A DNA stretch of 54,663 nucleotides from an uncultured Prevotellaceae bacterium (GTDB lineage: Bacteria > Bacteroidota > Bacteroidia > Bacteroidales > Bacteroidaceae). The notes below the pieces were generated by a model. That model was not told the DNA's origin. It saw only the letters and a program-made list of their open reading frames with translations, and did not search any database. Made by a program: the position numbers and the translations under genes. Below are positions 1-54,663 of the stretch, in pieces. Position 1 is the first letter of the stretch. Each line of letters opens with the position of its first letter. The stretch covers positions 1 through 54,663 of the forward strand of contig CADCDK010000016.1 in NCBI GenBank assembly GCA_902800185.1, in the 5' to 3' direction.

Positions 1-189
1 TATACAGTCCATCTTATCACCCTCCAAAGCTCCATGAAAATAGAAGGTCTTTTCATCTTTACGTGCCAATGACAAAGGAACACCATAGGGGCTACCGTCT
101 GACTTGGTGAAACTGACGGTGATAAATGGAGCTTTATCTAATACCTCCATTGCGAAGGCCGAATCCATTTCTCTGCTTGCTTTCCTCAT
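1..189 (-). CDS. Pyridoxamine 5'-phosphate oxidase-like (Nim-type) flavoprotein, C-terminus outside window
   Basis: Only the first 63 codons are inside the window. The translation begins MRKASREMDSAFAME and continues with a segment reading APFITVSFTKSDGSPYGVPL and then KTFYFHGALEGDKMD. The 'G-x-PY-x-VPLS' strand followed by a 'FHGA-x-EG-x-K' turn is the usual start of the small split-barrel FMN-binding proteins related to pyridoxamine 5'-phosphate oxidase and NimA-type proteins. The gene starts 6 bases beyond the stop of the PLD-like gene on the same strand, so it is the last visible member of the minus-strand run. The family call is firm for the fold; the substrate is unknown. Confidence 0.7.
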   Translation of the reverse strand, partial: MRKASREMDSAFAMEVLDKAPFITVSFTKSDGSPYGVPLSLARKDEKTFYFHGALEGDKMDCI

Positions 190-195
190 ATTAGC

Positions 196-735
196 TTATT
201 TTATTGGGTCTGAACAATATTCTCTACGGCCACATTCTTTGCAGAACTTGCCTATCCAAACATTATCAAACTGCTCAATGGCTGCATCAACCATTTCTGG
301 GGCATCGGTCAGGATGCCAGCCTCGAAGTTCCTTTTTCGTGGCGATTTCATTCCCATGCCCGCGCCTGTCAGGTTTGCAGAGCCGACGTAGGCAATGGTA
401 GAGTCTATGATAATGAGTTTGAAATGAACTCTGGGACATAGCACACGTTCCATACCGTCATAGAGAATGGGATACTTCTCGTGATCCTCTCTCCATGCCG
501 TTCCTGGTTCCTTTGCATGAATCAGCCTGACCTCCACACCCTTTTTGAGCAAAGAGGCTATGAGAGTAAGGAATGGCTTATCATCAACGTACAGATCCTT
601 GATGTCTGCCGTTCCTATCCACACCGTCCGCTTGGCTTTAGCTACCAATGACAGGACTTCCTTGTAGTGGTTCTTGCTAAGGCAAGCGTCCCATTGGGCC
701 GAGCGCTCGTCTGCTATGTACTTGATGAAGCTCAT
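196..735 (-). CDS. Phospholipase D-like domain protein with Cys-rich tail
   Basis: A 179-residue protein with one HKD motif: H104, K106 and D111 (VHFKLIIID) followed by GSAN at 118-121. This is the phosphodiesterase signature of the PLD superfamily; a single copy implies that an active site would need a dimer, as in Nuc-type nucleases. The N-terminal half (residues 35-75) is the preceding beta-alpha unit. The C-terminus has three closely spaced cysteines (C165, C168, C174) that could bind a metal, unusual for the family. No signal peptide is visible, so it is probably cytoplasmic. Its ATG overlaps the TGA of the broken flavin reductase upstream (ATGA at 732-735), so it was translationally coupled to it. 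Substrate (nucleic acid or lipid) cannot be told. Confidence 0.75.
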   Translation of the reverse strand: MSFIKYIADERSAQWDACLSKNHYKEVLSLVAKAKRTVWIGTADIKDLYVDDKPFLTLIASLLKKGVEVRLIHAKEPGTAWREDHEKYPILYDGMERVLCPRVHFKLIIIDSTIAYVGSANLTGAGMGMKSPRKRNFEAGILTDAPEMVDAAIEQFDNVWIGKFCKECGRREYCSDPIK

Positions 736-1285
736 TTCAACTGTTTACCGTCAGAGAAAGCATTACCAACAGTCTTTCCTAACTGAATGTAAGTGTGATG
801 TACCGGGTCGAAGGTGATAAGCTCCATTTTCTCCACATCGGGCTTTCCATCTTCTGCCAGGTACTTTTCGTCACAGAGAATGTTCACGATTTCTGCAACG
901 AGATAATAGCCAGTCTCGCTTTCGTCTATCTTCTGCTTCCAAGTGTCATTGGAAATTCCTTGAACACAGGAGCATTGACATTGGGAGCCTTTTCTAAAGT
1001 CCAGCCAGCCTTATCCATCTTGTCTGGTGTGTTCCTACCGCTAACTATACCCACATAGTCAGAGGCTATCATGGTATCAGCAGTAGCGAAAGTAACCGTA
1101 AATTCAGGGTTTTCAGCAAGGTTGTCTGTTGTAGCATGAGAACCAAGTGAGATAATGATTTCGTGCATATCCCACTGGCCACCCCAAGCAGCGTTCATTG
1201 CATTGGGCTTACCATTCTTATCATAAGTGCCGATAATCAGCACGGGTTGTGGAAGAATCCACGCTGTTGACTTAAAACTTTTCAT
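732..1285 (-). pseudogene. Flavin reductase family protein, frameshifted
   Basis: From the ATG at 1285 the frame reads MKSFKSTAWILPQPVLIIGT and then NAMNAAWGGQWD, the FMN-binding flavin reductase signature of the Bacteroidetes proteins that are about 190 residues long. The frame stops at 926 after FPMTLGSRR. A second frame, read from about 945 to the TGA at 732-734, gives the rest of the domain: WKQKIDESETGYYLVAEIVN, a DEKYLAEDGKPD segment and a tail ending FSDGKQLK. The two halves join between about 930 and 945, where a length change that is not a multiple of three has occurred; the missing residues around the expected 'MTLEC' suggest a small deletion. It would have been a cytoplasmic flavin-dependent reductase. 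Sequencing or assembly error is the alternative to true decay. Confidence 0.75.
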
Positions 1286-2026
1286 ATTGTTTTTGATATT
1301 ATAAAATAGACGATTAATGCGAGTTGAGTAATGATCTTTCCACTTGTCGATACCGTACATGAAGAAAGTGACCACGTTGATGACAGCGAGGTAGATAAGA
1401 ACTACATGTAGATGTTTCAGTGGTATCATCTGTTGATACCTATTGTTTTTTTCTTCAAGCCAACGGCAGAGGTAATCTACCCGCCCCTTGGTATTTCCCA
1501 TAAAGACGGCGCATTCCTTATGCCCCTCAAACTGTGGAGTAACACCGTCCATTGCGCTGAGGGCTGAAACAGTAATAAGTTCGCGTTCTGCAGGAGTAAA
1601 TTGGTCGCAGGCGAATATATCACCAAAGAGGTGCGACTTCATGTAATAGTCGGCCTGCGGACAGAAAGAATAGTTCCATGGCGTGCCACCCTCGTCACGG
1701 GTCTGCATGTCTGTGCCAAACTGCAATGCCAATTTGGCATCATCCCAGGCAGCGGGGCGGTGGAACGGTTTCCCTTCATTGTCGGCAATCCCCTCTGACT
1801 CACGCTCCGATAGCGCATGTTCAAGCGTATTCAGAGCATTCAGCGAACGGGGGAACCCCGTGTAGGCATAGAGTTGTGCAAAGGCGTCCTTGAGCTCATT
1901 CACACTCACACCGCCGTCGAGTGCCATGCGAATGGCCACGTCGAGACGTTGCAGGTCACCGCGTGCCGCCAATGCCGCACAATCGCAAAGCAGGAGCATC
2001 CGCTGAGAAACTGTTTCTTCTATCAT
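926..2026 (-). CDS. Hybrid ORF: carboxymuconolactone decarboxylase-like, DUF1294 fragment, flavin reductase N-part
   Basis: One open frame of 366 codons joins pieces that are normally separate proteins. Residues 1-75 and 130-170 look like the two AhpD/carboxymuconolactone decarboxylase-type halves (for example TPAERELITVSALSAMDGV). Residues 171-200 are unrecognised. Residues 203-232 read like the start of a DUF1294 membrane protein (LIYLAVINVVTFFMYGIDKW) but break off before its second half. From M248 (position 1285) it is the flavin reductase. The simplest reading is that one or two deletions fused the end of a CMD gene to a DUF1294 stub and left the flavin reductase with its own start. The thiol motif of peroxidase-active AhpD (CxxC) is not seen. 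Translation as one polypeptide is possible but not shown. It starts 22 bases after the upstream gene ends. Confidence 0.55.
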   Translation of the reverse strand: MIEETVSQRMLLLCDCAALAARGDLQRLDVAIRMALDGGVSVNELKDAFAQLYAYTGFPRSLNALNTLEHALSERESEGIADNEGKPFHRPAAWDDAKLALQFGTDMQTRDEGGTPWNYSFCPQADYYMKSHLFGDIFACDQFTPAERELITVSALSAMDGVTPQFEGHKECAVFMGNTKGRVDYLCRWLEEKNNRYQQMIPLKHLHVVLIYLAVINVVTFFMYGIDKWKDHYSTRINRLFYNIKNNMKSFKSTAWILPQPVLIIGTYDKNGKPNAMNAAWGGQWDMHEIIISLGSHATTDNLAENPEFTVTFATADTMIASDYVGIVSGRNTPDKMDKAGWTLEKAPNVNAPVFKEFPMTLGSRR

Positions 2027-2048
2027 ACAAATTCCGATTTATTTGTTA

Positions 2049-2579
2049 TCACATTTTTTTCATATAATAGCCCATCCTGTTCAACTGCATAGCGGCTCCA
2101 AACAGGTAGAGTTGATGCAGACAGGAAACATAAGCATTGAAAGCATCTTTTGTTCCTGGCTCTATGTTTTGGTGACGAAGGGCATTATAGACACGAGAGG
2201 CACATTCACCAACCAGTTTCTCCAACACAGCATAGTCGATGCCTCTCAGCAACAGCACATCTTCACGGATGTATTCGTCCATCGAGTCGTAGCCCCTCTT
2301 GTCTCTCATGTAAGCATAGAGGTCATCAATCTTAGAGTAGATTTCCCATTCAGCATCCCAAAACTTAGCGACGGCCATTCCAATATACATCATCCAACCG
2401 AGTGATGCGGAGGGGAAGTCGTTGAACTCCCTGATGCCGTCGGGAATGTAGGCTTTGGCTATCTGCTCCCACTTTTCTTCAACGTCGGGACACTCAGGCA
2501 GACGAGCATCAATTTCCTTCATTGACTGAAGGAACTGGTGTAAGTCCTTGTGTAGTTGCTCTTCAAATTTATCTATCAT
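2049..2579 (-). CDS. Conserved helical hypothetical protein
   Basis: A 176-residue protein, mostly alpha-helical by composition, with no signal peptide and no clear catalytic motif. The middle has an aromatic-rich segment (SASLGWMMYIGMAVAKFWD, residues about 57-75). The family is not recognised with confidence. Its start lies two bases after the stop of the broken 81-codon gene upstream, so the two were probably one translational unit. It sits in a minus-strand operon with redox proteins, which is the only hint of function. Confidence 0.6.
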   Translation of the reverse strand: MIDKFEEQLHKDLHQFLQSMKEIDARLPECPDVEEKWEQIAKAYIPDGIREFNDFPSASLGWMMYIGMAVAKFWDAEWEIYSKIDDLYAYMRDKRGYDSMDEYIREDVLLLRGIDYAVLEKLVGECASRVYNALRHQNIEPGTKDAFNAYVSCLHQLYLFGAAMQLNRMGYYMKKM

Positions 2580-2581
2580 CG

Positions 2582-2827
2582 TTATAGCATATTTTCCAGT
2601 ATCTCAACAGCCTTGGTGATGTCCTCTTTAAACCGTTTGTGGTCTCTCAGGAAGCCAGCCCTGCCACCAGAAATAAAATCAAGTAGTTCCTGGCTCATTT
2701 CATCTGCATACGAGGCTATGGCGATTTCAATGTCATCCTTCTGTCAGTCGAGCGTCGAATGAACATAGATTCTCTGCTTTTGATGCAAGAAACTATAGGC
2801 TGTCTCTATACTGTCTTTCGTTATCAT
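2582..2827 (-). pseudogene. Small hypothetical protein interrupted by an in-frame TGA
   Basis: From the ATG at 2827 the frame reads MITKDSIETAYSFLHQKQRI and on to YVHSTLD, then TGA at 2744-2746, and then continues without a break as QKDDIEIAIASYADEMSQEL to a TAA at 2582-2584. The downstream part keeps good coding character and ends two bases before the next start, so this was an intact 81-residue gene. A single base change TGG to TGA would explain it (expected Trp at codon 28). TGA serves as a normal stop elsewhere in the window, so general recoding is unlikely. Function is unknown. Confidence 0.65.
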
Positions 2828-2841
2828 TGACTGAGTCTTCC

Positions 2842-3099
2842 TCACTCACAACTCGGCAATTCATGCAAGCATGATTGCTCTCGCTGTTCGTTCGTTTCTT
2901 TCTTGTCATATCCAATCGGACGGAACTGTTTTTGCTTGTCGTTGTAAACGAATCCATGTCCGTATAGGTAATTCTTTATATCCTTTGGCTCTGTCCCGAA
3001 GTTGTAGCACAATGATTCCAGCGTGTCAAACTCTTCGTCTCTCAGAAGCATGTTGACGCTTGAAACCAGTATTGCAGGGTCTTTCGGAAGATAGTCCAT
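2842..3099 (-). CDS. DUF4250 domain protein
   Basis: An 85-residue protein starting MDYLPKDPAILVSSVNMLLR, with the 'LPKDP-x-x-L-x-S-x-VN-x-x-LRD' opening and a later 'YGHGFVYNDKQKQF' segment that characterise the short DUF4250 proteins (about 60 residues). The last 20 residues, rich in Glu, Gln and Cys, extend beyond the usual domain. The function of the family is unknown. Its ATG overlaps the TGA of the preceding gene (ATGA at 3098-3101 region), indicating translational coupling. Confidence 0.7.
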   Translation of the reverse strand: MDYLPKDPAILVSSVNMLLRDEEFDTLESLCYNFGTEPKDIKNYLYGHGFVYNDKQKQFRPIGYDKKETNEQREQSCLHELPSCE

Positions 3100-3365
3100 C
3101 AGTCCTTATCTAAGTAATCAAACAGGTTAATGGTTCCAGACTCTTCTTCGACACCAAGGTTGGGAACTTTCTCCACCATTTTGGTAGTGCCATTTGTTTT
3201 ATCGACATAGAAATACACCAATGCGCCTGTATAACTACGGAACACAACTTGATACTCTGTTTCCGTCTCTTTACCCATCTGTATATACATCATGTCTGGA
3301 TTGTCCTCAGCTACACTCCAGTCATACTCTTTGTGACAGTAGTTGTTGACTCCCTCGTATGCCAT
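3099..3365 (-). CDS. Hypothetical protein
   Basis: An 88-residue acidic protein without signal peptide, containing a beta-rich stretch (YQVVFRSYTGALVYFYVDK, about residues 38-56). I do not recognise the family. It ends in an ATGA overlap with the DUF4250 gene and begins 12 bases after the polyferredoxin gene, so it belongs to the same operon. No catalytic motif is visible. Confidence 0.55.
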   Translation of the reverse strand: MAYEGVNNYCHKEYDWSVAEDNPDMMYIQMGKETETEYQVVFRSYTGALVYFYVDKTNGTTKMVEKVPNLGVEEESGTINLFDYLDKD

Positions 3366-3377
3366 TTCAGCCGTGTG

Positions 3378-4094
3378 TTATTTCAATGCCATTTCTTTTG
3401 TGGGGCAGGCCAGAGTACACTTGCCACACTTCAGACAATCGGGATGCAGATAGCCTACAGCCTCACCGCGAGAGTCGTAGGGCGTCAGTTGCATCGGGCA
3501 GACGCGGGCACACAACTTGCACTTCATCTGGCAGGCACTCGACACGTGGATGTTTGTGAATGCTCTGGGTAATGGCTCGTGTTTGGGTGCCACCCAGTTG
3601 GAGATGGTTCCCATAGGACAGAACGAGCACCATGTGCGTGGTGCATAGATGAATGAGAGCGTGACACCAACGATGGTCGTCATCACGATAATCGTCCAGA
3701 AAACTTTGCCTATACCAGCCCACATGGGAAGTCCTCCCTCGCTCCAAGGCACGAAACTCAGCTGAAGCCCAAACATACCGAAGATGAAGAACACCATGAA
3801 CAGTCGGAATCCGAAAGTACGCACAAGCTTTGGAATCGGGCGGTGGGGTGAGTATTTGGACAACAATCGGTCGTACATGTTGCCGCGAGGACACACATGT
3901 CCGCACCACCAGCGGCCCTTATAGATGCTTGTCACCACGGGGCCAATCATACAGATGAGTGCCAACAGACCAATCACTGGGAAGAACCAGCCGATGATGA
4001 TGTAGGCGATGATGATCCAGTAGAGCGGAATCCCTGGAGTCTCAAAATGTCTATAGAATCGTTTCTGTGCCATATTCGATGATTTCCATGCCAT
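3378..4094 (-). CDS. Membrane 4Fe-4S polyferredoxin (NapH/CcoG-like)
   Basis: A 238-residue integral membrane iron-sulfur protein. Hydrophobic segments at about residues 22-57, 96-113 and 130-150 give roughly four membrane passes. Two membrane-flanking motifs, CGHVCPRG (64-71) and CSFCPMG (156-162), are those of the NapH/CcoG/NosR type. The C-terminal part carries two 4Fe-4S cluster sites: C188, C192, C195, C199-P and C220, C223, C226, C230-P. The family moves electrons between membrane and cytoplasmic or periplasmic partners. The start could be M1 or M8 (MAQKRF). The gene begins 4 bases beyond the end of the C_GCAxxG gene, suggesting a shared redox role. The exact partner is not identifiable. 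Confidence 0.8.
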   Translation of the reverse strand: MAWKSSNMAQKRFYRHFETPGIPLYWIIIAYIIIGWFFPVIGLLALICMIGPVVTSIYKGRWWCGHVCPRGNMYDRLLSKYSPHRPIPKLVRTFGFRLFMVFFIFGMFGLQLSFVPWSEGGLPMWAGIGKVFWTIIVMTTIVGVTLSFIYAPRTWCSFCPMGTISNWVAPKHEPLPRAFTNIHVSSACQMKCKLCARVCPMQLTPYDSRGEAVGYLHPDCLKCGKCTLACPTKEMALK

Positions 4095-4098
4095 TTGA

Positions 4099-4488
4099 CT
4101 ATTTCTGGATCAACTGTTCCTCCAGGAACTCTGCTGCATCGGCTACACAGTCAGGACATTCTCTGAGAACTACTTTTGTCCCTATGCCTTTGAGTAGCTT
4201 GCATTGCGTAGCCCCGTTTCTCTCCTGGAACTTGGTCATGATCTGACGCATCTGTTTCATGGACGTTGCCTTATCCTTGTTCACAAGTCCCAGCACAAGT
4301 CCCGCACCAATCAGTGCGCCACACGTGCCTTCCATGTTACCCATTCCAGCGCCAAAGGAGTTGGCAATGTTCATAGCCAGTTCTTCATCAATCCCCGCTA
4401 TATCAGCGTATGTATGAAGGATAGCCTGGGCGCAATTATGACTATTGCACCTTTTCTTCTCTGCTGCTATATATTTTCTTGTTTCCAT
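4099..4488 (-). CDS. C_GCAxxG_C_C family redox protein
   Basis: The protein, 129 residues from the preferred start METRKYIAAEKK, shows the family pattern: C14 and NCAQAIL with C19, then GAGMGNMEGTCGALIGAG (C56), C96, and CPDC at 111-114. Longer starts up to 4539 exist, but the 'METR' start fits the usual family beginning. Members are small cysteine-rich proteins thought to bind a metal or cluster and often sit beside redox genes. Here it lies directly upstream of the membrane polyferredoxin on the same strand (4-base gap), which supports a common electron-transfer function. The role is inferred from context only. Confidence 0.75.
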   Translation of the reverse strand: METRKYIAAEKKRCNSHNCAQAILHTYADIAGIDEELAMNIANSFGAGMGNMEGTCGALIGAGLVLGLVNKDKATSMKQMRQIMTKFQERNGATQCKLLKGIGTKVVLRECPDCVADAAEFLEEQLIQK

Positions 4489-4565
4489 ATCATTGTTGTT
4501 TGATTGGATTACATGAAGTGGAGAATATCGTGCTGTCACCAGGTTGATAAATTAGATGCACGGTA

Positions 4566-4883
4566 TTACTTTGTTTTATCAGAATGAATTGCCCATGTAT
4601 TAGCAAGAACAAGGACAATGATAGTCAATACAACGACAACGGCTGTAAAAAACAGTCCTGAATTGACGTCGTTTTTATCGTCTATAATGAAACATAAAGG
4701 AGCCAAAACAACTAACAGACCGCCTACCAATAGCCTCAGTCTCTTCACGTTTACCTTCTCCTTTTCTTCCTTTGATGCCGTATTATACCCAGCAATCAGC
4801 ATGTCGCCTTTACCCGATAGCACGATGATTCCCAATACGACAAGAAATGATGCTATGATAATCTGTACAATCATATTTCTCAA
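4566..4883 (-). CDS. DUF3784 family membrane protein
   Basis: A 105-residue protein with three hydrophobic segments (about residues 4-23, 49-66, 75-95). Between the first two lies GKGDMLIAGYNTASKEEKEK, the hallmark of DUF3784 proteins. A start three codons downstream (M4) is also possible. It is the first gene after a TAnnTTTG promoter on the minus strand and is followed by 77 bases before the C_GCAxxG gene, so it may head the minus-strand operon. The function of the family is not known. Confidence 0.75.
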   Translation of the reverse strand: MRNMIVQIIIASFLVVLGIIVLSGKGDMLIAGYNTASKEEKEKVNVKRLRLLVGGLLVVLAPLCFIIDDKNDVNSGLFFTAVVVVLTIIVLVLANTWAIHSDKTK

Positions 4884-4934
4884 TCAAACGGTTTTTTCTA
4901 AATTTAAAATTTCTGCATTTCTCAATTATATTCG

Positions 4935-4942
4935 CAAAGGTA
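4935..4942 (-). promoter_or_regulatory. -7 promoter box for DUF3784 operon
   Basis: Minus-strand TACCTTTG followed by CG, matching the Bacteroidetes TAnnTTTG -7 box. It lies about 50 bases before the DUF3784 start and back to back with the plus-strand promoter at 4965-4972. Confidence 0.6.
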
Positions 4943-4964
4943 GTCAAAAATCCCAATTATTTTG

Positions 4965-4972
4965 TACCTTTG
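4965..4972 (+). promoter_or_regulatory. -7 promoter box for thioesterase/YbjQ/NUDIX genes
   Basis: Plus-strand TACCTTTG, 70 bases before the thioesterase start; divergent from the minus-strand box at 4935-4942, separated by only 22 bases. Confidence 0.6.
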
Positions 4973-5042
4973 TAGCGAATATTAGTAAAGTTTATGAAAA
5001 TAAAGATTCAAACAATGCTGGGCGACATCATGGTTCGCCGAT

Positions 5043-5423
5043 ATGAGTGATATGCTGGAAAAAGGACTGAAACATACAAGCGAGCTGACAGTAAGTGAGG
5101 CTCTGACCGCTATTCAGATGGGGTCAGGAGACATGCCTGTGCTGGCCACCCCTGCTATGATTGCCTTGATGGAGAACGCTGCTATGCTGGCCGTCGCAGA
5201 TGAACTTCCTGAAGGTTGCACGACTGTTGGTGGTCACATCGAATCCTCACATCTAAGACCCTCAAAAATTGGCGACAAGGTGTCTGCTACAGCCGAAGTG
5301 ACGAAGGTTGACGGCAAGAAGATCGAGTTTCAAGTGAAAGCCTACTCTGGAGAAACGCTGATTGGCGAAGGTACACACCTGAGATTCATTGTTGACAAGG
5401 AACAGTTTATTTCAAAACATTAA
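5043..5423 (+). CDS. Hotdog-fold thioesterase (FlK-like)
   Basis: A 126-residue hotdog-domain protein. The helix region [17 protein letters not shown] with conserved Glu, then [18 protein letters not shown], match the FlK/4HBT_4 thioesterase-like family in which Glu and His serve in hydrolysis of acyl-CoA thioesters. Start candidates are M1 and M4 ([12 protein letters not shown]). A short open frame begins at 4994 (18 codons, MKIKIQTMLGDIM) and ends over the start of this gene at 5048-5050; it could be a leader peptide or chance. The gene is followed after 11 bases by the YbjQ gene. The acyl-CoA substrate is unknown. Confidence 0.75.
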
Positions 5424-5434
5424 ATAATTCTATT

Positions 5435-5752
5435 ATGATACTATCGACAACCCCACAAATTGAAGGTCGCCCCATCCGTGAGTATAAGGGAGTGGTGACA
5501 GGTGAAACCATTATCGGAGCAAACATGTTCAAAGACTTTTTTGCCGGCATCCGAGACATCGTCGGTGGTCGCGCAGGTTCTTATGAGAAAGTATTGCGCG
5601 AGGGCAAGGACACATCTTTGAATGAAATGATAGAACGTGCCCAGGCCATGGGAGCCAATGCCATCGTAGGCATTGACATCGACTATGAGACCATCGGTGC
5701 TAACGGCTCGATGCTCATGGTGGCTACCAGCGGAACAGCAGTAGTCATCTGA
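5435..5752 (+). CDS. YbjQ/UPF0145 heavy-metal-binding domain protein
   Basis: The 105-residue sequence matches YbjQ throughout: 'TT[18 protein letters not shown]' near the start, [21 protein letters not shown] in the middle, and [20 protein letters not shown] near the end. Family members form pentameric shells of about this length; biochemical function is unsettled despite the 'heavy-metal-binding' name. It is cytoplasmic and lies in an operon between the thioesterase and the NUDIX-flavodoxin gene (gaps of 11 and 9 bases). Confidence 0.85.
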
Positions 5753-5761
5753 AAAGACTAT

Positions 5762-6793
5762 ATGGATAATCAGCAAGAGATATTCCCGATAGTCGATGAA
5801 GACGGCAAGGTGACGGGCTCTGCAACACGAGGCGAGTGTCATAGCGGTTCCAAGCTGTTGCATCCCGTCGTGCATCTTCATGTGTTTAATTCAAGGGGGG
5901 ACATCTACCTACAGAGAAGGCCTGAATGGAAAGACATTCAGCCGGGGAAGTGGGACACCGCTGTTGGAGGACATATAGACTTTGGTGAGACACCAGAAGA
6001 AGCATTGCTTCGTGAAGTGCGTGAGGAATTAGGAATAACAGACTTCACACCGAAGTTTGTTGACAAGTATGTGTTCGAGAGCAAGCGCGAGCGTGAGCTG
6101 GTTTATGTGCATCGAACTATTTACGATGGGGAAATAAGCCCTTCTGCTGAAGAATTAGATGGAGGACGTTTTTGGTCTATGCAAGAGATTCATGAAGCAA
6201 TGGGTAAGAACCTACTAACCCCCAACTTCGAGAGCGAGTTTAAAAGATGCTTTAAACCGATGAATATTCTGATTCTTTCTGGTAGTCCACGTAAGGGTGG
6301 CAATACGGATTTGCTGGTGGAGGCATTCGTCAAAGGAGCTTCGCAGAAACACCATGTAGAAGTCGTGTCTGTACACGATTATAAGGTCAATCCCTGCTTG
6401 GGTTGTAATGCTTGCTTTATGAGCAAAGACAGTGCTTGCGCTCAGAAGGATGACATGTCCATCATCTATGAGAAGATGAGCCAGGCCAATATGCTTGTCA
6501 TCGCCTCACCTGTGTATTTCTATGGCATCAGTGCACAGCTGAAAGCAATCATTGACAGGTTCCATAATCCCATCCGCGACTCGTTCCACATCCAAAAGAT
6601 GGCATTGTTACTGGTCGGTGCGGCTTCGTTGCCAGAACTGTTTGATGCCATTCTAACGGAGTATCGCCTCTGCTTGAACTTTTTCAATATAGAGGATGTC
6701 GGAAAAGTACTCGTGAGAAGAGTTAAGGACAAAGGTGATATCAAAAACACCGATGCCCTGAACGAGGCTTACAAATTAGGATGTTCGATATAA
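5762..6793 (+). CDS. NUDIX hydrolase fused to NADPH-dependent FMN reductase/flavodoxin
   Basis: One 343-residue frame holds two complete enzymes. Residues 1-165 are a NUDIX hydrolase of the isopentenyl-diphosphate isomerase-like type; the NUDIX box runs from G70 to I92 with E76, R84, E85, E88 and E89 in place. Residues 167-343 begin MNILILSGSPRKGGNTD, the phosphate-binding start of flavodoxin-like FMN reductases, with CLGCNACFMSKDSAC and ASPVYFYGISAQLKAIIDR typical of the family. M167 sits where a separate gene would start, so this may be two genes whose stop has been lost, or a genuine fusion. Internal initiation at M167 is also possible. NUDIX activity would hydrolyse a nucleoside-diphosphate-linked compound; the reductase partner suggests redox or repair chemistry. 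Confidence 0.8.
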   Translation: MDNQQEIFPIVDEDGKVTGSATRGECHSGSKLLHPVVHLHVFNSRGDIYLQRRPEWKDIQPGKWDTAVGGHIDFGETPEEALLREVREELGITDFTPKFVDKYVFESKRERELVYVHRTIYDGEISPSAEELDGGRFWSMQEIHEAMGKNLLTPNFESEFKRCFKPMNILILSGSPRKGGNTDLLVEAFVKGASQKHHVEVVSVHDYKVNPCLGCNACFMSKDSACAQKDDMSIIYEKMSQANMLVIASPVYFYGISAQLKAIIDRFHNPIRDSFHIQKMALLLVGAASLPELFDAILTEYRLCLNFFNIEDVGKVLVRRVKDKGDIKNTDALNEAYKLGCSI

Positions 6794-6802
6794 ACTAACG
6801 TT

Positions 6803-8254
6803 TCACTTTTTCTTGGGAACACGCTTTGTCAAGCCAATGGCTCCAGCAGGACAAACGAGACGGCAGAGATGGCATCCTACACACTTGGCACCTATCAGAC
6901 GGGGCTGGCGAGTTTCTTTGTCGAAGGTGATGGCCTGATGGCCTCCGTCGCTGCACGACACCTCACAGCGTCCACAGCCCACACACAATTCCTTGTCAAA
7001 TTTCGGATAGACAATCGTATCGCGATTGATGGTGCTTGGCTTCAAGAATGATGGTAACTGCTCACCGACAAGCGCTTGCAGGTGAGTGATGTTGTGTTTC
7101 GCCATATAATGCTGGAGACCAAGGATCAGGTCGTCAATGATGCGATAGCCATACTGCATGACGGCAGTACACACCTGTACGTTGCTACAACCCAGTTGGA
7201 TAAACTCCAAAGCATCTCGCCACGTCTCAATACCGCCGATACCGCTTAGTTCAACTTTTTCCGGCATCTGTGCCAACTCCAGGATATGACGCAGGGCAAT
7301 GGGACGCACGGCGCGTCCTGAGTAACCGGAAATGGTACGCTGGCCAGCGACCTCTGCATCGACATCCATCGTTACAGACTTGATGGTATTGATAGCCGAT
7401 ATGGCATTGGCCCCGACTTGTACACAGGCCATGGCAGGTTCTGCGATATGTGTAATGTTAGGTGTCATCTTCGGAATGACTGGAATACACACGCTGTTCT
7501 TGACACAGGCTGAAAATTTCCTTACCAGTTCAGGATCCTGCCCCACGTCACTACCCATTCCTCGATGTTTCATTTGCGGACACGAGAAGTTCAACTCTAC
7601 GGCATCGCAGCCAGCCTTCTCCGCCATCTTTGCCAATCTGATCCACTCTTCTTCCGTTTGTCCCATGATGGAAGCCACCACAACCTTCGTGGGATGGTTC
7701 TGCTTCAGTCGGCGTAGAATGTCGAAGTCCATCTCTACAGGATTCTCGCTCAATTGCTCCATATTGCGGAAACCATAGAAGTCGCCGTGTTTGGCATTGT
7801 TGTGCATGGCATCGAAACGAGGCGATACCTCCTTGATTTCCTGTAAACAGATGGTCTTGTAAAACACGCCCGCCCAACCAGCATCGAAGGCGTGCGCCAC
7901 CATCTCATAGTTGGTACACACAGCTGATGAGGCGAGGAAGAACGGATTCTCGCACTTGATACCGCAAAAGTCTATATGGAGTGCAGGATATAGACCTTCG
8001 TCCACATCATCTTTGTGAATGCTACGCAGCATCTCCTTGATGTGAAGGGGCCAGTTGTAATGAATACAAGCCTGTTCAGCGCGCTCCAGATCGTCATCGG
8101 AACAGTCTTTTACCCAGCGTAGGGCCAACTGGGAGTTGTCAAAGCGTATAGCACGGATAGATCGGGCGGGATCACCCGTCTTGCAGGCTTGGGTACACGG
8201 TGCGTCTTGGCATAGCAAACAGCGGCTTGCCTCTTCATAAACATTTAGTTTCAT
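6803..8254 (-). CDS. preA: Dihydropyrimidine dehydrogenase PreA-like with N-terminal PreT-type stub
   Basis: A 483-residue protein. Residues 1-40 carry CLLCQDAPCTQAC (C12, C15, C20, C24), the cluster-binding start of PreT/GltD-type proteins, but no FAD or NAD domain follows. From about residue 90 it is a class-1 dihydroorotate dehydrogenase-like FMN barrel: NPFFLASSAVCTNYEM, LNFSCPQMKHRGMGSDVGQ with the catalytic Cys, and the phosphate loop SGIGGIETW. The C-terminus holds two 4Fe-4S motifs, CVGCGRCEVSC and CVGCHLCRLVC. This layout fits NAD-dependent dihydropyrimidine dehydrogenase PreA, which reduces uracil or thymine with PreT. No separate preT is present in the window, so the electron donor is unclear. 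Confidence 0.8.
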   Translation of the reverse strand: MKLNVYEEASRCLLCQDAPCTQACKTGDPARSIRAIRFDNSQLALRWVKDCSDDDLERAEQACIHYNWPLHIKEMLRSIHKDDVDEGLYPALHIDFCGIKCENPFFLASSAVCTNYEMVAHAFDAGWAGVFYKTICLQEIKEVSPRFDAMHNNAKHGDFYGFRNMEQLSENPVEMDFDILRRLKQNHPTKVVVASIMGQTEEEWIRLAKMAEKAGCDAVELNFSCPQMKHRGMGSDVGQDPELVRKFSACVKNSVCIPVIPKMTPNITHIAEPAMACVQVGANAISAINTIKSVTMDVDAEVAGQRTISGYSGRAVRPIALRHILELAQMPEKVELSGIGGIETWRDALEFIQLGCSNVQVCTAVMQYGYRIIDDLILGLQHYMAKHNITHLQALVGEQLPSFLKPSTINRDTIVYPKFDKELCVGCGRCEVSCSDGGHQAITFDKETRQPRLIGAKCVGCHLCRLVCPAGAIGLTKRVPKKK

Positions 8255-8316
8255 AGGCGTAACAATTGTTTAGGGTTTCTCGGCATATATTTATATAAAT
8301 AGGTAGTTCTACGGAA

Positions 8317-8324
8317 CAAAGGTA
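8317..8324 (-). promoter_or_regulatory. -7 promoter box for preA-like gene
   Basis: Minus-strand TACCTTTG, about 62 bases before the preA start; matches the Bacteroidetes -7 consensus. Confidence 0.55.
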
Positions 8325-8385
8325 CACAAAAGAAATGGATTTTTATTTGTTACCAACGTTAAAGAAACGAAATTCTCATCCAGTG

Positions 8386-8565
8386 TTAGTTTCCGTTTAC
8401 ATTTCCCAAATCCATACAGATTTCACATTTGCATTCGCAATCCGACCTTTCGCCACCTTTGCATTTTGGACAACAAGAATAGTCCTTTGATTCGCACTTC
8501 TTGCACCAATCAATTTCTGTAGCTTCATTCTTTTCTTTTTTCTCATTATACGAATTTGTGTTCAT
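8386..8565 (-). CDS. 59-residue Cys-rich miniprotein
   Basis: Starting at MNTNSYNEKKEK, the protein has nine cysteines within 30 residues (C21, C24, C31, C32, C35, C43, C45, C47, C50) in a Lys/Glu-rich background: CKKCESKDYSCCPKCKGG then CECKCEIC. It has no signal peptide. The ATG overlaps the TGA of the CAT-like gene (ATGA at 8562-8565), which fixes this start over longer in-frame ones that would overlap that gene. The cysteine pattern suggests zinc or iron-sulfur binding, metallothionein-like or zinc-ribbon-like, but I do not recognise a family. The coupling to an acetyltransferase suggests it is a real, co-expressed product. Confidence 0.6.
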   Translation of the reverse strand: MNTNSYNEKKEKNEATEIDWCKKCESKDYSCCPKCKGGERSDCECKCEICMDLGNVNGN

Positions 8566-9179
8566 ACTAGATTGATTATCCTTTGCAGTTCCTCTAAGAA
8601 TCGGGCGGCATGCGAGCCGTCCATCTGGGCGTGATGGAACTGAAAGGAAATGGGGAGGGTTGTTTTCAGCCAACCCTTACGATAGCGGCCCCAGGCCAGG
8701 AAGGGGCTGTTGAAGATGCCGCTGTATTGGTTGGTGATGCTGTCGAGTTCCGTGCCAGTCACTGCCGATGTGCCGACGATGGCAGCCTCATCGTCTAATA
8801 TGTCCTGACAGATTTGACTGATGGTCTCTGTCAGATGCAGGTAATTGGCATTAAACGCATCCAAATCATTGTTGACGGCAACGTCACAGAAACTGATTCC
8901 CCCCTTGACATTATCCACTATCACGTTGATGGCCATGCGGTCATATTTGTACAGCTTCCCATCCTGGGGCAACATGTAAAACTCCTCTATCTTTGATGCA
9001 GCACGACCGATACACCAGCATAGCAGCATGTTGAACTTTAGCCCTCGCCGCCGACTTTCCTTACGTAGCCTCGTCACATCGAAGGTCTTCGTAAGTGTCA
9101 CCATCGGCATGGGCGACTTCGTCCATAGTTCGAATGCAATGGCTCTGTTTGTGTCCTTTGGATTGATTTCCTGTTTCAT
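8562..9179 (-). CDS. CatA-like O-acetyltransferase
   Basis: A 205-residue chloramphenicol-acetyltransferase-fold protein. The catalytic motif HHAQMDG is at 182-188 (H183 base, D187 structural), preceded by the family's FNSPFLAWGRYRKGW block at 156-170 and LKFNMLLCWCIGRA near residue 47. The length matches type A CATs (about 215 residues). Many chromosomal homologues in Bacteroidetes have no known resistance role, so acetylation of chloramphenicol should not be assumed. It begins 34 bases after the GNAT gene's end and is coupled to the Cys-rich miniprotein. Confidence 0.8.
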   Translation of the reverse strand: MKQEINPKDTNRAIAFELWTKSPMPMVTLTKTFDVTRLRKESRRRGLKFNMLLCWCIGRAASKIEEFYMLPQDGKLYKYDRMAINVIVDNVKGGISFCDVAVNNDLDAFNANYLHLTETISQICQDILDDEAAIVGTSAVTGTELDSITNQYSGIFNSPFLAWGRYRKGWLKTTLPISFQFHHAQMDGSHAARFLEELQRIINLV

Positions 9180-9213
9180 GAATGTTCTTTAGGTCATTAA
9201 ATTCTCTTTTGCT

Positions 9214-10110
9214 TCATTTCCTCCATCGTTTTAGCATTGGGAAGAACTGTTGCATCATCTGCTTATACTCCTCTTTGGTCATGGGCTTTGGCATCTGTTT
9301 GTTCACTTCATCGACGAACTGAGCACAGTGCTCAATCATCTCGTCCATCGTGCATTCTTGCAGGAACTGGCCGTCCTTGTAGCAGTACTGACAGTAATCG
9401 AAGTTCGTGCTACCGTCCGCATTGGTTCCGCAGTCCTCGATACGGGTCAACGGCATACCGCAGCTTTGGCAGAACTGCGGCAGCTGACCCTCTTGGAATG
9501 CTTTCTCCTTTGCAGGGAAGGTCGCTTCGTAAGCTTCGAAAGCCTCTGGGTTCTCATCGGCTACGAAATAGCCCTTGGGCGGGCAGTAAGTTCCCTCACG
9601 GTTGCCCCAATAGCCAGGTATCAGTTCCTGGGCGAGGAAATACGGTACATCTGACTCTCGTGGCTCTGCATGATAGTGAATCTTCATCTTGCTGGCGAGG
9701 TCAAAACCTGCGTGCCTGTAGAACTCGATATTTCCTTCCATCTGCAGAAGACCTATACCCATTTCCTTGGCTTTTTCCAACGCATACTGCAGCAGCTTCA
9801 GGCCATAACCCTTGCGCTTGTAATCGGGATGAATACTGATGGGCCCAAAAGTCCACGAAGGGAACATCGTTCCATCGTCCAAGATAATCTCGGCCTTCGA
9901 GAACATCACATGACCAATCACCTTTCCTCCTTCCGTCATCACAAAGTCCAATTCTGGGATGAAGTCGGGATTCGTTCTATACTGATTGAGCACGTAATGC
10001 TCTGTGCATCCTGGACGATAGACATTCCAGAATGCCTCGCGTGTCAAGTTCTCCACCTCACGATAATCTTGTGGAGTTTCTAATCTGATAACCATTTCTT
10101 TTGTTTCCAT
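9214..10110 (-). CDS. GNAT acetyltransferase fused to C-terminal zinc ribbon
   Basis: Residues 5-170 are an N-acetyltransferase of the YhbS type: FGPISIHPDYKRKGYGLKLL (residues 88-107) includes the acetyl-CoA pyrophosphate loop, and MEGNIEFYRHAGFD follows. Residues 210-298 hold a zinc ribbon with FCQSCGMPL (C214, C217) and YCQYC (C240, C243), the 'putative zinc ribbon' domain normally a separate small protein of about 85 residues. The fusion at about residue 205 is therefore notable. It is first in an operon with the CAT-like gene. The substrate is unknown; the zinc ribbon might recognise a protein or nucleic acid partner. Confidence 0.75.
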   Translation of the reverse strand: METKEMVIRLETPQDYREVENLTREAFWNVYRPGCTEHYVLNQYRTNPDFIPELDFVMTEGGKVIGHVMFSKAEIILDDGTMFPSWTFGPISIHPDYKRKGYGLKLLQYALEKAKEMGIGLLQMEGNIEFYRHAGFDLASKMKIHYHAEPRESDVPYFLAQELIPGYWGNREGTYCPPKGYFVADENPEAFEAYEATFPAKEKAFQEGQLPQFCQSCGMPLTRIEDCGTNADGSTNFDYCQYCYKDGQFLQECTMDEMIEHCAQFVDEVNKQMPKPMTKEEYKQMMQQFFPMLKRWRK

Positions 10111-10121
10111 ACACCTGATAC

Positions 10122-10233
10122 GATTTCACAATTGGACTATTTCACGATTGGACTATTTCACAATTGGACTATTTCACGATTGAACGATTTCATGATTGGA
10201 CGATTTCACAATTGGACGATTTCACGATTGGAC
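10122..10233. repeat. Seven tandem copies of a 16-bp unit
   Basis: Units read GATTTCACAATTGGAC or TATTTCACGATTGGAC with few changes, seven copies without interruption (10122, 10138, 10154, 10170, 10186, 10202, 10218). The block starts 11 bases upstream of the GNAT gene and lies downstream of a candidate minus-strand promoter, so it would be transcribed as part of that gene's 5' leader. Confidence 0.9.
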
Positions 10234-10276
10234 TTTTGAATAATTTTGCGATTGAACGGTTAAAGCTTTTCAACCG

Positions 10277-10284
10277 CAAAAATA
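10277..10284 (-). promoter_or_regulatory. Candidate -7 box for GNAT/CAT operon
   Basis: Minus-strand TATTTTTG followed by C fits TAnnTTTG. Transcription from here would include the 16-bp repeat block in a leader of about 160 bases. Confidence 0.35.
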
Positions 10285-10374
10285 CGCATATTTGCCGAGA
10301 AAAAACCGCCGCCACAACTGCAAACGGATGGCCTAAAACGCCGCCGCAGGGACATACACATCTTACCCAAAGTG

Positions 10375-10470
10375 ATGAAACTCGTTGAAGACATTGAGCC
10401 GCTGCCCGACAATTTCGACTACGACAAGGCACGGCTGAAATACCTCCTAAAGAAACTTTCCTTATTTTGA
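10375..10470 (+). other. 31-codon open frame, possible gene fragment
   Basis: Reads MKLVEDIEPLPDNFDYDKAR and ends YLLKKLSLF at a TGA that lies inside the left 23-bp inverted repeat. The frame stays open upstream through RRRRDIHILPKV without a start. The residues look coding-like, so this may be the remnant of a larger gene cut off by the repeat. No family is recognised. Confidence 0.3.
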
Positions 10471-10489
10471 ATTCGTCGAACTCACGTTA
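10467..10489 (+). repeat. Left arm of 23-bp perfect inverted repeat
   Basis: Bases TTGAATTCGTCGAACTC at the start of this stretch, continuing to 10489, are repeated exactly in reverse complement at 13520-13542. The pair bounds about 3.1 kb holding a toxin-antitoxin pair, a structured RNA and two secreted protein genes. No transposase is present. Confidence 0.85.
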
Positions 10490-10568
10490 TTTACGTTATA
10501 GTCTTTTGAAGATACATACTTTGTTCTTCTTAGAATAGCACTTCGTTGAGGGCTTGTCGGGTTTCATA

Positions 10569-10997
10569 TTACTTCTTCGTCCTATCCACCCAGTTTTCAA
10601 TCCTGATACCCTGGATGTTCTTGAAGTCATCCACGTTCTCCGTCACCATCACCATGCCCTCCTCCACCGACGTGCAACCGATGAGCAGGTCGAAATCATC
10701 GTCCGACCGTGTTCCGGCCAACTCCAGTCGAGCCCTCTCTTCAGCGTAAGCATCAAAGTATGGCATAATGCGCAGCACCTCTATGTTGTCGAGAAATTCC
10801 TCCAGCTTCTGGTTTTTGTACTTTGGGCCTCCCTTCAACAGGCCATAAATCTTGCCGTACTTCAGCTCGGCGACAGTGACTTCAGAGATACAGCAATTCT
10901 CCATGCCCACTTCGTTGACGCGGTACTTGATATCATACTTGTCACGCAACCAGAAAGCGCAGATGTTCGTGTCAAGCAAATAGCGTTGATGTTTCAT
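10569..10997 (-). CDS. vapC: PIN-domain toxin (VapC family)
   Basis: A 142-residue PIN-domain ribonuclease. The acidic metal-binding residues are visible: D9 in YLLDTNI, E44 in VTVAELKYG, D101/D103 in DDFDLLIGC, and the VTENVDDF strand at 118-125. VapC toxins cleave tRNA or rRNA and are held inactive by a cognate antitoxin. The start overlaps the stop of the upstream antitoxin gene by four bases (10994-10997), the classic toxin-antitoxin arrangement. Target RNA cannot be told from sequence. Confidence 0.88.
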   Translation of the reverse strand: MKHQRYLLDTNICAFWLRDKYDIKYRVNEVGMENCCISEVTVAELKYGKIYGLLKGGPKYKNQKLEEFLDNIEVLRIMPYFDAYAEERARLELAGTRSDDDFDLLIGCTSVEEGMVMVTENVDDFKNIQGIRIENWVDRTKK

Positions 10998-11287
10998 GGC
11001 TCACTGAAGAATTTGTCCCAGAACTCCCGCCTATGGCTCTTCGAATGGCGCACTTCGTTGAGGTGATCCACCAGCTCGTCGGCATCCATATACTCCTCAT
11101 CGCTCCAAATACCGGCATAGTCACATGCATCCAGCTTCTTTTTCTTCGGCTCCATCTTAGCGGGCTTAACGCTCTCTGCCAGCATTGTTATCAGCTGCAA
11201 CTTCTGGCTGTCGTCCAAGTCTTTCAGCATCCCCCAGTAATGGGTGATGGGTCGTCTAGTCGTCCGTCTCTTTACTGTTCCTTCCAT
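10994..11287 (-). CDS. Antitoxin partner of the PIN toxin
   Basis: A 97-residue basic/acidic protein directly upstream of and overlapping the PIN toxin. The N-terminus is basic (VKRRTTRRPI) and may bind DNA; the C-terminal half (SDEEYMDADELVDHLNEVRH then REFWDKFF) is the kind of helical tail that wraps a PIN toxin. I do not recognise a classical AbrB, RHH or Phd fold, so the antitoxin assignment rests on position, size and coupling. Confidence 0.7.
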   Translation of the reverse strand: MEGTVKRRTTRRPITHYWGMLKDLDDSQKLQLITMLAESVKPAKMEPKKKKLDACDYAGIWSDEEYMDADELVDHLNEVRHSKSHRREFWDKFFSEP

Positions 11288-11336
11288 ATTCTCAATGTTT
11301 TGATGTTCAACGCCGAGTTTCGCACGCTTTTGTGTG

Positions 11337-11344
11337 CAAAGATA
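11337..11344 (-). promoter_or_regulatory. -7 promoter box for toxin-antitoxin pair
   Basis: Minus-strand TATCTTTG followed by CA, about 50 bases before the antitoxin start. Confidence 0.6.
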
Positions 11345-11536
11345 AGCATTTATTTTTATTTTTTCTCCGTTTTCCCCAGAATCTTCACCATTTATTTTAA
11401 CAGGCCTCGGTTTTCGACTGCAAAGATCACATTCAATCGAATGCGCTGCTTATATAATCCCGTATCATCTGACGCAAGAAAATTAAAACAACTTAATAAT
11501 TTTGTCTTTCCTCACCAATAATTGGAATTTATTTCG

Positions 11537-11544
11537 TACTTTTG
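11537..11544 (+). promoter_or_regulatory. -7 promoter box for structured RNA/fimbrillin leader
   Basis: Plus-strand TACTTTTG followed by CAAC, a good TAnnTTTG match. Transcription would start near 11550 and run through the structured region that ends with a terminator at 11733. Confidence 0.6.
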
Positions 11545-11549
11545 CAACG

Positions 11550-11733
11550 TGTTCTCATATGAGACACAAGACATATTAGGCTCTTACATCACCGAATCAC
11601 CACCTCGAAGATAAAACGAGCCTTACAACAAAAGCTATTAGAGCGTCGTGCCATGTGCGCAGGCGTTTCTATGAAGCTTTTGGGGTTTGTGGTGAACCTT
11701 GGTGATGCGTAGAGATGGTCTGCGCATTTTTTT
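11550..11733 (+). ncRNA. Structured leader or small RNA upstream of fimbrillin gene
   Basis: No credible gene lies between 11290 and 11810. Downstream of a -7 box, nested complementary segments are visible: 11587-11593 pairs with 11701-11707 (7 bp), 11597-11603 with 11689-11695 (7 bp), and 11629-11636 with 11675-11682 (8 bp), plus a local hairpin 11604-11620. The outer stem's 3' arm shares bases 11705-11707 with the terminator hairpin ATGCG/CGCAT, so the two structures compete, as in an attenuator. It may instead be a free-standing RNA of about 180 bases; a 6S-like or Bacteroidales-1-like RNA is possible but unproven. Not a riboswitch class I recognise. Confidence 0.5.
11705..11733 (+). terminator. 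Intrinsic terminator in fimbrillin leader
   Basis: ATGCG (11705-11709) pairs with CGCAT (11723-11727), followed by an uninterrupted run of T to 11733. It lies 78 bases before the fimbrillin-like gene, so that gene is expressed either by readthrough or from an unseen promoter. Confidence 0.6.
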
Positions 11734-11810
11734 GAATCAAAAACCAATGAGAATAATAAGAAGTCTAACATAAAAGGTTTCACAAATAAAGTTTCTAAAA
11801 TTATATTCGT

Positions 11811-12953
11811 ATGAAAAGATTTGTTTCTCTTTTGGCCTTGACCTTTTGCTTGACGGTAGGCATGGCGCAGACGTATAAGATGGTAGTGCGTGTGAACAAC
11901 GGTACGGAGATGGGTTTTCCCGACGGTAAGATTGCAATTCCCGTTAATGACATCAGCGAGGTGACGTTTGAGGAAATTGCCGAAGAGGTGATACCAGAGG
12001 TTTGGACTTCCATCACATTTCAGTTTAAGGATTATTCATCGGCTACACGCTCACCTATGAGGAAAGCTCCTGCGTTGGAAACGAGGAGATATGGTGTATT
12101 TGGCTGTAAAAACGGTGAGCCACTAAGTCAGGACAATCTCTCTGCCAATTTGATGAACAATCAGGAGGTTACATTCGTAGGCGACAGATGGGAATATTTT
12201 CCGATTAAGTATTGGCCTCCAAAGGAAGAGGGCAGCAACTATGCTTCCTTCTTTGCCTACTCTCCGTATTCCGATGGCAATAGTTTCGTCAGTGTCAATT
12301 CTGCGTCTTCTGAGCCTGTAATTGAATACAACTCTGTCAATCCCATGGATGATGCTGGCGATTTGCTATATGGAAGTAAGATAAACGCAACGAAAAATGA
12401 CAATAATGGTTGTGTGACAATCGATTCGAAACACGCTTTGGCGCGACTGAACCTAAAGGCTGTTGCGGCTTGGGATATTGATGCAAATACGAGGATTACC
12501 ATCAAGAGCATCAAAATTAGCGGCCAGATTCCGAACAAAGGTTCATTCGACTTATATAGACAGCAATGGAAAAATCTTTCGACTGATGTGCAGACCTATA
12601 CTTTAGAGGGCGACAATCTTGCGGCAGATTTGCGTGATGCTGGTAACACATTTGCAGCAAATCAACCCGAAGGTGTTACATCTAACAGCAAATCTATTGG
12701 CGTAAGTCCCTACTTGCTTATTCCGACGGACGGCGAAAAGACAATCACTATCACGGTAGATTATTTCATCACTACTGACGATGCCAAACTTTCCACGGGC
12801 TACTCAAGAATTGAAAATGTTATTGCCAAGTCTTTGAAACTGAGCCTTAACGCTGGTTATAGCTATGACTTGCAAATTATTTTGGGCCTAACTTCTTTGA
12901 AATGTGATGTAAGCGCCAATTCCTCATGGGAAAATTACAACATTAACCTCTGA
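11811..12953 (+). CDS. Fimbrillin-like secreted protein
   Basis: A 380-residue protein with a signal peptide (MKRFVSLLALTFCLTVGMAQ). After a short N-terminal segment (residues 20-55) resembling the 'NGTE-x-xFP-x-x-I-x-x-I-x-EVTFEE' opening of Prevotella surface proteins, the rest shows the fimbrillin (FimA/Mfa) pattern: Ser/Thr/Asn-rich beta strands, DLLYGS and ALARLNLKAVAAWDIDANTR, SPYLLIPTD, and a C-terminal NAGYSYDLQIILGL strand. No lipobox is visible, unusual because many fimbrillins are lipoproteins. It is followed by a second secreted protein after 7 bases. Probably a surface or fimbrial subunit; ligand unknown. Confidence 0.7.
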   Translation: MKRFVSLLALTFCLTVGMAQTYKMVVRVNNGTEMGFPDGKIAIPVNDISEVTFEEIAEEVIPEVWTSITFQFKDYSSATRSPMRKAPALETRRYGVFGCKNGEPLSQDNLSANLMNNQEVTFVGDRWEYFPIKYWPPKEEGSNYASFFAYSPYSDGNSFVSVNSASSEPVIEYNSVNPMDDAGDLLYGSKINATKNDNNGCVTIDSKHALARLNLKAVAAWDIDANTRITIKSIKISGQIPNKGSFDLYRQQWKNLSTDVQTYTLEGDNLAADLRDAGNTFAANQPEGVTSNSKSIGVSPYLLIPTDGEKTITITVDYFITTDDAKLSTGYSRIENVIAKSLKLSLNAGYSYDLQIILGLTSLKCDVSANSSWENYNINL

Positions 12954-12960
12954 TATAAGT

Positions 12961-13428
12961 ATGAAAGGAATTATTATTGCAATGTTGCTGTCCGTTCTGC
13001 CTTATGGCATTTGCTTCGCCGATGGCGCACGTTTCTTGGTGGTGAACTCGAAAGACGGCACGAAAACAATATTCGCGCTGGCAGACGAACCAAAGGTCTC
13101 TTTTGTCGACGGTGAATTGTCTATCGTCAGCAATAGCAAGAAGTTCGCAATGAACATTGCCGACGTGAAGAACTACGCTTTTGCGGAGGGATCGACTGGC
13201 ATCGGTGAAGTCATTAAGAACGGAAATGTGAAAGTTGAGAATGGTTGCGTGATTTTTGGCGGCATGACGGCTGGCTGCAGGGTTTCGGCTTATATGCAGG
13301 ACGGACGGCTGATAAAAGAATACACTGCCAATGCAAACGGAACTGCGTTTATTGATTTGTCGATATTGCCAAAAGGAATTGTGATTCTGCATTCGAGTAA
13401 AACGAACATTAAGGTTTTGAACAGATAA
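12961..13428 (+). CDS. Small secreted protein with sorting-domain-like C-terminus
   Basis: A 155-residue protein with a signal peptide (MKGIIIAMLLSVLPYGICFA). Residues 25-70 are beta-rich (FLVVNSKDGTKTIFALADEP) as in the N-terminus of the upstream fimbrillin-like protein. The C-terminal 45 residues (MQDGRLIKEY, then GTAFIDLSILPKGIVILHS and KTNIKVLNR) follow the 'DG-x-L... DLS-x-LPKG-x-Y-x-x-... K-x-x-x-x' pattern of type IX secretion sorting domains. It could be exported or anchored with the neighbouring subunit. Function unknown. Confidence 0.6.
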   Translation: MKGIIIAMLLSVLPYGICFADGARFLVVNSKDGTKTIFALADEPKVSFVDGELSIVSNSKKFAMNIADVKNYAFAEGSTGIGEVIKNGNVKVENGCVIFGGMTAGCRVSAYMQDGRLIKEYTANANGTAFIDLSILPKGIVILHSSKTNIKVLNR

Positions 13429-13452
13429 TCAATTTTCGTAATGAAACATTTC

Positions 13453-13488
13453 GGGAGACTGCCGCTGAATCGCCAGCGTCGGTCTCCC
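13453..13488 (+). terminator. Hairpin terminator after secreted-protein pair
   Basis: GGGAGAC pairs with GTCTCCC, with an inner GCTG/CAGC stem, followed by a T-rich stretch (AATCTCTTTTCC). It lies 25 bases after the stop at 13428. Confidence 0.6.
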
Positions 13489-13519
13489 TAATCTCTTTTC
13501 CGTTTGTACCTTTATTATT

Positions 13520-13542
13520 TAACGTGAGTTCGACGAATTCAA
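13520..13542 (-). repeat. Right arm of 23-bp perfect inverted repeat
   Basis: Exact reverse complement of 10467-10489. Sequence flanking the two arms is unrelated. Confidence 0.85.
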
Positions 13543-13622
13543 GACAAGAACGGCTTTACAAAAAGGAAACAGAATCCCTTGTCTCCTTTCTTTTTGTCAG
13601 GTAAAACGGCTGATTTAAACAG

Positions 13623-13715
13623 AACTGTCAGTACCAAGCGGGTTGGTACTGACAGTTCCAAGTTTTCAACACTTGCTGGTACTGAGAATTCCACTCAGTG
13701 GTACTCCCAGTACCA
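13623..13715. repeat. Cluster of palindromes sharing the GGTACTG core
   Basis: The stretch 13623-13657 is a perfect 15-bp stem with a 5-base loop. Two further copies of the core GGTACTGAG and a second hairpin, GTGGTACTCCCAGTACCAC, follow within 60 bases. The cluster lies between the converging secreted-protein and BASS genes, where it may serve as a bidirectional terminator, but the repeated core suggests a repetitive extragenic palindrome. The rest of 13489-13769 holds no gene I can support. Confidence 0.7.
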
Positions 13716-13769
13716 CAGGCAGGTAACAAGCCTACCGCTTAGTGGAAGCGATGCCGTTAATGCCCCTGT

Positions 13770-14696
13770 TCACCCCTTCCTGTGATAGAGATAAGCTATG
13801 GCAGCTCCCGACAGATTATGCCACACGCTGAATATGGCGCCTGGTATGGTAGCTAATGGATATGCCGCAAAATGTATGGTTGCCAGACTACTTGCCAACC
13901 CAGAGTTCTGCATACCGACCTCGATAGAGATGGCTCTCTTTTTGGTTTCCGAGAGCCCCAGCAATTGGCCTATGAGGTAGCCAAAGCTCAGGCCGCAGAC
14001 ATTATGAAGCACAACTACCAGAACGATGATGAATCCACCTGCCAAGAGCTTATCGGCATTTGCGGCGATGACGATGGCTACGATGAGGGATATGGCGATG
14101 GAGGAGAGTGCAGGAAGGAAGTCTGTTGCTTTCTCCGTGAACTTAGGCCACATCCACTTCACCAACAGTCCGATGACGATGGGAAGTATCACCACCCAAA
14201 GAATACTCAGAAACATGCTTGTCACATCTACGTTGACGCTCTTACCAGCCAATGTCCATGTCAGCAAAGGGGTCAGGAATGGAGCCAACAAGGTTGAAAC
14301 TCCCGTCATACCAACAGAAAGTGCCAGATCGCCCTTGGCCAGATAAGTTATCACGTTGGAGGCAGTACCTCCAGGGCAACAGCCTACCAGCACCACACCG
14401 AGAGCCAATGCTTCATCAAGCTGGAACAGCCGGGCCAATCCCCAGGCCAGGAGCGGCATGACGGTGAACTGTGCCAAACAGCCTATGATGACATCCTTCG
14501 GACGGCTGAATACAATCTTGAAGTCCTGAAGGTTCAAGGTCAAGCCCATTCCGAACATCACGATTCCAAGCAGATAGTTGATGACCTTCGGACGCACATG
14601 CTGCAGCAAGTCAGGAAACATCAGTGCGAATACCGCAGCAGCAAGCACAAGCACGCCCATATATTCAGATATGTAGTGACAAAGTTTCTTCATCAT
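13770..14696 (-). CDS. Bile acid:sodium symporter family (BASS) transporter
   Basis: A 308-residue membrane protein with about nine to ten hydrophobic segments. The family motifs are clear: GMGLTLNLQDF (about 50-60), GCCPGGTASNVITYLAKGDLALSV (about 105-128, the crossover region that binds sodium), and EVGMQNSGLASSLA (about 260-273). These place it in the BASS superfamily, which carries bile acids, pantoate, pyruvate or 2-keto acids with sodium. Substrate is not predictable. Its start is 23 bases after the end of the cupin-MsrA gene, so it could be the last gene of that operon. Confidence 0.88.
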   Translation of the reverse strand: MMKKLCHYISEYMGVLVLAAAVFALMFPDLLQHVRPKVINYLLGIVMFGMGLTLNLQDFKIVFSRPKDVIIGCLAQFTVMPLLAWGLARLFQLDEALALGVVLVGCCPGGTASNVITYLAKGDLALSVGMTGVSTLLAPFLTPLLTWTLAGKSVNVDVTSMFLSILWVVILPIVIGLLVKWMWPKFTEKATDFLPALSSIAISLIVAIVIAANADKLLAGGFIIVLVVVLHNVCGLSFGYLIGQLLGLSETKKRAISIEVGMQNSGLASSLATIHFAAYPLATIPGAIFSVWHNLSGAAIAYLYHRKG

Positions 14697-14719
14697 CCAT
14701 TATTTTCAAAAGAGATTCG

Positions 14720-15628
14720 TTATTTCCGCTCTTTGGCTTGCCTTGCAAACTCAAACAGCGACTCTGGTAGATGGCAGTAGCCCGTGGGGTTCTTGTCGAG
14801 ATAGTCCTGATGATACTCTTCGGCAGAGTAGTAGTTCTCCAATGGCAACTTCTCAACGGCCAAAGGCTGCTGATAGTTCTTTTGTTCCTCGGCAAACACC
14901 TTTTCAATAATGGGCAGATCCTCTTCGTCGGTATAGTAGATGCCGGTACGATAACGAGTACCCTCGTCATGTCCCTGCTTGTTGAGGCTTGTCGGGTCGA
15001 TGGCCTTGAAGAACATCTGCAACAGGAATTCGAGGCTCACCACATCGGGATTGTACTTCACGTGTACCGTCTCGGCATATCCCGTTGTATCGGTATAGAC
15101 CTCTTGGTACGTCGGACTGGCGGTATGCCCATTGGCAAATCCCACAGCCGTTTCCACGACACCCTCGATCTGCTTGAAGAAATGCTCCGTTCCCCAAAAG
15201 CAGCCTCCGGCTAAATAGATGTCCTTGCCGCTCTTGATCTCCAAAATCCCGTCCACCTCATGCTCAACGAAGGGACCAGCCTTGCACTCCAGAAGCACAC
15301 TGGGCTCAAGACAGTCCAGACCGTGCCACACGTTCTTGGGTATATCCACGCCATAAGTGCCGTTCTCGGGACTGATTACACAAGATGACAGCACCGTGCC
15401 ATCATCCTTGTAGGTTGACACTCTGACCTTACCCTTCAGGATAACAAAGGTCTCGTCCTTGTCGGGATGGTGATGTACAGGAATCAACGTGCCGGGCTCC
15501 AAGGCATTGAGGAAGCGGTGGCATTTGTCCTGAAGGCTTTGGTGGAAGTTGTAATTCATTCGCAGACGTGGCGAGTTCTTTGCCTGTTCCATCACGCCGC
15601 TCATCAGTTGTTCGTCTATGATCTTCAT
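14720..15628 (-). CDS. WbuC-type cupin fused to peptide methionine sulfoxide reductase MsrA
   Basis: Residues 1-130 are a WbuC-like cupin: MNYNFHQSLQDKCHRFLNAL, then the metal-binding IPVHHHPDKDETFVILKGKV (H52-H54, E59). Residues 135-302 form a complete MsrA: GCFWGTEHFF with catalytic C143, GYAETVHVKYNP, and KNYQQPLAVEKLPLENYYSAEEYHQDY. MsrA reduces methionine-S-sulfoxide in proteins. Fusion with a WbuC cupin is not the common arrangement (MsrB is the usual partner). No signal peptide, so cytoplasmic. It follows ridA on the same strand after 37 bases. Confidence 0.85.
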   Translation of the reverse strand: MKIIDEQLMSGVMEQAKNSPRLRMNYNFHQSLQDKCHRFLNALEPGTLIPVHHHPDKDETFVILKGKVRVSTYKDDGTVLSSCVISPENGTYGVDIPKNVWHGLDCLEPSVLLECKAGPFVEHEVDGILEIKSGKDIYLAGGCFWGTEHFFKQIEGVVETAVGFANGHTASPTYQEVYTDTTGYAETVHVKYNPDVVSLEFLLQMFFKAIDPTSLNKQGHDEGTRYRTGIYYTDEEDLPIIEKVFAEEQKNYQQPLAVEKLPLENYYSAEEYHQDYLDKNPTGYCHLPESLFEFARQAKERK

Positions 15629-15665
15629 TGTCTTGTTGATAGTGAGATTGACATGGCAATTTGAG

Positions 15666-16040
15666 TTAGCATGAGGCCACGACCTCTATTTCCACCAAGG
15701 CTCCCTTGGGCAGCGTCTTGACAGCCACCGCAGAACGGGCTGGGTACGGCTCAGAGAAAAACTCTGCATAGACAGCGTTCATGTCGGCAAAGTCTCCCAT
15801 ATCTGCCATAAAGACCGTGGTCTTCACGACATGACTCATGGTTAGTCCGACCTCTTGGAGGATGGCCTTCACATTACTCAGGGCTTGCCTCGTTTGCTCC
15901 TTGATACCTCCTTCTACGAATACACCTGTGGCAGGGTCGATGGGAATCTGACCGGAGGTATAGACGAGATTACTGACTTGAATGGCCTGACTGTAGGGGC
16001 CGATGGCAGCAGGTGCCTTTGGGGTACTAATTGTTTTCAT
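15666..16040 (-). CDS. ridA: RidA family enamine/imine deaminase
   Basis: A 124-residue protein matching RidA end to end: APAAIGPYSQAIQVSNLVYT, SGQIPIDPATG, TRQALSNVKAILQEVG, VVKTTVFMADMGDFADMNAVY, PARSAVAV with the substrate-binding Arg, and ALVEIEVVA. RidA hydrolyses reactive 2-aminoacrylate made by PLP enzymes and forms trimers. It is first of a minus-strand group with the cupin-MsrA gene. Confidence 0.93.
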   Translation of the reverse strand: MKTISTPKAPAAIGPYSQAIQVSNLVYTSGQIPIDPATGVFVEGGIKEQTRQALSNVKAILQEVGLTMSHVVKTTVFMADMGDFADMNAVYAEFFSEPYPARSAVAVKTLPKGALVEIEVVASC

Positions 16041-16080
16041 ATCATGAATCGTTTTATATCATTCGTGTTGATTACCGTTG

Positions 16081-16088
16081 CAAATATA
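16081..16088 (-). promoter_or_regulatory. -7 promoter box for ridA
   Basis: Minus-strand TATATTTG followed by CA, about 40 bases before the ridA start. Confidence 0.6.
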
Positions 16089-16151
16089 CGAAAAGATATG
16101 GAATAGCGGTGCAGTTTTTCCCAGATATTTGGTAGTTATTGTAACAATATG

Positions 16152-16159
16152 TACCTTTG
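16152..16159 (+). promoter_or_regulatory. -7 promoter box for M13 peptidase
   Basis: Plus-strand TACCTTTG followed by C, with TTGG about 20 bases upstream; 50 bases before the gene start. Confidence 0.65.
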
Positions 16160-16208
16160 CACTCACGAACACGTATGAGAATGTTATAACAACAATGATA
16201 AAACAACA

Positions 16209-18233
16209 ATGAAAATGAAAACTGCAATTAAAATCTTCAGCCTCTTATTGATGCTGATGGGCGGAACAACTGTTTCGGCTCAAGAATTGAAAGGTTATGA
16301 CAAGGACAACATGAACCTTGCCGTGAAACCTGGTGACAACTTCGTGGAGTATGCCTGTGGCAACTGGCTCAAGACGCACCCTCTGCGCGACGACCAGATG
16401 ACCAACGGTGCTTTCCTCGACCTCTACGAGCAGAATCAGAAACAAATTCAGGAGATGATTTTAGAGTTCTCGACCAAACCACAGGAGAAAGGGTCGTTGG
16501 GCTACAAGATTGGCACGCTCTACAACCAGATGATGGACACGCTGAAGCGCAACGAACAGGGGCTGGCTCCCATCATGCCCTATATCGAGAAGATTCGTGC
16601 CATCCAGGATCGCAAGGAGTATCAGCGCGTCACCGCCGAGATTGACCGCCGCGGTGAGAACACGATGATGTATGCCTGGGGTGCTGGAGCTGACCTTCGC
16701 GATGCCGACAACAACATCGTCAGCATCTCGCAGGCAGGTCTCGGACTGGGCAATCGCGACTACTACTTCAACGAAGACCCGCAGACGCAGATAGTACGCG
16801 AGGCATACAAAGCATACGGAAGGCGTCTGTTCGTGGCATTGGGCTACGACGAAGCAACCGCCAATGAGCTCGTGGAAAAAGTATATGCCATCGAGAAGCG
16901 TATTGCTGGAGCCAGTTACGACAAGGTGAAGCTGCGCGACATCGACGCGAACTACCACAAGATGACCTACGACGAGCTGGTACGCGACTTCCCCGGCATC
17001 GACTGGCCCACCGTATTCTGGGTGACGGGATTCCCAGCTTTCAAGCAGCTCGTAGTGGAACAGCCCGAACCGTTGCACGAGGTGGAGAAGATTCTCGCCG
17101 ACACTCCGCTCGATGACTTGAAGGCATACGCTGAGGTGCGCGTTATCTCTGGTGCTGCCTCTTGTCTGACGCAGGATCTGCGCCGTTCTTACTTCACCTT
17201 TGTGCAGACACTGACGGGACAGCCGCAGGACGACCCGCTGTGGAAGCAGACCACCGCTTTGGTCAACGGCATCTTGGGCGAGGCTATCGGTAAGATGTAT
17301 TGTGAGAAGTACTTCCCCGAGACAAGCAAACAGCGTGTACTCACCATGGTTCGAAACCTGCAGACAGCTCTCGGACAGCGCATTGATGCCCTTGACTGGA
17401 TGAGCGATGTCACGAAAGCAGAGGCCAAGAAGAAACTGGCCGACTTCCATATCAAGATTGGCTATCCCGACAAGTGGAAGGACTACAGCCAGTTGCAGAT
17501 TGACGACCAGCTCTCGCTTTATGAGAATCTCGCCAACGTCAGCGAATGGAAATGGATTGACGCCCTGAACCGCAAGGTGAACAAGCCTGTTGATAAAGAG
17601 GAGTGGCACATGACACCGCAAACCATCAATGCCTACTACAACCCCACCACCAACGAGATTTGTTTCCCTGCCGGCATCCTGCAACCGCCGTTCTTCGACG
17701 TAGAGGCCGATGATGCACAGAACTATGGAGCCATCGGTGGCGTGATTGGCCATGAGATGAGTCACGGCTTTGATGATCAGGGTTGTCAGTTTGATGTCAC
17801 AGGCAACCAGCGCAACTGGTGGACGGAAGCTGACAAAGCCGCCTTCGACAAGCGGGCAGCTCGTCTGGCTGACTATTTCTCGACCATTGAGGTCGTCAAC
17901 GGCAAGAAGGTGAACGGTAAGCAGACACTCGGCGAGAACATCGGCGACAATGGTGGTATTCATGTGGCCCTGCAAGCACTTCACAACACAGGCAACGACC
18001 GTGTCATCGACGGCTTCACTGCCGACCAGCGCTTCTTCCTTGGCTGGGCTCGCGTGTGGGCAAGCAACAACCGCGAACAGTATATGGATATGCTCCTCAA
18101 TCAGGATGTTCACTCTCCCAACCTTGTTCGCGTCAACGGTGCCCTGCCCCAGATTGACGAATGGTACGAAGCCTTTGGCATCAAGAAGGGCAAACTGTTC
18201 ATTCCTAAAAACAAGCGCATCAGGATTTGGTAA
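16209..18233 (+). CDS. pepO: M13 family metallopeptidase (PepO/neprilysin type)
   Basis: A 674-residue exported zinc peptidase with an N-terminal signal sequence ending near TTVSAQ. The zinc site is GHEMSH (H515, E516, H519) and the third ligand lies in GENIGDNGG at about 575-583. The substrate-binding NAYYNPTTNEICFPAGILQPPFF block precedes the zinc site, as in neprilysin. The C-terminal RVNGALPQIDEWYEAFGIKKG is also typical. It probably cuts peptides of up to about 40 residues in the periplasm. It stands alone and ends before a strong bidirectional hairpin. Confidence 0.92.
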   Translation: MKMKTAIKIFSLLLMLMGGTTVSAQELKGYDKDNMNLAVKPGDNFVEYACGNWLKTHPLRDDQMTNGAFLDLYEQNQKQIQEMILEFSTKPQEKGSLGYKIGTLYNQMMDTLKRNEQGLAPIMPYIEKIRAIQDRKEYQRVTAEIDRRGENTMMYAWGAGADLRDADNNIVSISQAGLGLGNRDYYFNEDPQTQIVREAYKAYGRRLFVALGYDEATANELVEKVYAIEKRIAGASYDKVKLRDIDANYHKMTYDELVRDFPGIDWPTVFWVTGFPAFKQLVVEQPEPLHEVEKILADTPLDDLKAYAEVRVISGAASCLTQDLRRSYFTFVQTLTGQPQDDPLWKQTTALVNGILGEAIGKMYCEKYFPETSKQRVLTMVRNLQTALGQRIDALDWMSDVTKAEAKKKLADFHIKIGYPDKWKDYSQLQIDDQLSLYENLANVSEWKWIDALNRKVNKPVDKEEWHMTPQTINAYYNPTTNEICFPAGILQPPFFDVEADDAQNYGAIGGVIGHEMSHGFDDQGCQFDVTGNQRNWWTEADKAAFDKRAARLADYFSTIEVVNGKKVNGKQTLGENIGDNGGIHVALQALHNTGNDRVIDGFTADQRFFLGWARVWASNNREQYMDMLLNQDVHSPNLVRVNGALPQIDEWYEAFGIKKGKLFIPKNKRIRIW

Positions 18234-18262
18234 TCCTGATGCCACATTGAGGTCAACCTACA

Positions 18263-18309
18263 AAAAAATGTACCTTTGTAAGACGCTTATTTACAAAGGT
18301 ACATTTTTT
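18263..18309. terminator. Bidirectional terminator with 19-bp perfect stem
   Basis: AAAAAATGTACCTTTGTAA at 18263-18281 is perfectly complementary to 18291-18309, with a 9-base loop and A/T runs at both ends. It separates the converging M13 peptidase and retropepsin-like genes. Its right arm encodes the last residues (MYLCK) of the latter gene. Confidence 0.85.
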
Positions 18310-19171
18310 GATGATCAAAATCGAATACGGTCGGCATGGTGAAGAACTTCAATCCGAGGAAGCCGCATTCTTCCAACGACTTAAACGGATTCACGCCAAC
18401 CGAAACATTATGATACGTCCTGTCGCAGATGGTAAGCCTTTCAGCATAGAGACCTTCTGCAACCACGTTCCCTTTCTTGTCTCGGGCCTCTTTCAGCTGA
18501 ACCTTGCTTTCCGTTAACATTTTTGCCACGTTGTCCTGACTCTTGTTCAGGAAGAGTAGCGATGCGTTGCCCATATCAGCGACAAAATTTCCATTCACCT
18601 TGAGCGGGCAGTCGTTCACATTCATGCTTAACTGCGTGTTGACAACGGGATAACCCCATTTGTTATAGGACATATCCAGTGCCGTGGCATCCTTGACAAG
18701 CTCTTGCAGATGCGCCCTGCTCATCACACAGAGCTCATTGTTTTGGAGATCCATCTTCACAATACTGCTGTTGTCCGACGCATGATGAAGCAACTGAATA
18801 GGCATCTTCAGATCGGTGGCTCCTTCGACAATCTTCACAGGACCTTCAAAGATAGCCTCACCCATGCGAAGACGTGCCTGAGCGGTGTACTTGATCTTAT
18901 GTATGCCGCCAAGATACCGAATCTTCTCATCACATTCCTTGACGTCAAGTTGCAAAGCTTCTTTCTGGGCCTCGTAGAAAGCATCGCCCATCATGAGACC
19001 TGGCACGCCGCTTTCGAGCATCAGCTTGGCAGGAACCCCGTTCACGCTCGTCTCAAAATAGAAGTGTCCACCCTCTTTGCCCAGTGTAAAGACTGGGTCT
19101 GTCTGTGCCATGACATGCTGAGTCACCAGCAGTTCGACAAGTAGTATTGTCAGTAATTTAATTTTTTCCAT
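18287..19171 (-). CDS. Secreted retropepsin-like protein with altered catalytic motif
   Basis: A 294-residue protein with a signal peptide (to about MAQ at 23). Two lobes resemble the bacterial aspartyl-protease-like fold: the first has AKLMLESGVPGLMMG (E53-S54-G55), where D-T/S-G is expected; the second has GNFVADMGNASLLFL (D199-M200-G201-N202), and a C-terminal GFLGLKFF-x-x-x-TVFDFDH segment is typical of the family's end. The Glu in place of the first Asp suggests an inactive or altered enzyme. The last codons lie within the terminator hairpin. It starts 6 bases beyond the end of the rhodanese lipoprotein gene. Confidence 0.55.
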   Translation of the reverse strand: MEKIKLLTILLVELLVTQHVMAQTDPVFTLGKEGGHFYFETSVNGVPAKLMLESGVPGLMMGDAFYEAQKEALQLDVKECDEKIRYLGGIHKIKYTAQARLRMGEAIFEGPVKIVEGATDLKMPIQLLHHASDNSSIVKMDLQNNELCVMSRAHLQELVKDATALDMSYNKWGYPVVNTQLSMNVNDCPLKVNGNFVADMGNASLLFLNKSQDNVAKMLTESKVQLKEARDKKGNVVAEGLYAERLTICDRTYHNVSVGVNPFKSLEECGFLGLKFFTMPTVFDFDHQKMYLCK

Positions 19172-19177
19172 GATTCA

Positions 19178-20233
19178 TTATTCGTAATGTCTGATTCTAA
19201 CCTCAACGCCAGCCTCCTTGAGCAGAGCAGGAATGGTGCTGACATCTGTCTTTCCGTAATGATAGGGGAATAACACTCTCGGCTGAACTGTCTTTGCAGC
19301 CTTCACCAACTGTTCCGTCGTCATCGTATAAGGTTGGTTACAGGGCAGGAATGCAATGTCGATGTCCTTGATTTCTGACATTTCAGGAATATCCTCGGTA
19401 TCTCCGGCAATATAGATTCGGAGCCCGTCAATGGTGAGGATATAGCCGTTGTCTCTTCCTTTGGGATGGAACTGGAGGTGCCCCTCAGTCGTGTTGTAAG
19501 CAGGAACCGCCTCGACGGTGAAATCTGCTGCTATCTGCATCTTGTCGCCATTAGACATCACCTCACCCGTCCCCAGCATGTCTGCACATCGTTTGTTGGT
19601 GACAAGTCGGGTCTTGTCATTTGAGAGCATCTTGATGGCCTCCTTGTCAAAATGATCCCCATGCTCATGGGTTACAAAGAGATAGTCGGCCTTGGGCATC
19701 GCCGCATAGCCGATGACCTTGTTCCCCAATTGAGTCACAGGGTCTATCTGAATCTCCCTACCATCATATTCTATACGGATACTGGCGTGAACAAGGGCAT
19801 GGAACTTAACCGTCTTACCGCTCTTGGTCTTGAACACATCCACTTCGTAGTCATCGGTGGTCACAGGCATCTTGGCCTCTTTCCAAGCCAAGATTCCTCC
19901 CTGAAGATTCACGCACTGATAACCTTCGGCAGCTAACATCTCCGCAGCATTGGCAGAACGACGGCCACTCCTGCAATAGACGGCAATCTTTTTCTCTGTT
20001 GACAGTACAGCCTTTGCCTTCTTCAGGAAATCCTCCTGTTTGACATCTATGTTCAAAGCTCCGTCGATATGTCCTTCATTGAACTCTTCGGCTGTTCTCA
20101 CATCCACTATCACGGCATTGGGGTTGGCCGCTAACTCCGCAAAGCCCTTCACGTCCGTATTCTCGAAATTCTGCTGACCACAGGCTGATGTCAGTCCTAA
20201 AGTAGCCAACAAACAGGTAATGATTTTTTTCAT
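19178..20233 (-). CDS. Rhodanese-metallo-beta-lactamase-fold fusion lipoprotein
   Basis: A 351-residue protein with a lipobox (LTSAC, C18), so a periplasm-facing or surface lipoprotein. Residues 25-125 are a rhodanese domain with active-site loop CRSGRRSA (C87). Residues 130-351 are a UlaG-like metallohydrolase: THEHGDHFD (H189, H191, D193, H194), then AGDTEDIPEM and PYHYGKT at the third and fourth metal positions. Rhodaneses transfer sulfane sulfur; coupling to an MBL hydrolase resembles persulfide dioxygenase-rhodanese fusions, but the hydrolase here is the UlaG type. Substrate unknown. Starts 18 bases downstream of the YhcH-like gene's end. Confidence 0.8.
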   Translation of the reverse strand: MKKIITCLLATLGLTSACGQQNFENTDVKGFAELAANPNAVIVDVRTAEEFNEGHIDGALNIDVKQEDFLKKAKAVLSTEKKIAVYCRSGRRSANAAEMLAAEGYQCVNLQGGILAWKEAKMPVTTDDYEVDVFKTKSGKTVKFHALVHASIRIEYDGREIQIDPVTQLGNKVIGYAAMPKADYLFVTHEHGDHFDKEAIKMLSNDKTRLVTNKRCADMLGTGEVMSNGDKMQIAADFTVEAVPAYNTTEGHLQFHPKGRDNGYILTIDGLRIYIAGDTEDIPEMSEIKDIDIAFLPCNQPYTMTTEQLVKAAKTVQPRVLFPYHYGKTDVSTIPALLKEAGVEVRIRHYE

Positions 20234-20251
20234 CTTCTTCTATTCTTGATT

Positions 20252-20884
20252 TCAAAACTTGTTATCCACTTTGATTACCAACACGCGAAGACGCTGACTT
20301 TCTTCCGTGGTCTTCACCTTTGCCACATGCCAGTCACATGGAAACATGATGTTGAATGTGCCTGGAATGGAGGTGAACTGTTGCAGGCGATCATACTCAA
20401 AAGCATATTCCAGACGGTCGGGCTTGTAGTCGGCAAGCGGATGCGAGGTCTCATGGTCGAGTCGGCAGAATCCTTCCGTGCCGCTCACCACATACATGAA
20501 GTCAATTTTCTGATAATGGCTCTCACTTCCTTTTCCCTTCCGCAGGTCATCCTGTGAGCACCAGTTGTCGCCATCCTCCACACTGACGGTGAGTGTCGTT
20601 CCGGGAATGGGTGTGCGTCCGGCGGGAATCGCTAAAAGATCCGTTGCCTGCAACCACTGGAAGAGTGCTTTCCATTGCTCCGGGTTTTTGTGATACTGGA
20701 GATAGAACTCCACCACATTCACCGTTGGGGCAGGTGATGCCTTTGTAAAGCCGTTACGCCACGCGCCTTTCTCCACCCACTTCTGGGCAAGGCGTGTCAG
20801 TTCTTTGGGATACTGGTTCGTGTAGGTCTGTGCATTTGCCAATACTGAAACGAGAATGACAAGTGCGGTCATCAATTTTCTCAT
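20252..20884 (-). CDS. YhcH/YjgK/YiaL (DUF386) family protein, exported
   Basis: A 210-residue protein with a signal peptide (to about ANA at 18). The core matches the YhcH/YiaL beta-sandwich: SESHYQKIDFMYVVSGTEGF and IPGTFNIMFPCDWHVAKV, including the metal-binding Glu and His residues. Cytoplasmic homologues process sugar acids such as sialic acid or gulonate derivatives; the exported form is common in Bacteroidetes. It starts a three-gene minus-strand unit with the rhodanese fusion and the retropepsin-like gene. Confidence 0.78.
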   Translation of the reverse strand: MRKLMTALVILVSVLANAQTYTNQYPKELTRLAQKWVEKGAWRNGFTKASPAPTVNVVEFYLQYHKNPEQWKALFQWLQATDLLAIPAGRTPIPGTTLTVSVEDGDNWCSQDDLRKGKGSESHYQKIDFMYVVSGTEGFCRLDHETSHPLADYKPDRLEYAFEYDRLQQFTSIPGTFNIMFPCDWHVAKVKTTEESQRLRVLVIKVDNKF

Positions 20885-20908
20885 ACGATTGCTTGTTTAA
20901 ACTTTGTT

Positions 20909-20916
20909 GCAAAGTT
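20909..20916 (-). promoter_or_regulatory. -7 promoter box for YhcH-like gene
   Basis: Minus-strand TAACTTTG followed by CA, 25 bases before the start. Confidence 0.6.
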
Positions 20917-20949
20917 ACTCTTTTTTGTTGATATTCGGAACTTTTTTCG

Positions 20950-20957
20950 TAAATTTG
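20950..20957 (+). promoter_or_regulatory. -7 promoter box for Y-family polymerase
   Basis: Plus-strand TAAATTTG, 23 bases before the gene; divergent from the box at 20909-20916. Confidence 0.5.
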
Positions 20958-20980
20958 TCCCTTGATGAAACCACTGTCGT

Positions 20981-22492
20981 ATGTCGGACAAAAGACGAAC
21001 ATATATTGCCATTGACCTGAAATCGTTCTATGCCTCGGTAGAGTGTGTAGAGCGAGGACTTGACCCGTTGACGACCAATTTGGTGGTGGCAGACAGGAGC
21101 CGGACAGAGAAGACCATCTGTCTGGCCGTATCGCCATCGCTGAAGCAATACGGCATCGGCGGTCGGGCACGTCTGTTCGAGGTTGTCCAGCGGTTGCGGG
21201 AAGTCAATGACGAGCGGCGCAGCAAGATTCCCGGCTATCGTTTTACGGGAAAGTCCATATCGGACACAGAGCTTGTGGCCCACCCGGACTGGGAAGTAGA
21301 TTATCTGGCCGCCCCACCCCGCATGGCTCATTATATCGAGGTCAGTAGCAAAATCTATGGGATTTATCTGAAATACATTGCACCGGAGGACATCCACGTC
21401 TATAGCATCGACGAGGTCTTTATGGATGTGACGCCCTATCTCGCCAACTACAAGATGACAGCACGCCAACTGGCGATGAAGATGATTCGGGACGTGCTTC
21501 AGCAAACGGGTATCACGGCTACGGCAGGTATCGGTACCAACATGTACCTCTGCAAGATAGCGATGGATATCATGGCCAAGAAGACACCTGCCGACAAGGA
21601 CGGTGTACGCATAGCGGAACTGGATGAGATGTCGTACCGCCAACAACTGTGGGACTATCGTCCGCTGACAAAATTCTGGCGCGTGGGTCATGGCATTGCG
21701 CAAAGACTTGCACCGTATGGCATCGACACGATGGGAAAGATTGCCCGATGCAGCCTGGAGAACGAGGAACTGCTGTATCGGCTTTTTGGTATCAACGCAG
21801 AACTACTCATAGACCATGCGTGGGGATGGGAGCCTTGCACCATAGACCTGGTGAAGGCCTATCGTCCGGAGACGAATTCCTTCAGTAGCGGGCAGGTGTT
21901 GCAAAACCCTTACGACTGGGAGAAAGCCCGTGTGGTTGTGCAGGAAATGGCAGATGCCATGGCACTCAAGTTGGTAGCGAAGCGACTGGTGACCGATCAG
22001 CTGGTCCTGAATGTGGGCTATGATGTGGAAAGCCTGACACGTCCGGAGATTCAGGCCAAGTATCACGGAGAACTAACAACGGATCACTATGGGAGGGTTG
22101 TTCCCAAACACGCCCACGGAACAGGCAGCCTTTCGAAAGGAACCTCTTCGTCAAGAATCATCACGAAAGCCGTGACGGAGTTGTATGACCGTATTGTAAA
22201 CAAGGATCTGCTGATCCGTCGGCTGAACCTGACCGTCAATCATGTCGTGGATGAAGCAGCTTTGAATCAACGTGGCAAACCTGAGCAGCTTGACCTCTTC
22301 ACGGACTATGAGGCCCTACTACGGCAACGACAGAAAGAACAAGAGGAATTGGCCAAGGAACGACGGCTACAGGAAGCGCGACTTGCCATCAGAAAACGCT
22401 ATGGCAAGAATGCTATCCTGAAAGGTTTGAACTTTGCGGAGGGGGCGACTGCCAAAGAGCGCAATCAGCAGATTGGAGGACATAAGGCATAG
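20981..22492 (+). CDS. Y-family DNA polymerase (UmuC/DinB-like)
   Basis: A 503-residue translesion polymerase. Metal-binding residues are D12 in AIDLKSFYASVE and D144-E145 in VYSIDEVFMDV. The palm/finger sequence is the Firmicutes/Bacteroidetes UvrX-YqjW type, with the thumb and little-finger domains following (GHGIAQRLAPYGIDTMGKIA, residues about 232-252). The tail is rich in Arg, Glu and Gln. These enzymes copy past damaged DNA. It is followed by a heptamer repeat and a YolD-like gene, the usual partner of this polymerase type. No SOS box is evident upstream. Confidence 0.88.
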   Translation: MSDKRRTYIAIDLKSFYASVECVERGLDPLTTNLVVADRSRTEKTICLAVSPSLKQYGIGGRARLFEVVQRLREVNDERRSKIPGYRFTGKSISDTELVAHPDWEVDYLAAPPRMAHYIEVSSKIYGIYLKYIAPEDIHVYSIDEVFMDVTPYLANYKMTARQLAMKMIRDVLQQTGITATAGIGTNMYLCKIAMDIMAKKTPADKDGVRIAELDEMSYRQQLWDYRPLTKFWRVGHGIAQRLAPYGIDTMGKIARCSLENEELLYRLFGINAELLIDHAWGWEPCTIDLVKAYRPETNSFSSGQVLQNPYDWEKARVVVQEMADAMALKLVAKRLVTDQLVLNVGYDVESLTRPEIQAKYHGELTTDHYGRVVPKHAHGTGSLSKGTSSSRIITKAVTELYDRIVNKDLLIRRLNLTVNHVVDEAALNQRGKPEQLDLFTDYEALLRQRQKEQEELAKERRLQEARLAIRKRYGKNAILKGLNFAEGATAKERNQQIGGHKA

Positions 22493-22569
22493 ATGAGAGA
22501 TGAGAGTTGAGAGATGAGAGATGAGAGTTGAGAGTTGAGAGTTGAAAGTTGAAAGTTGAAAGATGAGAG
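22493..22569. repeat. Eleven tandem heptamers (ATGAGAG/TTGAGAG/TTGAAAG)
   Basis: The repeat begins at the base after the polymerase stop codon and ends two bases before the YolD-like ATG. All units are purine-rich and contain GAGAG or GAAAG, which can resemble a ribosome-binding site. Units: A-A... order is ATGAGAG x2, TTGAGAG, ATGAGAG x2, TTGAGAG x2, TTGAAAG x3, ATGAGAG. Confidence 0.9.
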
Positions 22570-22571
22570 TT

Positions 22572-22763
22572 ATGGATAAATACGACGATATTATCAATCT
22601 GCCACACCATGTGTCAAAGCGGCATCCACAGATGTCGATGCAGAACCGTGCTGCCCAGTTCGCGCCCTTCGCCGCCATTGCGGGGCACGATACAGCCATT
22701 CGTGCAACGGCGGAGAAGAACTTGGAGAATTACGAATCGGACACTTCCTTCGAGCAAGAATAA
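22572..22763 (+). CDS. YolD-like partner of Y-family polymerase
   Basis: A 63-residue protein, MDKYDDIINLPHHVSKRHPQ then MSMQNRAAQFAPFAAIAGHD. The 'DI-x-LPHH-x-S-x-x-x-P-M-S-x-x-x-RAAQF-PFAAL-GYD' pattern is the YolD-like family that accompanies UmuC-type polymerases. The ATG at 22572 is preferred over an upstream one at 22563 that falls in the repeat. Probably modulates the polymerase. Confidence 0.78.
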   Translation: MDKYDDIINLPHHVSKRHPQMSMQNRAAQFAPFAAIAGHDTAIRATAEKNLENYESDTSFEQE

Positions 22764-22856
22764 ACTCTTTTCGATTTTTTAATGCTCTCAGATGTCACTT
22801 TTCTGCATAAACGACGGTTATAATCATAGACAAGACAAACTACAAGAATCGAAACA

Positions 22857-25547
22857 ATGAACAAACAAGTCATCATAGCACTGCTCGCCATCATCCTCGG
22901 TACGATTACAGCCAGCGCCGACATCATCAAAGGGCGCGTGGTGGATGCCGAGACAAAGGAGCCACTACCCGAAGCACAGGTGAAACACGTGCAGCAAGGT
23001 GATTATGGTTGGTCAATCATGAGCACCAAGACAGACTCGTTGGGCGTGTTCACTTTATTAGCCGCTGGACGCGGAAGCATCGAAGTCTCGATGCTGGGCT
23101 ATTACTCGAAGTCCAAGCCCGTGCTGGTCTTCAGCGATAGCCGCAAAGATACACTTGACCTTGGCGATATCGAGCTGAAGATGTCTTCGCAGATGCTGAA
23201 GATGGTGGATGTGACAGTCCGCGCACGGCGTTTCACCGTCAAGGGCGACACGATTGTCTTCCATCCCGAGGCATTCCACTTGCAGGAGGGTGCGAGACTC
23301 GACGAACTGATTAAACAGCTGCCGGGTGTACAGGTGAACGATGATGGTAGTCTGTCATGGAACGGCAAGCCCATTCGCATCACAATGGATGGTGAAAGTC
23401 TGATGGGAGGCGACGACTTGGTGAAGCAGTTACCCGCTGAAGCCGTTGGAAACATCAAAGCCTACAACCGCCAGTCGGAGTTCAGTGAGCGCACGGGCAA
23501 GGACGATGGCACTCAGGATATGGTGCTCGACCTGACTATCAAGCCCGGCTTCCTCGACCGCTGGTATGGTGATGTAAAGGCTGGCTACCAGACGCCAAAA
23601 TACTACGAGGGCGAGCTGTCGATGAACCGTCTGTCGAAGACCGACCCCGTGATGGTATATACCAATGCCAACAACATCGATAAGCGTTGGCGACGCAACA
23701 TGAACGGTAGCACGGGAATATGGGGCAACGGCTTCGGAAAGGAGCAGGGCGCCTCAGCAGGCTATCAGCACAAGTGGCAACACAAGGAGGGGACCCACGA
23801 TTTGAAGAGCAATTATAGTTTTACGGGCGGTGTGGCACATGATGACAACTGGCGGACAAGCGGTGAAGAGACAGAGAACTATTTCCCCAATACGACAGCT
23901 ACACGTACCACATCAGAGAATTACCAGCACAGCCACAAACTGGAACCTCGATTGAACGCCCGTCTGCAATGGGTTAAGGATTCGCTAAATACCTTCACGC
24001 TGAGAGCCGAAGCAGAACAAAGCAACAACCGCTCGCACAGCCGACAGACCACTGAGCAGGAAGACAGGCTCGGCTCAGAATATGTACCGACCCTCTCTCA
24101 ATATAATGCCACCCACACCGACGGCCATCAGACCAAACTGGGAGCCAAGGTCGGCTGGGAACACTATGTCAAAGACGGCGCACTCGGTGCAAGCGTCACA
24201 TTGAACTATCAGGACGGGAAAACGAATGGCCAAACCGAGCGCACCATCACTGCGCACAACCAATCCTATAGTTCTTCGCAACTCATCCAGACCTACGCAT
24301 CGCCTTCCCGTCAGTTCTCAACCACTGCCGAGGCACATCATGCCCGCTGGCTCACCAAGATATGGATGGTACAGGCGCAATATTCGCTGACCTACAGCCG
24401 CAACCGCAACAACCGAGACTTCATGACCGATGGCGAGGACGATGCAGCAAATAGCTTCCAAAACCTTTATTCTCGTTATGAACATAGTCTTCGAATCGGG
24501 CAGACCATCAACCTCAACCCCGTCCAGCTCATGCCGAATATCTCTGCCCGTTGGCAGCGTGAGAGCCAGGACTACCAGCGCGGAAAGCTCGATACCACCA
24601 CCGTGCGTCGCCATTTCTTTATCGACCCGTCATTGAAAGCTACATGGAAACTGAGCAAGACAACTGGCTTCGAACTCAACTATAGCTTCACGACTAAGCT
24701 GCCCGAAATACTACAGACCATCGGTTACCGCGACCTCACCGATCCGCTCTTCATCACCGAGGGCAATCCCAACCTGCGGAACACCCACACCCACGATGTC
24801 AAGCTGACCTACAACATGGTGCTCGACCGTAGCCAAACCTCGCTCAGTGCCAGTGTCAGCTATCATCACAACGACCGCGAAACCACGACCGCCCTCAGCT
24901 ACGATCCCACGACCTCTATCTACGTCAGCCGTCCGGAGAACGTCCGTGGCAGCCGCTCTTGGAACTTCCGCTTGAACTTTGACCAAGGTCTTGGAGACTA
25001 TTTCCGTCTGATCAACGATTTCCGCATGAACACCAGTCAGCGCTACGGCTTCCTCACCCTCCTACCTACGCAATCTGAGCGCATAGAGAACCGCCAGAGC
25101 AGTTTGAATCCTCGAGAAAATCTCACCCTCGCGCTTGACTATAACTGGCTCAAAGCCTCCGTCTTCACCGAAATCAATGCCGAGCGGCTACACTACACCG
25201 CATCGCCCGAACAAAACACCACCCACTGGGACAATAATTACGGTCTTCGAGCCGAGATCACACACGGCAACTTCGTGTTCATCTCCAGCCTCACCGAGCG
25301 CACCAGCCGAGGGTACACCATCGGCAGCATGAACCGAGACATCCTTGTCTGGGATGGCTCCGTCACTTGGAAGATCCTAAAGAACAAAGCTCGACTCACG
25401 CTGGAATTTGATGACATCCTCAACAACGAGGACGGTCGTTGGAGCCAGCAGACTGCCTACCAGCAGACCACCTCATGGAGCGACTTCCGCCATCACTACG
25501 TAGGCCTCAGCTTCACATATCATCTGGATGCGAAAAAGAAAGAGTGA
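22857..25547 (+). CDS. TonB-dependent-type outer-membrane beta-barrel protein
   Basis: An 896-residue protein with a signal peptide (to about SADI at 23), an N-terminal carboxypeptidase-regulatory-like domain (IKGRVVDAETKEPLPEAQV, residues 24-110), a plug-like region (residues 120-220, with RLDELIKQLPGVQVNDDGSL) and a long C-terminal barrel of alternating aromatic strands. It is of the 'outer membrane beta-barrel' group that lacks a SusD partner. Transported substrate is unknown. No clear promoter box was found in the 93-base gap after the YolD-like gene. The stop lies 7 bases from the converging flavodoxin gene. Confidence 0.85.
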   Translation: MNKQVIIALLAIILGTITASADIIKGRVVDAETKEPLPEAQVKHVQQGDYGWSIMSTKTDSLGVFTLLAAGRGSIEVSMLGYYSKSKPVLVFSDSRKDTLDLGDIELKMSSQMLKMVDVTVRARRFTVKGDTIVFHPEAFHLQEGARLDELIKQLPGVQVNDDGSLSWNGKPIRITMDGESLMGGDDLVKQLPAEAVGNIKAYNRQSEFSERTGKDDGTQDMVLDLTIKPGFLDRWYGDVKAGYQTPKYYEGELSMNRLSKTDPVMVYTNANNIDKRWRRNMNGSTGIWGNGFGKEQGASAGYQHKWQHKEGTHDLKSNYSFTGGVAHDDNWRTSGEETENYFPNTTATRTTSENYQHSHKLEPRLNARLQWVKDSLNTFTLRAEAEQSNNRSHSRQTTEQEDRLGSEYVPTLSQYNATHTDGHQTKLGAKVGWEHYVKDGALGASVTLNYQDGKTNGQTERTITAHNQSYSSSQLIQTYASPSRQFSTTAEAHHARWLTKIWMVQAQYSLTYSRNRNNRDFMTDGEDDAANSFQNLYSRYEHSLRIGQTINLNPVQLMPNISARWQRESQDYQRGKLDTTTVRRHFFIDPSLKATWKLSKTTGFELNYSFTTKLPEILQTIGYRDLTDPLFITEGNPNLRNTHTHDVKLTYNMVLDRSQTSLSASVSYHHNDRETTTALSYDPTTSIYVSRPENVRGSRSWNFRLNFDQGLGDYFRLINDFRMNTSQRYGFLTLLPTQSERIENRQSSLNPRENLTLALDYNWLKASVFTEINAERLHYTASPEQNTTHWDNNYGLRAEITHGNFVFISSLTERTSRGYTIGSMNRDILVWDGSVTWKILKNKARLTLEFDDILNNEDGRWSQQTAYQQTTSWSDFRHHYVGLSFTYHLDAKKKE

Positions 25548-25554
25548 TTTGTAG

Positions 25555-26172
25555 CTATCTGATAAAGTTAGTCCATGCCCGCTGTTCCTTTTCCGGGATG
25601 CTTCCATCACCCGTGCTAAGCTTCCTCAGCAACCAGGCCATGTTGCGTCCGAGAGTGCGCATGGTCTGCATGCCCTCCTCGTCCTGTGCGACCTGTCCCG
25701 GTGTCTGCCCATAGACCATGTTCCAGTACTGTGAGCTGACCAGTGGCATGTTCATCATCGTAAAATACTTGTTCAGCCGGTCGAAAGCTGCCGTAGCTCC
25801 TCCACGACGGCAGACGACAACGCTCGCACCGGGCTTGTACTGCAGGTCGGGGCCTAACGAGTAGAAGACTCTGTCGAGCAGGGCACAAAGCGAACCGTTG
25901 GGGCCTCCATAATAGACAGGGGAACCGATAACCAATCCGTCAATGCCGTCCTTCACCACACGAAGCACTTTGTAATACAGTTCGTCATTGAAGGTGCATT
26001 TGCCGGTCCTACCACACATGCCACAGGCAATGCAACCCTGGACAGCTTTCTTGCCAATGCTGACAATCTCTGTGTCAATGCCTTCGTTGTTCAGGGTTTT
26101 TGCTACCTCGCTCAATGCCAGAAACGTATTGCCGTTTTCTCTTGGACTTCCATTTATCAATAATACTTTCAT
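25555..26172 (-). CDS. Flavodoxin-like NADPH-dependent FMN reductase
   Basis: A 205-residue protein with LLINGSPRENGNT (FMN phosphate loop), GCIACGMCGRTGKC (iron-sulfur flavoprotein-like cysteines, about 46-59) and GSPVYYGGPNGSLCALLDR. This is the multimeric flavodoxin WrbA/iron-sulfur flavoprotein group. It reduces small molecules or electron carriers. It is last in the minus-strand operon that begins near 33.4 kb. Confidence 0.85.
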   Translation of the reverse strand: MKVLLINGSPRENGNTFLALSEVAKTLNNEGIDTEIVSIGKKAVQGCIACGMCGRTGKCTFNDELYYKVLRVVKDGIDGLVIGSPVYYGGPNGSLCALLDRVFYSLGPDLQYKPGASVVVCRRGGATAAFDRLNKYFTMMNMPLVSSQYWNMVYGQTPGQVAQDEEGMQTMRTLGRNMAWLLRKLSTGDGSIPEKEQRAWTNFIR

Positions 26173-26209
26173 AATCTATCGTGAATAATGAACAGTTCTG
26201 TTTGTCTGT

Positions 26210-27436
26210 TTAATGACATCCTTTCTTCAGCAACAGGCTCAGCACCTCCTTGTGATGTCCAGGGAGAATGACATGATGGTTGCCTATCGGATTCGTCAGG
26301 AAATAGGAGGCCTTGCTTGCGTCCGACAATCGGATCACCTGCTGAGTACGACAAAGGTCGGGATTACCCTGGCTCCGTTCCAGCATACCTTCTTCAACAA
26401 AGCAGCGCGAGAGGTCGCCCGAAACTTTGAAAAGGGTTACGGGGCCTTCTTTCATATAGCCTCTGATACCCACGCCGATGCCCGACTCAAAATGCGTATC
26501 ATACTCATATCGCTCCACCATATTGAAGGGTATGGTGCAATGTGCGAAGAGGATCTCTCCTGTCTCCGTGTTGATACTGGCAGGATTGGCCTGGAAACCA
26601 CTCACACCCAGTAAAGCCTGTGCTATCTTCATTGTCAGCATAGCTGGAACATCCCCCTCACAACCTGCTACGATACCTTCGGAATTGAGTTTGGCCAGAG
26701 CCACGCATCCCGTATTATGAACCGTTGTCAACAAATCAAAACAACGAATGGTCAGTCCCTGCAACTGGTGTTTGGCGACAAGCATGCGAAGGGCATCGTA
26801 AATCTGATGGGCACCAGGCAACGCCTGTCTGACAGCATCGGCCACACAAGGGCAGGCAGACGTCGTGGGAGTCGGTTCTTCCACGGGGTGGACAGGAACA
26901 TTGGGAAGGGTGTCAAGCAGTTCCTGCATCGGCACACGGACGAGTTCGATGCCCCATTGCTCTTTCACCTTATTTGCATCGGCATGGCTCGAAATCAGCC
27001 AGTCCGACGGTTCACCAATAACACCCAACCGACTTCCACTCAACTTTCTTCTCACCTCCCCCACCTGAGCAAGCAATCCTATTCTCTTACTTATATAGTC
27101 TGGGGTGCCATGGATGATTTCTCCTTCAAAGCCATTCTGCCGAAGATAGGAAAGAATCTCCATGGAAGCTGCCAGCGAATTGCTCTTTCCCGATGTCAAC
27201 AGGTAAAAAGGAGAAGCCGATTGAAGCCGCAATTGGGGAAGAAGGCGTTTGAAGATACCTTCCGTTCCTCCTGTACGCACATAGATCAAGTCAAGAGAAT
27301 GAGTGCCGTAGTCAGCGTAGTCATGACCTTTGAAGTCGTAAGCGACATGCAGACTCCCCAGGAATTCCCGGGTCACCGCACCGACAGCCTGCTCGTCATG
27401 CAGCTCGGATGTGAGTGTATAGATGGCAATGTTCAT
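26210..27436 (-). CDS. L-fucose/arabinose isomerase-like protein
   Basis: A 408-residue cytoplasmic protein. The pattern 'IGEPSDWLISS' (about 141-151), QGLTIRCFDLL then GCVALAKLNSEG and AGCEGDVPAMLTMKIAQALLG (about 262-282) and GHHKEVLSLL at the end resembles the fucose-isomerase-like proteins that share the L-fucose/L-arabinose isomerase fold. The Glu and Asp of GCEGDVPA are probably catalytic or metal-binding. It overlaps the nitroreductase gene by 4 bases. It may isomerise a sugar released by the neighbouring glycan-degrading enzymes. Confidence 0.65.
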   Translation of the reverse strand: MNIAIYTLTSELHDEQAVGAVTREFLGSLHVAYDFKGHDYADYGTHSLDLIYVRTGGTEGIFKRLLPQLRLQSASPFYLLTSGKSNSLAASMEILSYLRQNGFEGEIIHGTPDYISKRIGLLAQVGEVRRKLSGSRLGVIGEPSDWLISSHADANKVKEQWGIELVRVPMQELLDTLPNVPVHPVEEPTPTTSACPCVADAVRQALPGAHQIYDALRMLVAKHQLQGLTIRCFDLLTTVHNTGCVALAKLNSEGIVAGCEGDVPAMLTMKIAQALLGVSGFQANPASINTETGEILFAHCTIPFNMVERYEYDTHFESGIGVGIRGYMKEGPVTLFKVSGDLSRCFVEEGMLERSQGNPDLCRTQQVIRLSDASKASYFLTNPIGNHHVILPGHHKEVLSLLLKKGCH

Positions 27437-27933
27437 GGTCTGCAGATTTCTTCTATCGTCTTCCGTTTCTTCTCATTCAGGTCGTCTGCGGCATAGCCTA
27501 ACGGGATGATGACGGCAGGTTCTTCTGTTGCGGGCAGGTTCAGCATGGTCTTGCACAGGGAGGCATCGAAGTTGCATACCCAGCACGTAGCCAGGCCCTG
27601 CTCGGTAGCAGCAAGACAGAGGTGTTCGACCGCAATGGCGATGTCGATGTCGCCATGATGCTTGCCGTCGGCTCTCACCCATTCCTCATCGTGCAGCACG
27701 GTGGCGACGATATACATCGGCGCTGTCTTGAACCAATCGCGGTTATAGCACTGTTGCAGTTTCTCCTTAGCTTCCTCTTGACTGACAAGGTAGAAGTGCC
27801 AAGGCTGTCTGTTGACTGCGGAAGGCGCAAAACGCACACACTCCATGATATAGTCCAATTGCTCTTGGGCTACGGCACGAGACTCGTATGCCCTGCAACT
27901 GTATCGGTTTTTACAAAGTTCCAGAAAATTCAT
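27433..27933 (-). CDS. Nitroreductase family protein
   Basis: 166 residues from MNFLELCKNRYSCRAYES. The R-x-S-x-R motif near the start, APSAVNRQPWHFYLV (FMN-binding), and EHLCLAATEQGLATCWV with VIIPLGYA near the end are those of the FMN-dependent nitroreductase family (about 170 residues). An ATG 8 codons upstream would overlap the xylanase gene, so the internal start is preferred. Its stop overlaps the start of the isomerase-like gene. Confidence 0.85.
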   Translation of the reverse strand: MNFLELCKNRYSCRAYESRAVAQEQLDYIMECVRFAPSAVNRQPWHFYLVSQEEAKEKLQQCYNRDWFKTAPMYIVATVLHDEEWVRADGKHHGDIDIAIAVEHLCLAATEQGLATCWVCNFDASLCKTMLNLPATEEPAVIIPLGYAADDLNEKKRKTIEEICRP

Positions 27934-27937
27934 ATCA

Positions 27938-29044
27938 TTACTTTTTTGATTCATCAACGTCAGGTACGACGATGGACTCGGGACTGACTTTCTTCACGAT
28001 GACCTCATACACCTTCTTGGGCTTGAAGTTCCGGTCGAAAGGCAACGGATAGTTGTTTACGCCAAGCCACGAATCGCGGTCGCTCAGGTTCCAGAAGGTA
28101 ACACAGTCTATGACATCGGCGTGTTTGCTGAAAGCACGGAACAGTGCGGCATAGCGCTGTTCCTGCATCCGCTGGATGCGGTCGCTGATCTGCTCTCCCT
28201 GCGTGCTGAACTTCAACTGACCACCCATCTCACGGTTGACACGCACGTCGAGCTCGGTGACATGGATGTGGTCAACAACCTGTTTGTAGAGCGTGATGGC
28301 CTTGTCCACCTCTTCTTCACTCGGGCCGTAGATGTTATAGTGTGCCTGCATGCCGATGCCGTCGATGGGGATACCGTCGGCTTTCATCTCCTTCACCATC
28401 TTGTAGATACGCTGACTCTTAACGGGGTCGCACTCGTTGTAGTCGTTATAGAACAGCAACGCCTTGGGGTCGGCCTTGCGTGCCGCCTTGAATGCCTCGC
28501 GGATAAAGTCATCGCCCGCAATCTGATAGAGCTTCGACTGGCGATAGGGATTCTCTGCCTTGGGGTCATCAGTCAGAGCCTCGTTGACCACATCCCAGCA
28601 ATAGACAACATCCTTGTAGCGGTTGACAATCGTCTTGATATGATTGCGAATACGCTTAAGCAACAGCTTCTTGGAAGCAGGTTGTCCGTTCTTATCGGTA
28701 AACATCCAACTGCCAATCTGCGAATGCCATACCAGACAATGCCCACGCAGCTTGATGCCGTTGGCTCGGCAGAAGTTGGCAATGCTATCCGCACCACCCC
28801 AGTTATACTGACCTTCCTTAGGTTCGGTAGGCTGGGGTTTCATATCGTTCTCAGCAGTGATGCTGTTGAACTGTTCCCTGACCAGTTTCATTTGTTCCGG
28901 AACACTGACATTCCGACGATTCACCGCCACACCTACCATAAACTCATTCTGATAGGCATTCTTCAAAGAAGTGGTGTCGGCGGTTTCTGCCCATGCGCCA
29001 AGGGCCGTGCAAAGGAGCAGTGCTCCTGTCAATAGTCTTTTCAT
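27938..29044 (-). CDS. Endo-1,4-beta-xylanase, GH10
   Basis: A 368-residue exported glycoside hydrolase with signal peptide (to AWA at 19). The GH10 barrel is complete: GHCLVWHSQ (101-109), WDVVNEAL with acid/base E155, and HVTELDVR with nucleophile E264, plus TFWNLSDRDSW near the end. It cleaves beta-1,4 xylan chains. No carbohydrate-binding module is present. It lies between the pectate lyase and nitroreductase in an operon. Confidence 0.93.
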   Translation of the reverse strand: MKRLLTGALLLCTALGAWAETADTTSLKNAYQNEFMVGVAVNRRNVSVPEQMKLVREQFNSITAENDMKPQPTEPKEGQYNWGGADSIANFCRANGIKLRGHCLVWHSQIGSWMFTDKNGQPASKKLLLKRIRNHIKTIVNRYKDVVYCWDVVNEALTDDPKAENPYRQSKLYQIAGDDFIREAFKAARKADPKALLFYNDYNECDPVKSQRIYKMVKEMKADGIPIDGIGMQAHYNIYGPSEEEVDKAITLYKQVVDHIHVTELDVRVNREMGGQLKFSTQGEQISDRIQRMQEQRYAALFRAFSKHADVIDCVTFWNLSDRDSWLGVNNYPLPFDRNFKPKKVYEVIVKKVSPESIVVPDVDESKK

Positions 29045-29116
29045 TCGTCTATAAGTTTAATTCTGTTATTGATGTTTTTTGTTCATTTTCCCTAACTGTT
29101 TCTTAAAAGCTGTGGT

Positions 29117-32100
29117 TCAGCGGCGGTATTTCCGTCCTCCCTGGATAACCACTCCCTTGTAGTCCCTGCTGACAGGACGGCCATTGAGGTCGTAGCGACG
29201 GGAAGCGATGTCAGAGGTGGAAGGTAAGGACTGGGAACTGATGGGTGAGATGCCCACAGACTCCTTGTTCACGACCTTGACCTTGCCGTCGGTGAGCAGG
29301 GTGCTGGTGTCCCATACCTGCGTCTCGGAGGGCTGTGCGGGGATGATGGTTGTGAAGCCGCTTCCACTGACCGTTCCCAGTTTGGTAAAGACCGTGATGA
29401 CGGTTCCGTCGGGGATGGGCTGTGTCAGCTTGCTCATATCGAAGACCAGGGTGGCATCGTTGACAATGAACGTGCCGGAAAGATAGACACGGTTGTTCAC
29501 AATGGCATCATCCTTGGTTGCCAAAGGAATCTCCAACTGTGAGCCGCTGTAGAGCGTAGAGCCGTTATAGAGCTTGAGAATCTGGAAGTTGTTGACGAGC
29601 GTATCGCCGGCACAGATGCTGCCGCCTTCCTGAACGTTCACTCTGGAGTAGATGGAGCCTTTGCCCCGCAGGGTTGCACCATCCTTGACGGTATAGATAC
29701 CGCCTCCGTCGTGTGAGCCGTTAACGATGAGAGTTCCGCCCTCGACGGTGGTCGTGCCCGAATAGACGTTGGCACCCGTGAGTCGCCAGTCGCCGCATCC
29801 CTCCTTCACAATGGTGGTTGTTCCTTTATACTTGTCAGCGGTGTTGCTGGCACAGTCATTGATGACACCCGCAAAGGTCTCGTTGGTATTGGCATTGCCG
29901 ATGCGCCATGTCATCTTGTGCCCTGCGGTCTGTTTGCTGCAGCCACCGAGTGTGCTGCCCGATGCTCCGCTCAGTCCGCCGATGTGCAGGTCGCCATTGG
30001 TCTGCCAGTAAATCATCATGATATTCCCCTTCAGCTCGACAACGCCATTGGGAATACCCTTGCTGGTGTCGAGCATGAACTGGTTCGAAGAGCCCACGCC
30101 ATTGCCGATGATGCGTCCGTAGAAGCCCGTCATGTCGCCCTGCAAGTACTCACGTACCCACGAAATGCGGAAGTCGATGGTACCCGCGCCCGTGAAGGGA
30201 CTCTTGATGTAGCAGTTACGGTAGGGCTCGAAGATGGATGTCGTTCCCTCCATGGCCTCGATGGGCATGGTGTAGGTGCTGTAGTTGTCATTGGCATCCT
30301 TGGTGGTGAAGGCACCACCAGCGAGCACGAGTTTGCTGCTCTGTCCGAGTGTCACCTTCTTGTCCTCGATGGTGGAGAGGTAGGCCAGATGGAGCGTGCC
30401 GCTACGGAGAATAGTCGGACCGTCATAGCCGAAGAAGCTTGCCGATGCCGGTTGAATCGTTCCCTTGCCACCCAAGGTGACACTGCCTGTTCCGTTGATG
30501 GCACCGCTCATGCTGACAATGGCTGAAGCATTCTGCACGTCGAACTCAGTGTCGGCATAGAGGTTGGCACTGCGGTTGGTTGAGGTCGAGGTGCCTGTGT
30601 AGTTCCAGGTACCGCCGTTCCATATCCAATTCTGTCCGAACTCAGAAGATGCACCCAACGCACTGGCAACCTCTCCGTTCTTCAGCGTATTGAAAGCAAA
30701 GGTTCCCTTGTGCAGGATGGTGGCTCCCTTGTAGGTGTTGGGGGTATTGACGGTGAGGGTTCCTGTGCCCGCCTTGTTGACAGAGCCCTCGCCTGCAATG
30801 GCACCGCGTCCACTGATGGTGACGTTGGCTGCAGAATTGACCACGACAGCTGCGGGAGAGACCGTTTCGTTGAGGGTGACGGTAACGTCGGATGCGGGAG
30901 CAAAGAGCACCTTGCTGTCATCAGCGAACACCTGTCCGTTCCAGTTGCCATCGGTGTGGTTCCATTCGCCCTCGGACTGGCTCCAGCTGAGGTCGGACTG
31001 ATAGTTGTTCACGTCGATCATCTCCACCTGTTTCGGCTGGGTCTTGACGGTCAGCACGGGGGTATAGTCGGAGAAGAGCGTTTCGCCTTGGAATGCCCTC
31101 ATCCGTACCTGGTAACTGCTGCCCTCGGAAAGTCCTGTCATCACGTAGTTCTCGGTTCCGGCATCCAGACGTGTGAACTCTGTCCATGTGCCGTCCTGCA
31201 TGACCTCAAGGATGAATCCGTCCTCGTTTTCGGTGAAGTCGTACCACTGGAGCGTGATGCTCTTGTCGGTCGAAGACTTGAAAGCAAAGAGCACCGGCGT
31301 ACGCAGGAAAGGCACACGGTTGTCGGCTGTCAGGCTGTTGATATAGTTCTCGATATTGGCATAGCCGTTGGGGGCAATGGTCATGGCATCGTTGGCCTGC
31401 GGGTTGAGCCCGTTGGCAGTCTCCCAAGCATCGGGCATGCCATCGCCATCGGTGTCAACTGGTTTTGTGAAGCTCTTCAATGTCCATGCCGTCGGTGCAC
31501 CGATGGGTAGCTGGGCCTCGGAGGAGATGATGCCTCCCTCAGTACCGAAGGAGCGAACCTGATGAACCATGTAGTAGTCGGCAAGGTCACGGTACGGCAA
31601 TGAAGCCCCCACCTGTGGAAGCAGCGAGTCGATGAGCTGTTTGGCCTCCCATGCCGGCAGCTCGGGATAGTCATACGGCTGCGACATGAAAGTGGGACCA
31701 CCCGAATACTCGCTGTGGGGAATCTCGTAGGGGTTGAACACACCATCGGCGTTGCGATCCTGCCAGTTGTCGGCAGCATAGATATGGTAACGCTCGTTGG
31801 CACCGGTCATGGCATTGCCGCCACCTGCGGGGCCATTGATAAAGAGGTTGTTGGTGGCATTGACGTAGGAGGTTCCCTCGGAATCACCGCCCATCAGGTA
31901 ACAGCCACTGAGCCAGTTATAGACAAGGCAGTTCACATACTGATTGATACCCTTGATTTTATTGTTACGTGTGTCGTTGTCGCAGTAGAAGTTGCGATAG
32001 AGCGAAATACGGTCGGCCTGTATGAGTCCGCCTGCGGAGTGAGTGAGCAGTCCCTGTCCGACGATACAATTGGAAATAGTGATGTCGGCAGGTGCCGTGC

Positions 32101-32611
32101 CCTTGTTATCCCAGTTGATGGAGAAGGTTTCGTCGAGTCCCCATGCGATGGAACAGTGGTCGAAGATCATGTTGGCACCATTGGCAACACCTGCGGCATC
32201 CTTGCCCGAGGTACCGCCCTTGCCCATGCGGAACTTCATGTAGCGCACAATGATGTTGTCGGCTCCCGAGAAGCTCACACCGTCGCCATAGACCACGACA
32301 CCTTCTCCCGGTGCGGTCTGTCCGGCAACATAAAGGTTCTTGGCGAAATTCATCCGGGAGTTGATTTTGATAATGCCCGAAACGTCGAAGACCACAATGC
32401 GGTTGGGCTGGCTCACGGCATCGCGCAGAGAGCCCGTCCCACTGTCGTTCAGGTTGGTGACATGATAGACAGTACCTGTGCGTCCGCCTGTGGCAAAGCG
32501 TCCCCAGCCCTTGGCACCGGGGAAAGCCAGCTGCTGTGCGCAGAGCATCCCGCTGACACTTGGCATCCACAAGAGTAGCGACAATGCAATCAAAGTTTTA
32601 GTCAATTTCAT
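29117..32611 (-). CDS. Large secreted pectate lyase (PL1-type) with repeat modules
   Basis: An 1164-residue exported protein. After the signal peptide (to about CAQ at 26), residues 28-390 form a PL1-like parallel beta-helix: FPGAKGWGRFATGGRTG, VFDVSGIIKINS, YMKFRMGKGG and FDHCSIAWGLDE. Next come a calcium-binding-like DTDGDGMPDAWE (about 385-396) and a fibronectin-III-like domain (about 440-525). Residues 540-1110 carry autotransporter-type beta-strand repeats (KAGTGTLTVNTPNTYKGATI and GANVYSGTTTVEGGTLIVNG). The last 30 residues (RRYDLNGRPVSRDYKGVVI) resemble a sorting domain of type IX secretion. It should cleave pectate at the cell surface. Confidence 0.85.
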   Translation of the reverse strand: MKLTKTLIALSLLLWMPSVSGMLCAQQLAFPGAKGWGRFATGGRTGTVYHVTNLNDSGTGSLRDAVSQPNRIVVFDVSGIIKINSRMNFAKNLYVAGQTAPGEGVVVYGDGVSFSGADNIIVRYMKFRMGKGGTSGKDAAGVANGANMIFDHCSIAWGLDETFSINWDNKGTAPADITISNCIVGQGLLTHSAGGLIQADRISLYRNFYCDNDTRNNKIKGINQYVNCLVYNWLSGCYLMGGDSEGTSYVNATNNLFINGPAGGGNAMTGANERYHIYAADNWQDRNADGVFNPYEIPHSEYSGGPTFMSQPYDYPELPAWEAKQLIDSLLPQVGASLPYRDLADYYMVHQVRSFGTEGGIISSEAQLPIGAPTAWTLKSFTKPVDTDGDGMPDAWETANGLNPQANDAMTIAPNGYANIENYINSLTADNRVPFLRTPVLFAFKSSTDKSITLQWYDFTENEDGFILEVMQDGTWTEFTRLDAGTENYVMTGLSEGSSYQVRMRAFQGETLFSDYTPVLTVKTQPKQVEMIDVNNYQSDLSWSQSEGEWNHTDGNWNGQVFADDSKVLFAPASDVTVTLNETVSPAAVVVNSAANVTISGRGAIAGEGSVNKAGTGTLTVNTPNTYKGATILHKGTFAFNTLKNGEVASALGASSEFGQNWIWNGGTWNYTGTSTSTNRSANLYADTEFDVQNASAIVSMSGAINGTGSVTLGGKGTIQPASASFFGYDGPTILRSGTLHLAYLSTIEDKKVTLGQSSKLVLAGGAFTTKDANDNYSTYTMPIEAMEGTTSIFEPYRNCYIKSPFTGAGTIDFRISWVREYLQGDMTGFYGRIIGNGVGSSNQFMLDTSKGIPNGVVELKGNIMMIYWQTNGDLHIGGLSGASGSTLGGCSKQTAGHKMTWRIGNANTNETFAGVINDCASNTADKYKGTTTIVKEGCGDWRLTGANVYSGTTTVEGGTLIVNGSHDGGGIYTVKDGATLRGKGSIYSRVNVQEGGSICAGDTLVNNFQILKLYNGSTLYSGSQLEIPLATKDDAIVNNRVYLSGTFIVNDATLVFDMSKLTQPIPDGTVITVFTKLGTVSGSGFTTIIPAQPSETQVWDTSTLLTDGKVKVVNKESVGISPISSQSLPSTSDIASRRYDLNGRPVSRDYKGVVIQGGRKYRR

Positions 32612-32652
32612 AAATGTAGTTTGTTTTCTTTCGTTTGTTATTTATTGCTCGA

Positions 32653-33417
32653 TTATTTTTGAGTCTGTTCTATCCATTCAAAATGCTGGAAGTCTTTGCA
32701 ACTGCGCCAGGCACCTCCCCATTCAAAACCCGCCTTGGTGAAAAGCTTGTAGGCCAGATCGTTACGGTCTATCTTATAGGGGAACTTCTTGCTACGGTCA
32801 CAATAAGGTGCCCCCGTGGAGGGCTGCACAAAACGTTTCCCATTGGTACCGTCTTTATAATAAGGATTGTACAGCGGGTTCAGATCCACCGCTAACCCAC
32901 GCGCATGCTTGGAGAGACGGCCGCTCTTGGCGATGGTGCGGAAACAGAAGCACGATGAGTTATTGGCCCTCATCTGGCGCTCGTCATCAGCCCCATAGAC
33001 ATCAGGCAAAACCATCTGCTGGATGGGATAACGGGCTTCGTAAAGCTTGCGGAATATCTCTACAAGCCGATTGGCAATCAGCTTGTTACACACAAGTTCG
33101 CCCATGCGAATCTTTCCGTCACCATCGTAATGCAGCACACGCACATAGCGCAAGTCCGAGCGTCCGATATAGGGATTCTCCTGGTAGCTGTACCCCTGCA
33201 TGCCCGCCCACACTGAGTCGGGAATGGGAACAGCAGAGAAATAGCTGTCCACCCCTACCCTCGCAACGACAGCAGAAGGCAACACCTCGCCCGCCTTCCA
33301 TGCCGGCACACCAGGAATCGCATTCTGTCCGTTTACAGACAGCATGCTACACAACAACAGAGCCATCACAAACAAACGGCTCAGCATTCCCTTGAAGAAT
33401 ACACGGGCAATGGACAT
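32653..33417 (-). CDS. M15-type peptidoglycan peptidase-like protein
   Basis: A 254-residue exported protein (signal peptide to about NGQ at 31). The zinc motif region SKHARGLAVDLNP (S-x-H-x-x-G-x-A-x-D) and the C-terminal WGGAWRSCKDFQHFEW match D-Ala-D-Ala carboxypeptidase/endolysin-like M15 domains (VanY/extensin-like). The N-terminal 90 residues are unassigned. It heads the minus-strand operon with the pectate lyase, after a promoter at 33437. Confidence 0.75.
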   Translation of the reverse strand: MSIARVFFKGMLSRLFVMALLLCSMLSVNGQNAIPGVPAWKAGEVLPSAVVARVGVDSYFSAVPIPDSVWAGMQGYSYQENPYIGRSDLRYVRVLHYDGDGKIRMGELVCNKLIANRLVEIFRKLYEARYPIQQMVLPDVYGADDERQMRANNSSCFCFRTIAKSGRLSKHARGLAVDLNPLYNPYYKDGTNGKRFVQPSTGAPYCDRSKKFPYKIDRNDLAYKLFTKAGFEWGGAWRSCKDFQHFEWIEQTQK

Positions 33418-33436
33418 GTTTTCTGATTATTTCTTG

Positions 33437-33444
33437 CAAAGTTA
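33437..33444 (-). promoter_or_regulatory. -7 promoter box for M15/pectate lyase/xylanase operon
   Basis: Minus-strand TAACTTTG followed by CAAG, 20 bases before the M15-like gene. No other clear box was seen before the pectate lyase or the xylanase. Bases 33460-33815 are AT-rich with no gene I can support. Confidence 0.6.
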
Positions 33445-33818
33445 CGAAATGACATGCAAACCGACAAGACATTTCCCCAAAATCTTTGGCCACTGCGTGA
33501 TTTAGCACCTCAAAACTTTAGGGGTTGCGCACAAAGAAATAACTTTTATTTGAGAAAATGAAATGAATGTGGAGAAAAGATGTGTTTGATTTTTTTGCAG
33601 GCTTTGGATCTCTTTTTATTAGACAAATTATGCAGCAATAGTAACATAACGTTAGCTAAGAAAGATTTGCAAAAAGCAAACAAAATCCGCAGCTTTCTCC
33701 CCGAACCAGCTGCAAAAGTACAAATTTTATTTGTAAATTAAGTTTCTAAAGAGAAAAAAAGGGGAATTTTTGGACCAATAGCTCAAATTTTACTTGAATA
33801 GATAACTGTTATACAAAA

Positions 33819-33842
33819 AGAGAGCTCCATTTGGAACTCTCT
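33819..33842 (-). terminator. Terminator of the SRP RNA/tRNA-Thr transcript
   Basis: On the minus strand AGAGAGTTCC pairs with GGAGCTCTCT (one G-U pair, 4-base loop) and is followed by TTTTTG, a typical intrinsic terminator. Confidence 0.75.
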
Positions 33843-33855
33843 AAATGCGGTTTCG

Positions 33856-33951
33856 TTCACAGGAACGGATTGGCTGTCGCCTATCCTTTCACAAGAATGA
33901 ATTGGCTGTCGCCTATCCTTTCACAAGAATGGATTGGCTGTCGCCTATCCT
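33856..33951 (-). repeat. Three tandem 32-bp hairpin-forming repeats
   Basis: Three contiguous copies start at 33856, 33888 and 33920. On the minus strand each contains GGATAGGCGACAGCCAATCC, which folds (GGAT/ATCC, GGC/GCC, loop GACA), and TTCTTGTGAA, a small hairpin. The middle copy changes one stem base to a G-U pair, and the first copy changes only the small hairpin's loop, so structure is kept. They lie between tRNA-Thr and its terminator. Confidence 0.85.
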
Positions 33952-33953
33952 TG

Positions 33954-34027
33954 AGCCTCTTGTCGGATTCGAACCAACGACCCCGAGATTACAAATCACG
34001 TGCTCTGGCCAACTGAGCTAAAGAGGC
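33954..34027 (-). tRNA. tRNA-Thr (anticodon TGT)
   Basis: The minus strand begins GCCTCTTTAGCTCAGTTGGC and gives a cloverleaf with acceptor GCCTCTT/AAGAGGC, D-loop GCTCAGTTGGCCAGAGC, anticodon loop TTTGTAA and T-arm GTTCGAATC. 74 bases without the CCA end, which is therefore added after transcription. It is directly downstream of the SRP RNA in the same transcript. Confidence 0.92.
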
Positions 34028-34150
34028 GGGTGGGCAAGCGATCCGTATCGCGCCGCTACAACCAACTACCTTTGCTACGTTCCCGTCCTGGAGGATTCGA
34101 AGGGAGCTGGCCGTACGGGACTTACCCGTTTTCATTCGCTTTTACTTAAG
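34028..34150 (-). ncRNA. ffs: Signal recognition particle RNA (small bacterial type)
   Basis: The minus strand contains CCAGGACGGGAACGTAGCAAA, broken here as CCAGGACGGGAAC and GTAGCAAAGG: the SRP domain IV hairpin with GGAA tetraloop and the AGCA-side internal loop (compare CAGGTCCGGAAGGAAGCAG in E. coli). Flanking stems are visible (GGGTAAG near the start with CTTGCCC near the end; CCCGTA with TACGGA). The RNA binds Ffh and directs membrane proteins to the translocon. The ends are approximate: the start is set by the -7 box at 34157 and the end by the tRNA. Confidence 0.8.
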
Positions 34151-34156
34151 CGGGTG

Positions 34157-34164
34157 CAAAGGTA
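34157..34164 (-). promoter_or_regulatory. -7 promoter box for SRP RNA/tRNA-Thr
   Basis: Minus-strand TACCTTTG followed by CA; predicted start of transcription about 34150. Confidence 0.65.
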
Positions 34165-34270
34165 CAAAATAATCCATAATTCATCATCCACAATTCGTAA
34201 TTATTTTTCGTTTTAACATAAATTTAGTTATAAAGCAGCTGTTGTTGAGCTATTTATCAAGTTTAATTCG

Positions 34271-34278
34271 TAACTTTG
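34271..34278 (+). promoter_or_regulatory. -7 promoter box for DUF4199 operon
   Basis: Plus-strand TAACTTTG followed by CAA, 43 bases before the DUF4199 gene. Confidence 0.65.
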
Positions 34279-34320
34279 CAATTTCATATATACATTATTA
34301 TATTATAGGACAAGACAAAC

Positions 34321-34842
34321 ATGGTTGATATAAACGCATTGCGACAGGTGAAAGCCTTTGCACGTCAAGACGGAGCATTCATGGCCCTGCTATGGATTGC
34401 GAGCTTTCTCTTTTCGGTTTTGATGCCCGAAAGCTCATTAGGCAGTCTATTGGCCTTGGCAACCCCGTTCTTCATCGGATTTAGGCTGAAACAATTCCGC
34501 AACTATGCCCTCGACGGCATCATCTCCTTCCGACGCGGATACGCCTATGTCGTTTACTCTTTCATCTACGCATCGCTCATTTTTGCCATCGTACAGTTCC
34601 TCTACTTCCGCTACCTCGACAACGGATCGTTTGTCGCGACCATCGCCAATACAGCCCAGGTACTCACACCCATGTATGAGCAAGGCGGACTCAACAAGCA
34701 GGACATAGATGCCAGTCTGAGCATGATGATGGCAATGAAACCGATTCACTGGGCATTCGTGTTCATGATGCAGAATATCTTCATCGGCTTCCTATTGGCA
34801 CTTCCCGTCGCCTTGGCCTATCGCAGGAGCGACCAACAGTAG
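34321..34842 (+). CDS. DUF4199 family membrane protein
   Basis: A 173-residue protein with four hydrophobic segments (about 20-32, 40-53, 72-97, 143-166). The 'F-x-x-G-F-x-Y-x-x-...' middle region (ISFRRGYAYVVYSFIYASLI) and the loop between helices 3 and 4 match DUF4199 proteins of Bacteroidetes. These usually lie immediately upstream of a GT2 glycosyltransferase, as here (50-base gap). Function unknown. Confidence 0.75.
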   Translation: MVDINALRQVKAFARQDGAFMALLWIASFLFSVLMPESSLGSLLALATPFFIGFRLKQFRNYALDGIISFRRGYAYVVYSFIYASLIFAIVQFLYFRYLDNGSFVATIANTAQVLTPMYEQGGLNKQDIDASLSMMMAMKPIHWAFVFMMQNIFIGFLLALPVALAYRRSDQQ

Positions 34843-34892
34843 CAGACATTATCAAACATCCTATACAAGAAACATTCTAACGACGAAATAAC

Positions 34893-35861
34893 ATGGACAT
34901 CTCGGTCATCATACCTCTTTTCAATGAGGAAGAATCAATACCCGAACTATTCGAATGGATTCAACGGGTCATGGAAAAGGAGAAGTTCTCCTACGAGGTA
35001 ATTTTCATCAATGACGGCTCAACCGACCGCTCATGGGAGATTATTGAAGAGCTCTCCCTGCACTCGGAACAGGTACGGGGAATCTGCTTCCGCCGCAACT
35101 ATGGCAAGAGTCCCGCACTCTACTGCGGATTCAAGGAGGCCAAGGGGGATGTAGTCATCACGATGGATGCCGACCTGCAAGACTCTCCCGACGAAATTCC
35201 CGAGCTCTACCGCATGATCATGGAAGAGGACTACGACCTAGTGTCGGGCTATAAGCAGAAGCGTTACGACCCCATATCGAAAACCATTCCCACCAAGCTC
35301 TTCAATGCCACAGCCCGTAAAATCAGCGGAATCAAGAACCTGCACGACTTCAACTGTGGACTAAAAGCCTACCGCAAGGAGGTTGTGAAGAACATCGAGG
35401 TCTATGGTGAGATGCATCGCTATATCCCCTACCTTGCCAAGAGCGCAGGTTTCGACAAGATTGGCGAGAAGGTTGTACGCCACCAGGCACGCAAGTATGG
35501 CGAGTCGAAGTTCATGGGCTTGAACCGTTTTGTCAACGGTTATCTCGACCTGCTCACGCTGTGGTTCCTGAGCACCTTTGGCAAAAAGCCGATGCACGTG
35601 TTCGGATTCCTGGGCAGTATCATGTTCTTCATCGGATTCCTTGCCGTTGTAGGACTGGGAGCCGACAAGCTGTGGTGTCTGGCCAATGGCATACCGCAGC
35701 GACTCATCACGAACTCACCTTGGTTCTACATCTCGCTGACCACCATGCTCATTGGTACGCAGCTTTTCCTGGCTGGATTCTTAGGCGATCTGATCAGCCG
35801 GTCTTCGACAAGCCGCAACGACTACCAAATCAGTAAGAAAATAAGAATTGCTGACCAATAA
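34893..35861 (+). CDS. GT2 glycosyltransferase with C-terminal membrane helices (DPM1/ArnC-like)
   Basis: A 322-residue protein. The N-terminal GT-A domain has SVIIPLFNEEESIPELF, FINDGSTD, MDADLQDSPDEIPEL (metal-binding DAD) and HQARKYGESKFMGL, the pattern of dolichyl- or undecaprenyl-phosphate sugar transferases. Two hydrophobic segments at about 233-260 and 275-300 anchor it in the membrane. It likely transfers a sugar to undecaprenyl phosphate for later use outside the membrane. Confidence 0.88.
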   Translation: MDISVIIPLFNEEESIPELFEWIQRVMEKEKFSYEVIFINDGSTDRSWEIIEELSLHSEQVRGICFRRNYGKSPALYCGFKEAKGDVVITMDADLQDSPDEIPELYRMIMEEDYDLVSGYKQKRYDPISKTIPTKLFNATARKISGIKNLHDFNCGLKAYRKEVVKNIEVYGEMHRYIPYLAKSAGFDKIGEKVVRHQARKYGESKFMGLNRFVNGYLDLLTLWFLSTFGKKPMHVFGFLGSIMFFIGFLAVVGLGADKLWCLANGIPQRLITNSPWFYISLTTMLIGTQLFLAGFLGDLISRSSTSRNDYQISKKIRIADQ

Positions 35862-35877
35862 CCTCCCCAAGTGCTAC

Positions 35878-36357
35878 ATGACAAAGGCAAAACTACTTCT
35901 AACGCTCTTATGGATCGTCAGCGCATGCTCCACTATTGAGTGTCCGCTGAATAACCGCGTCTATACGAACTACGTCCTCATGGGAGATGTCACCAAGCTT
36001 ACAGACACGCTTTCCGTTTCGACGACCCGAGCAGACGCGACGGACTCCGTCCTGCTCAACCGTGTAGTGGGAATTCAGAAATTCACCCTCCCCATCAGTT
36101 ACCAGGCAGAGGCCGACATCTTCTACTTTGAAATACGAGGCACTCAGGGCAACCACTCCATCGACACCGTCAGCATATACAAACAGGATCGTCCGCACTT
36201 TGAGGCTGTTGACTGCAATCCCTCATTCTTTCACACGCTGGAAGGAGTAGAGACCACTCACCACGCCATAGACTCTATCGTTATCAACCATTCCACAGTG
36301 AACTATGACACGAGTAAAGAACATCTGCATATCTACTTTAAAGGCAACATTTATTAG
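35878..36357 (+). CDS. DUF6452 family lipoprotein
   Basis: A 159-residue lipoprotein from start MTKAKLLLTLLWIVSAC (lipobox Cys at 17), then CPLNNRVYTNYVL and DTLSVSTTRADATDSVLLNR. The paired occurrence with the next gene (DUF6048) is typical of Bacteroidales. An upstream in-frame start (35848) would overlap the glycosyltransferase gene. Function unknown, probably envelope-related. Confidence 0.68.
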   Translation: MTKAKLLLTLLWIVSACSTIECPLNNRVYTNYVLMGDVTKLTDTLSVSTTRADATDSVLLNRVVGIQKFTLPISYQAEADIFYFEIRGTQGNHSIDTVSIYKQDRPHFEAVDCNPSFFHTLEGVETTHHAIDSIVINHSTVNYDTSKEHLHIYFKGNIY

Positions 36358-37018
36358 TCTGCTCTGCTGCTACGGCACGGTCGGTCAGGCCCATCCCCTT
36401 GCACCAGCAGACTCCAACACACCTGAGCAAGTGAATGAGGACTCGATTCCCTTCTTCCGTAACGTGGCGGTGGGCGTAGATATTGTTGGCCCTATATGGT
36501 TTGAGGTATATGACTACGGAGAATATGAAGCATCACTGCGTGTCAACCTGAAAGACAAATACTTTCCCGTGGTAGAGTTAGGAATAGGAAGGGCTCACGT
36601 TGAAGACGAAGCATCGAAGATAACCTATAAGACAGCAGCCCCCTATGCACGAGTGGGTCTGGACTTCAATATCATGAAGAACAAGCACGACGTATATAGG
36701 CTCTATGCCGGCTTCCGCTATGCCTTCACCAACTTCAAATATGAGATTGACCACCCTGGCGTAAAAGATCCCGTTTGGCAGAATGTTGCAACCTACCACG
36801 TGAAAGATGTCAAATGCAACTGCCACTGGGCGGAGTTGGGCATTGGCGTGGATGCCAAGATATGGGGTCCCCTCCGACTGGGATGGAACGTAAGATACAG
36901 GCGCCGCCTGTTCCACAAAGACAACGAGGAGGTGGGAAAGACATGGTACGTTCCCGGCTTTGGCCTATCCGACAACTCAGAGTTTGGAGCGAACTTCAAC
37001 GTCGTCTTTGAATTATAA
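36305..37018 (+). CDS. DUF6048 family outer-membrane-type protein
   Basis: A 237-residue exported protein (signal peptide to about QAHP at 31). The body is of beta-strands typical of a small barrel (RNVAVGVDIVGPIWFEVYDY, APYARVGLDFN, LYAGFRYAFTNFKYE, PLRLGWNVRYRRRLF) ending NFNVVFEL, the aromatic-terminal pattern of outer-membrane proteins. It overlaps the DUF6452 gene by 53 bases, an unusually long overlap but with clear signal peptide coding. Function unknown. Confidence 0.72.
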   Translation: MTRVKNICISTLKATFISLLCCYGTVGQAHPLAPADSNTPEQVNEDSIPFFRNVAVGVDIVGPIWFEVYDYGEYEASLRVNLKDKYFPVVELGIGRAHVEDEASKITYKTAAPYARVGLDFNIMKNKHDVYRLYAGFRYAFTNFKYEIDHPGVKDPVWQNVATYHVKDVKCNCHWAELGIGVDAKIWGPLRLGWNVRYRRRLFHKDNEEVGKTWYVPGFGLSDNSEFGANFNVVFEL

Positions 37019-37076
37019 CGAAGAATGAGCATATACACCGTAAACAGAAAATCAACCAAAAACTAAACCCTTCAAC

Positions 37077-38108
37077 ATGAATTACAAAAAGCTACTTTGG
37101 CAAGTGCCGTTTTTGCTTTTGCTCATTGTGGGAACCGTCCTCATCATCCGGCAACAGCACGACCAGCCCTATCAACACAACAAGGGGGCCATCTTCGGCA
37201 CCACGTACTCCATTACCTACCAGTCTGGCGATGATCTCCATGATGAAATCCTCGCCGAGCTGCAACGCGTGGATGCCTCCCTTTCCATGTTCAACGAGAC
37301 TTCGACCATCTCTCGCATCAACCGTAATGAGTCGGTAGAGACCGATGAGATGTTCAACGAGGTCTTCACGCTTGCGCAAAAAGTTTCAGAGGAAACAGAC
37401 GGCGCCTTCGACATGACCGTTGCTCCATTGGTCAACGCATGGGGCTTCGGCTTCAAGCAGGGAATGCCCCCTACCCCACACGTCATTGACAGTCTGCGGC
37501 AGCTGGTCGGATACAAGAAGGTCACCCTTGCTACATCTCAGAATCAGCAAGAGACCTCCATCGTCAAAGCCGACCCACGCATCATGCTCGACGGCTCCGC
37601 AATAGCCAAAGGATACGGGTGCGACCGTGTTGCCAAGCTCCTACGACGCAAAGACATCAAGAACTACATGATAGAAATAGGAGGAGAAGTGGTGACCAAC
37701 GGCGTCAATCCCAACCGAGTCGCCTGGCGCATCGGAGTGACAAAGCCTCAGGAGGAAGGCTCTCAGGAGGGGCTTCAGACCATCCTCAATGTCAGCGACA
37801 AAGCCATGGCCACCAGCGGAAACTATCGTCGGTTCTACTACAAAGACGGAAAGAAATACGCACACACCATCGATCCCAAGACAGGACATCCCGTGCAGCA
37901 CTCCCTTCTTTCCGCTACGGTTCTTGCACCGTCTTGTGCCGAGGCTGATGCCTATGCCACCTCATTCATGGTCATGGGATTGCAACGCTCACAAGAGCTT
38001 CTCAAGCGTCATCCTGAACTCATGGCCTACCTTATTTATACTGATGCCCAAGGGAACTATGCCACTTGGTATTCAGCGAACATGAAGGAGAAAATCGTTC
38101 AGGAGTAG
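37077..38108 (+). CDS. apbE: FAD:protein FMN transferase ApbE
   Basis: A 343-residue protein with one N-terminal hydrophobic anchor (residues 8-24). The ApbE domain is complete: FGTTYSITY, DASLSMFNETSTISRINR, GAFDMTVAPLVNAWGFG, MLDGSAIAKGYGCDRVAKLL, EIGGEVVTNG, HTIDPKTGHPV and APSCAEADAYAT. It attaches FMN covalently to proteins such as Rnf or Nqr subunits, with magnesium. It lies 58 bases after the DUF6048 gene and 40 before the Crp-type regulator. Confidence 0.93.
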   Translation: MNYKKLLWQVPFLLLLIVGTVLIIRQQHDQPYQHNKGAIFGTTYSITYQSGDDLHDEILAELQRVDASLSMFNETSTISRINRNESVETDEMFNEVFTLAQKVSEETDGAFDMTVAPLVNAWGFGFKQGMPPTPHVIDSLRQLVGYKKVTLATSQNQQETSIVKADPRIMLDGSAIAKGYGCDRVAKLLRRKDIKNYMIEIGGEVVTNGVNPNRVAWRIGVTKPQEEGSQEGLQTILNVSDKAMATSGNYRRFYYKDGKKYAHTIDPKTGHPVQHSLLSATVLAPSCAEADAYATSFMVMGLQRSQELLKRHPELMAYLIYTDAQGNYATWYSANMKEKIVQE

Positions 38109-38148
38109 TTATCCAATAGTCTTACACAACCCACACACTTCAAAGGAC

Positions 38149-38826
38149 ATGGACAACAGCATCTATGACAAAATAGTACAACTGCCATTGTTTCTCGGCA
38201 TGAGCCGTGAAGAAATCTCACTGGCCGTTGGACAAGCACGGTTTGGATTTCATAAACATCCTGCCAAGCATACCATTCTTACCGAAGGACAGCCATGCTA
38301 CACACTGCTGCTTCTGGTTGACGGAACCATTCATGTGCATGCACAATCTGATGACCACGGCTATACGCTAACAGAGGAGCTGCACGCCCCAACTATCATA
38401 CAGCCTGAGCATCTCTTCGGACTCTCTCAGCGGTTTTCCCGCACTGTAACGGCGAAGACAGCCTGTCATCTCATCACACTTGACAAATCCGAGGTGATGA
38501 AACTGACGGGAGCACATGCAATCATTCATTATAACCTGCTGAACATCATCTCCGCACAGGCACAAAAGCTGCAACGACAGCTCTGGCATAATTCGCCCAC
38601 GACACTCGAACAGCGCATCGTGCAGTTCATAGCCCATCGAAGCATACGACAAGCAGGCCCCAAAAGCCTCTCCATCAAGATGACCCGACTGGCCAACGAG
38701 CTCAATGACAGCCGACTTGACATCTCGCGAGCACTCAATCGGATACAGCAACACAAGCTTCTTACTCTCCATCGCGGACGAATTGAGATTCCCGCCTTTG
38801 AACAATTGCTACAGTTCAGCTTTTAA
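38149..38826 (+). CDS. Crp/Fnr family transcriptional regulator
   Basis: A 225-residue protein. Residues 10-125 are a cyclic-nucleotide-binding-type beta-barrel (LFLGMSREEIS, GQPCYTLLLLVDGTIHVHAQ) and residues 150-220 a winged helix (LEQRIVQFIAHRSIRQAG then MTRLANELNDSRLDISRALN). The recognition helix region is LDISRALNRI. No N-terminal cysteines for an FNR cluster are seen. It ends the plus-strand operon before a terminator. Confidence 0.83.
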   Translation: MDNSIYDKIVQLPLFLGMSREEISLAVGQARFGFHKHPAKHTILTEGQPCYTLLLLVDGTIHVHAQSDDHGYTLTEELHAPTIIQPEHLFGLSQRFSRTVTAKTACHLITLDKSEVMKLTGAHAIIHYNLLNIISAQAQKLQRQLWHNSPTTLEQRIVQFIAHRSIRQAGPKSLSIKMTRLANELNDSRLDISRALNRIQQHKLLTLHRGRIEIPAFEQLLQFSF

Positions 38827-38874
38827 GGCGCAACAAACGAAACTATAATGAAAGAAGTTAGAATAGACAAAAAA

Positions 38875-38902
38875 TCAGGGGACCCCACACGGAGTCCCCT
38901 GA
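38875..38902. terminator. Terminator between converging Crp-type and lipoprotein genes
   Basis: TCAGGGGAC pairs with GTCCCCTGA, flanked by an A-run on the left and ATTTTT on the right, so it works in both directions. Confidence 0.75.
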
Positions 38903-38934
38903 AATTTTTATGATCAAAGTCTTAAAGACTTGGC

Positions 38935-39462
38935 TTACTCATTCTCTACCAATCCAGAGTAGCGAACACCGCTAACCTTAATCTTAGTGTAGCCATTGGT
39001 GGCTGCATCAGTGTCATCGCTGAACGTGACGTAGAACACAATCGAGTCAGCGGGCGAACCATTGTTCTGCTTACCAGCCTTGGGGAGAATCTTACCATCA
39101 GTGATGGTGACGTTGATGTCCTCATAGTCTGCTACCATGTTGTTGTTCTCAGTGGTAGTGGTAAAGAAAGTACGAGCGTTCTGGTCAACAGCCACGCGCA
39201 CCTTGAAATTCCAGAAATTACCCTGATCCTCAACAATCATCTCGGTGGGAGTATTAGCTGCTGTGTTGTAGGTGAGGACATGGAAGCGACCATCGTTAAA
39301 GTCGGGGATGACCACGTCACCATTATCATCAATAGCATCAGCTGTCACATACCAGTCACCTGCCGTGTTCTCTGTGGCGGTGCCGCCCGGCTCTTCCTTG
39401 TCGCAAGAAGCAAAGAGAACGCTGACGCATACAGCTGCAATGAAATATACTATTTTTTTCAT
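38935..39462 (-). CDS. Putative lipid-binding-type lipoprotein of SusCD locus
   Basis: A 175-residue lipoprotein (lipobox ASC, C20). After a Gly/Thr-rich linker the sequence GDWYVTADAIDDNGD, later NFWNFKVRVAVDQNARTFFT, resembles the Bacteroides 'lipid-binding putative hydrolase' (Lipid_bd) family found at the end of SusCD operons. It is last in the operon, 19 bases after the preceding lipoprotein gene. Ligand unknown. Confidence 0.6.
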   Translation of the reverse strand: MKKIVYFIAAVCVSVLFASCDKEEPGGTATENTAGDWYVTADAIDDNGDVVIPDFNDGRFHVLTYNTAANTPTEMIVEDQGNFWNFKVRVAVDQNARTFFTTTTENNNMVADYEDINVTITDGKILPKAGKQNNGSPADSIVFYVTFSDDTDAATNGYTKIKVSGVRYSGLVENE

Positions 39463-39481
39463 ATCAGTTTACATTTAATGA

Positions 39482-40213
39482 TTATTTTTTCATACTTACA
39501 TGGAAGTCCATTCCTGACCATGTGACGACATAAGACAAGGTTCCAGTTGCGGGATCGTACTGTCCATCTTGGAAGTCCTCGGGAAGGTCTGCACCGAATG
39601 CAGCAGCGGGACCACCGGAGATGTACTTGATCTTGTTGTCAGTTGTAAGCTGGAAGACACCCTCCACGTCGAAGTCATAACCAGGATAAGCAGCTGCATA
39701 ACCAACAGCCTGGCTATAGTAACCTGCCAAGTAGTCATTGATGGTGAACACACCCGGGCACAGACGCTTAATGGTAGCAGTGCAACCAGCATAAGGACGG
39801 GTAGCAGCACCAGACTGACGATAGGCATTGGCATCGGTCGTCCATGTACCGCTCAAATCGGTTGTTACTGCGGGATCGCAGACAGCTACGGTACGAGTCT
39901 CACTCCAAACATAACCGTCAGGACTTGTTGCAGTATAAGTGACATAGTAGAGACCGGCAGTGTTGATGTCAACATCCTCAAGACCTGTGACAACAATCTT
40001 GTCGGTGTAGTCCTTACCCTGATAGGTAGCTGTGCATCCTTCATCGTTGTAAGGCTGACCAATGGGGGAGATGAAGAACTCATCACCCTGAATAATCAGA
40101 GCGGGATAGTCGATGATAGAAGACAAGCCCTCAGAGTCTTTGTCGTTGTCGCAGCTGGTCAAGGCGAACATTGCCACAGCGACCATCATTGTATAAAATA
40201 TGTTCTTTTTCAT
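39482..40213 (-). CDS. SusCD-associated lipoprotein with DUF5011-type Ig-like domain
   Basis: 243 residues from MKKNIFYTMMVAVAMF, lipobox TSC with C21. Residues 32-110 form an Ig-like domain (FFISPIGQPYNDEGC, AGLYYVTYTATSPDGYVWSE) as in DUF5011/DUF5012 proteins; the rest (LSGTWTTDANAYRQ, CPGVFTINDYLAGYYSQ) is the BT_2262-like C-terminal part. An upstream ATG (40240) would overlap the SusD gene, so the internal start is chosen. Probably a surface glycan-binding protein. Confidence 0.68.
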   Translation of the reverse strand: MKKNIFYTMMVAVAMFALTSCDNDKDSEGLSSIIDYPALIIQGDEFFISPIGQPYNDEGCTATYQGKDYTDKIVVTGLEDVDINTAGLYYVTYTATSPDGYVWSETRTVAVCDPAVTTDLSGTWTTDANAYRQSGAATRPYAGCTATIKRLCPGVFTINDYLAGYYSQAVGYAAAYPGYDFDVEGVFQLTTDNKIKYISGGPAAAFGADLPEDFQDGQYDPATGTLSYVVTWSGMDFHVSMKK

Positions 40214-40239
40214 CTTGTTTTCCGTTTGATGGTTATACA

Positions 40240-41736
40240 TTATTTACCCCAGAACACAGGAGTGGTGTAACCAGGGAAGTCGGGAGAATTTCCGTTGCGG
40301 GAAGAAGAGCTCTCAGCATACGGCCAACGCTCCAACAGCTTGCCAGGACCCACGGGACCATAGACCTGGATAGGAGTATAGAGGGTTCCAGGTACATAGA
40401 GGTTCGGAGAGTAGGATGCATCGCTTTGGTTGTCGTACAGGTCATCGCCCGTAACGGTTCCGAATGCGGGATAATCCATACGACGAACCTCACACCATGC
40501 CTCGAAGTTGTTCACACCAGCCAATGCCACCCACTTGGCAACGCCAAGAACCTTCTTGTAGTTGTCCTGATCATAGGGGTTCTTGCTGATATAGGTGCTT
40601 GCACCGCTCACACCTGCAGTGTTGAACGAAGCCTCGATAGCAGCCTGATAGTGTGCTGCAGCCTGAGCAGCATTGCCCTTCTTGGCATAGTACTCAGAGA
40701 GGAAGAACTCAACCTCAGAAACTGTTATCAGATAGACAGGCATGTCGTAAGAGGCAACGGGACGGCACCAGTAAGCAGCCTTGTAGCTCTTAGAGGTAGA
40801 GAAGTTCGAACCAGATACGCCACCCGTGTAGTCACCCTTCTCGTTTGTCTTGAAGAAGGCAGCAATACGCGGGTCAGTGTATGAAGCACTCTGCATCGTA
40901 CCGATGATGGCAATGTTGGCTACAACGTTCTCCTGAGTAGAACCCCATGCGCTGGAGAACTCCTCTGCATAGAACGGGCTCATCTGTCCACTCTCATTCT
41001 TCCAGATACCCTGGAAGGCGATGTCCTCAGTGGGGAAGTTACCCTCTGCCACCAGAGCGTCGAGCTGGGCCTGAACATCCTTCACACCGCTCTCACGCAT
41101 GAGCATCTTCAGCTTCACAGCATTAGCGAAAGGAATCCACTCAGCTGCGGTATTGGTACCGAAAAGCATATTGGTGCAAACCTTGTCGTTAGACTTCGCA
41201 CGGCTCAGAGCTGCGTCAAGACTATCAATCATAGCTGCATAGATAACGTCACCCTCGTCATACTTCGGCGAAACGTTGCTTGCGTTCATAGATTCCGTGA
41301 AAGGCACTTCGCCATAGCAGTCAACCAGGATCTGATAGGTGAAAGCTCTCAGCGTAGTAGCTGCGAGATAGGTACCCCATTCACCGTCAGCACTTGCGAA
41401 CTTCAGGATGTAGTCGAGGTTCTTCAATGTGCGGGCATTCAGCTGTGTGTAAGTGCCGCTTGAACGAGTGGCAGACATGGTGAACTGAGAGTAATCAAGA
41501 TAGTTACTCGTACCAAAGGTCTGTGAAAAGTGCTGTGCATAATATCCACCTGCGATGCGCAGGAAGTCGCCATAAGAGGCAGCGAGGTTCATCTCGGCAG
41601 CAGGCATCATGATATTAGCGTTCATGTTGCTCTCTGCGGGAGAGTTGGGATCTTGGTTGATGTCAAGATAGCTGTCGCAAGATGTTGCGCCAAGACCCAA
41701 GACAATAGTCGATATTACTGTTAATAATTTTTTCAT
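40240..41736 (-). CDS. susD: SusD/RagB family nutrient-binding lipoprotein
   Basis: A 498-residue lipoprotein (TSC, C20; then DSYLDINQDPNSP). 'LDINQDPN' followed by a helical TPR-like core (ANAVKLKMLMRESG and VEFFLSEYYAKKGNAAQAAA) and the C-terminal WVALAGVNNFEAWCEVRRM are those of the SusD-like outer-membrane lid proteins. It pairs with the SusC-type gene upstream (21-base gap) to bind oligosaccharide or peptide at the surface. Confidence 0.9.
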   Translation of the reverse strand: MKKLLTVISTIVLGLGATSCDSYLDINQDPNSPAESNMNANIMMPAAEMNLAASYGDFLRIAGGYYAQHFSQTFGTSNYLDYSQFTMSATRSSGTYTQLNARTLKNLDYILKFASADGEWGTYLAATTLRAFTYQILVDCYGEVPFTESMNASNVSPKYDEGDVIYAAMIDSLDAALSRAKSNDKVCTNMLFGTNTAAEWIPFANAVKLKMLMRESGVKDVQAQLDALVAEGNFPTEDIAFQGIWKNESGQMSPFYAEEFSSAWGSTQENVVANIAIIGTMQSASYTDPRIAAFFKTNEKGDYTGGVSGSNFSTSKSYKAAYWCRPVASYDMPVYLITVSEVEFFLSEYYAKKGNAAQAAAHYQAAIEASFNTAGVSGASTYISKNPYDQDNYKKVLGVAKWVALAGVNNFEAWCEVRRMDYPAFGTVTGDDLYDNQSDASYSPNLYVPGTLYTPIQVYGPVGPGKLLERWPYAESSSSRNGNSPDFPGYTTPVFWGK

Positions 41737-41757
41737 ACGATGATTCCTCCTCTTGAT

Positions 41758-44700
41758 TTAGAATTTAACGCTGACATTGAAACCATAGGTACGGCATGCG
41801 GGGTTGCAGTACAACTCACCAAACATACCCTCAAGGTCGTTACCGTAGGAACTGGTCTCTGGATCAATGAAGCGGTTGCCTTTGGCTGTCCATGTATAGA
41901 CATTGTTGCAGAACAATGAGACAGTCACATCGCTCAGATAGATCTTGTTGACAAGATACTTCGGCAGATTGTAGGACAGCGTGATGTTGCGCAGTTTCAC
42001 GAAGGAGCGGTCAATGAGGTAGTACTCGCCACCAACACCTGCGCCATATTTATTGAAGTAGTCCTGATAAGAACCGTCAGTCATCTGAATCGGCGTCGTG
42101 TTCTCTACGTAGCTGGTAGTACCATCGGCAGCGGTCACAGCAACCACAGAGTTGGGAATCACGAAGGGATTACGTCCGTTGTAAGTGGTTCCAACACCAT
42201 TACCGGTGAACTGCATGAGGTTCTTCGTGCGTGAGAACATGTAACCACCCTTACGGATATCGAGTGCTGCGCTCAGGGTGAAGCCCTTATAGCTCAGAGA
42301 AGTGGTAACACCACCCGTCCAGTCAGCGTTCACGTTCTTACCCGTATCCTTCACCTCGTCTGTCAAGACAGGCTGACCATTTCCGTCAACAATCATCTTG
42401 CCATCTTCTGTGTAAGTGGGCATGTAGGTATAGAGCTGACCGATGGGCTTACCCTCTTCAGCATACATATAGACGGCGTCGTTTCCAGCAGAGAAGCTGT
42501 TGATGATGGTCTTGCCACCTTCGAGGCTTGCCGGCATGGAGATCACCTTGTTCTTGTTCTTTGAGAAGTTGAAGCCTAAGTCCCAACGGAAGTCCTTGGT
42601 ACGGATAGGTGTTGTGTTGATCATCAACTCAATACCCGTGTTGCGCACCTTACCGAAGTTGGTCACCATAAAGCTGTAACCGGTAGAAGGATCTACGGGC
42701 AGCGTGAAGATCTGGTCCTTGGTATTACGGTTGTAATAAGAGAAGTCGATGTTGATGCGGTTCTTCAGGAAGGCCAGGTTCAGACCAACCTCAAACTCGG
42801 TCGTCATCTCGGGTTTCAGGTCTGAGCTACCGATGGTAGATGCTGCCTGGAAAGCGTTCTGACCGTTGAAGGGGAACTGTACGATGTCAGATCCGTAGTA
42901 ACCATTGGCATAGCCCTGTACGAAGCGCTGTCCTGTATAATAAGGAGCGGCGTCGTTACCAGTCTTACCGTATGCAAGACGCACCTTACCGAAGTCAAGG
43001 ATGTCGTTCTTGGGGAGCAGCTTGGTGAAAATCCAGCTGGCGGTTACACCAGGATAGAAGTAGTTGTTCTTGGAGAGCGGCAGGGTGGATGACCAGTCGT
43101 TACGGGCTGTCAGTCCAAGGAATACCATGTCATCCCAACCAACGGTAACATCACCGAAGAGACCTACGAGGCGACGCTTTTGCTGATTCTCAGTGAGCGT
43201 GGTCTTCACGGCACCGTTGTTCAGCTGCCAATAACCTGTGTAGAAAGTCAGGTCCTTGGTCTCATTTTCGCTGGTGGTAACATAACGCTCGTTGATGTTC
43301 AGACCCACGTTGGCATTGATGTCAAGTCTGTCATCGAAGTACTTGTCCTGCCAGTTTGCCAGGAAGTCGTGGTTCTTCTCATACTTGCGCAGATAAGTTG
43401 TTCCCACATAACCAGACTGGTTCATGCTCGAAGGTGGATAACCCATATCGTCGTTGATAAGTGCATCGTCGAGGGCAATCTGCGGCATACCAATCTTCAC
43501 GTCGTAGTCGGTATAGTCGAAACCATAACGATAGGTCAAAGTCAGTTGCTTGATGGGCTTGATGTCGGCCTGAATCTTACCGAACACCTGCTTACCATTG
43601 TTCTGGTTGTAGTTGTTCTCCAGTGCCCAGTAGGGGTTGGTGATACCATAAGGTGTGTACCAAGCCTCGGGAGTATTGAAAGCAGAGTTCAGGTCAGAGC
43701 GGTCAACCAGTGAGATGTCACGCGGGAACTCCATGATACCGTCGATGAACGAGGTACCCTGATAAGCTGCCACGGTATTGGTCTTAGAGGTTGCCACATT
43801 GACGCTTGAAGACAGACGCAGCCAATCGGTAGCATCATAGCTGCCACGATAGGCGATGGTGTTACGTCTGTAGGTGTCGTGTGAACCGGGGAGGATACCG
43901 TCATCTGAGGTGTTAGAGAAGCTCAGATAATAGGTCATGCGGTTGTCGGCACTTGCACCACTCAGAGCGATGCTGTGATTCTTGCTCACGCCAGTGTCGA
44001 AGAAGTCCTTCACGTTATCTTCCACAGCAGAGTAGCGGTGGTTGAGCTGCTGATAGTTCCAGATGGGACCATAGAGCTGCATAGAGCCGTCCATCTCAGG
44101 TCCCCAAGAACCATTCTCGATGAAGGTCTGTGCACCGTTCCATCCCTGTCCGAAGCGATTCTGGAAATCGGGCAGTGTAGAAACCTTGCGCCACTGAATG
44201 CTTCCGTCGTAAGTAATGCTGAAGTTACGCTCGCCAGCCTTCTTACCAGTCTTGGTGGTGATAACGATGACACCGTTGGCGGCACGGCTACCATAGAGAG
44301 CTGTAGCGGCAGCACCTTTCAGCACGGTCATGTTCTCAATGTCGTTGGGGTTGATGTTGGAAATACCACCGATGGCATTGGTGAACTGAGTCTGCTCTTT
44401 CTGCGAACCACTGAAGGTTGTCTGCTGGAGGGGTACTCCATCAACAACATAGAGGGGCTGGTTGTTACCATTGATGGAGCTGATACCACGAATGATAACG
44501 GAATTGGCCTGTCCGGGGTCGCTTGATGTGGTGTTGATCTGCACACCGGCTACCTTACCTGCCAGAGAAGCAGAAACATCGGTCAGTCGGCCCTGTGTGA
44601 GGTCAGCATTGTCAAGAGTCTGAGCTGAATAACCCAGCGTCTTCTGCTGACGGCTGATACCCATGGCTGTTACAACCACCTCGTCGAGTGCGTTGTCGGA

Positions 44701-44983
44701 CTTCAGTGAAATCACCATACCGTCCTTAGCGGTCACGACGTCAGGTACCATACCCACATAGGATACACGAAGGTACTTCCTACCAGCGGGGGGGGGTAAT
44801 CTTAAACCGACCATCCGCGTCGGTTACCACACCGATCTTGGTTCCTTCTACCTGGATGGCAGCACCGATAACCGGTTCTCCATCATCCTGAGAAATAACC
44901 TTACCGGAGATTTCTTGCTGTGCAAACGCTGCAGTCAACGAAAGCAGCGTGCATGCAAAAAACAGAGTTAGTCTTTTTTTCAT
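41758..44983 (-). pseudogene. susC: SusC/RagA TonB-linked receptor, frameshifted at a C9 tract
   Basis: The gene starts at 44983 with MKKRLTLFFACTLLSLTAAF and a carboxypeptidase-regulatory-like domain (GKVISQDDGEPVIGAAIQVE), then hits nine C (minus strand, 44788-44796) and runs to a stop as PPRW. Read with eight C, it continues ITPPAGRKYLRVSYVGM into the second frame (VVVTAMGISRQQ, plug LYVVDGVPL, and barrel to 41758) giving about 1074 residues, the normal SusC length. The C9 tract may be a slippage site for on/off switching or a sequencing error. The product would import a glycan or peptide across the outer membrane with SusD. Confidence 0.8.
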
Positions 44984-45076
44984 AAAATCTCTCGTTTAAT
45001 TATTAATAATGTGATAAAAAAGAATCCATCTTACGGCGGAAAAACATAATCTTTTTGCCTTTTTTAAATCAGCTGG

Positions 45077-45084
45077 CAAAATTA
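45077..45084 (-). promoter_or_regulatory. Candidate -7 box for SusCD operon
   Basis: Minus-strand TAATTTTG, about 94 bases before the SusC start; the leader is AT-rich. No other box is closer. Confidence 0.4.
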
Positions 45085-45230
45085 AGCTAAAATTTTTAAA
45101 TAGACAAGAAAATTATTAAAAATGTTTCATTTATACGTAGTTTCGTCTAAAAAACAGTTGTATTTGCATTATTTTTGTTCATTTTTCTACAAAATGGAAG
45201 CTGTTCTTTTGTGTTAATACCATTTTTTCG

Positions 45231-45238
45231 TAACTTTG
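45231..45238 (+). promoter_or_regulatory. Upstream of two promoter boxes for M3 peptidase
   Basis: Plus-strand TAACTTTG inside TTTTTTCGTAACTTTG (45223-45238), which recurs exactly at 45307-45322. Confidence 0.5.
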
Positions 45239-45264
45239 GCTATGCCGAACTTACTTAGCACTCG

Positions 45265-45301
45265 GAAGTGAAAAGAAAAACAAGCTTTCCTTTTGCACTT
45301 C
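45265..45301 (+). other. Hairpin between the two promoters of the M3 peptidase gene
   Basis: GAAGTG pairs with CACTTC and AAAAG with CTTTT (11 bp with one bulged G), followed by TCTCGTTTTTT. It would be transcribed only from the upstream promoter and may act as a weak terminator. Confidence 0.4.
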
Positions 45302-45314
45302 TCTCGTTTTTTCG

Positions 45315-45322
45315 TAACTTTG
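45315..45322 (+). promoter_or_regulatory. -7 promoter box for M3 peptidase
   Basis: Plus-strand TAACTTTG followed by C, 28 bases before the start codon. Confidence 0.6.
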
Positions 45323-45350
45323 CCGACCAAAAAGAGGAACGAGAGAAATC

Positions 45351-47474
45351 ATGAACGAGAATACATCAGAACTGACACAACGGCTGAACCCGTTTTTCCA
45401 ACCTTACAACACGCCGCATGAGACAGCCCCCTTTCACCTCATCCGATTAGAGGATTACGAGGAGGCTTTCATGGAAGGCATCCGCCGTGAGAATGAGGAG
45501 ATTGACCTCATTGTCAACGACCCGGCAGAGCCGACTTTCGACAACACCATCGCCCGTGTTGACAATTCAAAGGGAGAACACTATTACGACCTGCTCGGTC
45601 GGGTGTCAGAGGTTTTCTCGAACCTGCTCAGTGCCGAGACCAACGATGACATGGACGATCTCGCACAGAAGTTGGATCCCATCCTCACCAAGCATTCCAA
45701 CGATGTGAGCCTCAATCCGAAGCTCTTCGAGCGTACCAAGCACATCTACGAGGTCTATGAAGAGGCCAAGCGAACCGGCATCCTGCCCGAAGGACACCGA
45801 GAGCTCACCGCCGAGGAACACCGGCTGCTCGAAGACGAGTACGATGGCTATGTGCGCAGTGGTGCCTTGCTTGACGAGGCGGGCAAACAACGCCTGCGCG
45901 AGCTGACAGAGGAGGGAAGCATGCTCTCACTGCAGTTCTCACAGAACCTGCTCAAGGAGAAGAAAGCCTTTGTGCTGCACATCACCGACGAGCAACAGCT
46001 TGACGGCCTTCCCGACACCGCTCGTGAGGCAGCCGCACAAGCGGCCAAGGAGAGGCGCAAAAAAGGATGGGTGTTCACACTCGACTATCCCTCGTATCAC
46101 CCCTTCATGACCTACTCCACCCAGCGCGACCTGCGCCGACAGATGTACATGGCATATAACACGCTCTGCACACACAAGGGGAAGACCTGCAACATCGACA
46201 TCTGCAAGCGGCTCGTCAACCTGCGTCGTGAACTGGCACAGCTCCTTGGCTACGACACCTATGCCGACTACGTGCTAAAACACCGTATGGCAACCAATAC
46301 GGAGCATGTCTATCAACTGCTCTACGACCTCATCGGTGCCTACAAGGACAAGGCACTGGAGGAACGAAAGGAACTGGAGGAGATATGGAAAGAGGAAGCA
46401 CAGGACGTTCCGGAGCTTGAGCCGTGGGATGTGAGTTTCTATTCGCACAAGCTTCAATTGAAGCAATACAATCTCGATGCCGAGATGCTGCGCCCCTATC
46501 TGCAGCTCGACAAGGTTATTGAGGGAGTCTTCGGACTTGCCACCCGTCTGTATGGCATCACCTTCAAGGAGAACAAGGACATCCCCGTCTATCATCCAGA
46601 CGTGAAAGCCTACGAGGTCTTCGACCGCGACGGTTCCTACCTTGCCGTCTTCTATGCCGACTTCCATCCCCGCAAGGGCAAACAGGGAGGAGCGTGGATG
46701 ACGGAGTTCCAAGGTCAATGGGTGGACGAGAAAGACCGCAACATCCGTCCACACGTCAGCGTGGTCATGAACCTCACAAAGCCCACCGCCAAGAATCCCG
46801 CCCTGCTCACACTGGGCGAGGTGGAGACATTCCTTCACGAGTTCGGGCACTCTCTCCACGGCATGTTTGCCAACACCCACTACGAAGCACTCTCTGGCAC
46901 CAATGTATGGTGGGACTTCGTCGAACTCCCGTCTCAGTTCATGGAGAACTATGCGGTCGAGCGTGAGTTCCTGCGCACCTTCGCCTTCCACTACAAGACG
47001 GGAGAGCCCATTCCCGACGAGCTCATCGACCGCATCATCCGCAGCCGCAATTTCATGGTTGCCTCGGGGTGTCTGCGCCAAGTGTCGTTAGGATTGCTCG
47101 ACATGGCATACTACACACAGCGCAAGGAGTTCGATGCCGACATCATTCCCTTCGAGAAGGAGGCTTGGAAGGATGCCATCATCACCCCGCAGCTGCCTGA
47201 CACCTGCATGACGGTACAGTTCTCCCACATCATGGCGGGCGGATATGCTGCCGGCTACTACAGCTACAAGTGGGCAGAAGTGCTGGATGCCGATGCCTTC
47301 AGCCTATTCAAGCGCAACGGCATCTTCGACCCCAAGACTGCCCAAAGCTTCCGCGACAATATCCTGTCAAAGGGAGGCACCGAGCACCCGATGACGCTCT
47401 ACAAGCGTTTCCGGGGACAGGAACCCACCATCGATGCTCTCCTGGAGAGGAATGGTATTAAACAACAATCATGA
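45351..47474 (+). CDS. M3 family oligopeptidase (Dcp/oligopeptidase A type)
   Basis: A 707-residue cytoplasmic zinc peptidase without signal peptide. The zinc motif is FLHEFGHSLHGM (H496, E497, H500), with the expected WWDFVELPSQFMENY after it and GGYAAGYYSYKWAEVLDADAF near the C-terminus. These are the family's hallmarks. It cleaves dipeptides or oligopeptides, finishing peptide breakdown. Followed by dCMP deaminase after 43 bases. Confidence 0.92.
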   Translation: MNENTSELTQRLNPFFQPYNTPHETAPFHLIRLEDYEEAFMEGIRRENEEIDLIVNDPAEPTFDNTIARVDNSKGEHYYDLLGRVSEVFSNLLSAETNDDMDDLAQKLDPILTKHSNDVSLNPKLFERTKHIYEVYEEAKRTGILPEGHRELTAEEHRLLEDEYDGYVRSGALLDEAGKQRLRELTEEGSMLSLQFSQNLLKEKKAFVLHITDEQQLDGLPDTAREAAAQAAKERRKKGWVFTLDYPSYHPFMTYSTQRDLRRQMYMAYNTLCTHKGKTCNIDICKRLVNLRRELAQLLGYDTYADYVLKHRMATNTEHVYQLLYDLIGAYKDKALEERKELEEIWKEEAQDVPELEPWDVSFYSHKLQLKQYNLDAEMLRPYLQLDKVIEGVFGLATRLYGITFKENKDIPVYHPDVKAYEVFDRDGSYLAVFYADFHPRKGKQGGAWMTEFQGQWVDEKDRNIRPHVSVVMNLTKPTAKNPALLTLGEVETFLHEFGHSLHGMFANTHYEALSGTNVWWDFVELPSQFMENYAVEREFLRTFAFHYKTGEPIPDELIDRIIRSRNFMVASGCLRQVSLGLLDMAYYTQRKEFDADIIPFEKEAWKDAIITPQLPDTCMTVQFSHIMAGGYAAGYYSYKWAEVLDADAFSLFKRNGIFDPKTAQSFRDNILSKGGTEHPMTLYKRFRGQEPTIDALLERNGIKQQS

Positions 47475-47517
47475 TAAGACCATAGGACCTATGAGACCTA
47501 TGAGACCCAAAACCCAT

Positions 47518-47943
47518 ATGAACGACAAACAAAAGAAACTGGACCAACGCTATCTGCGCATGGCACGCATCTGGGCAGAGAACAGCTACTGCAAGCGCCG
47601 GCAGGTAGGAGCTCTTGTCGTGAAAGACAAGATGATTATCAGCGACGGCTACAATGGAACGCCAAGTGGCTTTGAGAATATCTGCGAGGACGAGAATAAC
47701 CTCACCAAGCCCTACGTGCTGCATGCCGAGGCCAATGCCATCACCAAGTTGGCACGCTCCAGCAACAACAGCGACGGCTCCACGCTCTATGTCACGGCAT
47801 CGCCCTGCATCGAGTGTGCCAAGCTCATCATCCAGAGCGGCATCAAGCGTGTCGTCTATGGCGAGCAGTACAGACTCACCGACGGCATCGACCTGCTTCG
47901 CCGCGCAGGAATCGAAGTCATACTGATGGAGGACGGAATATGA
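47518..47943 (+). CDS. Deoxycytidylate deaminase family protein
   Basis: 141 residues from MNDKQKKLDQRYLRMARIWA. The zinc site is formed by HAEANAI (catalytic His-x-Glu) and PCIECAK (Cys-x-x-Cys), with SDGYNGTPSGFENIC in the substrate region. This is the dCMP/ComEB type that deaminates dCMP to dUMP for thymidylate synthesis. Upstream in-frame ATGs lie in a short ACCTATGAG repeat and are less likely. Its TGA overlaps the start of the S41 protease gene (ATGA). Confidence 0.88.
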   Translation: MNDKQKKLDQRYLRMARIWAENSYCKRRQVGALVVKDKMIISDGYNGTPSGFENICEDENNLTKPYVLHAEANAITKLARSSNNSDGSTLYVTASPCIECAKLIIQSGIKRVVYGEQYRLTDGIDLLRRAGIEVILMEDGI

Positions 47944-49559
47944 ACAACAAGAACAGATACATGCCCATGCTGATGGCCGTTTGTGTGGTCATTGGTATTG
48001 TGATTGGAACGCTCTTTGCCAATCATTTCTCTGGCAACCGGCTCAACATCGTCAAGTCGGGAAGCTCACGTTTAAGCAACCTGTTAGGTATCATCGAGGA
48101 TCAGTATGTAGATGATGTCAACATCGACTCGCTGGTTGAGAAGGCCATCCCGGAGATCCTGGGCGAGCTCGACCCGCACTCTGTGTATATCAGTGCGAAA
48201 GACGTGCAGACAGCCAACGATGACCTGAAGGGTTCCTTCTCTGGAGTCGGCATTGAGTTTACCATCCGGGAAGACACCATCCATGTGCAGAACGTCGTCA
48301 AGAACGGCCCTGCCGAGCGTGCCGGCCTGTTGGCAGGTGACAAGATTGTCACGCTCGACGGCAAGCCCTTTGTCGGCAAACAGGTTACCAACCAGGAGGC
48401 GATGCACCGACTGAAAGGCCCCAAGGACACGAAAGTGAAGATTGGTATCATCCGATACGGGCAGAAGCAGGTGAAGCAGTTCACCGTCACCCGTGGCGAG
48501 ATTCCTCAGAAAAGCATTTCCGCCACTTACATGATTGACGAGCACACAGGGTACATCCGCATCAAGAACTTCGGAGAGACCACTTACTCAGAGATGCTTA
48601 CCTCGCTGGTCACGCTGAACGACGAGAACTTTGAGAACTTGGTCATCGACCTGCGCGATAACACCGGCGGCTACCTCGACCGTGCCGTACAGATTGCCAA
48701 TGAGTTCCTGCCCAAGAACAAGCTCATCGTCTATACCGAAGGCCGCAAGTCGCCCCGTCAGGACTATCGCAGCGACGGTCACGGCTCCTATCAGGACATC
48801 CCCCTCGTCGTGCTCATCAACGAAGGTTCCGCTTCGGCAGCAGAGATCTTTGCCGGAGCCATGCAGGACAACGACCGTGCCACTATCATCGGACGTCGCT
48901 CTTTCGGAAAGGGACTGGTGCAGCAACAGATAGAGTTCCCCGACGGCTCGATGATACGCCTGACCATCGCCCGCTACTACACCCCCTCGGGCCGCTGCAT
49001 TCAGAAGCCCTATACCACCGGCGACGTTGCCGACTATGAGAAGGACCTCATCACCCGCTATGAGCATGGTGAATACTTCTCACAAGACAGCATCAAGCAC
49101 ACGGGTCCCGCCTACCACACCAGCATCGGGCGCACGGTCTATGGCGGAGGAGGTATCACTCCCGACATCTTCGTTGGCGAGGACACCACAGACATGACTT
49201 CCTACTACAAGCAGGCAAGCATGAGCGGTCTCATCCTGCAGTTCGCCTACTCCTACACCGACGATAACCGTCTGAAGCTGAACAACTTCAAGGAGATGAC
49301 TGCACTTGCAGACCATCTGGTGAAGCAGAACACGGTTGACAAGTTCGCCACTTATGCCGATAATCACGGACTGAAACGCCGCAACCTGATGATACAGCGC
49401 TCCCACAAGCTGTTGGAACGCTATATCAACAGTCGGATCATCTACAACATGCTGGATGAGCAGGCGTGGCACCAGTACATCAACCAAGACGACCCCACCA
49501 TTCAAGAGGCACTGCGCATCTTCAAGGATGGGAAAGCGTTTCCGAAAGTTGAGAAGTAG
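47940..49559 (+). CDS. S41 family C-terminal processing peptidase
   Basis: 539 residues from MNNKNRYMPMLMAVCVVIGI, with one N-terminal membrane segment that exports it. A PDZ domain (GVGIEFTIREDTIHVQNVVK, GPAERAGLLAGDKIVTLDGK; about 95-180) precedes the protease core: DLRDNTGGYLDRAVQIA, NEGSASAAEIFAGAMQD with the catalytic Ser in GSASAAE (296-302), and RRSFGKGLVQQQ with K324. The C-terminal ~140 residues are the processing-peptidase tail. It probably acts on periplasmic or envelope proteins. Start fixed by the ATGA overlap with dCMP deaminase. Confidence 0.9.
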   Translation: MNNKNRYMPMLMAVCVVIGIVIGTLFANHFSGNRLNIVKSGSSRLSNLLGIIEDQYVDDVNIDSLVEKAIPEILGELDPHSVYISAKDVQTANDDLKGSFSGVGIEFTIREDTIHVQNVVKNGPAERAGLLAGDKIVTLDGKPFVGKQVTNQEAMHRLKGPKDTKVKIGIIRYGQKQVKQFTVTRGEIPQKSISATYMIDEHTGYIRIKNFGETTYSEMLTSLVTLNDENFENLVIDLRDNTGGYLDRAVQIANEFLPKNKLIVYTEGRKSPRQDYRSDGHGSYQDIPLVVLINEGSASAAEIFAGAMQDNDRATIIGRRSFGKGLVQQQIEFPDGSMIRLTIARYYTPSGRCIQKPYTTGDVADYEKDLITRYEHGEYFSQDSIKHTGPAYHTSIGRTVYGGGGITPDIFVGEDTTDMTSYYKQASMSGLILQFAYSYTDDNRLKLNNFKEMTALADHLVKQNTVDKFATYADNHGLKRRNLMIQRSHKLLERYINSRIIYNMLDEQAWHQYINQDDPTIQEALRIFKDGKAFPKVEK

Positions 49560-49561
49560 CT

Positions 49562-50158
49562 ATGAACAAGCAGGAACTACGTGAGTATATCCGAAACCAA
49601 AAGCGACAATACACCAGTGAGGAACTGCGTGTATTGTCGCTTTCTATCATGGATCGGCTCATGGAACACCCGCGTATCCAGTCGGCTCAGACCCTTCTCA
49701 TGTATCACTCCCTACCCGATGAAGTTGATACGCACGATGCCCTTGACCAACTTCTTTCCAAGGGCAAGACGGTCTTTCTTCCCGTGGTCGTTGCCGACGG
49801 GCTGATGGAACTTCAGGAATACCACGGTCGCCATGCCCTGCGCCAAGGGGCTTTCCACATCATGGAGCCATCCACCTCTCACCTCTTACCTCTCACCTAT
49901 AACCTATTACCTAAAAACCGCCTCTCCCCCTCGGGGGAGCCAGAGGGGGTTTCCCTTGATCTGGCCGTTATTCCCGGCATGGCTTTCGACTCGCAGGGCA
50001 ACCGACTCGGACGAGGAAAAGGCTATTACGACCGTTTCCTGGCTTCCCTTGCCTCTCATTCCTCAGCCCCCTACACCATCGGGCTCTGCTTTCCCTTTCA
50101 GAAAGTAGAGCGGATTCCCACTACCCCATACGACATTCCTGTTGACGAGGTTCTGTAA
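49562..50158 (+). CDS. 5-formyltetrahydrofolate cyclo-ligase with in-frame repeat insertion
   Basis: A 198-residue enzyme. N-terminus KQELREYIRNQKRQYTSEEL and the ATP-binding GMAFDSQGNRLGRGKGYYDRFL are standard for this family. Between AFHIMEPS and DLAVIPGMAF there are about 25 extra residues (SHLLPLTYNLLPKNRLSPSG), encoded by six heptamers (ACCTCTC-type, 49874-49915) and a CCCCCTCGGGGG palindrome. The frame is kept, so the protein may be functional with a surface loop. It makes 5,10-methenyl-THF from 5-formyl-THF using ATP. It follows the S41 gene after 2 bases. Confidence 0.85.
   Translation: MNKQELREYIRNQKRQYTSEELRVLSLSIMDRLMEHPRIQSAQTLLMYHSLPDEVDTHDALDQLLSKGKTVFLPVVVADGLMELQEYHGRHALRQGAFHIMEPSTSHLLPLTYNLLPKNRLSPSGEPEGVSLDLAVIPGMAFDSQGNRLGRGKGYYDRFLASLASHSSAPYTIGLCFPFQKVERIPTTPYDIPVDEVL
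49874..49915. repeat. Six tandem heptamers inside the cyclo-ligase gene
   Basis: Units ACCTCTC, ACCTCTT, ACCTCTC, ACCTATA, ACCTATT, ACCTAAA. Followed by CTCCCCCTCGGGGGAG, a palindrome. Together an insertion of about 75 bases, multiple of three. Confidence 0.85.
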
Positions 50159-50196
50159 GATTCAGGCAATGCCTTCGTCACCCATCAACCCAAAGC

Positions 50197-52227
50197 CTAC
50201 TTCAGACTCTCCACCCGCAAGTTGGTGATGCGGCTGTTGAAGCGGCCCGTCTTCTGCAAGGGGAACACCAGTGTCTGAACATACTTCATGCGATAAGATG
50301 AGGTATAGACGTTGGGCTGGAAAAGAAGGTCAGACTGATACTGGATTTTGTCCTTCGGTACTACGGACACGACATCTAACATGGCAAGTTTCTGCCTCAG
50401 TTGCCCGTTCACATAGAGTCGGGTCTCTACATTGGTTCCTTCGACGGCAATGCTGACATGTCCCTGAGTGGGCAGGGCATAGTTGAAGGTATAGAGGTAG
50501 TTGTCGCGTGCGAAGCCCAACCGATTGCTGCCAGGGGCGGAAAGATAGAATGTCGCATAGGGACTTTCCGTAAAGACAGTACCAGATGTCTCCTCGGCGC
50601 AGTCAATGTCAAAGGACACACGATAGTCGTAGCCGGCCTCGATAACAGAAGACGGCTCCGGCTTGAGCAGGCCTTCCGCAGGGTTGGCCACGAGGCGGAG
50701 AGGAGTTTCGGGCTCCAGTCTGTCCTGCGTAAGGGGACAGCGGGGCAGTCGTCCAAGCTCGTTGACGCCCGGTGCCTCGCTAAGTGCCTGTCTCCGCACG
50801 TCGAAATCAGCATAGGGGAAGGATGTCTTTCTGCCAGTCCAACATTTGGTGGCAATCGTCTGCATGGCAGGGAAAGCACGGTGATGAATATCCTTGGTGC
50901 TGATGCCATTGCCGGTATGGTCGTTCCATACGGCAAACATGCCCCCTTCAATCTGCGGATCCTGCTCCTCGAAAGTCTGGTTGCCGATGACGGCAGGCGT
51001 CCAATTGTTGTAGAGATTCCCGCAGTTCAGATAGTCGTAGTAGTAGCCTGCGGCAGGAACGATATAGACCAGTCCATCAGGAATGGAGAGGATTTGGTAG
51101 CCGAGCTGCTTCATGGAGTCGGGACGGGCGAACCCGTTGGACCAGCAGTTCATCAGCACCCCTTCGTGACGCACGGGCGTGGTGCCCTGTGCATGGGTGA
51201 GTGCTCCCCAGAGAGCGGGCTTCTTGCCATAACTCTCGACGAGGGCCAGATAGTGGTCGGTGAAATGACGGAACTGCTCCACGAGTGTCTGGTTGGCATT
51301 GGAGTACTCGTCGGTACCGATGTTCACGCGCGGTCCCCGGAAGACGGGCTCCTTGCCCGAGAGGTATTCCTTGAAGAGGTCGTCCATAAAGGTATAAATC
51401 TCGGGATTGGAGAGGTCGAAGTGATCCATACCGAATTCCTTGGAACCGAGCGAAGGACGGTATTGGGTGAATGCAAGTGCATGGGCGGGAGCGTCTATCT
51501 CAGGGATAATCTCCACGTGATAGGCTTCGGCAAGCTGCTGCAACGCAATGAACTCTGCCTTGGTATAGCTGCCGTCGCGGGCGGTCAGACCCGGGTAGGT
51601 CTCACATTCCAAGCGGAAAGCAGATTGTGTCTTCATCCAGTCGTCATCGTAGTATTTCCTGAATCCATTATCGTTGAGGTGCAGCTGGAGGGTGTTCATC
51701 TTATAATATGCCATCACCTTCACCAAATCACGCAGATAGCTCATGGGGATGTACTTCCTTCCCACGTCGAGCATGAAGCCACGCAACCGATATTGCGGCA
51801 CATCGATGATCTCACCGCGCTTCAACGTTCCCCTTTCCTGCTCCAACAGCTGTAACAGGGTGCGCGTCGCCCAGAATGCTCCGTTGGTGGCGGGTGCCTC
51901 TACGCTTACATAGTTGTCGATGCTGATGCGATAGCCCTCAGCGGGCATCGTGTCAAGTTTCTTGGACACGAAGACCACATCGCCTGGACGTACTTTCCCG
52001 CTCACGACGGTGAGCGTATTGCCACACAACAGGGCATAGTCACGGCAAAACGCCTCTGCAACAGGTTTCAGACTGGCGGACTTCACAATCACACGCCCAC
52101 TCAGCTGTGTACTGCCCGAGCCTCCCTTCCAAGACGTGACTTCAGGGATGGTAAAGGGTTTCTCGTTGGATTGCGCATAGGCAAAGACAGCCGTCAAAAT
52201 GGCTGCAAGCATCAGAATCTTTCTCAT
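50197..52227 (-). CDS. GH20 beta-N-acetylhexosaminidase-type enzyme
   Basis: A 676-residue exported protein (signal peptide to AYAQ at 19). Residues 25-140 form the GH20 N-terminal domain; RLRGFMLDVGRKYIPMSYLR (147-166) and QLHLNDNGF open the catalytic barrel; the catalytic pair is D306-E307 in NIGTDEYS. The C-terminal 170 residues (RVSFDIDCAEETSG, TRLYVNGQLRQ) are a lectin-like beta-sandwich. It removes terminal GlcNAc/GalNAc or acts as a lacto-N-biosidase-like enzyme on host glycans or chitin oligomers. Its 3' end converges on the cyclo-ligase gene with 38 bases between. Confidence 0.9.
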   Translation of the reverse strand: MRKILMLAAILTAVFAYAQSNEKPFTIPEVTSWKGGSGSTQLSGRVIVKSASLKPVAEAFCRDYALLCGNTLTVVSGKVRPGDVVFVSKKLDTMPAEGYRISIDNYVSVEAPATNGAFWATRTLLQLLEQERGTLKRGEIIDVPQYRLRGFMLDVGRKYIPMSYLRDLVKVMAYYKMNTLQLHLNDNGFRKYYDDDWMKTQSAFRLECETYPGLTARDGSYTKAEFIALQQLAEAYHVEIIPEIDAPAHALAFTQYRPSLGSKEFGMDHFDLSNPEIYTFMDDLFKEYLSGKEPVFRGPRVNIGTDEYSNANQTLVEQFRHFTDHYLALVESYGKKPALWGALTHAQGTTPVRHEGVLMNCWSNGFARPDSMKQLGYQILSIPDGLVYIVPAAGYYYDYLNCGNLYNNWTPAVIGNQTFEEQDPQIEGGMFAVWNDHTGNGISTKDIHHRAFPAMQTIATKCWTGRKTSFPYADFDVRRQALSEAPGVNELGRLPRCPLTQDRLEPETPLRLVANPAEGLLKPEPSSVIEAGYDYRVSFDIDCAEETSGTVFTESPYATFYLSAPGSNRLGFARDNYLYTFNYALPTQGHVSIAVEGTNVETRLYVNGQLRQKLAMLDVVSVVPKDKIQYQSDLLFQPNVYTSSYRMKYVQTLVFPLQKTGRFNSRITNLRVESLK

Positions 52228-52255
52228 AACAGATGGTGTTTAGGTTTGATGACAA

Positions 52256-52263
52256 CAAAGATA
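52256..52263 (-). promoter_or_regulatory. -7 promoter box for GH20 gene
   Basis: Minus-strand TATCTTTG, 28 bases before the start. Confidence 0.6.
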
Positions 52264-52337
52264 AGCACAAACTTTCTATCGCACAAACTTTTCGGTGATT
52301 TTTTAGAAGAACAGACTTTTTTTTATGAAATAAATAG

Positions 52338-52345
52338 TACCTTTG
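52338..52345 (+). promoter_or_regulatory. -7 promoter box for TerC-family gene
   Basis: Plus-strand TACCTTTG followed by CG, 31 bases before the start. Confidence 0.65.
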
Positions 52346-52376
52346 CGCCCAGAAAAAAAAAGAACTTTGAATAGAA

Positions 52377-53429
52377 ATGGTACAAGAAGTGAGTAGTCAT
52401 GGGTTAGGCATCCTTCCCCTCTGGGCATGGATAGCCTTCTACGTGTTGGTTTTTGTCATGTTATTCGTTGACCTGCGCATGTTTGGCAGCAAGGAGGGAC
52501 AGCACGAGGTGGGCGGAAAGGAAGCCCTGAAGATGACGGTTGTCTGGATTGTGGTGTCGCTGCTGTTCTGTCTCGGCATCTATCTGCTGTACCCCGTGGA
52601 GCCGCACGAGAAGGCGATGGAGTTTTTGGCAGGCTATCTCATCGAGAAATCGCTGTCGATGGACAACCTCTTTGTGTTCCTCATGTTATTCTCGTTCTTC
52701 GGCGTTGAGCGCAAGTATCAGCACGAAGTGCTCTTCTGGGGCATCTTCGGTGCCCTCGTCCTGCGCAGCGTGTTCATCTTCGCAGGTGCCGCCATGGTGG
52801 AACGCTTCGAATGGGTGTTAGGGCTCTTTGGCCTGTTCCTGCTCTATACAGGAGGAAAGATGTTCGTCCACAAGGATGACCAGGAAGCCGACCTGTCGAA
52901 GAACATCATCGTGCGCTGGTTCAAGAAGCTCTTTCCCGTCACCGACCAGATGCACGGCGAGAAGTTTTTTGTCAGGGAAACAGGGAGCACGGGGAGCCGG
53001 GGCCGCTGGCTGGCTACGCCATTGTTTGTAGCACTCCTCGTCATTGAGACGACGGATGTGGCCTTTGCCGTGGACAGCATTCCCGCTGTATTCTCCGTCT
53101 CGCGCGACCCGTTCATCGTACTCACCAGCAACATTTTCGCCATCCTCGGCCTGCGTGCCCTCTACTTTGCCTTGGCAGCCGTCGCTAAGTACTTCACCTA
53201 TCTGAAATATGGTCTTGGCATCATTCTTATTTTTGTGGGTGTCAAGATGCTGCTCGCCATGAACGAATACCTCAACGAGCTGGGAGCCCTGATGGGTATG
53301 CAACTGAATGTCCCGCACGTGGAGGTTTCTACATCGCTGAGCCTGTTGATCATCTTCGGCGTCCTGTTTGCCACCATGGGACTCTCGTATCTTGTATCAA
53401 GACGTTCCGGGAAGCAAGGTGCCCAGTAA
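52377..53429 (+). CDS. TerC/Alx family membrane protein
   Basis: A 350-residue protein with about nine hydrophobic segments. The signature KSLSMDNLFVFLMLFSFF (acidic D in a membrane helix) and its second-half counterpart ETTDVAFAVDSIPAVFSVSRD, with DPFIVLTSNIFAILGLRALY, identify the TerC/Alx family. Alx-type members export manganese or respond to alkaline pH. A TerC alone, with no ter operon here, suggests metal homeostasis rather than tellurite resistance. Confidence 0.9.
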   Translation: MVQEVSSHGLGILPLWAWIAFYVLVFVMLFVDLRMFGSKEGQHEVGGKEALKMTVVWIVVSLLFCLGIYLLYPVEPHEKAMEFLAGYLIEKSLSMDNLFVFLMLFSFFGVERKYQHEVLFWGIFGALVLRSVFIFAGAAMVERFEWVLGLFGLFLLYTGGKMFVHKDDQEADLSKNIIVRWFKKLFPVTDQMHGEKFFVRETGSTGSRGRWLATPLFVALLVIETTDVAFAVDSIPAVFSVSRDPFIVLTSNIFAILGLRALYFALAAVAKYFTYLKYGLGIILIFVGVKMLLAMNEYLNELGALMGMQLNVPHVEVSTSLSLLIIFGVLFATMGLSYLVSRRSGKQGAQ

Positions 53430-53452
53430 AGGAGCAAGAAAGTTCCCGCATC

Positions 53453-54421
53453 ATGACATTAGACGAGTTCCTTGCCGAATGGCACAACGACGATGAGCGA
53501 CTGTTGGTACACACCAGTGGCTCAACGGGAAAGCCCAAACCCCTGTGGGTGGAGAAACGGCGCATGGAGGCAAGTGCCCGCATGACGTGTGACTTTCTCG
53601 GACTTCACGAGGGCGACACTGCCCTGCTCTGCCTGCCCCTCGACTATATTGCGGGAAAGATGATGGTGGTGCGCTCCCTGGTCCGCAACCTCCACCTCGT
53701 CACCGTCGAGCCTAACGGTCATCCCCTCTCTACCCTCCCCTCTCCTCACTTCGCCGCCATGATTCCCCTGCAGGTATGGAACTCCCTGCAAGTGCCGGAA
53801 GAATGTGCCAAACTCCGACAAATCCAACACCTCATCATTGGCGGAGGAGCCATCGATGAGAAGCTGGAAGCCGCCCTTCAAGACTTCCCTCATGCCGTGT
53901 GGAGCACGTATGGCATGACGGAAACGCTCTCCCACGTTGCCCTGCGCCGCCTCAATGGTCCTGGTCGAAGTGCCTGGTATCAGCCCTTCGAGGGGGTGAA
54001 TGTATCGCTGAACGCCGAGGACTGCCTCGTGATAGACGCTCCCAAGGTGTGCAGCGAGCGACTTGTCACCAACGACATCGGCGTGTTGGATGCCGACGGA
54101 CGGTTTCGCATCCTCGGGCGTAAGGACAACGTCATTTGCTCCGCAGGAGTGAAAATACAGACGGAGGAAGTGGAACGGCTGTTGCGCCCACACATCGACA
54201 CGGCTTTCATGATTACGAAATGTCATGACGAAAGGCTCGGAGAGGCGGTCGTCCTCTTGTATGAAGCTGCCGACGAAACATTGTTAAGGGAAGTCTGCCG
54301 CCAAGTGCTTCCCCGCTATTGGCAGCCCCGCCGATACCTGCAAGTCAACCATCTCCCCACAACGCCCAATGGCAAACCTGCCAGAGCAGCCGCACAGAGA
54401 ATTGCAGAAAGAAAAGTTTGA
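53453..54421 (+). CDS. menE: O-succinylbenzoate-CoA ligase MenE-like AMP-binding enzyme
   Basis: A 322-residue AMP-forming acyl-CoA synthetase, short because the N-terminal part is reduced as in MenE of Bacteroidetes. The ATP motif VHTSGSTGKPKPL (about 23-35), WSTYGMTETLSHVALRRLNG (A5), GVLDADGRFRILGRKDNVIC (A7-A8) and NHLPTTPNGKPARAA (A10 Lys) are clear. It activates o-succinylbenzoate in menaquinone synthesis. No other men gene is in the window; they could lie elsewhere. It starts 23 bases after the TerC stop. Confidence 0.82.
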   Translation: MTLDEFLAEWHNDDERLLVHTSGSTGKPKPLWVEKRRMEASARMTCDFLGLHEGDTALLCLPLDYIAGKMMVVRSLVRNLHLVTVEPNGHPLSTLPSPHFAAMIPLQVWNSLQVPEECAKLRQIQHLIIGGGAIDEKLEAALQDFPHAVWSTYGMTETLSHVALRRLNGPGRSAWYQPFEGVNVSLNAEDCLVIDAPKVCSERLVTNDIGVLDADGRFRILGRKDNVICSAGVKIQTEEVERLLRPHIDTAFMITKCHDERLGEAVVLLYEAADETLLREVCRQVLPRYWQPRRYLQVNHLPTTPNGKPARAAAQRIAERKV

Positions 54422-54502
54422 GGCAGCCTACATAAAACCTAAATGCTTTCATCTCATCAGACCATAGCTCTTAGGGTGTCAAAGCTGATCAAACTATCTA
54501 AT

Positions 54503-54537
54503 CTACTGTCAACTGCCAACCGCAAACCGCCAACTAT
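54503..54537. repeat. Short heptamer repeat tract
   Basis: Five 7-base units, CTACTGT, CAACTGC, CAACCGC, AAACCGC, CAACTAT, just upstream of the truncated pectate lyase fragment. Bases 54422-54502 hold no gene I can support. Confidence 0.5.
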
Positions 54538-54570
54538 CAGCCGAAAACACTACCATCATCAGGGCGGCAG

Positions 54571-54663
54571 GATGACTCCACCATCGACAACAAGGCCACC
54601 ATCACGCAGATTGCCTTCCTGGCCCGGCTCTATCTCGCCACGAAGGACGAGCGCTACAAGGAG
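54571..54663 (+). pseudogene. 5'-truncated pectate lyase (PL10/PelA-like) fragment, runs off the window
   Basis: The frame reads DDSTIDNKATITQIAFLARL then YLATKDERYKE, the start of the PelA-type (PL10) catalytic domain as found in mid-protein ('ID-N-x-AT-x-x-x-x-FLAR-x-Y-x-ATKDERYKE'). Upstream the frame is open only to a TAA at 54499, contains no ATG, and reads the heptamer tract, so the N-terminal part is missing. The 3' side continues beyond the window. Confidence 0.6.

Follow-up and report, generated by a model that had tools for sequence, protein, structure and literature searches.

Leader region in front of a fimbrillin-like gene

The window analysed here is a 54,663-nt stretch of the genome of an uncultured Prevotellaceae bacterium (contig CADCDK010000016.1, forward strand). 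Upstream of a fimbrillin-like gene it carries a putative leader RNA of roughly 185 nt that lies between a promoter-like box and a T tract. The features of this copy and of the genes behind it are as follows:

11537–11544, + strand: –7 box TACTTTTG (TAnnTTTG), position in the window copy
11545–11733, + strand: leader RNA region, taken from just after the –7 box through the T tract; the actual 5′ end probably lies a few nucleotides further in
11549–11567, + strand: variable 5′ hairpin P0 (MFE pairs 11550–11556/11561–11568), variable in the alignment
11570–11575, + strand: GACATA segment, found in many copies by alignment; weak candidate partner of the terminator region
11579–11583, + strand: 5′ strand of hairpin A, GGCTC (helix counts); weakest helix
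11588–11593, + strand: 5′ strand of rod helix P1, ATCACC; lengthened to 11595 in the MFE fold
11597–11603, + strand: 5′ strand of rod helix P2, TCACCAC (MFE fold and helix counts)
11618–11622, + strand: 3′ strand of hairpin A, GAGCC (helix counts)
11629–11636, + strand: 5′ strand of rod helix P3 (MFE fold and family-level counts)
11655–11673, + strand: 5′ (apical) strand of the long terminator stem, GTGCGCAGGCGTTTCTATG (RNAalifold consensus and helix counts)
11675–11682, + strand: 3′ strand of rod helix P3 (MFE fold and family-level counts)
11684–11698, + strand: hairpin B, GGTTTGTGGTGAACC, with the stem GGT/ACC and a P2 strand within the loop
11689–11695, + strand: 3′ strand of rod helix P2, GTGGTGA (MFE fold and helix counts)
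11701–11706, + strand: 3′ strand of rod helix P1, GGTGAT; lengthened to 11699 in the MFE fold
11704–11728, + strand: local terminator-like hairpin, then T run; its 3′ strand is common with the long stem
11708–11727, + strand: 3′ side of the long terminator stem, CGTAGAGATGGTCTGCGCAT (RNAalifold consensus and helix counts)
11811–12953, + strand: first downstream gene, fimbrillin-like, 380 amino acids (Pfam PF13149 Mfa_like_1, E 1.4e-19)
12961–13428, + strand: second ORF of a likely operon, 155 amino acids, signal peptide-like, no Pfam family

A sequence-only reading of this stretch had proposed an attenuator layout ahead of a fimbrillin gene. The PF13149 match supports this, and the order of promoter, leader, T-tract terminator and ORF was found as read from the letters. 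The product of the second ORF is, by eye, like the first downstream proteins of loci L017 and L025. Divergent from the leader RNA, a gene for a PIN-domain protein (10569–10997, – strand; PF01850, E 3.2e-7) is overlapped by a small upstream ORF (10994–11287, – strand) in a toxin–antitoxin-like arrangement. Elsewhere in the window, a Bacteroidales small SRP RNA was located at 33954–34134 (– strand), with tRNA-Thr directly after it.

Folding of 11550–11733 gave an MFE of –61.4 kcal/mol (z = –3.85), and none of 200 dinucleotide shuffles matched it. The three nested long-range stems described previously are all present in the MFE fold: P1 (11588–11595/11699–11706), P2 (11597–11603/11689–11695), and P3 (11629–11636/11675–11682). 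The intrinsic terminator corresponds to the terminator-like hairpin and T run at 11704–11728; shuffles contained 1.3 such sites on average. The outermost stem had been said to share bases 11705–11707 with the terminator stem. A 10-pair terminator stem does have bases in common with P1, at 11704–11706; in the MFE fold, however, a 7-pair terminator (11707–11713/11719–11725) adjoins P1 without overlap, so P1 and the terminator of the window copy need not exclude each other. This overlap of two or three bases is minor. The conserved pairing that would exclude the rod, that of 11655–11673 with 11708–11727, was absent from the earlier account. No tandem repeat was found inside the window's RNA.

The box TACTTTTG conforms to the Bacteroidetes-type –7 promoter consensus, TAnnTTTG, in agreement with the promoter noted previously. 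A sigma-70 scan did not list the box and returned two matches, no more than in shuffles (mean 3.4).

Occurrence and genomic surroundings

A DNA search of 60 relatives yielded matches in 11 genomes, the window's own included; two of these matches (L010 and L011) span the promoter region only. Covariance model R1 was built from ten full-length copies of nine genomes (alignment A2). The window copy was among these seeds, so its R1 match (11544–11732, 156.9 bits, E 4.9e-36) is given by construction. At E ≤ 0.001, R1 matched 190 of 398 same-genus genomes and 80 of the 175 of high quality, with six candidates scored per genome and nine of the 190 genomes having held the ten seeds. The count was 16 of 393 genomes for the order and 1 of 296 for the phylum; both include the genome of the window. 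The copy number per genome was 0–9 at E ≤ 0.01 (twelve genomes, fuller scoring).

At least 120 stretches in named genomes were matched by a pattern search that used the P2 strands and hairpin B only (TCACCAC and GGTTTGTGGTGAACC). The 80 matches listed include Prevotella, Phocaeicola vulgatus ATCC 8482, Dysgonomonas, Coprobacter, and Muribaculaceae. Among them, the named relatives are mostly Prevotella or Prevotellaceae, and one locus (L107) is titled Clostridiales while the others bear Bacteroidota names. Eight IMG/VR contigs also had a pattern match. The pattern is silent on the remainder of the RNA, yet R1 matched every locus of both sets scanned: 88 of 88 loci in a first set (89 matches; the 80 pattern matches and the eight IMG/VR loci) and 61 of 61 further loci (62 matches; 40 pattern matches and 21 loci fetched via R1).

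The copy in L107 (622–798, + strand) is a full R1 match of 122 bits on a contig titled as a Clostridiales MAG; this may be a mislabelled MAG or wrong binning, or a case of spread beyond Bacteroidales. The complete genome of P. vulgatus ATCC 8482 holds one copy (L123, 5747–5924, – strand). By blastn, the P. vulgatus copy was unmatched in the plasmid and phage collections and the window copy in the plasmid collections. L141 carries two oppositely oriented copies (834–1008, + strand, and 2669–2842, – strand), separated by about 1.7 kb. In L003 (G006:C76; 714–809, – strand), similarity is lost by eye beyond the apical strand and R1 still gives 56 bits; this copy is perhaps a decayed or recombined element.

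A TAnnTTTG box starts 5–8 nt 5′ of the model start in 74 of 90 copies, bordering on the aligned RNA or running slightly into it; the background is 0.00085 per position. The 3′ end of the RNA is T-rich, with 5–7 T per 10 bases in 76 of 89 copies (background peak 2–3). The T tract is often interrupted, the longest run being three or shorter in 36 of 89 copies, two of which are a motif-finding artefact. The median distance from the RNA end to the first ORF is 35 nt (n = 88 copies with an ORF found). With ORFs called mechanically and not taken from annotation, the nearest downstream ORF was co-directional in 162 of 176 cases, 134 of them within 100 nt (202 distinct placements), and the nearest upstream ORF was on the same strand in 89 of 138. 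Promoter spacing, ORF distance and strand, and the T-rich end point to a cis-acting leader and not to a separate gene.

Clustering of the 162 proteins encoded by the co-directional downstream ORFs gave 92 clusters, of which 61 have a single member; some of these proteins are not those of the directly following gene, since only 134 of the 176 ORFs were co-directional within 100 nt. By a simple hydrophobicity rule, export-like N-termini were present in 117 of the 162 compared to 206 of 775 other ORFs of the same loci. BspA-type leucine-rich repeats occurred in 11 of 72 downstream proteins scanned with Pfam; fimbrillin, dockerin, type IX sorting domains, and DarT were among those found once or twice each (25 of 31 Pfam families listed). 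No common pathway emerged among the downstream genes from the Pfam scan and clustering. The fimbrillin-like protein of this locus is one of about 92 downstream clusters. Loci L048 and L049 carry 100% identical RNAs with different genes behind them, their upstream flank being also common. The RNAs of L072 and L076, likewise 100% identical, precede different genes within differing flanks, the upstream one less alike than in L048/L049.

In L123 and L230 (13260–13438, + strand), the leader stands behind a gene that is MobV relaxase-like by eye and precedes a gene with an export-like N-terminus, as if the latter were cargo of mobilisable elements. In L224 (1466–1649, – strand), the leader is near genes that are phage-structural by eye and fronts a lipoprotein-like ORF, which by eye resembles the ORF behind the leader in L230.

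At curated thresholds, no Rfam 15 family matched the leader stretch; the sole match up to E 10 was a weak one to pntA (E 7) on the opposite strand at 11779–11836. At 16 loci with diverse copies, no Rfam family overlapped the leader RNA. The leader RNA was thus overlapped by no known riboswitch or Rfam cis-regulatory family, either in the window or at the 16 diverse loci, in agreement with the previous statement that the RNA fits no known riboswitch class. Comparison with 6S (RF00013) and Bacteroidales-1 (RF01693), suggested at the same time, gave no match in the stretch at E ≤ 10 and none in the window's genome (83.58% complete). In 11 of 12 genomes tested, all carrying the leader RNA, Bacteroidales-1 sits at other places, and R1 did not match any of four RF01693 loci up to E 10. 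Because RF01693 is present elsewhere in the same genomes and unmatched by R1, the leader RNA is not Bacteroidales-1, and identity with either family was rejected, as neither model matched. Both known RNAs resemble the leader RNA in length (about 180 nt) and in a rod-like shape if the nested rod helices alone are drawn, and RF01693 is also a Bacteroidales RNA; the leader RNA differs from them in that it can be multi-copy and is positioned before genes.

In L188, a DUF805b RNA (RF02914; 6923–6954, – strand) was detected 44–75 nt downstream of a leader copy. This RNA is likewise a cis element by its Rfam annotation as cis-regulatory, but it is 35 nt long, has a separate position, and belongs to a different model. 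Since it lies just downstream of the leader copy, the two cis elements may act in series.

Among the papers listed in a literature search, judged by title and start of abstract, none describes the leader RNA, though an entry in a supplementary table, e.g., of PMC8040213, is possible. The passages obtained from PMC8040213, PMC9723704, PMC2864571, and PMC10994844 do not describe it, and a search of PMC8632094 for four taxon names gave no match. Judged from sequence comparisons, the leader RNA is real, conserved, and not described in Rfam 15 or in the literature searched.

Two crossing sets of conserved helices

The conserved helices fall into two sets, each of them nested: the rod of P1, P2, and P3 (fold R), and hairpins A and B with the long stem (fold T). 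The two sets cross. On the ten seeds, RNAalifold chose the long pairing between the apical strand and the terminator region over the rod (18 pairs in the consensus). Because fold-T pairs are part of model R1, alignments A3, A5, and A6 are biased towards fold T. Their 241 R1 matches were filtered by length (239 left), uniqueness (197), and identity below 93% (178). Covariation was counted on a sequence-only MAFFT alignment (A7), with helix columns chosen after seeing the data. For A7, 110 of the 178 copies were drawn, 109 at random, and six were dropped (L180 and L202, cut off at the contig end; L252, L161, L124, and L172, long), which left 104 distinct rows.

Across the 104 rows, 88.2% of the cells of the rod were paired, with a covariation score of 0.457 vs. 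0.155 in shuffles; the respective values for fold T were 92.9% and 0.338 vs. 0.193. Changes on both sides were seen in 16 of 20 pairs of the rod (6/6 in P1, 3/7 in P2, and 7/7 in P3) and in 21 of 22 pairs of fold T, including all 14 counted pairs of the long stem. P2 was paired in 100% of cells in all 104 rows despite two-sided changes at three positions. Hairpin A was the weakest helix, with 69.7% and 89.1% of its cells paired. None of 500 shuffles reached any of five measures for either helix set, and a shift of the partner by 1–3 columns collapsed the covariation of both. The check on homologues that the sequence-only reading had recommended therefore came out strongly, for both helix sets; as no Rfam family matched either, neither of the two refuting outcomes named in that reading occurred. 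G–U pairs numbered 267 and A–C mismatches 92 (other mismatches, 313), an excess that indicates RNA of this strand.

A tree-aware test was performed with 178 non-redundant copies, likewise in a sequence-only MAFFT alignment, and 60 null alignments simulated along the tree. Twelve pairs had E ≤ 0.05. P1 and P3 contributed four each, hairpin B (rank four) and the long stem (E 0.05) one each, and the remaining two connect P1 with a neighbouring column. The four P1 pairs were above every value of the 60 simulated alignments. In this test, E 0.05 was reached by no pair of P2 or hairpin A and by one of the 14 long-stem pairs. The top pairs by APC (78 copies, in an alignment fitted to the long stem between apical strand and terminator region) include P1, P3, hairpin B, one long-stem pair, and some pairs outside the helices.

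The computed energy of the apical strand paired with the terminator region of the same copy was –24.6 kcal/mol, vs. –16.9 kcal/mol with those of distant copies; the own partner was better in 95% of 178 copies. Pairing of GACATA with the terminator region was rejected as weak, the own partner surpassing swapped ones in 69%. Counted at fixed columns, with hairpins in other registers left out, 102 of 104 rows keep the long stem (7 of 9 pairs) and 75 keep the local hairpin (5 of 6 pairs); the local terminator was therefore dismissed as the main conserved stem. Loci L158, L226, L113, L249, L250, and L251 keep the long stem with three or fewer of the six local pairs.

ATG frames of at least eight codons are present in 96 of 104 rows, with differing start columns. 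The commonest ATG (A7 column 236, 68 of 104 rows) falls inside the long terminator stem. In 90 copies it opens 73 frames: 46 end ahead of the gene, 15 run into it in a different frame, and only 12 continue into its reading frame, so this ATG is probably kept by base pairing. Leader-peptide attenuation was disfavoured, as no start or frame is common to all rows.

Proposed attenuator model and rival explanations

We consider it probable that the leader RNA acts in cis as a two-state transcription attenuator and that gut bacteria carry it as a portable module. Its evolution supports two folds that would compete, and one of them finishes in an apparent stop signal, so a portable on/off switch is probable. 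In fold R, P1, P2, and P3 would form and keep the apical strand off the terminator region, which would allow read-through into the gene. In fold T, hairpins A and B would form, and the stem of the apical strand with the terminator region, directly 5′ of the T tract, would lead to termination. A ligand, protein, or RNA at hairpin A or the P1–P2 region may set the balance between the two.

In rod-constrained ensembles of 176 copies, the 3′ strand of the terminator was paired locally with a mean probability of 0.14, with the 5′ segment with 0.50, and with neither with 0.35. Since local pairing is so infrequent, the rod should permit read-through; this is less clear for the window copy and for the 19 of 176 rod ensembles where the local hairpin prevails, because rod and local terminator coexist there. 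Fold T should stop transcription because its stem abuts the T tract. The rod was computed to be 12.8 kcal/mol more stable on average than fold T (lower in 167 of 175 copies), and in 142 of 175 it came to within 0.5 kcal/mol of the MFE, so fold T would need to be kinetic or stabilised by something.

Known systems offer partial parallels. In trp-type attenuators, mutually exclusive strands choose the terminator or the antiterminator. The leader RNA would have such strands in common with them, but it has no conserved leader peptide, and its outer rod strands are about 100 nt apart. Riboswitches such as those for c-di-GMP (GEMM) are likewise structured leaders with a terminator, and the many downstream genes that they control are unrelated and often code for the cell surface; the leader RNA is larger, has no Rfam riboswitch match, and bears Bacteroidota names in all of its 80 listed matches but L107. 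Two-state leader attenuators are a known kind of element; what appears to be new is this particular family, how far it reaches, and that it is indifferent to the gene downstream.

Because the helices barely overlap, the main rival is a single compact, multiply pseudoknotted RNA in which all helices exist together and the long stem closes the fold beside the T tract, either a riboswitch aptamer with a built-in terminator or a ribozyme-like fold. P1, P2, P3, hairpin A, the core of hairpin B, and the long stem indeed occupy almost non-overlapping columns. We regard such a fold as rather unlikely: the helices split into two nested, mutually crossing sets, hairpin B as counted has one column common with each of P1, P2, and P3, and the linkers of 1–2 nt beside the long stem would seem tight. 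Of the two options named earlier, an attenuator and a stand-alone sRNA, the distance to the gene makes the latter less likely. A trans-acting sRNA, with the downstream gene reached only via terminator leak, is improbable since the ORF starts at a median of 35 nt past the RNA end, which leaves little room for a second promoter. The strand bias of the downstream ORFs (162/176 vs. 89/138 upstream) and the 0–9 copies in twelve genomes also speak against it, even if promoter, strong fold, and terminator make up the layout of an sRNA gene and identical RNAs stand before different genes, as in L048/L049.

Palindromes of a DNA element, e.g., a recombination site of mobile gene cassettes, could mimic RNA helices, and both the identical RNAs with different flanks in L072/L076 and the copies seen by eye on contigs with mobile-element genes would suit it. 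Given that G–U pairs exceed A–C mismatches (267 vs. 92), that promoter spacing is regular, and that the helix sets cross, we think this very unlikely. Type III toxin–antitoxin loci (ToxI) consist of a promoter, a structured RNA, a terminator, and an ORF. The leader RNA agrees with them in the order of parts, and DarT is one downstream protein, so that the RNA half of a similar pair, pseudoknotted and followed by its protein, was also considered. It is scarcely credible here: the 162 downstream proteins form 92 clusters, mostly export-like and with no common toxin, the window's RNA has no tandem repeat, and no ToxN-like endoribonuclease is among the Pfam families listed for the 72 downstream proteins scanned, which were 25 of 31 in one scan and all of them in two others.

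The two-state attenuator thus remains the preferred reading. We tentatively suggest, as a broader possibility, that its copies constitute a new signal-sensing switch class, which might govern a Bacteroidales-wide regulon of accessory, mostly exported proteins, mobile-element genes included, and serve as a promoter-plus-leader module that newly acquired genes can come under. Two crossing, covarying folds would make a clean natural case for studies of RNA switching. With the L123 copy, the proposed switch, its signal, and termination are testable in a culturable commensal, P. vulgatus ATCC 8482. The leader RNA would give a new handle on the control of surface and mobile cargo genes in Bacteroidales; if the suggestion is true, one signal controls surface and cargo genes across this order.
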